A DNA stretch of 32,011 nt from Oscillatoria sp. CS-180 (GTDB lineage Bacteria > Cyanobacteriota > Cyanobacteriia > Phormidesmidales > Phormidesmidaceae), in contig NZ_JAQMUB010000001.1 in NCBI RefSeq assembly GCF_028330965.1, positions 1 through 32,011 on the forward strand, given 5' to 3'. The notes below the pieces were generated by a model. The model made no database searches. It worked only from the letters and a program-made list of their open reading frames with translations, and was not told the origin of the DNA. A program made the position numbers and the translations under genes. The stretch's first letter is position 1; every line of letters starts with the position of its first letter. This document shows positions 1 through 32,011 of this stretch, one piece after another.

Positions 1-2
1 TC

Positions 3-164
3 CCGATTGGCTCTGGTCCGGTCGAATCTTGGGTCAAACAAATCGATGCCAGATTGCAGGTGACGGGGGCTCAATGGAATGAAGCGTCTTTGCCACAAAT
101 GCTCAAATTGAGATCCCTTTATCTCAACCATCAACTTGATTGTTTTTCATCCCCCAGTGGATGA
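3..164 (+). pseudogene. C-terminal tail of a transposase (ISKra4-like), cut by the window edge
   Basis: Reading frame 3 is open from the window edge to a TGA at 162-164 and encodes a tail starting PIGSGPVESWVKQIDARLQ. The GSGxVES signature followed by a K/R-rich helix and a 'W...E..PQMLKLR..YLN' segment resembles the C-terminus of ISKra4-type DDE transposases. Only about 53 residues are visible, so I cannot say whether the gene is intact to the left. No clear terminal inverted repeat could be assigned. The family call rests on remembered motif similarity. Confidence 0.5.
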
Positions 165-232
165 CGTGCTCCCATTCAAACTCATGGGCTGCGAGGTAAA
201 ACAAAAGCTTGTCCACCCTAAGCTTTGCCCTA

Positions 233-454
233 TTACTTCAAAACAGTTTTGGTCAAAATCCGCATCACTTCACCAGCGCGACCCGTCGGCATGGGATTCG
301 ACCACTCCTTCATCTCAGCGAACCTGAGTACGTAGAGCGATTTCACAATACTATCTACGCCTTCAGGGGACCCCAGCACCATGATTCGCACCCTGTCGCG
401 CCCACCTTCTTGAGGCCCCTGAAGCGGTTCAGCAGCATTAATCTTTCGTGTCAT
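233..454 (-). CDS. Small conserved hypothetical protein, about 73 aa
   Basis: The minus-strand frame encodes a compact protein with the segments RVRIMVLGSPEGVDSIVKSL and LRFAEMKEWSNPMPTGRAGE, ending in an EVMRILTKTVLK tail. This resembles short cyanobacterial proteins of unknown role that I have seen with similar SPEGV and GEVMxILTK motifs. I place the start at the Met whose codon is 452-454 (MTRKINAAEP); an upstream ATG at 485-487 would add 11 less protein-like residues. No signal peptide or membrane segment is visible. Its neighbours are transposase and other gene remnants, so it gains no functional context. The function is unknown. Confidence 0.5.
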   Translation of the reverse strand: MTRKINAAEPLQGPQEGGRDRVRIMVLGSPEGVDSIVKSLYVLRFAEMKEWSNPMPTGRAGEVMRILTKTVLK

Positions 455-498
455 ACTCTGAGCTTCCACAAAACATTTGACGGTCATTGATTAACTGA

Positions 499-703
499 CT
501 GACACTAGCGATCGCTGCTACATCAAAGTTGGGCTTGCGGGTGGTTTCTCAAAATCAGCGTGTGGAGATTATTGGTAGACCTGCAACGATCGCTCAGCCG
601 ATGGAAGTTGAGTTGGTCAGAGACTTGGGCTAGTGAGAGTAAGCGCCAGGAGATTGCTGCGCTTGCTCAGCAGTGGTGCGATCGCCTGCGGCGGGTCGCA
701 TGA
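499..703 (+). pseudogene. Decayed coding remnants, identity unknown
   Basis: Two overlapping open stretches with coding character lie here. One frame (about 499-633) encodes LGLRVVSQNQRVEIIGRPAT before a TAG. The frame entering around 569 encodes WASESKRQEIAALAQQWCDR before a TGA at 701-703. Neither has a convincing start, and the region contains HIP1 sites. It may be a frameshifted fragment of one former gene or two fragments side by side. I recognise no family. The rest of 455-774 holds nothing I can name. Confidence 0.25.
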
Positions 704-774
704 CCATCGCATTCATGGGCAATATGAACTGCTAGCTAGCTAAAACTTGGAACAATAATCCTTGACTTGAAAAG

Positions 775-984
775 ATGCCGGATGATTTGCAGTCCATTAT
801 TCAATGTCTGTTAGCTGGAAATCGCGGTGATGCTGATGTGCAGGCTTTGGGGATTGGAGCCGCAGCGACTGAGGCAAAGGGGCAAGCACTGATTCTGGAA
901 CGCCTTCATCAGGCTAAACCGGATGTACAGGACACCTTGCTGTCTCTTCTAGAAGCGAAGCTTTCAAAGCCTCAAGGAGAATAG
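775..984 (+). CDS. Small hypothetical protein, 69 aa
   Basis: The ORF starts at ATG with a modest purine stretch upstream. It encodes a soluble, mostly helical protein beginning MPDDLQSIIQCLLAGNRGD and ending LLSLLEAKLSKPQGE, with no membrane segment or cysteine motif. It is followed after 3 nt by a 33-aa ORF, and then directly by a 168-aa ORF, so three consecutive frames could form one operon. The AAGGAGAATAGG stretch at its 3' end would serve as the ribosome binding site for the next ORF. I do not recognise the family. It could also be the tail of a decayed larger gene. Confidence 0.4.
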   Translation: MPDDLQSIIQCLLAGNRGDADVQALGIGAAATEAKGQALILERLHQAKPDVQDTLLSLLEAKLSKPQGE

Positions 985-987
985 GAA

Positions 988-1089
988 ATGATAGAGGCGG
1001 TTCATCGCCAGATGCGAGTTGTCTTTAGCAAGGCGCTTTCTCAAGAAGATGGGCAGGCGATCGCGCATTCCCAGGAATCGATTCGATGA
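988..1089 (+). CDS. Very small ORF (33 aa) between two hypothetical genes
   Basis: The ATG at 988 is preceded at about 974-981 by AAGGAGAA, a good ribosome binding site. The product starts MIEAVHRQMRVVFSKALSQE and ends at a TGA immediately before the TTG start of the next ORF. The tight spacing on both sides is the main support. No family is recognised, and it may instead be a remnant of a gene that once spanned this region. Confidence 0.3.
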   Translation: MIEAVHRQMRVVFSKALSQEDGQAIAHSQESIR

Positions 1090-1596
1090 TTGAGCACAGC
1101 ATCCATGTATAACCCTGATCAGCCGATACATACAGCCACGACTCAGGACTTGTGGACCGCCCTGTTGCTCAAGCGCCGCTTTAACAACTTTGAGCCAGAG
1201 CCAATTGTGCAAGATCTCTATGCTCAGCCGCAGCTCTGGCGAAAATTTTGGTTAGGTTGGCTGGTGTTTGAGATGGATTTTTACCAGAAGACCAATGAAG
1301 CGCCGATCGCCCGCTTACTGGAAATGCTCGTTTATGCCAGTGATGAGCGACTCTACCAAAATGACGTGCTGTACATTCAAAGCACCGATGATGACTGTGT
1401 TGCCCCCTTGCTGGATTTGGCGAAACGCTGGCAAGTTGATGATTGTGAGGTCTACGATCGCACTCGATTAGCCAAGATTTTAGGTCGGTTGGAAACGCTG
1501 ATCGACGTGCTGGGCGAGGAGAAAATGTCCCGCCAGATTGAGCAATGGAAAGCCCGTGAATGCTGTCGCCCCATCATCGCTATGTGGTGGGACTAA
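1090..1596 (+). CDS. Hypothetical protein, 168 aa
   Basis: The frame opens with TTG directly behind the TGA of the preceding small ORF; an ATG six codons in (MYNPDQPIHT) is a possible alternative start. The protein is soluble, rich in Trp, Asp and Glu, with segments such as LWRKFWLGWLVFEMDFYQK and the C-terminal CRPIIAMWWD. No catalytic motif, signal peptide or membrane helix stands out. The amino-acid composition looks like a real protein. Being last in a three-frame cluster, it may be co-transcribed with the two small upstream ORFs. I do not recognise the family. Confidence 0.45.
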   Translation: MSTASMYNPDQPIHTATTQDLWTALLLKRRFNNFEPEPIVQDLYAQPQLWRKFWLGWLVFEMDFYQKTNEAPIARLLEMLVYASDERLYQNDVLYIQSTDDDCVAPLLDLAKRWQVDDCEVYDRTRLAKILGRLETLIDVLGEEKMSRQIEQWKARECCRPIIAMWWD

Positions 1597-1738
1597 CCAC
1601 AGTGGCTAAGATGCAGCACTTCAGGCCACCGCTCAAACAGGATTGTATAGAATCGAACAGGCAGCAAGTTGCAGTTCTGCATCAAAGAGCAGACGTTTTT
1701 CAATAGGGAGCCAAGCATGCGGCATGGGCGATTAAGAC

Positions 1739-1989
1739 GTGTCAAACGAAAAAGTTGCCCTCAATCAACCGGAAGTGGCTGATGTTTTTGAGCAAAAGGG
1801 GGGGTGGCTTACCTCAAGGCGGAGCGGACGAATAGAGATGAGGCGATCGCCCAAACTCTAGAATCCTTTGGCCGCAGTGGGGTGCCCCTCTATCTGGCGT
1901 ATCCTACCGAAGCCAGTGAACCCAGGGTGTTACTCCAACTGCTGACGCCAGAGATTGTGATAGAGGCGATCGAGCAGTTGCAGAGGTAG
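1739..1989 (+). pseudogene. DsbD-like thiol:disulfide interchange protein, C-terminal remnant, frameshifted
   Basis: The frame from 1739 encodes SNEKVALNQPEVADVFEQKG. After a run of seven G (1798-1804) the homology continues in the next frame as VAYLKAERTNRDEAIAQTLE, then FGRSGVPLYLAYP and LLTPEIVIEAIEQLQR. This is the layout of the C-terminal thioredoxin-like domain of DsbD-family membrane reductases (…NEKVAL…YLKADWTNRD…GRSGVPLYL). The CxxC that should precede SNEKVAL is absent, as is the whole membrane part. The G run is the obvious frameshift site. It is a dead fragment, unless the shift is a sequencing error in an already truncated gene. Confidence 0.7.
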
Positions 1990-2066
1990 TCAGTTAGATA
2001 AATACTTCACAAATAGCCAGCTCATGCATACCAGTGGCTTGCAAATCTGAGATAAAGCTATTCATC

Positions 2067-2092
2067 TCCTAAGTAATTTCTGTTACTTAGGA
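2067..2092. repeat. Perfect 10-bp inverted repeat with 6-nt loop
   Basis: TCCTAAGTAA and TTACTTAGGA flank TTTCTG. It lies in the gene-free stretch 1990-2308 upstream of the EACC1/caspase pair. No T-run follows on the plus strand, so a classic intrinsic terminator is not supported. It may be an operator or a hairpin ending transcription from the left. Confidence 0.5.
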
Positions 2093-2127
2093 CTATGCCC
2101 TAGATCACAATCAATAGATTAAGCCTG

Positions 2128-2150
2128 CTGTAATATCACTAAAATTACAG
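2128..2150. promoter_or_regulatory. Inverted repeat CTGTAAT-N9-ATTACAG, possible operator
   Basis: The two 7-bp arms are perfect and separated by 9 nt, a geometry that suits a dimeric regulator. It sits about 160 bp upstream of the chosen start of the EACC1-like gene, and a TAGAAT (2152-2157) directly follows that could act as a -10 box. The rest of 1990-2308 shows no gene. Role inferred only. Confidence 0.3.
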
Positions 2151-2308
2151 ATAGAATAGAATTGATGTATGGCAACTTTAGGCTGCACTTGACTGAATAG
2201 GTGCTCCCTTATCTATAGAGTGTGCATGATTGGGGCATACGCGGCTTTTCCACTGCAGGGTATCTGATCAAACCAATTGAATCCTTCTCAATAAACTTGG
2301 AGGTAACT

Positions 2309-2689
2309 GTGGTCACCAGCGCATCTGCCCCCGTCAAAGTCAGGATTAGCTTTAACGATCCAGATTTAGATTTATCCGAACGAGAAGCAGAGATCCAGAA
2401 ATTGCTGCCTCAGCTAAGAGCCCTTGATGAAGTAAACAATGTTGGCCGAGTCGATGATCCGACGCCGCCGGAGTCGAGTAAAGGGTTTGGATTTTTACTT
2501 GGGTTACTGCAGGCTGAGGTGAGCGCCGAGAACTTTAAAGCACTCGGTGGCTTTTTGAGTGATCGGCTCTTAGGAAAAGCGATTGAGATGGAAGTAGAGG
2601 CCAATGGCAAGCGCTTGAGAGTAACTGCTAGTAGCCAAGCGGAATTGACTGCGGCCATTAAAGCTGCTCAAGATTTCATCTCGGATTGA
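2309..2689 (+). CDS. EACC1-like (effector-associated constant component) protein, 126 aa
   Basis: The product is a small alpha/beta protein: an early strand VKVRISFNDPDLD, a helix with LLPQLRALDEV, a Pro/Gly-rich middle (DDPTPPESSKGFGFLLGLL), and a C-terminal strand-rich part, EMEVEANGKRLRVTASSQAE. That order matches my memory of the EACC1 family, known as the constant partner of variable effectors, commonly caspase-like proteases, in bacterial conflict systems. The gene directly behind it is such a protease, only 13 nt away. I chose the GTG at 2309 because TTGGAGG lies about 6 nt upstream; an in-frame GTG at 2222 would add 29 unlikely residues. The family assignment is by pattern plus neighbour. 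Confidence 0.6.
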   Translation: MVTSASAPVKVRISFNDPDLDLSEREAEIQKLLPQLRALDEVNNVGRVDDPTPPESSKGFGFLLGLLQAEVSAENFKALGGFLSDRLLGKAIEMEVEANGKRLRVTASSQAELTAAIKAAQDFISD

Positions 2690-2702
2690 GGAGAAGAGAG
2701 AC

Positions 2703-4637
2703 ATGCTAAAAATAGCTTTGCTGATCGGTGTCAGCAACTACCAAAACAATCTTAGCTCTCTGCCTGCTGCGATACAGGACATTAATGAGTTGAAACGAGT
2801 GCTCAAGCATTCTGAAATGGGCAATTTCGATGAAGTTGAAACGCTAACTGATGCTGATTCTCAGACGATTCGAGAAGCAGCTGAAAGAGTCTTCTCTCAG
2901 CGTCATCGGGACGATCTTGTTCTTTTCTTTTTCTCTGGGCATGGCATTAAAGATGAATATGGCAAACTTTATCTAGCTGCGCCTGAAACTTATAAAGATC
3001 AGCGAGGAGAATTAGTTAGATCTAGCGCTGTCGCCACAAGTTTTATCCAAGACAATATGGATCGCAGCCGCTCTAAGCGTCAGGTTGTCATTTTGGATTG
3101 CTGTTTCAGCGGAGCTTTCGGCGATAATCTGACAGCCAAAGATGATGGCGTGATTGATATTGAAAGAGAGTTAGGGGGCGAAGGGCGAGCTATTCTAACC
3201 TCTTCAACCTCAAGTCAATACTCCTTTGAGCAGCAGGGAGCCGATTTATCAATTTATACCCGATATTTAATTGAGGGCATCGAAACTGGCTTAGCTGACC
3301 AAGACGATAATGGCATCATTTCGACAGACGAACTGCATGAATATGCAAAGCGAAAGGTGCAAGCAGCAGCCCCAGCAATGAAGCCGAAGATATTTGTTTC
3401 TGAAGAGGGCTTTAAAATTACGGTTGCCCATGCGCCTGCACAAGAGCCTGTGCTGCAATATCGTCGAGAAGTTGAGAGGGTCGCCAAAAATGGTCAGGGG
3501 GAAATATCGGTAGTTGCCCGAAGGCTCCTGCAGCATAGGCAACAAGCACTCATGATTTCAGATTCTCAAGCGGCTGCCATTGAGGTAGAAGTTTTTGAGC
3601 CTTACCGACAGTATCAGCAAAACCTCAAAAAATATGAAGAAGTGCTACGCTCAGTCTTGGGATCAGACAACAGTATTCCCCCTCGACAGCAAGCTGACCT
3701 TGACCGATTTCGGGAGCTCCTGGGTCTGCAAAATGATGATACGAAGGCCATCAAAGCCAAGATTGCGTCTGAACATGAAGCTATCGAGTTTGGCAAACCA
3801 CAAGGAGCATTACAGGAAAAATCTTTTGCATCTGCAGCTGCGGCTGACATAGATGAGCCCGTCGTTCTGTCTGATGATATGTCAGTCCAGCAAGCAGCGA
3901 AGCGGAAAGATTCTCAGTCTCAAACTGCTTTCTTCTTGCTCAAACTCGCGGGTTGTTCTGCGATCTTGATTGCAGGAGTTGCAGTAATCGTATCCTCAAG
4001 GCTAAGTACGGTTCCCAACAGAAGAGCTGCTATGGCGTTAGAGATAGCGGCTCCCAATCACCAAATTGTTGAGAGTAGCCATAACCGGCTTCTCGAACAG
4101 GCAGTTGCCTTGTCGCAAGCTAGCTTGGATGATTTTGCCGCACAGGCTCTTGATATTGCTTGGGATTACTACGAGAGAGGCGAGCGGCAAAAGGCACTTG
4201 ATGCCTTAAATGAAATCTCTCCTGACAGTAGTCTTTATCAAGATGCGCAGAGCCGTATCGAACTTTGGACCAAAGATTGGGACGAAAACGAAGCTAAACG
4301 TCAGCAGGCAGAAGCTGCTCTAGTGAATGGTGAGTTAGGCTACGCGCGCCAGCAAGCTAATTCAATCAAGACGCCCACTACATACTGGCGGAACATTCAA
4401 ACTGAGCTGTATAGCCGAATTGATTCAGCCATTCCACCAGCACCTGAGCTTGGGAGCACGGACACAACCGCAACACCTGCAACTAAAGAGCCAGCAGTAG
4501 GAATGACTGAATCAGAATGTGAGGCTTTGCGAGAAGCTTATGTAACAGGTGACTCTGAGGCTTGGACTGACGTTAACTCGGAGGGAAGCACAGTTAGAAG
4601 CTCTTGCAGAAAGTATGAAATTGACTTTCCAGGATAA
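2703..4637 (+). CDS. Membrane-anchored caspase-like protease (C14 family), 644 aa
   Basis: Residues 1-240 form a caspase/metacaspase fold. The start MLKIALLIGVSNYQ is typical, the catalytic His is in FFFSGHG (H80), and the catalytic Cys is in LDCCFSG (C134). A 12-residue EF-hand-like loop DQDDNGIISTDE (199-210) follows. Residues about 250-355 are a charged helical region similar to repeats common in cyanobacterial signalling proteins. One strong transmembrane helix spans about 409-432, and the C-terminal 210 residues would lie across the membrane, with a helical, TPR-like stretch (about 480-570). A strong GAGGAGAAGAG precedes the ATG. It is probably translated with the EACC1-like gene. The substrate is unknown; membrane anchoring suggests proteolysis triggered at the envelope. 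Both catalytic residues are intact. Confidence 0.88.
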   Translation: MLKIALLIGVSNYQNNLSSLPAAIQDINELKRVLKHSEMGNFDEVETLTDADSQTIREAAERVFSQRHRDDLVLFFFSGHGIKDEYGKLYLAAPETYKDQRGELVRSSAVATSFIQDNMDRSRSKRQVVILDCCFSGAFGDNLTAKDDGVIDIERELGGEGRAILTSSTSSQYSFEQQGADLSIYTRYLIEGIETGLADQDDNGIISTDELHEYAKRKVQAAAPAMKPKIFVSEEGFKITVAHAPAQEPVLQYRREVERVAKNGQGEISVVARRLLQHRQQALMISDSQAAAIEVEVFEPYRQYQQNLKKYEEVLRSVLGSDNSIPPRQQADLDRFRELLGLQNDDTKAIKAKIASEHEAIEFGKPQGALQEKSFASAAAADIDEPVVLSDDMSVQQAAKRKDSQSQTAFFLLKLAGCSAILIAGVAVIVSSRLSTVPNRRAAMALEIAAPNHQIVESSHNRLLEQAVALSQASLDDFAAQALDIAWDYYERGERQKALDALNEISPDSSLYQDAQSRIELWTKDWDENEAKRQQAEAALVNGELGYARQQANSIKTPTTYWRNIQTELYSRIDSAIPPAPELGSTDTTATPATKEPAVGMTESECEALREAYVTGDSEAWTDVNSEGSTVRSSCRKYEIDFPG

Positions 4638-4770
4638 GGATTGGTATGACTCAACGAAAGTCTTTATTCAGCTTAAGATCACCAATACATGATTAAGCGC
4701 CTAGCCGCGACCAATCGGTGGTATTTCTACGGCATCCCTGAACTGGTGTAGTACGTGCGGCTGATTTAGG

Positions 4771-4789
4771 CCTCCTGTTAAACAGGAGG
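4771..4789. repeat. Hairpin CCTCCTGTT-A-AACAGGAGG
   Basis: The arms are perfectly complementary over 9 bp; a realistic loop would be TTAAA on a 7-bp stem. No T-run follows on either strand, so it is not a textbook terminator. It lies about 130 bp past the caspase stop codon and may end that operon or stabilise its mRNA. Function unproven. Confidence 0.35.
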
Positions 4790-4947
4790 TTCAGACACTT
4801 GTGCTGTCCCTCATCAAAGCAAGAAACGTCACGAGTCGGCAGACATAATCTCCTGCTTACCAAATCTCGCTCCATGAATACACGAAACATTTGCATTAAA
4901 AGTTCACATGTACTTGTCAAGCTCTCTTTGATATAGTACAAAATAAC

Positions 4948-4953
4948 TATAAT
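4948..4953 (+). promoter_or_regulatory. Consensus -10 box TATAAT upstream of the lipoprotein gene
   Basis: A perfect TATAAT lies 22 nt before the ATG at 4976, inside an AT-rich stretch. No good -35 hexamer is present at 16-18 nt upstream (CTTTGA is the nearest), so the promoter would be weak or activator-dependent. Confidence 0.4.
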
Positions 4954-4975
4954 TTAATTCAAAGAGGCCTAAGTT

Positions 4976-5464
4976 ATGAGCTTCCATACGTGGAGCACAA
5001 CGGGTTTTGCATTCACCCTGTTTTTGGCAGTTGGTTGCAGTTCTGGGGGCGAGTCTGCACCTGTCCCTCCTGTTGAGCCTGCACCTGTCCCTCCTGTTGA
5101 GCCTGCACCTGTCCCTCCTGCTTCTGGGGAGTTAAGGGTCATTTTGCCTCAGGGAGAAAATAACCCTAGTACAGCGGGGGTTTGGAAGGGAGATGGTTCT
5201 GGGATTGCTAAAAAGTCCAATGGCGAACTGGCGCTTTTGGGGCCAGATGATAAGGTCACTGCTCTCGAACCATGTACATTCATCAACAATGGAGATTCCG
5301 TCCTAATGGGAGTGCAAGTGGCCATTAAACGAGAGGACGATAATCACTCGACAGTTGTCAAAGGCGATGACCACACAATTGTCGAAGGCGAGATTATCAA
5401 CGGTTTTGTTGATCTCAAATATCTTTCCGGCAACAATGATTGCCTTAAAAATCTTGAAGGTTGA
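4976..5464 (+). CDS. Secreted lipoprotein with Pro-rich repeat linker, 162 aa
   Basis: The N-terminus MSFHTWSTTGFAFTLFLAVG leads to Cys21 in an AVGC lipobox, indicating export and lipid attachment, although the n-region lacks Lys/Arg. A linker with repeated APVPPVEP units (residues 28-48) precedes a C-terminal domain of about 110 residues rich in Asp, Gly and Asn, with beta-type segments such as LRVILPQGENNPSTAGVWKG and two cysteines (in EPCTF and NNDCLK) that could form a disulfide. AGAGG lies about 8 nt before the start. The mature domain is unrecognised. It is single, with its own probable promoter, and has no functional link to its neighbours. Confidence 0.6.
   Translation: MSFHTWSTTGFAFTLFLAVGCSSGGESAPVPPVEPAPVPPVEPAPVPPASGELRVILPQGENNPSTAGVWKGDGSGIAKKSNGELALLGPDDKVTALEPCTFINNGDSVLMGVQVAIKREDDNHSTVVKGDDHTIVEGEIINGFVDLKYLSGNNDCLKNLEG
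5057..5120 (+). repeat. 24-bp in-frame tandem repeat, about 2.7 copies
   Basis: The unit GCACCTGTCCCTCCTGTTGA+GCCT repeats exactly at 5057 and 5081, with a partial third copy from 5105. Each unit encodes APVPPVEP in the lipoprotein linker. Identical copies suggest recent expansion by slippage or recombination, and the copy number may vary between strains. Confidence 0.85.
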
Positions 5465-5620
5465 ATGCTCTGATTCAAGTGGCAAAGGGTCGCTAAGAAG
5501 CGATCTTTGACAAGACAGCAATCAGCATCCTCCAGTCAAAACGGGTTGAAAACCTTACACTTTGAGAGAAGCAATTTCAAAGGTAGTAGGGATTGTGCAG
5601 GGCGATCGCATTCAAGGAAC

Positions 5621-5779
5621 CTGGCTCCGGATATCGCCACTGCCCAGCGGCAGCAGGTAGAAGCCGCCGGACTGAACCAGATTCGCTTCGCCTGGGCCGG
5701 TGCTCTACAACCGCAGCAGGCCCACTACTATCGCTTACAGGGACCGTCGGTTTTGGTGGAGTACGACAATACCCAAAAC
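5621..5779 (+). pseudogene. Fragment of a DUF3500 protein
   Basis: Frame 2 encodes RFAWAGALQPQQAHYYRLQG followed by PSVLVEYDNTQN. This is the characteristic C-terminal block of DUF3500 proteins (FAWAG…HYYRIxGPxxLIEYDNTQN…HxHxVWRD). The conserved part that should follow (H-I-H…WRD) is missing. Nine bases later another frame begins WD40 homology, so a rearrangement joined the two around 5780-5787. The upstream portion of the domain is also gone. It is a non-functional remnant. Confidence 0.72.
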
Positions 5780-5787
5780 ACTACACT

Positions 5788-7653
5788 TTTGGTGGAATTC
5801 AATCTGTTGCATTCGACTCTGGAGGGGAACTGTTAGCGACCAGCGATAGTAAAGGGAAGATTCAATTATGGAAAGTCAGCGATCATTTACATATCGCTAC
5901 GCTTTCAGGACATTCTGGCAGAATAAGATCAATAGCCTTCAGTCCAAAAGATGAACTCCTTGTAAGTGCCAGTAGTGACTCTAGTATTCGACTTTGGGAT
6001 ATTCGTGGTAAACAATGTCTCCATATCTTTTCAGAGCATACCAGTCGTATTAGAGCATTAGCGTTTAGCCCAGACGGCAAAGTTATTGCGAGCGGAAGTG
6101 ATGATTTTACTATTAAACTATGGGACATTCAAAATAAGCGATGTCTCTATACCTTTTCAGAAGATATTAATCGAGTTAGAGCATTGGCGTTTAGTCCAGA
6201 TGGCGAACTTATTGCTAGTGGAGGCGATAGTTGCAATATTCAACTTTGGGATTTCAAAGATCGTGAATTCTTACATCTCTTATCAGGTCATATCAGGGGA
6301 GTTGCATCAGTAGCCTTTAGTCCTAATGGACGATATTTAGCTAGTGGAAGTGATGATTTCACTATTCGATTATGGGACATCAAAAGTCGAAAGTGTATCA
6401 GCATTCTTTCAGGGCACAAAGATCGAGTCAGAACAGTTGCTTTCAGCCCTGATAATCGGTTTCTTGCAAGTGGTAGCAACGACTTTACCATCCGCATATG
6501 GGATCTTCAAGAATGTAAGTGTTTGCAGGTCTTATCAGGTCATACCAATTGGATTAGATCGGTAGTGTTCAGTCCTGATGGAAACTTTATTGTTAGTGGG
6601 GGCAATGATTCTTCTATTCGCCTATGGAGTTTTAATAAACTTCGATGTTTTTACGTTCTTTCAGGGCATACAAATTGGGTTTACTCATTGGCAATTAGCT
6701 CCGATGGACATACTCTTGCTAGTTGTAGTGAAGATTCGACAATTTGGATTTGGGATCTTCAAAGCTTCAAATGTAAGCATGTCTTTTCTAAGCAGATCAA
6801 CTGGGCTTATTCCGTCGCATTTAGTCCAAATGGTCAAATTCTTGCTAGTGGTGCTGACAACTTCAATATTCGATTATGGGATCTCAACGACTATCATTTT
6901 CGTACATTATCAGGACATACAGATTGAGTAAGGGCAATAACTTTTCATCCCAATGAATATATTCTTGCTAGTGGTAGCAGTGATACAATGATACGTTTGT
7001 GGAACCTTCAAAACCAAGAATGTCTCTGCGTCTTTAAGGGGCATACTGATTGGGTCAGATCTTTAGTCTTCAATCCGAGTGGTCATATTATTGCTAGTGG
7101 TAGTGACGACACCACGATCCGTTTGTGGAATCTTCAAAGTCAAAAATGTTTCCATGTCTTTAGAGGACATAATGCTTGGGTTAGGTCAGTAGCATTCAGT
7201 CCAGATGGTCAATTTCTCGCTAGCGGTAGTGGTGATTCTACTATTCGTTTATGGAATCTTGAGGAACAAGAGTGTGCTCATGTTTTCTCAGAGCACAGTG
7301 ATGAAGTTAAATCAGTAGCATTTAGCTCAGATGGTCAAATTCTTGCTAGCGGAAGTGATGATCAAACAATTCGTCTTTGGAATCTTAAAGAACGACGATG
7401 CATTCGCATAATCTCCAAACATTCAGATACAGTTAGATCAGTAGCCTTTAGTCCAGATGGACAGACTTTGGCTAGTGGTAGTCACGATGAAACAGTGCGC
7501 CTGTGGAATATAGAAACAGGAGACTGCATTGCAGTACTACAAATTCCACGTCCCTACGAAGGGACCGACATTACTGGGGTACAGGGTTTGACGGAGGCGC
7601 AGCGGACGTCGATGCTAGCTTTGGGGGCGGTTGATTACTCCTTTGAAAGCTAG
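5788..7653 (+). pseudogene. 14-repeat WD40 array, interrupted by one in-frame TGA
   Basis: One frame encodes fourteen consecutive 41-42-residue WD40 repeats (…SVAFSPDG..LASGSDD.TIRLWD…LSGH), enough for two seven-bladed propellers. The end, RPYEGTDITGVQGLTEAQ, is the tail I associate with large cyanobacterial NACHT/NB-ARC-WD40 proteins, so this is probably the repeat part of such a protein with its ATPase half lost. In repeat 10 a TGA (6925-6927) stands where repeats 7, 8, 9 and 11 have TGG, and the frame resumes directly after it. Upstream, homology starts at about 5788 against a DUF3500 fragment, with no clear start codon. The part from ATG 6988 to 7653 could be translated alone but would not close a propeller. 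WD40 arrays act as binding platforms; no partner can be named. Confidence 0.8.
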
Positions 7654-7736
7654 GCAGTAAGAGCGGCTAACTGGCTTACCATCTTCTGATTACACGCTAA
7701 GCTAATATCGTGTCGATAGTCCATTTCAGTACAGCA

Positions 7737-8000
7737 ATGGCGCTCTCACTTCCCCCTGAGCTACAACAGTTTGCTAACCGTCAGATCGCTAGTGGTAAAT
7801 ACGCTTCTCTAGATGACATCTTGCTAGCAGGACTGCAAGCATTGGCTGAGCGTGAGCAGATTTACCAGGGTCGTTTTGCAGACCTGCGTGACGAGGTCTT
7901 GCTGGGTGCGAATGAAGCTGAGCGCGGCGAACTGCTAGAAGCCTCCGTCGAAATCAACGCCATTCGTCAGCGTCTTCGAAGTCGTCACACTGAGTCATGA
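7737..8000 (+). CDS. parD: ParD-family antitoxin
   Basis: An 87-residue protein starting MALSLPPELQQFANRQIASG is typical of the ribbon-helix-helix ParD/CopG antitoxins, followed by YASLDDILLAGLQALAERE and a charged C-terminal tail that would bind the toxin. I prefer the ATG at 7737 because homology begins there; a GTG at 7710 would add nine residues. The stop overlaps the start of the toxin gene by 4 nt (ATGA). Such antitoxins usually repress their own operon by binding the promoter, which would lie in 7654-7736. Confidence 0.85.
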   Translation: MALSLPPELQQFANRQIASGKYASLDDILLAGLQALAEREQIYQGRFADLRDEVLLGANEAERGELLEASVEINAIRQRLRSRHTES

Positions 8001-8302
8001 GTCGAGTCTGCCGCATCACCCCCCGCGCCAGTCAGGATATTAAGGACATTGCAGACTACCTCGCCACCCACAGCAGCCTCGACCGGGCAGAAACATTTCT
8101 AAGTGATATCGATTCGGTGCTCCAGCGGATTGCTCAGTTTCCTCAAATTGGCCGCAAACGGGATGAGCTCTATCCAAACTTGCGGAGTTTGCCCTACCAG
8201 CAATATCTGATTTTCTACCGTTTACTGGATGATGCGATCGAAGTTTTTCGCGTCGTCAGCGGCTACCAAGATTTGACCGCCTTATTCGAAACTGACGAAT
8301 GA
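7997..8302 (+). CDS. parE: ParE-family toxin
   Basis: The 101-residue protein has the RelE/ParE layout: an N-terminal strand RVCRITPRASQDI, a helix DIADYLATHSSLDRAETFL, and the C-terminal core GRKRDELYPNLRSLPYQQYL then IFYRLLDDAIEVFRVVSGYQD. ParE toxins are generally gyrase inhibitors, whereas RelE relatives cleave mRNA; the sequence alone does not prove which. It overlaps the antitoxin gene by 4 nt, so the two are translationally coupled. Length and key segments look intact, so the module may be active and could stabilise this accessory region. Confidence 0.88.
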   Translation: MSRVCRITPRASQDIKDIADYLATHSSLDRAETFLSDIDSVLQRIAQFPQIGRKRDELYPNLRSLPYQQYLIFYRLLDDAIEVFRVVSGYQDLTALFETDE

Positions 8303-8307
8303 AGGAT

Positions 8308-8589
8308 TTAGGGATTCAGTATTTGTCGATTGGGCACCCGCAATTCTGAAAACAGTGTTGATTCAATGGGGTTTTCCTCAGCGAACTCTGCTGCCTCATA
8401 CCAACCCTCCAACAGCGTACACACTGTCACCCTCTCCTTCAGCGGATCACATATCCAGTATTCCGGAATATCCAGCACGCTATACTCCGCCCGCTTCGCG
8501 CGATAGTCCGTACTCTTCGTAGACTCGCTCACCACCTCCACTACCAGCAACGGCGAACGGCGGTGATTCATTGGCAGGTTTATGGAAAA
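8308..8589 (-). pseudogene. C-terminal fragment of a Uma2 family endonuclease
   Basis: The minus-strand frame encodes RRSPLLVVEVVSESTKSTDY, then RAKRAEYSVLDIPEYWICDP and a short tail. These are the PD-(D/E)xK-type core blocks of Uma2 (DUF820) proteins. The N-terminal 80-100 residues typical of the family are missing: upstream, the DNA instead carries coding sequence of a P-loop ATPase in another frame. An internal ATG (8569-8571) could start an 87-residue product, but without the N-terminal strands it is unlikely to fold as a nuclease. The gene was probably truncated by the rearrangement at about 8580-8600. Confidence 0.75.
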
Positions 8590-9046
8590 TAGAGACAGAG
8601 ACGGAGTAGCCGCGTCTAGCGGTATGGGCAGCTAGGACTTCCGTCTGGTCGAGATATTTGCAGTCGTAGACGATCGCAGGTATTCCCTGATCCAACGCTT
8701 AACGGATGGTAGCGTTGATCATCGAGAAGGTCTTGCCTGAACCGGGAGCGCCACAGACAGCAATCCCTTGCTGGGCATCGGATAGCCAGAGCCTGCGATC
8801 GCCGTTGATCTGACTTTTGGCATTCCGAATGGCGCTGCCAACATACGAGGTGACAGTATTGTGGCGACGTTCCTGAAGTTGCTGCATCGCTTTCTTGCGG
8901 GCGGCGCGTTTTGCACCACTTCCAGCCAGGTAGCCTCGGGCCAGTTGGCCTTTCTTCTGATTTTTGCCAGCAAAGGACATCACCATCATTGCCGCGATCG
9001 CCCAATGAGAACCGCTGATGGCTACTCTGGTGCGGGCCCTAAACAA
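8590..9046 (-). pseudogene. N-terminal part of a conjugation-type (VirD4/TraG-like) P-loop ATPase, broken
   Basis: Read from 9046 downward, the frame contains a basic, Gln-rich stretch (QKKGQLARGYLAGSGAKRAA), then YVGSAIRNAKSQINGDRRLW and a Walker A motif in AVCGAPGSGKTFSMI. A TAA at 8699-8701 stops it, but the same frame continues with ALDQGIPAIVYDCKYLDQTE and VLAAHTARRGYSV, as expected in coupling-protein-like ATPases. The homology ends at about 8590 where a Uma2 fragment begins. So it has one nonsense codon plus loss of the C-terminal two thirds. An internal MMVMSF (from 8989) may have been near the original start of the soluble part. The coupling-protein identity is probable, not certain. 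Confidence 0.55.
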
Positions 9047-9629
9047 TGCTGCTGATCAGTATTGGAAACGAGGACGAGAGCCAGAGATTTCTAAGAAGCT
9101 GACGGATTGGGCAACGGAAATTGAGTTTGGCCCACCGCAGTTTAGCGATCGCACAAAGCTCCGCTCTGACCTCCAGTTTCGGGCTAGTCGGCTGTTAGGG
9201 AACTGGGTGGAGGCGAGTCTGAATCGTTTCGCCAGAGCCGCAGCGGATGAAGGGAAAAGCGATCGCCCTTGGCTAGAAGCCGTAGTGATGGTAATCGCTG
9301 AAAAGCCTGCCGCATCTTGGACAGATGAAGATGTGATCCGCTTTGAGCTGAGCTTGAGTGATCTGTCGCGACGGTTTAAGAATTTAGAAGTATTGCAGGC
9401 TGCGGTGAAAGCGACCAGCAGAGGCGGCTTTGAAGCGCGACGAGTCACCGTGACTCGCCCAGATGGCACGGAAGTCAACAAAATGGTCTGGGCGGATCAT
9501 GAGCATCAAGCCAAGGTCGATTCCCTCATTGAGCAGCTCTTGCAGCAGTGCCCTGACCCACAGTTACAGCAAGCCTTAGGAACGGGAACTTATTTAAGTA
9601 TCAACTTTGAGCTTTGGATTCGCCGATGA
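9018..9629 (+). CDS. Hypothetical protein, 203 aa, possibly the C-terminal part of a larger protein
   Basis: The frame opens at an ATG inside the reversed start of the broken ATPase and encodes a soluble helical protein: KKLTDWATEIEFGPPQFSD, then WTDEDVIRFELSLSDLSRRF, then GGFEARRVTVTRPDGTEVNK, ending in a helical tail. The last two blocks look like the conserved end of a larger cyanobacterial protein, and the head-to-head overlap with an ATPase fragment suggests that a rearrangement removed the front. I see no nucleotide-binding or catalytic motif in what remains. I do not recognise a named family. It may be expressed as a short protein or be a remnant. Confidence 0.45.
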   Translation: MATLVRALNNAADQYWKRGREPEISKKLTDWATEIEFGPPQFSDRTKLRSDLQFRASRLLGNWVEASLNRFARAAADEGKSDRPWLEAVVMVIAEKPAASWTDEDVIRFELSLSDLSRRFKNLEVLQAAVKATSRGGFEARRVTVTRPDGTEVNKMVWADHEHQAKVDSLIEQLLQQCPDPQLQQALGTGTYLSINFELWIRR

Positions 9630-9849
9630 CTCAATCATTCAAAACTCAAACCTGAGAACTTAAAATTCATTCATTCCTTATTAACCCGTTGAACCGAACG
9701 GCTATTTGATGAGGCAGAATCAAAGGGAGAACGCACTCCTCTCCAAGTAGCTAAAAACCGGATTTCGTAGGGAGGCATTATGTTCCCGAACGCCGTACAG
9801 CACCAAGCATGACCTGAACTACAGTAGGGAAAGAGGTAACAAGTACGCC

Positions 9850-10455
9850 ATGACGGTATCCTTACTTAATCTTCCCAATGCCCTCCCCAGTGAGGAACAA
9901 CGACTCACCTTGGAAGGCGTGACCTGGCAGCAGTACGATGCGATAGTCACGTTATTCATGAATCAATTTCCAGCCCTACGGATGACTTATCTGGAGGGAA
10001 GCCTCGAACTTATAACCACCTCCCCGGAGCATGAACGTCTCAAGAAAATCATCGCTCGCCTGATCGAAGCCTTTGCTGAAGAATTGGACTTAGACCTCAA
10101 TGGCTATGGTTCCGCTACTTTTCGCAAAGAAGCCGCTGCGCGAGAGTTGGAACCGGATGAGTGCTACTGCCTCGGCGAACTCCACGAAGTCCCCGACATT
10201 GCTCTGGAAATTGTGCTCACCAGCAGTGGCATTGACAAGCTCAAGGTCTATAAAGGCTTGGGGGTTCAAGAGGTCTGGTTCTGGAAGAATCAGCAGCTCA
10301 GCATTTTTTGCTTGCTGGATAGCAAGACCGGCTACAAAAAGACCTCGACCAGCCAACGCCTCCCTCAGCTCGATACCCAGCTGCTGGCTAGTTTTGTTGG
10401 CAACTCCAACCAAACCCAAGCAGTTAAAGCCTACCGCAAAGCATTAAGAAAGTAA
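9850..10455 (+). CDS. Uma2 family endonuclease (DUF820), 201 aa
   Basis: The full-length layout is present: N-terminal TWQQYDAIVTLFMNQFPALR, the strand MTYLEGSLELITTSPEHERL, then ELEPDECYCLGELHEVPDIA with the acidic Asp in the D-I-A-L-E-I-V core, the IDKLKVYKGLGVQEVWFWKN block with the Lys after I-D, and a C-terminal helix. These match Uma2 proteins, which share the PD-(D/E)xK nuclease fold; their biological role is mostly unproven, although they are extremely common in cyanobacteria. It is the first of three Uma2 frames in a row, 5 nt before the next. A short gene-free stretch (9630-9849) precedes it, with no clear promoter. Confidence 0.85.
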   Translation: MTVSLLNLPNALPSEEQRLTLEGVTWQQYDAIVTLFMNQFPALRMTYLEGSLELITTSPEHERLKKIIARLIEAFAEELDLDLNGYGSATFRKEAAARELEPDECYCLGELHEVPDIALEIVLTSSGIDKLKVYKGLGVQEVWFWKNQQLSIFCLLDSKTGYKKTSTSQRLPQLDTQLLASFVGNSNQTQAVKAYRKALRK

Positions 10456-10460
10456 CGACT

Positions 10461-11231
10461 ATGGACCCCAAAACTATCTCCCCATTCAAGCGTTCCGTAG
10501 AGCAAACGGTTCCGCCTCGGCCTGCGAAGGAAACGTTGCCGACCATGTATGATTTGCCGAGCGAGTTTCCAGAGGAGCCAGGCTTGCCTGACGAATTTCA
10601 CTATCTGCAACCCCAATTATTAAGCGCCACGCTGCAGTTAGCCAAGTATGCCGATGATGAGATCTTCAGCGTAGGGGATATGAATATCTACTACGATGTC
10701 GATCATCCGCTCTGGCATAAACGTCCCGATTGGTTTGCGGTCGTGGGGGTACCCCGGTTGTACGAAGGGCAAGATCTGCGCCTTAGCTATGTGGTGTGGC
10801 AAGAGCGAGTTAACCCCTTTGTGGTAGTGGAGCTACTGTCGCCAGGAACAGAAAAAGCTGATCTGGGCCAGACGAGTCGCGATGAAGATGGTACGCCTAC
10901 CAAGTGGGAAGTGTATGAACAAATTTTGCGAATTCCCTACTACATCGTGTTCGATCGCTACACCAATCGACTCAGAGCGTTTCATCTCGTCGGCGGCCAT
11001 TATCAACCGATGGAAATCGTCGATCAGCGGGTCGCGATTTCTGAGTGGGAAGTCAGCATTGGGGTATGGCAAGGCACCTATCGCGGCATTGAACGATTGT
11101 GGCTCCGCTGGTTTGATGCTCAAGACCTGCTGATTCCAACCCCCGAAGAGACCGTTACGGCAACGAGTGAGAAGGCTGAGCGCTTAGCGCAACGCTTGAG
11201 AGACATGGGCATCGATCCGGACGAAGTTTGA
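10461..11231 (+). CDS. Uma2 family endonuclease, long variant, 256 aa
   Basis: This paralog has a longer proline-rich N-terminus (about 40 residues), then the core blocks DEIFSVGDMNIYYDVDHP, RPDWFAVVGVPRLYEG, VNPFVVVELLSPGTEKADLG and KWEVYEQILRIPYYIVFDRY, and a helical C-terminal tail rich in Glu and Arg (KAERLAQRLRDMGIDPDEV). The E-x-L-S-P and Y-E…P-Y-Y-I-V-F-D pattern is typical of the longer Uma2 subgroup. Catalytic-type acidic residues and the Lys seem present. It starts 5 nt after the first Uma2 gene and is followed by a third, so the trio is probably one transcript. Confidence 0.85.
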   Translation: MDPKTISPFKRSVEQTVPPRPAKETLPTMYDLPSEFPEEPGLPDEFHYLQPQLLSATLQLAKYADDEIFSVGDMNIYYDVDHPLWHKRPDWFAVVGVPRLYEGQDLRLSYVVWQERVNPFVVVELLSPGTEKADLGQTSRDEDGTPTKWEVYEQILRIPYYIVFDRYTNRLRAFHLVGGHYQPMEIVDQRVAISEWEVSIGVWQGTYRGIERLWLRWFDAQDLLIPTPEETVTATSEKAERLAQRLRDMGIDPDEV

Positions 11232-11242
11232 GGAGTAGCAGC

Positions 11243-11874
11243 ATGGTGTTAACCGTTAGCCGAGACCGCATTCAGCTTCCCCCAGGCAGTGAAGTGACCC
11301 TCACGTATCAAACTTGGGAAGACTACGAGGCGCTACTGGAGAGTCGCCGCGATGATGCCGCCATTAAAATTCGCTATGACGCTCAAACTCAGACGCTTTC
11401 GCTCATGGCGCCTTTAGCTGGTCACGGTAATCGTAGTCAGACTTGGCCGATTTGGTGACAACGTTACTGCGCCATCAAAATCGTAACTGGCATGGGTTTG
11501 ATCCAGTCACGCTAAAACGACTGAGTGAAGCTGGATTAGAACCTGACACTTGTTTTTATATCGAAAATTGGCAGGCAGCTTTGGGTAAAGAGCGTATTGA
11601 TCTTGCGGTGGACCCACCCCCTGATCTGGCCATTGAAGTCGATATCACCTCACTCACGACTCTGGATATTTATCAAATGCTGAGAGTTCCAGAAGTGTGG
11701 ATTTATCGGCAGGGACAGATCAGCATTTATGTCCTTTCAGATGAGGGATATGAAGACAGCGCTCAGAGTCCGACGTTTCCGACTGTAGAGGTGAAAGCAG
11801 TGTTGCCAGCGTATGTGGAACGGCTTGGTCAGCCGGATCAAGTGTGGCTCTGCGGGAGTTTGAGGTGTATTTGA
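11243..11874 (+). pseudogene. Third Uma2 family gene, frameshifted
   Basis: The ATG at 11243 has GAGGAG about 8 nt upstream. The first frame encodes the Uma2 N-terminus (LTYQTWEDYEALLESRRDDA, then IKIRYDAQTQTLSLMAPLAG) and runs to a TGA at 11456-11458. The family homology continues in the next frame from about 11430 (DLVTTLLRHQNRNWHGFDP), then ELEPD-type LEPDTCFYIEN, PDLAIEVDITS, VPEVWIYRQG and a C-terminal end at 11874. Both halves align end to end, so a single indel near 11425-11440 split one gene. Unless it is a sequencing error, the gene is dead and has decayed recently. Confidence 0.8.
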
Positions 11875-11940
11875 ACACGCTCAGAGGTTAGCGGTGAATG
11901 ACGAAACAGCTATAAACTACTGCGGGAAGGAAAGACGCTG

Positions 11941-12432
11941 ATGACTGATGCAAAGTGGCAGCAGAAAAACAAGGGAGCTTTTGACACTGCACTGCACGAT
12001 CGCGACTTCCACCTGTGGACACAGCACCAAATTGCCTGCCTACAAAAGGAACAGTGGGCAGAGGTCGACGTAGAAAATTTGGTTGAGGAGTTAGCGGACT
12101 TGAGCAGAAGTGAACAAAAGGAACTTGGCAGTTACCTGAAGGTGCTGCTGATGCATTTACTCAAGTGGCAGTATCAATCGGAACGGCACACCAAAAGCTG
12201 GACAATCGCGATCGCGAATTGTCGGGATAGTATCCAGGATTGCTTGGAGGATAGCCCGAGCTTGCAACGGTTTCTAGAAGAGGCCGGTTGGGTTGCCAAA
12301 TACTATCGTCGTGCCCGTCGTGATGCGGTCAAAGAAACGGAGTTATCTGCTGATACTTTTCCCACTGTGTGTCCCTACACCATGGCCCAAATTCTAGATT
12401 CCCAGTTTTGGCCTAAAACTATCGAGTGCTAG
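11941..12432 (+). CDS. DUF29 family protein, 163 aa
   Basis: The protein matches the DUF29 layout: D..F..W...Q.ACL in DRDFHLWTQHQIACLQKEQW, then AEVDVENLVEELADLSRSEQ, LGSYLKVLLMHLLKWQYQSE, and a C-terminal YRRARRDAVKETELSADTFP block ending near 'CPYTMAQILDSQFWP'. The family is abundant in cyanobacteria, is all-helical, and has no established biochemical role. GGAAGGAAAG precedes the ATG. It follows the Uma2 trio by about 65 bp and could share its transcript. Length and motifs are complete. Confidence 0.85.
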   Translation: MTDAKWQQKNKGAFDTALHDRDFHLWTQHQIACLQKEQWAEVDVENLVEELADLSRSEQKELGSYLKVLLMHLLKWQYQSERHTKSWTIAIANCRDSIQDCLEDSPSLQRFLEEAGWVAKYYRRARRDAVKETELSADTFPTVCPYTMAQILDSQFWPKTIEC

Positions 12433-12527
12433 AGCTAGCCAAACGAGGGGAGCAGTATTTGATGTGCTGTGTACCCACTGGAGCCGCTGGCTGCAAGGGC
12501 ATCGTCAGTGTTTACAGCTGCGATCGC

Positions 12528-12851
12528 TCAAATGACATGAAAAATCAGATTGCCAGTAGAGGTCGTGGTATCGATGCCGTCATTTAAGCTCTTGAAGCCA
12601 ATACCGCGATCGTTCAATTCTTCAATTGTGGCAATCAGATGTTTCAGCGTTCGGCCCAAGCGGTCCAGCTTCACGACGACCAGCACGTCACCTTCTCGCA
12701 GATAGGCGATCGCCTCGCCTAGTCCAGGACGAGCTTCCTGCGCACCACTCACCACACCGCTGTGGATTTTCTCACAACCAGCTTACTGGAGACGATCAGT
12801 CTGTAATATCAATGACTGCTCAGCCATCGAAACCCGCTCATACCCTCCCAA
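12528..12851 (-). pseudogene. Serine recombinase (resolvase) catalytic-domain pseudogene
   Basis: Read from a possible TTG at 12851, the frame encodes GGYERVSMAEQSLILQTDRL, a TAA (12783-12785), then AGCEKIHSGVVSGAQEARPG, LGEAIAYLREGDVLVVVKLD, RLGRTLKHLIATIEELNDRG and LIFHVI. The catalytic Ser motif (RVS), the K-L-D-R-L-G-R motif and the order match small serine recombinases of the Tn3/Hin type. An in-frame stop sits where such proteins have a residue between DALQ and AGC, and the protein ends abruptly at FHVI, before the long E-helix and DNA-binding domain. It is a mobile-element relic. Confidence 0.82.
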
Positions 12852-12854
12852 GAT

Positions 12855-12918
12855 GTGTCAAAACTCATCTGCATTCACTATTTAAGTGACATAGAGTATG
12901 GAACAAGTTTTGATACAC
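12855..12918. repeat. Imperfect inverted repeat upstream of the recombinase relic
   Basis: GTGTCAAAACT (12855-12865) and AGTTTTGATACAC (12906-12918) are inverted copies differing by an inserted TA. They lie immediately upstream of the recombinase start. Resolvases of the Tn3 type bind sites with TGTC-type ends near their own gene, so this may be a relic of a res site or an element end. That role is inferred. Confidence 0.35.
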
Positions 12919-13228
12919 CCCCAAGCTCTCAAGACGTCTTGGAAACCTGTTTCCGATAAAACTATCAGTGAGTCGTATCAAAAATGGCCGTATTCGATAC
13001 TTGGCAAAAATATTGACTAAAAGTAAACAGACTTACTCTTGAAAAAGTAATGTTTAAGCTAGTTGAGCAACGAATCATGTATCTTGACTAGAAGCCATAT
13101 TCTATTACAGTTTGATGAAATTTTATACGACAATCGCTACAACTGATTTGATCGTTTTCATTGTTATATTTCATATTGACACAACGAAATAGCTTGATAA
13201 GTAGCATTCAAGAAATGAGAAGCAGAAT
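12919..13228. other. AT-rich gene-free stretch
   Basis: No ORF or RNA gene with support is seen. Composition shifts sharply to AT-rich here and stays so through about 15.4 kb, which suggests a different origin from the flanking Uma2/DUF29 region. Confidence 0.4.
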
Positions 13229-13819
13229 TTATAATACACATAGAAATCCCGAAATCAAGAAAATTAATATATTTAGTAAAACATTGATTTTTCGAGAAAA
13301 TCTGAATCTATATTGAATTTCAAAAAAAATTTTTATTATACTTAAAAGCGTGTTTTTGCAAATCAAAATATGAAGGTTAAAAATCATAAGTCTGAGTAGA
13401 AAATGCATGGATTTTGTTGCTTCAAAAAGCAGAAAACTTACAAGGGAGCACAACACGATCAGACAAATTAATAATAAAATTGTTGAAAGCTTGTTTATGA
13501 TTTCTACATAGTCCAGATAATTCTCTTGGAGATTTTGCGTATGTAATAGCTCTACCGGAATAAAGCCGTTTGGCGGGAAAGCCCACCATCTGCCTTCTTG
13601 AAAAAAAGGTTCAGTATAACTATTTTGCTTACAGAACTGCTCGACGCTGCGAAAATTTCGGCTTTTCAGTATTACTCTAATTCTGCGACTGACACTGATC
13701 CATAATACATAGACAATAGTCAAGAAAAATAAAAAGGCAATAGTAAAAATCAGCAAAGATATAGCTTTCGTAAAAACTAGCCAGAATGCATCAATGGTCG
13801 GCTCTAATACAACTGTCAT
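13229..13819 (-). CDS. Hypothetical multi-pass membrane protein, 196 aa
   Basis: The N-terminal hydrophobic stretch (about residues 11-41, LVFTKAISLLIFTIAFLFFL) could form one or two helices. A soluble segment follows (about 45-100) with a Trp-rich patch EGRWWAFPPNGFIPVE. Then come hydrophobic helices at about 110-132, 138-160 and 179-196. The gene is strongly AT-rich, unlike its left neighbours. The last residues are hydrophobic up to the stop, so the C-terminus probably sits in the membrane. It is on the same strand as the MarR/EamA pair but 139 bp away. I do not recognise a family. Confidence 0.5.
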   Translation of the reverse strand: MTVVLEPTIDAFWLVFTKAISLLIFTIAFLFFLTIVYVLWISVSRRIRVILKSRNFRSVEQFCKQNSYTEPFFQEGRWWAFPPNGFIPVELLHTQNLQENYLDYVEIINKLSTILLLICLIVLCSLVSFLLFEATKSMHFLLRLMIFNLHILICKNTLLSIIKIFFEIQYRFRFSRKINVLLNILIFLISGFLCVL

Positions 13820-13958
13820 GGTATTTGATACCAGATTTGTTTGGACAACTATTTTCTAATTAGTGAACGAAAGAATATTTTGCATAGTGAATCCTCTTGT
13901 TTTTTGTATTTCTATTAAAGGCGCTTTGAAACTTTATAGTAGTCAACTACATGGTTAC

Positions 13959-14840
13959 TTATGTAGGTTTCAAGCTGTAAGCATAATAGGACGACATCAT
14001 AACCAATCCTCCTCCAATCCACTGAGCAATATTAGGTTGCTCACCTATCAGCGCAATCGCACTAACTATACCAAAAACAGGAATTAGGGCAAGATAAAAT
14101 GCAGCGTGGCTTGCAGGGGTATTTCGTAGTGCAATGAGGTATAGTAAAAACGCTAGAGCATACTGCATAATCCCTGAACCTATTGCAAGTAGCCAAAATT
14201 GAAATGGAATATCTGTTGTATTTATTTCATAGCTTGAATTGAAAATAGACAGTAAGCTGAAGCACAACGCGGTTGTAATCAAACCTATTGTTTGCTGTGA
14301 TGTAGTGAGTTGTAATGGATTAGCAGTTTCAATCTGTTTTTTACTTAGAAGAACATAGAATACTGCAAAGACAGTGCCGAGAAGTACAAGTGAATCACCA
14401 ATGAGAGAAGAATGATTCGCGCTTTGAGTATCTTCTAAAACTAATAGAAACACTCCCATAAAACTAATGCTAGCCAGCAATAGTTTTGTTCGTGTAAGTT
14501 TTTCTCTCAAAAAGACTGCTGCAAGTAAAATAGTCAGAATTACTTCAGTTGAGGCAATCAATGTGGAGTTACTTACGGTCGTCATCTTTATACCAAAGGT
14601 GCCGAACATGTAGGCTAAAGCAGGTTCAAAGACTCCAGCAAATCCTTGCTTGAGGTAGTACCAGGAGAAGGGAAGTTGGCGATCCTTCAATTGACAAACT
14701 ACAGTAAGAAATAGAACGCTTGAGAGGAGTTGAATCATTAAAAGTGTTGTTGCTGCTATTTCTGAAAGAGCAATTTTTGTCAGTGTTACCCCCACTCCCC
14801 AACAGAAGGCGTAACCAAGAGCAATAACAGTGTTGTTCAT
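13959..14840 (-). CDS. EamA/DMT family transporter, 293 aa
   Basis: The protein has about ten hydrophobic helices in two halves, each EamA-like: the first begins ALGYAFCWGVGVTLTKIALS and the second follows GDSLVLLGTVFAVFYVLLSK. Motifs such as STEVILTILLAAVFLREKLT and ALIPVFGIVSAIALIGEQPN are the usual helix 4 and helix 9 ends of drug/metabolite exporters. The length fits the family (about 290). The start overlaps the stop of the marR gene (ATGA), so the pair is translationally coupled. The substrate cannot be read from sequence; control by a MarR-type sensor suggests export of a small molecule that the regulator senses. Confidence 0.85.
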   Translation of the reverse strand: MNNTVIALGYAFCWGVGVTLTKIALSEIAATTLLMIQLLSSVLFLTVVCQLKDRQLPFSWYYLKQGFAGVFEPALAYMFGTFGIKMTTVSNSTLIASTEVILTILLAAVFLREKLTRTKLLLASISFMGVFLLVLEDTQSANHSSLIGDSLVLLGTVFAVFYVLLSKKQIETANPLQLTTSQQTIGLITTALCFSLLSIFNSSYEINTTDIPFQFWLLAIGSGIMQYALAFLLYLIALRNTPASHAAFYLALIPVFGIVSAIALIGEQPNIAQWIGGGLVMMSSYYAYSLKPT

Positions 14841-15358
14841 AATTCCAACAACTGGCGATATTTCTGTTCCACAGGACAGCGATCAGCCGGACACACTTCT
14901 TCTTCACAAAGACGACAAATTGCAAAATTACGCAACTCGCTGGTCGTCATCACCGTGAGCATCTTTTCCATAAGTTTTGTCAGTTGTTCGAGTTCACTCT
15001 GTGTCAGTGAATTAATGGCAAACTGCAACTGTTGTCGTCGCTTAGCCAGAATGGCGTTCCGTCGTTGATGTCCTGCCTCCGTAAGAAACAGGGCAAGGGT
15101 TCGACCGTCTGTTCCAGGTCTGCGCTCAATAAGACCTTTAGATTCCAAGCGATCAATGAGTCGTACAGTCCCCGAGTGGGAGAGACTGAGAATTTGTCGT
15201 AGTGAGTTGATAGAGAGTCCCGGGTCAGCTCCTAAAGTTACCAGGGCAGCAGGAGCCTCTCCACCATATCCAGCATTAACCTCAACGATGGAGCTTAATT
15301 TGTCCATGATGCTGAGTGCCAGTGCCCCCAAAAGATTTAATGTTCTCTCTTCATCCAT
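14837..15358 (-). CDS. MarR family transcriptional regulator with a C-terminal Cys cluster, 173 aa
   Basis: A winged helix-turn-helix of the MarR type is seen at about residues 45-95 (PGLSINSLRQILSLSHSGTV, RLIDRLESKGLIERRPGTDG, RTLALFLTEAG). Flanking helices would make the dimer interface. The C-terminus carries four cysteines at 148, 151, 156 and 161 in CRLCEEEVCPADRC, spaced like a metal or redox site. The gene is first in a two-gene operon with the EamA exporter. A palindrome overlapping the promoter -10 box upstream supports autoregulation. The ligand is unknown; the cysteines suggest metal, oxidant or electrophile sensing. Confidence 0.88.
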   Translation of the reverse strand: MDEERTLNLLGALALSIMDKLSSIVEVNAGYGGEAPAALVTLGADPGLSINSLRQILSLSHSGTVRLIDRLESKGLIERRPGTDGRTLALFLTEAGHQRRNAILAKRRQQLQFAINSLTQSELEQLTKLMEKMLTVMTTSELRNFAICRLCEEEVCPADRCPVEQKYRQLLEL

Positions 15359-15403
15359 AAAGTCAATCCATGAGCTGACGGCTATATTTATATGTGTGTA
15401 TCA

Positions 15404-15440
15404 TACATGCATTATAAGCATACGTCTTGAGTATGTTCAA
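15404..15440 (-). promoter_or_regulatory. Promoter of the marR-eamA operon with overlapping operator
   Basis: On the minus strand a perfect -10 TATAAT (complement of 15411-15416) lies 18 nt from TTGAAC (complement of 15435-15440) as -35, about 50 bp upstream of the marR start. A palindrome, ATGC-N7-GCAT, extended in part to TACATGC…GCATACG (15404-15424), covers the -10 box. That is the standard position for a MarR operator, so binding would block polymerase. Confidence 0.6.
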
Positions 15441-15878
15441 AACTCAACGTAAGGCGGTCTTCTAACTCCCTACGCCGAGTTTGACTGCGCTGTATTTATA
15501 CTTTATCTAGTGATGTTTCATGCCTGTCATTGCACTGGCTAATCGATATACAAACCTCTCTTGAAAACATGTCAAAAATCTCGCTCGGGGCACTCTTCAA
15601 GAAAGGATCTGCTTGTCCTGCGATTTAAGCAACTAACCTTGTTCCACTGTTACGTCATTCAAGTTCTGCAACACGGCGCTTGTTGAGATTTTAGGGCTAA
15701 TTGCGACAAGGTCGAATGGGATATCACATGGGTATGCCCTGTGAACGAAAACTTGCCCCATGAGAATCACCGCTCTCTTGACCCGCGTAAGTTCTGCGGG
15801 TGAAATCTGAGAAATTCAGAACTGATCATGTCTCTCAAAAAAAACTTTGAGTGTGCTGAAACCATTGATTTGTAGGGA
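15441..15878. other. Gene-free stretch upstream of the tRNA fragment
   Basis: I see no supported ORF or RNA gene. A small CCCGC-N9-GCGGG inverted repeat lies around 15781-15799. The composition returns to average GC across this stretch. Confidence 0.35.
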
Positions 15879-15926
15879 CGGGACTGGCGCGATTCGAACG
15901 CGCGACCTACCGCTTAGGAGGCGGTC
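15879..15926 (-). tRNA. 3' fragment of tRNA-Arg(CCU); probable attachment-site core
   Basis: The minus strand reads through a perfect anticodon arm (ACCGC-CTCCTAA-GCGGT, anticodon CCT), variable loop AGGTC, T arm GCGCG-TTCGAAT-CGCGC, the acceptor 3' strand CAGTCCC and discriminator G. The 5' half (acceptor GGGACTG, D arm) is absent: upstream sequence is unrelated AT-rich DNA. No CCA is encoded. A clean 3' fragment beginning at the anticodon stem is what site-specific integration into a tRNA gene leaves at one junction. It cannot give a functional tRNA. A tRNA intron is unlikely because the break is before, not inside, the anticodon loop. Confidence 0.8.
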
Positions 15927-16190
15927 AATCAAAATTCCAAAACCTTCATGAAGAAAGGCTTTCATTAGCAGATAAATTTTTGCTCACCATTTGCACACCA
16001 TTTTTAAGTGTGACAGTTCAACTGTTATATAGAGTTACCAACTGTCGGATTGATGGCGTCCATAGGAACCTCCATTTTGCCCCGTGCTCTTTTTTCGCTT
16101 TTTAGATGGGTAGGTTGTCCAGGAGGGGGAAATCCCTTACATGCCGTCCGTTTCAGACAGATCCAACCTATTGCAAAGTGATAGAGTAGC
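15927..16190. other. Stretch between the tRNA fragment and the AlkB-like gene
   Basis: No supported gene is seen. There is an imperfect direct repeat, CACCATTT…CACACCATTT, around 15985-16002, close to the presumed junction; this may be chance or an arm-type integrase site. Confidence 0.3.
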
Positions 16191-16898
16191 TTGTCCAGGG
16201 TGTTCACGGGTCTGTGGAGGCGTGTACATTTCCTTGTGAGTATTGGAGCGTCCGGTGATTCAAGACAGGTGAGGCAACATATCTCAAGCTACTCTGGATT
16301 CCGCTGCCTTGAGCTGGGGAAGGGGCACCAGTTATGGCAAGGCCAGCTTCCTTCCTATCTCATGCCCGATGCAGCTCAGTTTATGGAGCTTTGGAGTCTA
16401 CATCCTCCGGAATACAACACGATCAAGGTTCATGGTCGCGTGGTTCAAACACCCCGCTGGGAACAGGCGTACAACCAGTCCTATTGCTACTCGGGCTATA
16501 CCAATCTGGCGAAGCCAGTCCCAGAGATAATCCTTCCCATATGGCAGTGGATGAAGGAGGCAGTGGATGAACGCCTGAATGGTATTTTGATGACCTGGTA
16601 TGCCGGTAATTTGGGTCACTACATTGGCAAGCATCGTGACAGCACGCAGAACTTGATTCCGGGTAGCCCGATTGTGACCCTATCTCTAGGGGAATCGCGG
16701 GTTTTCCGACTGCGCCCATGGCGAGAGCAGGGATACCAAGATTTTCTAGCCCATTCAGGTACGATCTTTGTGATGCCATTTGCCACGAATGCCGCTTGGA
16801 CGCATGAAGTGCCCGTGTCGAAGAAGTATGTGGATAAACGAATTGCCGTGACCTTTCGAGCGTTTATGAGGTCAGCAACAAAGGGCGCTACAATTTGA
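16191..16898 (+). CDS. AlkB-like 2-oxoglutarate/Fe(II) dioxygenase, up to 235 aa
   Basis: The C-terminal two thirds match the AlkB family. NQSYCYSGYTNLAKPVPEII is followed by YAGNLGHYIGKHRDSTQNLI, with the iron ligands H148 and D150, then SPIVTLSLGESRVFRLRPW, the distal iron ligand H205 in AWTHEVP, and R217/R223 in KRIAVTFRAF for 2-oxoglutarate. AlkB proteins oxidatively remove alkyl groups from DNA or RNA bases. The start is uncertain: TTG at 16191 gives 235 residues, but a GTG at 16236 or the later Met58 is possible, since homology only begins near LWQGQLPSYL. A Nudix gene follows by 28 nt on the same strand, suggesting a shared transcript. Confidence 0.82.
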   Translation: MSRVFTGLWRRVHFLVSIGASGDSRQVRQHISSYSGFRCLELGKGHQLWQGQLPSYLMPDAAQFMELWSLHPPEYNTIKVHGRVVQTPRWEQAYNQSYCYSGYTNLAKPVPEIILPIWQWMKEAVDERLNGILMTWYAGNLGHYIGKHRDSTQNLIPGSPIVTLSLGESRVFRLRPWREQGYQDFLAHSGTIFVMPFATNAAWTHEVPVSKKYVDKRIAVTFRAFMRSATKGATI

Positions 16899-16926
16899 GC
16901 CTGTCAAGAGGGACCACTTCAGTCAG

Positions 16927-17478
16927 ATGCAGCGAGAAGATGTCTTTGACCTGATTTTGCGTCACCGTCCATTTGATGCACAGGAAGCGGAATCCTGTGC
17001 TGCGGTGAAGATCTTTCTGGAGGAACATGAGCATTTTTGGCAGCGGAGTAATCATGTCGGCCATCTGACGGCGTCAGCTTGGCTCGTTACTCCAGAACAT
17101 TCCGATGCGTTGCTGACGCATCATAAAAAACTCAATCGCTGGCTACAACTCGGGGGCCACCTAGAGGCGGAGGATGCCGATCTTCTGCAAGGAGCGCTGA
17201 GGGAGGCTCGTGAGGAATCAGGGATTCAGACAATTAAAGCGATCGCAAACAGAATTTTTGATATTGATCATCATCTTATCAACGTCCCAAAAGAACCTTC
17301 CCACGTTCATTACGACATCCGGTTTCTGTTGGTCGCACAGGATCTGAACTTCAGCATTTCAGAGGAATCTCATGAGGTCGGCTGGTTTGCACTGGAGGAC
17401 ATTCCACAGATCGGTGGTTCAACGACGCTGACGAGAATGGCACGGAAGACTCAAATTGGCTGGTTTGCAGATAAATAG
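16927..17478 (+). CDS. Nudix hydrolase, 183 aa
   Basis: The Nudix box lies at residues 76-100, GGHLEAEDADLLQGALREAR then EESGI, with the metal-binding REAREE intact. The spacing between the first Glu and REA is two residues longer than the textbook pattern, as in some GGHLE-type members. N-terminal strands include HVGHLTASAWLVTPEHSDAL, and VHYDIRFLLVAQDL forms the later core strand. Such enzymes hydrolyse nucleoside diphosphates linked to another moiety; the substrate is not readable here. It lies directly behind the AlkB-like gene, so the pair may deal with damaged bases and nucleotides. Confidence 0.87.
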   Translation: MQREDVFDLILRHRPFDAQEAESCAAVKIFLEEHEHFWQRSNHVGHLTASAWLVTPEHSDALLTHHKKLNRWLQLGGHLEAEDADLLQGALREAREESGIQTIKAIANRIFDIDHHLINVPKEPSHVHYDIRFLLVAQDLNFSISEESHEVGWFALEDIPQIGGSTTLTRMARKTQIGWFADK

Positions 17479-17550
17479 TGATGCAGAGCCACTGAGATCG
17501 CTAGGCTGATCACGCTGGCTCAGCAAATTCCGTCCCCGCGTTTTGCTTCT

Positions 17551-17709
17551 TTACTCTGGCGGGGTAGGGCGGTTTTCTTGGGATGAAGCGCCGATATCCT
17601 TTTTACTCAGAACGAGTAAAGCTCTGTCAATATCGCGTACTTTAATGCCTCTTAGGGCAGTAAGAACAGATTTGATCAGAACAACCTCATCAGGGGTCAG
17701 GGTAATCAT
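17551..17709 (-). CDS. Small hypothetical protein, 52 aa
   Basis: The ATG (complement of 17707-17709) is preceded by an excellent AAGGAG with proper spacing, which decides the start; a longer frame to 17763 adds unlikely residues. The product begins MITLTPDEVVLIKSVLTALR, followed by GIKVRDIDRALLVLSKKDIG and a Pro-rich end. It looks like a compact helical protein. A 15-bp palindrome lies just upstream of the ribosome binding site. No family is recognised. It sits between the Nudix gene and a ribbon-helix-helix gene on the opposite strand. Confidence 0.55.
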   Translation of the reverse strand: MITLTPDEVVLIKSVLTALRGIKVRDIDRALLVLSKKDIGASSQENRPTPPE

Positions 17710-17722
17710 ATTGAGGCTCCTT

Positions 17723-17737
17723 GGATAAAGTTTATCC
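17723..17737. promoter_or_regulatory. Perfect palindrome GGATAAA-G-TTTATCC
   Basis: Seven-base arms around a single G lie 14 nt upstream of the 52-aa gene start, just outside its ribosome binding site. Position and symmetry suit an operator; the binding protein is unknown. Confidence 0.4.
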
Positions 17738-17771
17738 GAGAAAAAAGAGAAAAGTGATGCCATGATTAGAT

Positions 17772-17787
17772 TAAGGCAAATACCTTA
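17772..17787. promoter_or_regulatory. Inverted repeat TAAGG-N6-CCTTA
   Basis: A short perfect inverted repeat lies between two divergent small genes (52-aa minus and ribbon-helix-helix plus). It could be the operator of the ribbon-helix-helix protein. Short arms make chance occurrence possible. Confidence 0.25.
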
Positions 17788-17858
17788 TTACGGCAATATC
17801 CCTAGAATATTTTTTCAAAACTGAGGATGATGTGTAGGTTGCCGCACGCATCAAACTT

Positions 17859-18056
17859 GTGTCAAAGCCTGCAAAGCCACAAATCAGGGTTTACATCTCT
17901 GAAGAGACTGATCGCCTGCTTAAGGCACTGGCGGGGATAAAAGATTCATCAGTGAATGCCATCGTCAATGAAGCGATTGACGCCTGGCTTCAGGAAGCGG
18001 AACAAAAAGAGGTTATTCAAAAATTCAATCTCGACCGTCTGGATGAGGTTGATTGA
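17859..18056 (+). CDS. Ribbon-helix-helix (CopG-like) DNA-binding protein, 65 aa
   Basis: The segment KPQIRVYISEETDRLLKALA then NAIVNEAIDAWLQEAEQKEV gives the strand-helix-helix pattern of CopG/plasmid-type repressors or antitoxins. The only usable start seems to be GTG at 17859, because an in-frame stop lies shortly upstream. No clear ribosome binding site is visible. No toxin gene follows on the same strand, so it is either an orphan antitoxin or a repressor or copy-control-like protein of a mobile element. It lies in the same small-gene cluster as ardA. Confidence 0.6.
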   Translation: MSKPAKPQIRVYISEETDRLLKALAGIKDSSVNAIVNEAIDAWLQEAEQKEVIQKFNLDRLDEVD

Positions 18057-18215
18057 GTCATTGAGCTATTAAAGGCTCAATCATTTCACTAAAGGCATGA
18101 TGTGCTGTTTGGCCATTCTGGCCGGACTGCTCGATCGCACACAATTTTAGAGGGAAGTAAAATCCGAATATTCGCCTCTGCCTGTGCGGCTCATCGTTGA
18201 AAGGGCAGCGGGGAA

Positions 18216-18237
18216 TCTGGAACCTAATGGTTCCAGA
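18216..18237. terminator. Hairpin over the ardA stop codon
   Basis: TCTGGAACC-TAAT-GGTTCCAGA forms a perfect 9-bp stem with a 4-nt loop. The TAG of the minus-strand ardA gene lies at its loop edge. No T-run follows on either strand, so termination is possible but not typical. Confidence 0.4.
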
Positions 18238-18739
18238 ACACGTGTACCTCCTCATGGCCAGTTTGCAAGGTGAATACATCACCACTAAGTTCCATATCTC
18301 GTGCCATGGCAGCATAGTCGATGTAGAACCTCAGAGACTCAGGGATTTCCGTGGTTTCTTCAGTCAGCTCCTGTACATAATCTGAAAGGCTTTTATATTG
18401 GCCGCAGTAGTTGTCTTCAATAGACCTTTCTGCCTGCTCTAAGTCACCGCTCCAGTGCTCCAGGAGTAACCCGCCGATGTCGCCGTGCTCTTCAATAAAG
18501 GTTGCGATCGCTTGTACAGTCTCAATGCCGTCATATTCGTTAACGTCATACCCTGAGAAGCCCTCGTAATCATGGATGGCGTGCTCTTCAGCATCAGGAA
18601 TCGGTGAGTCTTGTAGCATCGTTGCAATCTCCTGCTGGATATCGTCAACGTCCTGGGTTGCGTCTATCCATCTGCCGTGCAGGATGCCGTTGTTATAGGC
18701 GGCTAGGTCTGCAACATAGATTTTGGGTGTGTCGCTCAT
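18224..18739 (-). CDS. ardA: Antirestriction protein ArdA, 171 aa
   Basis: The sequence matches ArdA throughout: PKIYVADLAAYNNGILHGRW, then AEEHAIHDYEGFSGYDVNEY, FIEEHGDIGGLLLEHWSGDL, EDNYCGQYKSLSDYVQEL, and IPESLRFYIDYAAMARDMEL. It is strongly acidic, as expected for a protein that mimics B-form DNA and occupies type I restriction enzymes. I start it at the ATG complementing 18737-18739 because GGAG lies about 8 nt upstream; a longer frame to 18823 lacks homology. ArdA is carried by conjugative plasmids and integrative elements. A structured region sits directly upstream. The neighbours are small genes consistent with an integrated element. Confidence 0.92.
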   Translation of the reverse strand: MSDTPKIYVADLAAYNNGILHGRWIDATQDVDDIQQEIATMLQDSPIPDAEEHAIHDYEGFSGYDVNEYDGIETVQAIATFIEEHGDIGGLLLEHWSGDLEQAERSIEDNYCGQYKSLSDYVQELTEETTEIPESLRFYIDYAAMARDMELSGDVFTLQTGHEEVHVFWNH

Positions 18740-19082
18740 TGTGCTTGCTCCATTCTTGGTTAAAGGGTTGATGCCCGTCGCATCACCCTCTGCCCCTCGA
18801 CGAGAGCGGGGTAGCAAGTGCAAGGCCGCTGGATGGGGAAGGAGTTGTGATAGCCCTCCTTAGCGACTGGCTGCACAAGTGAGTAAGCGAAACGCGGAAG
18901 GTTGGCGCGACCCATCCAGCGCCGTTAGGGAAGACTTGCGGGCGCGAGGGCGGAGCCCTTAGGAAAAAATCTGGTTAAAGTCCTCAAAACCGACTCTTCA
19001 GAAAAGTGACTAAATGGCAACTCCTTTACCCCTAATCGCGTGCAAAGGGTCTTAACCCTTGATGGCCGATTCAGGAGTCTCG
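18740..19082. other. Structured gene-free region upstream of ardA
   Basis: Arms GGC(C)GCTGGATGGG at 18824-18837 and CCCATCCAGCGCC at 18911-18923 pair over 13 bp with one bulged C, enclosing about 73 nt. A smaller CCCC…GGGG hairpin lies around 18794-18812. The region is GC-rich and has no ORF. It could be an RNA leader, a single-strand-specific promoter or an origin relic of a mobile element; nothing proves which. Confidence 0.4.
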
Positions 19083-19511
19083 ATGCTGCGTGGGCACTAT
19101 CTTAGGAGGCTTTATGCCTTGCTTAGTCCTGAAGAATTGCAAGCAGGTCTTGCACACTTTACGGGTACACAACGCTGGTATCGCTACCGCTGTGGCGAGG
19201 TTACCCTTGCCTATTACACTGACGGCATCCAGTATCTTGCTAAAAATGCCGAATGTTACTGGCTTCTGACGGAAATTGTCTCTGTTCAAACGCAGACTGA
19301 AATTTGCCAGGAGCCATTTCAGGTTTGGCATCTGAAGCTCAATGAGCACCAAGGTGCCACTCTCCAGTGTGAAGATGGCAATGACAACATCGTTTTCACG
19401 AAAGACATTCCGTTCACTGATTTTCCTTTACCGGAAATCACGATTTGGGTGGAATTCAGTGAGATGGAAGGCGTTATTAAGCCTGTCTTGCTATTGCCAA
19501 GTGAACATTGA
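19083..19511 (+). CDS. DUF6876-like protein, 142 aa
   Basis: The start at 19083 has AGGAG 5 nt upstream; a frame start at 19059 would add eight residues. The middle block GTQRWYRYRCGEVTLAYYTD then GIQYLAKNAECYWLLTEIVS is the pattern I associate with DUF6876 (…F.GT..YYR….YTDG..YLA.…A.YWLLD.I). The remainder is beta-rich, WHLKLNEHQGATLQCEDGND, ending LLLPSEH. These proteins occur on plasmids and integrated elements; no function is established. It diverges from ardA and has its own terminator-like hairpin behind it. Confidence 0.65.
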   Translation: MLRGHYLRRLYALLSPEELQAGLAHFTGTQRWYRYRCGEVTLAYYTDGIQYLAKNAECYWLLTEIVSVQTQTEICQEPFQVWHLKLNEHQGATLQCEDGNDNIVFTKDIPFTDFPLPEITIWVEFSEMEGVIKPVLLLPSEH

Positions 19512-19534
19512 TAATAATTCTTGAGTGTTCTGAT

Positions 19535-19565
19535 GCCCTAGGAGGAAAAATCTTCTGGGGCTTTT
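19535..19565 (+). terminator. Intrinsic terminator after the DUF6876-like gene
   Basis: GCCCTAGGAGG and TCTTCTGGGGC pair over 11 positions (three G-T wobbles) around an AAAAA loop, followed by TTTT. It lies 24 nt beyond the stop codon and insulates the CRISPR operon from upstream transcription. Confidence 0.65.
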
Positions 19566-19631
19566 CATAGAATATTTCTGCTGAAAACGAAAAATTAGAT
19601 CGTACTCACTGAAGGCTTTCACTTTACCTGA

Positions 19632-19656
19632 AACCCGGCAAGTTTTTTGCCGGGTT
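19632..19656. terminator. Strong hairpin AACCCGGCAA-GTTTT-TTGCCGGGTT
   Basis: A perfect 10-bp GC-rich stem with 5-nt loop lies 45 nt upstream of the WYL regulator. A T-run is missing after the stem on the plus strand, so it may be a partial terminator, a bidirectional block or a 5' leader structure of the CRISPR operon. Confidence 0.5.
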
Positions 19657-19700
19657 CACTGATTATTCTGGCTAAGAACGTGAGTGATGGAAACTGATAT

Positions 19701-20675
19701 ATGTCTAGAAAGTTGGAGCGATTACTTGCGATCGATGAGCTAATTCGCAAACCTGTACGACAAACTGCTTTGAGCTTAGCTAAAGCGCTAGAAGTCAGTG
19801 AACGAACAATCAGAGGAGACTTGGATTTTCTCCGAGATCGCTTTAGCGCGCCAATCGCCTACAGTCGTCGAAATGGTTATTACTTCACCGATCCCAACTG
19901 GCGCTTGCCCTCCATTCCTCTATCTCAGGGAGAATTGTTTGCGCTGACGCTAGGAGCACGAATGCTCTCAGCCTACAGTGGTTCGGCCTATCGAGAACAG
20001 CTTGAATCCGCGATCGAGCAGTTGGCAAAGCGACTGCCGGAGCAAACTTGGGTGGATTTACAGCAACTAACGGATGATTCGGTGATGTTTCGTCTAGGGG
20101 CTGAGCTGGATCTGAATCCGGAGGTTTGGCAGATTCTAGAGCAAGCTTGCCAACACCAACAACGGGTGTGGATTCGCTATGCCACGCCTGGGAAGCCTAT
20201 CTCTGAGCGGCAGCTAGACCCGTATGTGCTGCATTTCTCTCGGAACAATCCCTATGTGACAGGTTGGTGTCATACGCGGAAGGAACCTCGGTGGTTTCGG
20301 GTCGATCGCATCCAAACTATCGAGCTAATAGACGAAACCTTTAAAGTCGATCCCACCTTCGATCGCGAAGCCCATTTTGCCTCAGCGTTCCAGCACGAGG
20401 TGGGCGGCGTGCCACAGGAAATGCTGATTTGGTTTGACGTACCCACCGCGCCGTATATCCGAGAGCGGCGCTGGCACCCCACTCAGCAGATTGAAGAACA
20501 TCCGGACGGATCGCTTACGCTGCGGTTTGTAGTACGAGGACTGAATGAGGTAAAGCGGTGGGTGCTGTTTTATGGCAGAGGAGCCAGGGTGTTAGGACCG
20601 CCGCAGTTGGTGGCGATGGTACGGGATGAGGTCGAAGGTATGCAGAGCCATTATCAGCAGGGGGAAGGACAATGA
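19701..20675 (+). CDS. WYL-domain transcriptional regulator of the CRISPR-Cas operon, 324 aa
   Basis: An N-terminal helix-turn-helix (residues about 18-45, LAKALEVSERTIRGDLDFLR) is followed by a linker, a WYL domain at about 150-215 (VWIRYATPGKPISERQLDPY, then NNPYVTGWCHTRKEPRWFRV, DRI) and a C-terminal WCX extension (about 235-318). WYL proteins bind nucleic-acid-type ligands and often control defence operons. The stop codon overlaps the cas3 start (ATGA), so it is the first gene of the operon and its product is made together with Cas3. This implies feedback control of the locus. Activator or repressor cannot be told. Confidence 0.9.
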   Translation: MSRKLERLLAIDELIRKPVRQTALSLAKALEVSERTIRGDLDFLRDRFSAPIAYSRRNGYYFTDPNWRLPSIPLSQGELFALTLGARMLSAYSGSAYREQLESAIEQLAKRLPEQTWVDLQQLTDDSVMFRLGAELDLNPEVWQILEQACQHQQRVWIRYATPGKPISERQLDPYVLHFSRNNPYVTGWCHTRKEPRWFRVDRIQTIELIDETFKVDPTFDREAHFASAFQHEVGGVPQEMLIWFDVPTAPYIRERRWHPTQQIEEHPDGSLTLRFVVRGLNEVKRWVLFYGRGARVLGPPQLVAMVRDEVEGMQSHYQQGEGQ

Positions 20676-23401
20676 GGCAGCCGAGATTTTGGGCTAAGAC
20701 GGGTAAGGCAAAGTCTGAAAACGAGGAGCCGAGATACCATCCGGTAATTTGTCATCTAGCGGATACGGCAGCAGTGGCAATGGAGATTATTGAGCATCAT
20801 CTCAGCCCGATTGCAGTTCAGCGACTATGCGATGGTTTCGGTCTACCCAAAGAGTCGACCATTCGATTTTGCGGCTTTATGGCCGGGTCCCATGACTTGG
20901 GCAAAGTGAGTCCGGCTTTCCAGTTTCAAGTGAGTGACGTTGGGAAAGCATTAGTCGGAGATACCTTGTATGACTGTTGGTATCATTTGCCTCAAATTCG
21001 CCGTAAAAATAAAACACCACATGGTCTAGTCACAGCAGCCACATTGCCAGAGTTTCTGGTTGAATTGGGCGTTGGCGATACGCTGACTAAACGCCATGCA
21101 AAAAGATTAGCGAAGAAGCTAGCCATCATTGTGGGGGGGCATCACGGCTTTTTCCCAGCCAGTGAGGACATCAAGAATTTAGATGGTGCCTTAGCTGGTG
21201 TTGGAGAAAACAATATCTGGCGGCAACACAGCCTAGGGATATTTGAACAGTTGACAAGGTTTGTTGAACTAACAACAGAGGACTTGCCGAGTCAGTGTGA
21301 TAATGCAGCGGCAATGCTGTTAGCCGGATTAACGACAGTTTCGGATTGGCTAGCTTCGAATCCTGATGAAGAGTCTGGTTTTCCTTACGCTAACGACAAG
21401 CCATTCGGCGAGTACACAGCCGATTTACACGAAAAAGCAAAACGGGCTCTAGCGAAACAGGGATGGACTCACCATAAAGACGGTGATCCACTGACGTTTA
21501 CAGAATTATTTGGGTTTGATGACCCGAGGGACTTACAAAAAGCGGCGATCGCTCTTTCCTCAGAGCTTCAGCCACCGTGTCTGATCATGGTCGAAGCTTC
21601 GATGGGTGAAGGCAAAACGGAAGCAGCGCTCTATCTTGCGGACTACTTGCAACACCAGACTTCAGCCGGAGGGTTCTATATTGGCCTGCCAACCCAGGCT
21701 ACCAGCAACGCCATGTTCCAGCGAGTGCAGGACTTCCTGGGCAAGCGCTACAAGCAAGAGGTCATCAACCTGACGTTAAGCCATTCAGCCGCAGCGCTTA
21801 AAGAAGACTATCAGCAAACGATCTGTCGGCTGGAGCAGGTCTACGACAGTGAGAGCAAAGTCGTCGCCAGTGAATGGCATACCGCTCGCAAGCGATCGCT
21901 CCTAAGTCCCTACGGCGTTGGCACCATTGACCAAGGGTTAATGGGCGTAGTGCGATCTCGGCATCAGTTTGTGCGCCTGTTTGGATTGGCAGGGCGGACG
22001 GTCATTCTGGATGAAATCCACGCCTATGACCTCTATACCGGGACGCTATTGGAACGGTTCTTAGAATGGTTGGCGTTGCTGGGTTCTCCGGTCATCGCGC
22101 TTTCGGCAACCCTACCCAAAAGCACCCGTGAGGGTTTACTCGAAGCCTACGCCAAAGGTAGTCAAGATTCGGATGAGCCGGTTCCAGAGTTGCCGGAAAC
22201 CCAGTATCCCCGCATTACGGCATTTACCAACGGTACTGTTGTCACCCAATCGTTTCCAGCCTCTGGCCATGTTTGCCGAGATTTAGGCATCCATTGGGTC
22301 AAGGGCGATGACCAGGATAAAGAGTGGACTGACGCACTCAATACCAACTTAGAGCACGGAGGATGTGCGGCTGTTATTTGCTCGACGGTAGGGCGAGCAC
22401 AGAAAGTCTATGAATGCCTGAAACCTTACTTCACTCCTAAGAAAGAACTGGGGCTATTCCACGGTCGTTTCCTGTTTGCTGATCGCGAGGAGATTGAACA
22501 GGACTGTCTCGATATGTTTGGCAAAAAGGGTAAACGTCCTGAGAAGTATGTCTTAGTTGCCACGCAAGTGATCGAACAGAGTCTGGACGTTGACTTTGAC
22601 TTGATGATCAGTGATTTAGCCCCCATTGATTTACTGCTTCAGCGGTCGGGGCGGCTGCATCGACACAGTGGCCGGAAGCGCCCCCAAGCTGTAGATAAGC
22701 CTGTTTTGTGGATTGTTGAACCAACGATCAAGAGCCAGCAGAAGGCTGAATTTCGGGAGAGTGGCTACATCTACGATCGCCACATCCTGTTGCGGAGTTG
22801 GTTGGCGCTACAAGATCGCAATCAAATTCAACTCCCTGAAGAAACGGACAGCCTAATTGAGTCGGTTTATGACTTGGATGCCCCCATTCCAGACGGTCTA
22901 GAGCCTCTTTACCAAGAGGATTGGCAAGCTTCTCTAGCTGACTACCGAGCAGAAACCGAAGATTCCCACCGAGCCAGAGCAAATCAGGTCAAGTTACCCC
23001 CTGCTAGGAGCAATAGCAGCCCTGATCAATTAACCCGCCAGGGCGAAGAAGACGATGAATCGACCATTGCAGCGGTAACGCGACTAGGAGAGGAATCGGT
23101 CACCACAATCTTTCTTCAGCAAACGGCAGAGGGATTGCGCTTGCCTACTGGGGAGCATCAACTGATCAATCTGAACGTTCGGCCAACTTTACCAATAATT
23201 CGAGATTTGTTAGCCAACAGCACCCGCATTTCTAAGAAGCCCATTCTCAAAGAGTTGTTGAAACCACCTGATGGCTGGATATCAGCCCTGTTGAGGAATT
23301 GCCGCTATGTAGTGCTAAATGATGCGGGGGTAGCCGACTTAGGCAAATGGCTAGTGGTGCTAGACCCTCTCAAAGGGGTCGTGTTTCGCAAAAAGGATTA
23401 A
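20672..23401 (+). CDS. cas3: CRISPR-associated nuclease/helicase Cas3 (type I), 909 aa
   Basis: The HD nuclease domain is N-terminal: H28 in VICHLAD, HD at 74-75 in GSHDLGK, H117 in TPHGLV, and HH at 157-158 in VGGHHGF. The SF2 helicase follows: Walker A MGEGKT (K315), DEIH at 447-450 in VILDEIH, SAT at 478-480, and the motif VI segment LLQRSGRLHRH (Q657-R661). A C-terminal domain with DEDD-like charged linker ends the protein. All catalytic residues are present and the length fits. Cas3 is recruited by Cascade to degrade the non-target DNA strand. It overlaps the WYL gene and is followed by a gap of nearly 700 bp before cas8e. Confidence 0.97.
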   Translation: MRQPRFWAKTGKAKSENEEPRYHPVICHLADTAAVAMEIIEHHLSPIAVQRLCDGFGLPKESTIRFCGFMAGSHDLGKVSPAFQFQVSDVGKALVGDTLYDCWYHLPQIRRKNKTPHGLVTAATLPEFLVELGVGDTLTKRHAKRLAKKLAIIVGGHHGFFPASEDIKNLDGALAGVGENNIWRQHSLGIFEQLTRFVELTTEDLPSQCDNAAAMLLAGLTTVSDWLASNPDEESGFPYANDKPFGEYTADLHEKAKRALAKQGWTHHKDGDPLTFTELFGFDDPRDLQKAAIALSSELQPPCLIMVEASMGEGKTEAALYLADYLQHQTSAGGFYIGLPTQATSNAMFQRVQDFLGKRYKQEVINLTLSHSAAALKEDYQQTICRLEQVYDSESKVVASEWHTARKRSLLSPYGVGTIDQGLMGVVRSRHQFVRLFGLAGRTVILDEIHAYDLYTGTLLERFLEWLALLGSPVIALSATLPKSTREGLLEAYAKGSQDSDEPVPELPETQYPRITAFTNGTVVTQSFPASGHVCRDLGIHWVKGDDQDKEWTDALNTNLEHGGCAAVICSTVGRAQKVYECLKPYFTPKKELGLFHGRFLFADREEIEQDCLDMFGKKGKRPEKYVLVATQVIEQSLDVDFDLMISDLAPIDLLLQRSGRLHRHSGRKRPQAVDKPVLWIVEPTIKSQQKAEFRESGYIYDRHILLRSWLALQDRNQIQLPEETDSLIESVYDLDAPIPDGLEPLYQEDWQASLADYRAETEDSHRARANQVKLPPARSNSSPDQLTRQGEEDDESTIAAVTRLGEESVTTIFLQQTAEGLRLPTGEHQLINLNVRPTLPIIRDLLANSTRISKKPILKELLKPPDGWISALLRNCRYVVLNDAGVADLGKWLVVLDPLKGVVFRKKD

Positions 23402-23405
23402 TTCA

Positions 23406-23738
23406 ATGTCATTTCAATTTAAACGAACAGAGTCTTTATCTGGCAAGGGTTTTATCAGTGTCGCGTCACTTAGCTGGGTAGTTCTTAAGGCAGCGTTCGC
23501 AGAGGAATGGGTTGTCAAACAATTTTTGTCTGTGCTAGAGTCTCGTCATATTCCCCATGATGATGGGGGTGGTCCAGCAGCATTCGCAGGGGAAATACCT
23601 TTCCCCACAGCAGTGGGGGTATTCGTTCCGGGATATTTTCCCCTGCGAATGTACTGGGACAAAAAGTATTTTGTAGATCCTACCTCACTGAGCGAAAAAC
23701 GAATCTCGTCTCGGCAATTGCGCGAGATTAAATTTTAA
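23406..23738 (+). CDS. ORF of 110 aa directly behind cas3, of doubtful coding status
   Basis: The ATG lies 4 nt after the cas3 stop with AAGGA about 8 nt upstream, and the frame stays open for 110 codons. The product begins MSFQFKRTESLSGKGFISVA and ends SSRQLREIKF. Its middle (residues about 48-82) is specified by two CRISPR-repeat-like hairpins and a perfect 15-bp inverted repeat. That makes the amino-acid sequence there (HDDGGGPAAFAGEIPFPTAV) a likely by-product of RNA or DNA structure. I recognise no family. Either a short protein shares DNA with a regulatory RNA, or the frame is fortuitous. Confidence 0.35.
   Translation: MSFQFKRTESLSGKGFISVASLSWVVLKAAFAEEWVVKQFLSVLESRHIPHDDGGGPAAFAGEIPFPTAVGVFVPGYFPLRMYWDKKYFVDPTSLSEKRISSRQLREIKF
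23512..23541 (+). promoter_or_regulatory. Possible promoter for a small RNA in the cas3-cas8e gap
   Basis: TTGTCA (23512-23517) and TAGAGT (23536-23541) are separated by 18 nt. Transcription would begin about 23548, exactly where the first repeat-like element starts. Both hexamers are imperfect, so support is weak. Confidence 0.3.
23548..23576 (+). repeat. CRISPR-repeat-like element 1 (19 of 29 positions match the array repeat)
   Basis: The core TTCCCCATGATGATGGGGGT aligns without gaps to the array repeat. The stem is CCCCAT-GATG-ATGGGG where the array has CCCCAC-GCTT-GTGGGG: the sixth pair changed from C-G to T-A, preserving pairing. The eight bases corresponding to the crRNA 5' handle are GTGGTCCA versus GTGAACCG. 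Same orientation as the array and cas genes. Cas6e could recognise the hairpin if it is transcribed. Confidence 0.55.
23581..23651 (+). repeat. 15-bp perfect inverted repeat enclosing repeat-like element 2
   Basis: CATTCGCAGGGGAAA (23581-23595) and TTTCCCCTGCGAATG (23637-23651) are exact complements, 41 nt apart. Pairing continues inward with bulges. A local alternative, GGGGAAA-TACC-TTTCCCC, competes with the long stem, so two mutually exclusive folds are possible. The tip of the long fold carries the CCCCAC-AGCA-GTGGGG hairpin. Confidence 0.8.
23598..23626 (+). repeat. CRISPR-repeat-like element 2 (17 of 29 positions match the array repeat)
   Basis: The core TTCCCCACAGCAGTGGGGGT has exactly the array's stem (CCCCAC/GTGGGG) with a different 4-nt loop. 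Outside the hairpin the match is poor (handle GTATTCGT). It starts 50 nt after element 1, leaving a 21-nt spacer-like segment; true array units are about 63 nt. Confidence 0.55.
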
Positions 23739-23746
23739 GGCGGTAT

Positions 23747-24061
23747 TTGCTGGGGATGTTAAGGGGATTAGCTTGCCTGTCTACCAACAACAGTTCACTC
23801 GTACATTTCGTCTTGGACACAGTCACCGTATTTCAACTAAATATTTTTTCCGGCGAACCAGATTCCCTCCCTTTGAGAAGAAAGCGCAAATCAAGGGCAA
23901 CAACGACGTTTATCAAGACTTGTACGACCGAACAAGTAGCCATTCTGCTAGGCGTATCAACCTCCACTCTTTATCGGTCACGTCAAGCCGGTCAACCTTA
24001 TCGAAAAAACGATGGAATCGCTGAACCAATAAGCCCCAATTGTTGGCGGGTGATCTTTTAA
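23747..24061 (+). CDS. Small helix-turn-helix protein in the cas3-cas8e gap, start uncertain
   Basis: The C-terminal part of this frame encodes TTEQVAILLGVSTSTLYRSR, then QAGQPYRKNDGIAEPISPN and CWRV. That is a compact MerR/AlpA-like helix-turn-helix in which the recognition helix follows LLGVS and a short basic wing follows. The first 55 residues from the TTG at 23747 look unconvincing, so translation may begin later or the gene is a 3' remnant. It lies 26 nt before cas8e on the same strand. A DNA-binding protein here could regulate the Cascade genes or be a leftover excisionase-like gene. Confidence 0.4.
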   Translation: MLGMLRGLACLSTNNSSLVHFVLDTVTVFQLNIFSGEPDSLPLRRKRKSRATTTFIKTCTTEQVAILLGVSTSTLYRSRQAGQPYRKNDGIAEPISPNCWRVIF

Positions 24062-24087
24062 GACAACTTTAGTTTCTGTGAATACCC

Positions 24088-25623
24088 ATGACTTTTGATT
24101 TGACAACGAAACCCTGGATTCCAGTGGTTTTCGAAGATTTCCAACTAAGGGAAGTCTCCCTAATCGGACTGTTTGAATGCTGGAATGAGATGAAGGAAGT
24201 TCGCGGAGAAAATCCGCCGACCACCCTGGCCATCTACCGCTTCCTGCTGGCAATTTTGCATCGGGCCTACCAGGGACCAAAGGATGTCGATCATTGGGAA
24301 GAGATTGAGCAGGATGATGGTCAGGCGGCAATTGCCTACATAAAAGACCATACGAACTGCTTTGATCTGCTGCATCCAGAACGCCCCTTTCTGCAAGTTG
24401 CCTCCATCAGTCAAGAAGCAGCGGCAGAAATCTATCAAGCCTATGTTCTGCATGGCAATAACACCAGCACGGTCTTTTGTCATGAACACCAGTGGAGCGG
24501 CTCTTCTCTCTCGATTGAGGAAGCAGCTCGGCTAGTGTTGAGGCTGCACTGGTTTGATGTCGGGGGCCGTAAGACCGGGTCATCAATTTCCGCAGGGGTT
24601 ATTCCCACGATGGATGCGGCCAATGTCCTGGTCAGAGGTAACACTCTGAAGGAAACGTTGCTGTTGAATCTGATGCAGTACAACCCGCCAAAAGAAATTC
24701 CGAGTGTAGTGAACGGTGAGGATCTACCAGCCTGGGAGCGGGAGTCGACAGCAGCAGTAGAACGCATCCCTAATGGATACATTGATTACCTGACCTATCA
24801 ATGGCGGCGGGTACGGCTGTTTTTTGAAGGAGATCGCGCCGTCAATGTGGCTTTTCATGGAGGAGATCGCATTCCCAAAGATGTTTCTACCAGCCAGTGG
24901 GAATGTGGCGTCGCCTATCACAAAACTAAGAAGGGACTCTTTACCGTTCGCTTGAACTTAAGTCGTTCTCTTTGGCGTGATTCGACCGCATTTTTACAGT
25001 CTTCGGATGTGGGCGAACGGCCTCGCATCGTTAGTTGGGTGGCTGAATTGCAAGAAGATGAGTTCGCTGACGAGCGGTTGAGCTTGCAGGTGTTGGGACT
25101 ATCCGTCGATAATGCCAAGCCCCTGGGCTGGAGTAGCGAAGACTTTTCTGCTCCCATGCTTTACCTCAAAGACAAGCCCCTGTGGGATGCCTTGAAGTCA
25201 GCAGTTCAGGCGGCGGAAGATCATCAGAATGTCTTCCGGTCGTTCCGAGGGAGTCCGTACCATGCTCTGGCTGAAGTGCTTAAACATGGCGATGTCGGAG
25301 CGTTGGCCCAAGCCCTAGATGGCGAATCCCGCTACTGGTCGGCCCTTGACCAGGCTTTTCCAACCTTACTCTTACAGCTCCCAAAGGATGATGCGACCGG
25401 AGCCGATGGCAGCCTCACCTATGGCAACCAGGTTCTACCGGAATGGACAAAAACCGTTCAGAAAGTCGCAACTGATGCCTTTACTGAGTCGATCGCCTCC
25501 ATTCGGAACTATGAGGCCCGGGCGGCTGCTTTACGATCGCTCAGCTATCACTTGGCGAAATTGCGGGGCGACATCCAGCCCAAAGCGAAGAAGGGAAAGA
25601 AGGCTACGGCCAACGTCAGATAG
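24088..25623 (+). CDS. cas8e: Cascade large subunit Cas8e (Cse1/CasA), 511 aa
   Basis: The N-terminus FDLTTKPWIPVVFEDFQLRE is typical of Cse1, followed by ENPPTTLAIYRFLLAILHRA and the DLLHPERPFLQVA segment. The mid-region HWFDVGGRKTGSSISAGVIP and the strand RLFFEGDRAVNVAFHGGDRI follow. The C-terminal part (about residues 370-500) is helical, forming the four-helix bundle that contacts Cse2, with a basic tail (KPKAKKGKKA). Cas8e reads the PAM, opens target DNA and recruits Cas3. It is the first gene of the Cascade block, 26 nt behind the helix-turn-helix ORF; no clear separate promoter is visible. Length fits the family. Confidence 0.95.
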   Translation: MTFDLTTKPWIPVVFEDFQLREVSLIGLFECWNEMKEVRGENPPTTLAIYRFLLAILHRAYQGPKDVDHWEEIEQDDGQAAIAYIKDHTNCFDLLHPERPFLQVASISQEAAAEIYQAYVLHGNNTSTVFCHEHQWSGSSLSIEEAARLVLRLHWFDVGGRKTGSSISAGVIPTMDAANVLVRGNTLKETLLLNLMQYNPPKEIPSVVNGEDLPAWERESTAAVERIPNGYIDYLTYQWRRVRLFFEGDRAVNVAFHGGDRIPKDVSTSQWECGVAYHKTKKGLFTVRLNLSRSLWRDSTAFLQSSDVGERPRIVSWVAELQEDEFADERLSLQVLGLSVDNAKPLGWSSEDFSAPMLYLKDKPLWDALKSAVQAAEDHQNVFRSFRGSPYHALAEVLKHGDVGALAQALDGESRYWSALDQAFPTLLLQLPKDDATGADGSLTYGNQVLPEWTKTVQKVATDAFTESIASIRNYEARAAALRSLSYHLAKLRGDIQPKAKKGKKATANVR

Positions 25624-25648
25624 TTTTTTGCCACTCATACAGGACAAC

Positions 25649-26224
25649 ATGATGACCATAACTACACCCATTTCGCCTGCGGTGCAGCGGGCGGCAGAAG
25701 TTCTGCACGAAATTCACAATGCCATTGAACGTGACAGCGGAGTGAAAGCCACCCTAAAACGCACCCTCACAGGTGAGCCTCGCCATCAACGAGCCGCGTA
25801 CCCTATTATCCTCCGTTACCTGAGTGATCAGAGAGCGCAATACCAACTAGAGCAATGGCTTTGGGTCACTGGCTTTCTCGCCTACTATCCCCAAGACATT
25901 AATCCAAAGAGCAAACTCACCTTTGGCGACAGTGCCCGTCAGCTTAAGACTGAGGATGGTTCTAAAGGGCCAGAGCGTCGGTTTCGGTCTTTGTTGGAAA
26001 CGTCTCTGGAAGATTTGCGATCGCCTCTCACCGCCATGGTGCGACTGATGCGATCGAGCAAGAAAAAAGTCGTCATCAGCTATCCCCAACTGCTGGTAGA
26101 CCTCAATCGTTGGGAGCACCCAGACCAGTACATCCAAGACAAGTGGGCACGGGCCTTTTGGAATGCTCCCACGCCGCCTGATAATGCCCCAGCCACCGAT
26201 AGCAGCGACCTTGTCGATGCTTAG
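25649..26224 (+). CDS. cse2: Cascade small subunit Cse2 (CasB), 191 aa
   Basis: The all-helical protein includes SGVKATLKRTLTGEPRHQRA, YPIILRYLSDQRAQYQLEQW and PERRFRSLLETSLEDLRSPL, the usual Cse2 blocks with basic residues that hold crRNA and displaced DNA. I start it at the first of two adjacent ATG codons (25649, 25652), with AGGA about 6 nt upstream; the open frame extends far into cas8e, but that part is out-of-frame noise. The C-terminus is an acidic, Pro-rich tail (TPPDNAPATDSSDLVDA). It follows cas8e by 25 nt. Confidence 0.92.
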   Translation: MMTITTPISPAVQRAAEVLHEIHNAIERDSGVKATLKRTLTGEPRHQRAAYPIILRYLSDQRAQYQLEQWLWVTGFLAYYPQDINPKSKLTFGDSARQLKTEDGSKGPERRFRSLLETSLEDLRSPLTAMVRLMRSSKKKVVISYPQLLVDLNRWEHPDQYIQDKWARAFWNAPTPPDNAPATDSSDLVDA

Positions 26225-26274
26225 TCCCTGATTCCAATCATTGTTCATCTTCACTCTTTTTGGAGAACACCACC

Positions 26275-27435
26275 ATGCAATTTGAAATCCACGTCCTACA
26301 AAGCTTTCCTCCAGCCAATCTAAACCGGGATGAAAATGGGATGCCCAAGTCCACTGTGTTTGGCGGACGCCCCCGTGCCCGCATTTCTAGCCAGTGCCAA
26401 AAGCGAGCCGTGCGGCTGCATTACCAAGCCCATTCAGAATTGAGTGCCGATCAGTTTGCCAATCGTTCTCGGTCTTGGTTGGCAGAGTTGAAGCCGCTGC
26501 TACTGCAAGCTGAGATTGCGGAAGAACAGGCCGAAATTGCCGCCAAGTTAGCTTTAGGAGTCTTGGGGGCAGAAGAAGACCCTAAGAGTCCGGGTAAGAC
26601 CAAGACGATCTTGTTTTTAGGACAGACAGAAATTGAAGCGATCGCCAACATTCTCATCACCAATTGGGAAGTAATTGCCCCTGGCCTGACGGGAGACACC
26701 CCAGCTTTACCAAAAAAAGATCCCAATATTCCCAAAGTAATTGAAAAGTCTCTGGCCACAACAGGTAAACCCGGCGACGTTGCGCTTTTTGGTCGCATGA
26801 TGGCCTCTCTTCCCTCAGTCAATGTGGATGCCTCGGTACAAATGGCCCACGCTATCAGCGTCAATAAGTTGCAGCAGGAATTCGATTTCTTCACAGCGGT
26901 GGACGATTTGAGCGATACCAGTGATTTGGGTGCCGAGACAGATTCCGGTGCCGACCACCTGGGTGAAACCGGCTACAACAGCTCTACTTATTACCGTTTC
27001 ACAGTTGTGGACACTCAACAGCTTGAGAAAAACTTAGGCAGCAAAGAGCATCTATCTGGCATCACCCAAGCCTTTGCCGAAGCCTTTATCCAGGCCATTC
27101 CTACTGGACATCAAAACGGCTTTGCTGCCCACAGCTTGCCCGCCGCCGTCATGGTTATCGTCCGCCATGGTCAGCCCGTTTCACTGGTGGATGCTTTTGA
27201 AAATCCAGTTGCTCCTAAAAATGGAATGAGCCTGTTGGAAAATGCCGTTGCCAAGCTTGATTATCACTGGCACGAACTCACCAAAATGTATGGCGAAAAG
27301 TCAGTTGCCTTCAAAGGTATCGTCACCCGTGAGCAACTGGCTCAGCGGTTGGAACACTTGAAGACAGTTGAGAAGCCCACAGTTGAGGAGTTGCTGAAAG
27401 ATGCGATCGCGGCTGCATTCCCGGAGGGTGAATAA
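26275..27435 (+). CDS. cas7e: Cascade backbone Cas7e (Cse4/CasC), 386 aa
   Basis: The N-terminus FEIHVLQSFPPANLNRDENG and the GGRPRARISSQCQKRAVRLH segment are diagnostic of Cse4-type Cas7 proteins that polymerise along the crRNA. SVNVDASVQMAHAISVNKLQ and ETGYNSSTYYRFTVVDTQQL form later parts of the RRM-like palm, with QNGFAAHSLPAAVMVIVRHG near the C-terminal third. The ATG at 26275 is preceded by GGAG, and the five upstream codons (MENTT) are not needed. It is followed by cas5e after 2 nt. Confidence 0.96.
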   Translation: MQFEIHVLQSFPPANLNRDENGMPKSTVFGGRPRARISSQCQKRAVRLHYQAHSELSADQFANRSRSWLAELKPLLLQAEIAEEQAEIAAKLALGVLGAEEDPKSPGKTKTILFLGQTEIEAIANILITNWEVIAPGLTGDTPALPKKDPNIPKVIEKSLATTGKPGDVALFGRMMASLPSVNVDASVQMAHAISVNKLQQEFDFFTAVDDLSDTSDLGAETDSGADHLGETGYNSSTYYRFTVVDTQQLEKNLGSKEHLSGITQAFAEAFIQAIPTGHQNGFAAHSLPAAVMVIVRHGQPVSLVDAFENPVAPKNGMSLLENAVAKLDYHWHELTKMYGEKSVAFKGIVTREQLAQRLEHLKTVEKPTVEELLKDAIAAAFPEGE

Positions 27436-27437
27436 TC

Positions 27438-28055
27438 ATGGCGACCCTACTCATGCGGTTTCGTGCCCCGATGATGAGTTGGGGCGACCACAGCCGCTTC
27501 ACCATTCGCGATAGCCGCCGCGAACCCACCAAATCCGCTGTTATTGGCCTGCTCTGTGCCGCCCTTGGACGACCCCGCTGGGAGCCCGTCAATGACCTTA
27601 CTGCCCTCAAAATGGGCGTCCGCATTGATAAACCTGGCGCCATCCAATGCGACTATCACACCGTTATGGATGGGATCAAATCGGGTGGTGGTAAAGGTGG
27701 CACTGTGATTAGCCATCGTTACTACATTGCCGATGCAAACTACCTGGTGGGACTGGAGGGAGATCGCGCCAAACTAGCTGATGTAGATGCTGCCCTTCAA
27801 GCTCCCTGCTGGCAACTTTACTTTGGTCGCAAGAGCTTTGTCCCTAGCTGGCCAATTCATATCCCTGAAGGTCTGGTTGCAACTGATTTGGAAACTGCTC
27901 TGAAAGGGCATGATCCACCTCCAGGCAAATTGGAATACATCCTAGAGGTGCCTAACAGTCCTGATGTGCGCCAAGACGTACCTTTAGACTGGCAACGCCG
28001 TCTCTTTGCCAGCCGTTGTGTAGATACTCAATTTTTTCCACTGGAGGTTACCTAA
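27438..28055 (+). CDS. cas5e: Cascade subunit Cas5e (CasD), 205 aa
   Basis: LLMRFRAPMMSWGDHSRFTI and PTKSAVIGLLCAALGRP are the signature of Cas5 N-termini. GGKGGTVISHRYYIADANYL and YFGRKSFVPSWPI complete the RAMP domain and its thumb. Cas5e caps the crRNA 5' handle. Start and stop lie 2 nt from the neighbours on both sides, showing tight translational coupling. The C-terminal end is RLFASRCVDTQFFPLEVT, complete for the family. Confidence 0.95.
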   Translation: MATLLMRFRAPMMSWGDHSRFTIRDSRREPTKSAVIGLLCAALGRPRWEPVNDLTALKMGVRIDKPGAIQCDYHTVMDGIKSGGGKGGTVISHRYYIADANYLVGLEGDRAKLADVDAALQAPCWQLYFGRKSFVPSWPIHIPEGLVATDLETALKGHDPPPGKLEYILEVPNSPDVRQDVPLDWQRRLFASRCVDTQFFPLEVT

Positions 28056-28057
28056 CC

Positions 28058-28681
28058 ATGTACCTCTCTAAGCTACTTCTAAATTCTCAAAAGACTTTTG
28101 TACTGCGTGAACTGGGCAACGCCCACAAGTTTCATCAACGCATCATGCAGGCATTCCCTGATGAAGATAGCCGCGATCGCCCTCGTGAAGACTGGCACGT
28201 TCTTTTTCGCCAAGAACCTGATAGTGATGTGGTGCTGGTGCAGTCGGAGATTGAACCAGATTGGACAAAATTGCCCGATTTGTACTTGCGGCATTACGCC
28301 ATCAAAGCAATGAGTTTAACGGCAGAGTCTCTCTCAGCCAGTCCTATCTTCCAGTTTCGCCTTCGGGCTAACCCTAGCAAGCGAGACAACAAAACCAAGA
28401 AGATCATCGGCTTTTACCATCGCTCTGATCAACTGGCCTGGTTAGAGCGACAGGGCGATCGCTGTGGGTTCCGTTTACTTAATCCCGATGTCATCCCATC
28501 TCCTAGTGTCTTTGGCATTAAGAAAAAAGGTACTGCTCCCATTCGCATCACTACTGCTCTCTTTCAAGGTGTTTTAGAAGTTACCGCCTCCGAATTATTT
28601 TTATCTGCTGTCCAACTCGGGCTAGGGAGAGGTAAATCCTATGGGTGTGGATTACTGTCTTTGGCTCGAATCAGAACATAA
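28058..28681 (+). CDS. cas6e: crRNA endoribonuclease Cas6e (Cse3/CasE), 207 aa
   Basis: Starting at the ATG 28058, behind a GGAGG, the protein begins MYLSKLLLNSQKTFVLRELG. The helix NAHKFHQRIMQAFPDED carries the probable catalytic His26 (H23 is a less likely alternative). The Gly-rich loop near the C-terminus, GLGRGKSYGCGLLSL, is typical of Cas6. It should cut each repeat transcript at the base of the CCCCAC/GTGGGG hairpin, leaving an 8-nt GUGAACCG handle. It may also bind the repeat-like hairpins between cas3 and cas8e. Confidence 0.94.
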   Translation: MYLSKLLLNSQKTFVLRELGNAHKFHQRIMQAFPDEDSRDRPREDWHVLFRQEPDSDVVLVQSEIEPDWTKLPDLYLRHYAIKAMSLTAESLSASPIFQFRLRANPSKRDNKTKKIIGFYHRSDQLAWLERQGDRCGFRLLNPDVIPSPSVFGIKKKGTAPIRITTALFQGVLEVTASELFLSAVQLGLGRGKSYGCGLLSLARIRT

Positions 28682-28705
28682 CTGTTTGAGTTCAAGGTTA
28701 ACTGT

Positions 28706-29623
28706 ATGTCTAGACTGCGAACGTTGCCGAAGGCGCGGGATCGTATCAGCTTCTTGTATTTCGAGCATTGCCGCATTGAGCAAGAAGGGAGAGCGATCGC
28801 GGTCTTCAAAGAAAAAAGTAAATTTTTTGTTCCCTGTGCTGCCGTCTCGACTTTATTGTTAGGGCCTGGCACCTCTATTACCCATGCTGCTATCAAAACC
28901 TTGGCTGACAGTGTTTGCCAAATACAGTGGGTGGGTGAAGATGTTATGCGCTTTTATGCTCAAGGCCGTAGCGGGGCAAATAATGCCAGACGCCTAATTC
29001 ATCAGGCAACGCTATGGGCCGATTCGATTCAGCGCTTGACGGTTGTGCGGCGCATGTATCTTTTTCGGTTTGATGAGCCGCTTGATGAAAACCTCAACCT
29101 TCAGCAAATCCGAGGCCATGAGGGGGTACGAGTGAGAACGCTCTATCAGCGGTGGAGCAAGGAAACGGGCGTAGAGTGGCACGGCAGAGACTATAAGCAG
29201 GAAAATTGGGATGCCGCAAACCCTATCAATCGGGCGCTATCAGTTGCCAACACTTGCCTGTATGCAGTCTGTCAAGCGGCGTTGCACTCTGTAGGTTATG
29301 CACCTGCTTTAGGGTTTATTCACACGGGCAAACCACTCTCTTTTGTCTATGACATTGCGGATTTGTACAAGGGAGAAACAACCATTCCTGCCGCTTTTGA
29401 GACAGTAGCAAACGGTTATCTCGAACTCGATCGCTATGTTCGCCATCGGTGTCATCGAAAATTTGCCGACTATCGGCTTATGCACCGCATTGTTCGGGAC
29501 ATTGACCAAGTGCTAGGCCTAGATATTGATGTGGATGAGGAGCCAATTTGCTTCTTATGGGATGACGTTTTGCAGACTGTTGAGGGGGGCAAGAACTGGT
29601 CGGACGATGAGGACTCGCCATGA
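28706..29623 (+). CDS. cas1: CRISPR adaptation integrase Cas1 (type I-E), 305 aa
   Basis: The protein has the I-E Cas1 features: an N-terminal beta domain from RDRISFLYFEHCRIEQEGRA, and the catalytic residues E139 (IRGHEGVRVR), H206 (GFIHTGKP) and D216/D219 (FVYDIADLYK). The sequence PINRALSVANTCLYAVCQAA forms the core helix. With Cas2 it makes the complex that inserts new spacers. The gene lies 24 nt behind cas6e, and its stop overlaps the start of cas2. The length is normal and all metal ligands are present, so adaptation could be active if a leader exists. Confidence 0.97.
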   Translation: MSRLRTLPKARDRISFLYFEHCRIEQEGRAIAVFKEKSKFFVPCAAVSTLLLGPGTSITHAAIKTLADSVCQIQWVGEDVMRFYAQGRSGANNARRLIHQATLWADSIQRLTVVRRMYLFRFDEPLDENLNLQQIRGHEGVRVRTLYQRWSKETGVEWHGRDYKQENWDAANPINRALSVANTCLYAVCQAALHSVGYAPALGFIHTGKPLSFVYDIADLYKGETTIPAAFETVANGYLELDRYVRHRCHRKFADYRLMHRIVRDIDQVLGLDIDVDEEPICFLWDDVLQTVEGGKNWSDDEDSP

Positions 29624-29892
29624 TTGTGTTGGTCTTGGAAAATGTTAGTCCGTCATTGCGCGGAGAAATTAGTCGCTGGTTATTTGAAATCAAGGCTGGG
29701 GTCTTTGCAGGGCGGGTCTCAGCATTAGTGCGTGATGAGTTGTGGGCTTTGATTGAGGATAAGGTCGATGCTGGTTCGGCACTGTTGATTTACCCGCAAC
29801 GAAACGAACAGGGGTTTGATGCTCGAATGCTCGGAAATCCGTCGAGGACACTGGTAGACATAGAGGGGGTACTATTGGTGAAAGTCCAGTAA
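29620..29892 (+). CDS. cas2: CRISPR adaptation protein Cas2 (type I-E), 90 aa
   Basis: MIVLVLENVSPSLRGEISRW, the following LFEIKAGVFAGRVSALVRD, and the ALLIYPQRNEQGFD strand are typical of the I-E (CasCas2e) subfamily, which is shorter than the general Cas2. Its ferredoxin-like dimer bridges two Cas1 dimers. The start overlaps the cas1 stop (4 nt). The stop codon lies only 19 nt before the first CRISPR repeat, so any leader or promoter signals for the array must lie within this gene or be missing. Confidence 0.95.
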   Translation: MIVLVLENVSPSLRGEISRWLFEIKAGVFAGRVSALVRDELWALIEDKVDAGSALLIYPQRNEQGFDARMLGNPSRTLVDIEGVLLVKVQ

Positions 29893-29911
29893 CTTCAGGT
29901 ATTTTGGAAGT

Positions 29912-31819
29912 GTTGTCCCCACGCTTGTGGGGGTGAACCGGTTCTGTAATCTACATTCGTTGCGAGGATTCGGAGTTGTCCCCACGCTTGTGGGGGTGAA
30001 CCGTTTAGGCCACTAGAACTCTGGGATGGTGATTGAGTTGTCCCCACGCTTGTGGGGGTGAACCGCCAGTGCCCTGCATGGCAGCGATCGCAGCTGATAG
30101 TTGTCCCCACGCTTGTGGGGGTGAACCGTGAGCGCGCTGAACATCGGTATTTTGCGTATCCGTTGTCCCCACGCTTGTGGGGGTGAACCGCCGGTATGCT
30201 CTTAACAATCAATTGGAGTCATCGTTGTCCCCACGCTTGTGGGGGTGAACCGACGCTGCCGCCGCGCTGGATGGACTGTCTCAGCGTTGTCCCCACGCTT
30301 GTGGGGGTGAACCGCTGTTGAATTGTCTAAGCAAATTTCAGCAAGGCAAGTTGTCCCCACGCTTGTGGGGGTGAACCGAGACAATGCAGAAGAGAAAGCC
30401 CTCTCTTGATCCGTTGTCCCCACGCTTGTGGGGGTGAACCGAATCTTTTAACAAATCTCAGCAACGGGCCGCTGAGTTGTCCCCACGCTTGTGGGGGTGA
30501 ACCGCCCTGCCAGCGGGCAGCAGATGAAACCATCTGCAGTTGTCCCCACGCTTGTGGGGGTGAACCGTCTCATACGATAACGGAGAGCCAGTCATTGATC
30601 AGTTGTCCCCACGCTTGTGGGGGTGAACCGTCAGTACATTCGGGATAAAAGCGCTGGTTTATCCGTTGTCCCCACGCTTGTGGGGGTGAACCGCCCAGTA
30701 GCGCGTGAGAGCAACTCCACCTTGCGTTGTCCCCACGCTTGTGGGGGTGAACCGGCAGATTTAGTGAACTCGGCAGCCCCACCGTTGCGTTGTCCCCACG
30801 CTTGTGGGGGTGAACCGAGCTAGTTCATGTGCGACGGGTGCTCAAAATCGGTTGTCCCCACGCTTGTGGGGGTGAACCGAGACGGTGCTGAGAAGCTATG
30901 TCGGCAACCCTCAGTTGTCCCCACGCTTGTGGGGGTGAACCGGACGTCAGCTTTGTTGATGTCTCCCAGGTCATCGTTGTCCCCACGCTTGTGGGGGTGA
31001 ACCTTACTAAGTAGTTGAGTGCAGCGATAGATCATGTCGTTGTCCCCACGCTTGTGGGGGTGAACCGGGATATTGTTGGAAAACGAGTTGCTAGCTAAGG
31101 CGTTGTCCCCACGCTTGTGGGGGTGAACCGGTGCCCGGTCGCTCCGACTGGAGATTGCTGCTGCGTTGTCCCCACGCTTGTGGGGGTGAACCGTCTGTAA
31201 GTCATCAAAACGAGCAAGGAGAGCTAGTTGTCCCCACGCTTGTGGGGGTGAACCGCGTAATTTGGGTGATGGGGTGACACTTAGGGTAGTTGTCCCCACG
31301 CTTGTGGGGGTGAACCGAAGAACTCCTCAACACTGATCCGTCTTTGTGGGGGTTGTCCCCACGCTTGTGGGGGTGAACCGGCGGCAATGTATTTGTTTGA
31401 CAAACATTGCGCTGGTTGTCCCCACGCTTGTGGGGGTGAACCGTTTCAATGAACTTGAGGATTACGTACGACGGCTCGTTGTCCCCACGCTTGTGGGGGT
31501 GAACCGCTGAACAGCCTCGGCAGGATGTCGTCAGAGTAGCGTTGTCCCCACGCTTGTGGGGGTGAACCGTACAGCCGCCTGAAACTCGGCTTCGGTAATC
31601 AATGTTGTCCCCACGCTTGTGGGGGTGAACCGTACTATGCAGTAGTCGGAGTGGCTGGGGAATTACGTTGTCCCCACGCTTGTGGGGGTGAACCAGTAAA
31701 GATCACTGAGTGCGGCGGTGAAGAAATAGTTGTCCCCACGCTTGTGGGGGTGAACCGTTCAGGCGTCGGAAACCAAATCTTGAGGATGCGGTTGTCCCCA
31801 CGCTTGTGGGGGTGAACCA
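29912..31819 (+). CRISPR. Type I-E CRISPR array, 31 repeats and 30 spacers
   Basis: The 29-nt repeat begins GTTGTCCCCACGCTTGTGGG and ends GGTGAACCG. Its stem is CCCCAC/GTGGGG with loop GCTT. It reads in the cas-gene direction, giving the 5' handle GTGAACCG. By my count, spacers are 34 nt (18), 33 nt (10), 32 nt (1, 30694-30725) and 35 nt (1, 30315-30349). The repeats are identical except for the last base: T in the copy at 30976-31004, and A in those at 31667-31695 and 31791-31819. The degenerate last copy suggests that the right end is leader-distal. All units are distinct, so the array was fed by many acquisitions. Confidence 0.98.
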
Positions 31820-31835
31820 GTAAGGGGATTGAAAC
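31820..31835 (+). CRISPR. Possible 3' end of a different CRISPR repeat class
   Basis: Directly after the last I-E repeat lies GTAAGGGGATTGAAAC. This matches the 3' end, including the ATTGAAAC handle, of the longer repeats common in cyanobacterial type I-D and III arrays. Only one copy is visible, followed by non-repeated sequence, so it may be a remnant or the beginning of another array outside the window. Confidence 0.4.
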
Positions 31836-32011
31836 CTCAACTCGTCGTATATGTCTGAGATTGAGGAGGCGTCGAAACCACCCAATACCCCGAAAGCGAT
31901 TATGTTTGTTGTCAAGGGTGAGTTTGAGCTTTTCGCAGGAACGATGACAGGCTTGAATGTCTGTTTTGAGTATTTTTTGCAGCCTTCTGACGCAATTCAG
32001 AACACCTCAAA
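31836..32011. other. Sequence right of the array
   Basis: No further repeats and no supported gene are seen before the window edge. The plus frame from about 31896 (ATTATGTTTGTTGTCAAGGG) is open to the end and might be the beginning or middle of a protein-coding segment, but is too short to judge. Confidence 0.3.

What the first reader, a model, noticed from the sequence alone, without database searches (positions are those of the whole stretch)
23548..23651. CRISPR-repeat-like hairpins inside the cas3-cas8e gap: candidate crRNA-like regulatory RNA
Two elements on the cas strand align gap-free with the array repeat at 19/29 and 17/29 positions. Both keep a six-pair stem and 4-nt loop; element 1 has swapped a C-G pair for T-A, a compensatory change that suggests selection for the structure. 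Element 2 keeps the exact stem and sits inside a 15-bp perfect inverted repeat. Cas6e cutting both would release an RNA of about 50 nt with a 21-nt guide-like segment (23577-23597). Elsewhere, crRNA-like RNAs inside cas operons (such as CreA in archaeal type I-B creTA) guide Cascade to repress a promoter and keep cas genes linked. That analogy is inference; the hairpins and covariation are seen.
Basis: partly seen in the sequence, partly recalled or inferred. Interest (0 to 1): 0.8.

Follow-up and report, generated by a model that had tools for sequence, protein, structure and literature searches.

The report
Guide RNA that regulates CRISPR genes
Between two genes of a cyanobacterial CRISPR immune system lies a tiny degenerate CRISPR unit whose guide matches a nearby promoter-like region, so the immune complex probably uses it to turn down its own production; such circuits are known elsewhere, and this looks like a cyanobacterial example.

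Summary
The two hairpins are real and form a degenerate mini-CRISPR (psiR1 23548-23576, guide 23577-23597, psiR2 23598-23626). Its target is also there: 87 nt upstream, after an AAG PAM, 23490 matches the guide at positions 1-5, 7-13 and 15-18. PAM plus seed occurs once in the 6.5-Mb genome. The site overlaps a predicted promoter that would start transcription at psiR1. Of 23 type I-E loci examined, 7 have this unit, two of them found later on named plasmids (Acaryochloris marina, Synechococcus elongatus). In 7 of 7 the best guide match in the cas3-cas8e gap carries AAG. Matches are 7 of 7 at positions 1-5, 7-11 and 13, but 2 of 7 at 6 and at 12, which Cascade is known not to read; guides fit their own targets better than any of 5039 other pairings. 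Most likely this is a CreR-type crRNA-like RNA by which Cascade represses the mini-CRISPR/cas8e promoter. A CreTA-type toxin role is not excluded. Stem covariation is not above shuffles. RNA, binding and repression are untested. New member of a known kind.

The parts
23487..23521 (+). Target 1: PAM AAG (23487-23489) and protospacer from 23490 (32-nt footprint to 23521)
   Evidence: Guide match at positions 1-5, 7-13, 15-18; best of all gap positions, any PAM, both strands; PAM plus 1-5/7-11 occurs once in the genome
23512..23541 (+). Predicted promoter TTGTCA-N18-TAGAGT with TGC before the second hexamer; start of transcription expected near 23548
   Evidence: Consensus scan, 9 of 12 (2 sites found in the region against 1.0 in shuffles, so not significant alone). 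TGNYANNNT lies between target and psiR1 in 5 of 5 loci, a pattern drawn up after viewing them
23548..23576 (+). psiR1, degenerate repeat; stem 23553-23558/23563-23568, 8-nt handle GTGGTCCA 23569-23576
   Evidence: 19/29 to the array repeat by direct count
23577..23597 (+). psiS, 21-nt guide segment
   Evidence: Lies between the two psi-repeats; matches target 1
23598..23626 (+). psiR2, degenerate repeat; stem 23603-23608/23613-23618
   Evidence: 17/29 to the array repeat by direct count
23637..23651 (-). Antisense copy of guide positions 5-19; right arm of the 15-bp inverted repeat
   Evidence: third-best guide match in the gap, on the minus strand, without seed
23737..23755 (+). Possible target 2: AAG and GCGGTATTTGCTGGGG; seed mismatches at 3 and 5
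   Evidence: Second-best site in the gap, 10 of 13; sites at similar places in G127 (12 of 13) and A. marina (12 of 13), also AAG
23813..24061 (+). Possible small helix-turn-helix gene (TTG start proposed from the G127 relative)
   Evidence: 47% identity over 78 aa to the G127 frame; HTH matches below Pfam cut-offs
23406..23738 (+). 110-aa open frame across target 1 and the psi-array, probably not a gene
   Evidence: no family hit; best match elsewhere is the psi-array of G338
20672..23401 (+). cas3
24088..25623 (+). cas8e (cse1/casA), presumed regulated gene
28016..28681 (+). cas6e, presumed processing nuclease
   Evidence: Pfam CRISPR_assoc, E 3.5e-47
29912..31819 (+). CRISPR array, parent repeat of the psi-repeats

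Best explanation
A degenerate two-repeat mini-CRISPR in the cas3-cas8e gap makes a crRNA-like RNA of the CreR type. Inferred steps: transcription starts just before psiR1; Cas6e cuts after both stems and frees an RNA of about 50 nt with an 8-nt 5' handle, a 21-nt guide and the psiR2 hairpin; Cascade takes it up and binds target 1 over the -35 of the same promoter. The match, limited to the first 18 positions, and the short guide would hold Cascade there without Cas3 cutting. This represses the mini-CRISPR promoter and read-through into cas8e, so Cascade limits its own supply; a second AAG site nearer cas8e may add to it. When array crRNAs or an anti-CRISPR occupy Cascade, repression would ease. 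Shown by sequence: psi-repeats, guide, PAM-flanked target, their recurrence and co-variation in 7 loci. Inferred: promoter, processing, binding, repression, release.
For: Psi-repeat scores far above background. Target with AAG in the window, PAM plus seed unique in the genome. Of 23 loci examined (the window, 20, 2) 7 have the unit; in 7 of 7 the best gap match carries AAG, 1 of 4,482 mock guides reaches 12 of 13 with AAG. Read positions 86 of 91 matched, permuted mean 52.9, no other of 5040 pairings reaches 86 (next 84); positions 6 and 12 match 4 of 14, no more than between loci (37%). PAM-free, mask-free ranking gives the same site in 5 of 5. In 4 of 7 loci (G041, G268, G338, S. elongatus) cas8e is the only Shine-Dalgarno-led or large + strand frame seen after the unit. 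Layout as in CreA (PMC8501985); 21-24-nt guides repress without cutting in type I-B (PMC10989794).
Against: No RNA, binding or expression data. The promoter prediction is not significant alone (2 found, 1.0 expected). The guide is paired with its antisense copy in the predicted fold of the precursor, which might hinder processing. Target lies upstream of psiR1 in 6 loci but downstream in S. elongatus. Sixteen of 23 loci lack the unit, so it is not needed for type I-E. AAG as PAM was not confirmed from array spacers.
Confidence: 0.78

Rival explanations
1. CreTA-type addiction module: the same guide RNA is an antitoxin (CreA), and the gene repressed by Cascade is a toxin in the gap (an unseen small RNA or peptide, the helix-turn-helix frame, or BrnT in relatives), so that loss of Cascade harms the cell.
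For: A type I-E CreTA lies in the cas3-casA gap of Citrobacter rodentium (PMC12055562, passages). BrnT lies divergent from the unit in G041, G268 and G338. An HTH frame follows target 2 in the window and G127.
Against: The HTH frame of A. marina has in-frame stops although both targets are kept. The window has no BrnT match. G041, G268, G338 and S. elongatus show no small SD-led frame between unit and cas8e, but that criterion also misses cas8e itself in 5 of 7 loci, so it is weak.
Confidence: 0.14
2. Relic: a decayed mini-array with a chance or old self-matching spacer and no present function.
For: Repeats are degenerate; 16 of 23 loci lack the unit; the window's second site has seed mismatches.
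Against: Guide and target change together between loci at read positions and not at 6 and 12; chance gives 0.07 such hits per 20 regions against 5.
Confidence: 0.05
3. The repeated TTCGCAGRGGAA motif is a set of protein operators (for instance for the WYL regulator), and the hairpins are a terminator or attenuator.
For: Three related motif copies within about 160 bp; a WYL gene adjoins cas3; psiR2 scores as terminator-like (1 found, 0.8 expected).
Against: The motif differs from locus to locus while guide and target stay matched; one copy follows a repeat-like handle and the other follows AAG in 7 of 7; WYL genes also adjoin cas3 in loci without the unit.
Confidence: 0.03

Closest known systems
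CreR, cas-regulating RNA from mini-CRISPRs in types I-B, I-E and V-A (Liu et al. 2023, doi 10.1016/j.chom.2023.08.005; not held; known here from passages in PMC13131331, PMC12737573 and PMC12948488 and from recall)
   Same: crRNA-like guide in the cas locus, limited complementarity to a promoter of the cas genes, no dedicated toxin evident in the window
   Different: Here proven only by sequence; the promoter hit in 6 of 7 loci is the one before the mini-CRISPR itself, with a second AAG site before cas8e in 3; whether cyanobacterial cases are in that paper could not be checked
CreA of CreTA, type I-B haloarchaea (PMC8501985, abstract and first part of Results read)
   Same: Two divergent psi-repeats, guide positions 1-5 and 7-11 match a PAM-flanked promoter site
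   Different: CreA represses an RNA toxin lying before it; here no such toxin is seen and the PAM is AAG
CreTA of Citrobacter rodentium type I-E (PMC12055562, passages)
   Same: Same subtype and same cas3-casA gap; partial match beside a type I-E PAM, near promoter elements
   Different: There a 96-bp toxin frame is repressed and the guide lies on the opposite strand; here the guide is on the cas strand

Membership tests
CreR | Degenerate repeats outside the array flanking a spacer-like segment, in the cas locus | tested here: met
CreR | Limited guide complementarity to a PAM-flanked site at a promoter of cas genes | tested here: inconclusive
   PAM-flanked partial match met in 7 of 7; that the site is a working promoter of cas8e is predicted only
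CreR | RNA is made and processed by Cas6 | not testable with these tools
   cas6e is present; no RNA data
CreR | Cascade with this RNA represses cas expression | not testable with these tools
   needs a reporter or mutants
CreTA | A toxin gene repressed by Cascade through the guide RNA | tested here: inconclusive
   No BrnT match in the window; HTH frame of unknown role, broken in A. marina; small toxins cannot be excluded
Canonical CRISPR array | Near-identical repeats at the array's spacing | tested here: not met
   19/29 and 17/29 to the array repeat; spacing 50 against 61-64 in the array

The most novel reading that the evidence does not exclude
A two-site Cascade circuit: one guide RNA holds Cascade both on its own promoter and on a second AAG site before cas8e, an antisense copy of the guide in the leader tunes it, and in relatives with BrnTA the same bound Cascade also restrains a protein toxin, so that one mini-CRISPR joins autorepression (CreR) and addiction (CreTA).
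Probability: 0.15. Interest if true: 0.75.

Novelty: new member of a known kind. Interest (0 to 1): 0.58.

Why it matters
It gives 7 diverged loci in which a crRNA-like guide and its promoter target have changed together at the bases Cascade reads and drifted at those it skips: evolutionary evidence that Cascade serves as a transcription regulator in cyanobacteria. One locus is in Synechococcus elongatus PCC 11802, recorded as an axenic culture, where it could be tested. It also suggests why some of these operons have a long cas3-cas8e gap, and how to find such units: degenerate repeats plus an AAG-flanked partial match.

Tried and rejected
Dispersed element: the 701-bp gap has no other match in the own genome beyond short ones (best E 0.6). 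Rfam: one sub-threshold match, inside the array. Stem covariation: not above shuffles. PAM from spacers: three arrays against phage records gave one phage (two records, E 0.01) for the window's array and nothing for the other two, so AAG rests on the target sites and on general knowledge of type I-E. Viral contigs: no Cas8e relative. A scan for AAG targets over whole loci was swamped by array repeats, its output was cut, and it was not used. Order-level searches around G041, G268, G127 and the window, and a phylum sample, gave no Cas8e locus beyond those. In the Cas8e tree the unit-bearing loci do not form one group (20 rows; G076 and the two plasmid loci not in it); loss and transfer cannot be told apart.

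Rows left out: of the 23 class genomes with a Cas8e match, G038 and G315 were not fetched because cas8e is cut by the contig end. G076 (broken cas8e) was left out but is. One region had only 114 bp and one 704 bp upstream. S. elongatus IITB6 was not opened; its match has the same length and identity as PCC 11802. BrnT and HTH were searched by tblastn in the window and the 20 loci, not in the two plasmid loci. Single repeat-like hits of score 16 in G150 and G333 lie inside cas3 and have no partner.

Full report
What is there. The window carries a type I-E operon: WYL regulator 19701-20675, cas3 20672-23401, cas8e 24088-25623, cse2, cas7, cas5, cas6e 28016-28681, cas1, cas2, then an array from 29912. 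The 686-bp cas3-cas8e gap holds the two elements described. Identity to the array repeat is 19/29 and 17/29 by direct count; stems and loops are as stated; starts are 50 nt apart (61-64 in the array). Outside the array, TCCCCA-N6-TGGGGG occurs on the + strand of the window only there. On the 25 non-loop positions both elements score 17, a score reached by 3 of 309,211 + strand positions outside the gaps and arrays of 21 loci.

The target. Read as a mini-CRISPR, the guide is 23577-23597, GCAGCATTCGCAGGGGAAATA. A direct repeat of it lies 87 nt upstream, at 23490, straight after AAG. It matches at positions 1-5, 7-13 and 15-18, with mismatches at 6 and 14. AAG plus positions 1-5 and 7-11 occurs once in the 6.5-Mb genome, with no hit of the backward control. 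The site covers the first hexamer of a predicted promoter, TTGTCA-N18-TAGAGT, 23512-23541. That scan found 2 sites against 1.0 in shuffles, so it is weak alone. A TGNYANNNT element lies between target and psiR1 in 5 of 5 loci, against 6-12% expected for one such segment, but the pattern was drawn up after seeing them. psiS itself is preceded by CCA, not AAG, so the unit should not target itself.

Relatives. Cas8e was found in 23 of 388 sampled genomes of the class, the window's included. Twenty further loci were fetched; two genomes with cas8e cut by the contig end were left out. A scan for AAG plus a 1-5/7-11 repeat in up to 1,500 bp upstream of cas8e gave hits in 5 of 20 regions: the window, G041, G268, G338 and G127. 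The expectation in first-order random sequence is 0.07 for the set. The same five hold the paired psi-repeats. In the 21 loci they are those with a long gap before an intact cas8e (666-845 bp). Thirteen loci have gaps of 285 bp or less and no paired psi-repeats; of the other three one has a broken cas8e, one lacks cas3 on its contig and one has another gene order.

Two later loci. Cas8e in the plasmid collection matched 11 records, 3 of them over at least 80% of its length. I opened two of these three and both have the unit. In Acaryochloris marina pREC1 (Cas8e 79% identical, gap 597 bp) the psi-repeats are 50 nt apart, with AAG|GTAGCATTGGCAG upstream and AAG|GTAGCATTTGCTGGGG downstream. In Synechococcus elongatus PCC 11802 (gap 348 bp) one psi-repeat was scored by the script; further hairpins with a GTCAGTGGG arm follow it by eye. 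Its guide TAGATTGCTTGGG has the target AAG|TAGATAGCTTGCG between the unit and cas8e. The first scan, which looked only upstream of the guide, had missed this.

Tests over the 7 loci. Scored on positions 1-15 less 6 and 12, over the whole gap and both strands, with no PAM asked for, the best site carries AAG in 7 of 7. In A. marina the best is the downstream site (12 of 13) and the upstream one is second (11 of 13). In the window (10 of 13) and G127 (12 of 13) the second-best site also carries AAG. These extra sites lie 348, 372 and 346 nt before cas8e in the window, G127 and A. marina. The window's has seed mismatches at 3 and 5, so its use is doubtful. Of 4,482 other gap positions used as mock guides, 32 reached 12 of 13 and 1 of these had AAG. 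Matches per position were 7 of 7 at 1-5, 7-11 and 13, 6 of 7 at 15, and 2 of 7 at 6 and at 12. Positions 1-5 and 7-11 were part of the first search, but a ranking on all 15 positions without PAM returned the same site in 5 of 5 loci. Guide and own target match at 86 of 91 read positions; the mean over 5040 pairings is 52.9, and only the true pairing reaches 86 (the next is 84). At positions 6 and 12 the match is 4 of 14, no better than between loci (37%). That type I-E Cascade leaves every sixth guide base unread, and that AAG is a type I-E PAM, is general knowledge and comes from no call.

Literature. In type I-B CreA, positions 1-5 and 7-11 pair with a PAM-flanked site before the toxin, and two divergent psi-repeats are common (PMC8501985, abstract and first part of Results). 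Guides of 21-24 nt repress without detected cleavage or priming in type I-B (PMC10989794, abstract and passages). The window's guide is 21 nt, as in G338 and A. marina; G268 and G127 have about 32-33 nt. CreR mediates autorepression in types I-B, I-E and V-A (PMC13131331, one passage; PMC12737573, passages). A type I-E CreTA sits in the cas3-casA gap of Citrobacter rodentium (PMC12055562, passages). The CreR paper is not held. In the listings I saw no report of such a unit in a cyanobacterium; these are capped listings of one open library, and the cyanobacterial defence review among them (PMC12840210) was not opened.

Mechanism. What the 7 loci share is an AAG target next to the start of the mini-CRISPR (6) or between it and cas8e (1), so autorepression of the Cascade operon is the best reading. 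CreTA is less likely. Four of 7 loci show no small Shine-Dalgarno-led frame between unit and cas8e, though that test also misses cas8e itself in 5 of 7. The HTH frame of A. marina has in-frame stops although both targets are kept. BrnT is divergent and found in G041, G268, G338 and in G076, which lacks the unit; the G041 pair passes the Pfam cut-offs for BrnT and BrnA. Its place next to the target leaves room for a double role.

Limits. No RNA, binding or expression data. Stem covariation is not significant. The fold of the unit alone is unremarkable in the window, though that of G127 is strong (z -3.85). The long inverted repeat, whose right arm copies guide positions 5-19 in antisense, would pair with the guide in the precursor; its purpose is open. 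The 110-aa frame is probably not a gene.

Noticed in passing
window 5593-7653: A long 126-nt repeat region (13 register copies 5923-7514), WD40-like from recall, runs through two same-frame ORFs (5593-6927 and 6988-7653), so the gene seems to be interrupted by an in-frame stop.
   Followed up: no
L058, L059, L060, L074 (cas3-cas8e gap): BrnT toxin genes (with BrnA confirmed in L058) sit in the gap on the opposite strand; a brnA-like fragment seems to remain in L057 by eye.
   Followed up: partly
L074 (G076:C172): cas8e is broken (only residues 91-221 and 342-511 match) and the psi-array is absent while brnT is kept; the contig length equals that of a Nodosilinea sp. LEGE 07088 contig.
   Followed up: partly
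L077/L080 (Acaryochloris marina MBIC10699 pREC1): The closest Cas8e relative found (79%) lies on a plasmid typed as conjugative, which fits horizontal movement of this operon; the best chromosomal or contig relatives are 67%.
   Followed up: partly
window 23637-23651; L072 gap, 465 nt before cas8e: An antisense copy of the middle of the guide follows the unit in the window and in G127, so the guide could be paired in the precursor RNA.
   Followed up: partly
L078 2470-2625: The S. elongatus gap shows two further hairpin-like GTCAGTGGG elements after psiR1, so it may hold more than one guide.
   Followed up: no
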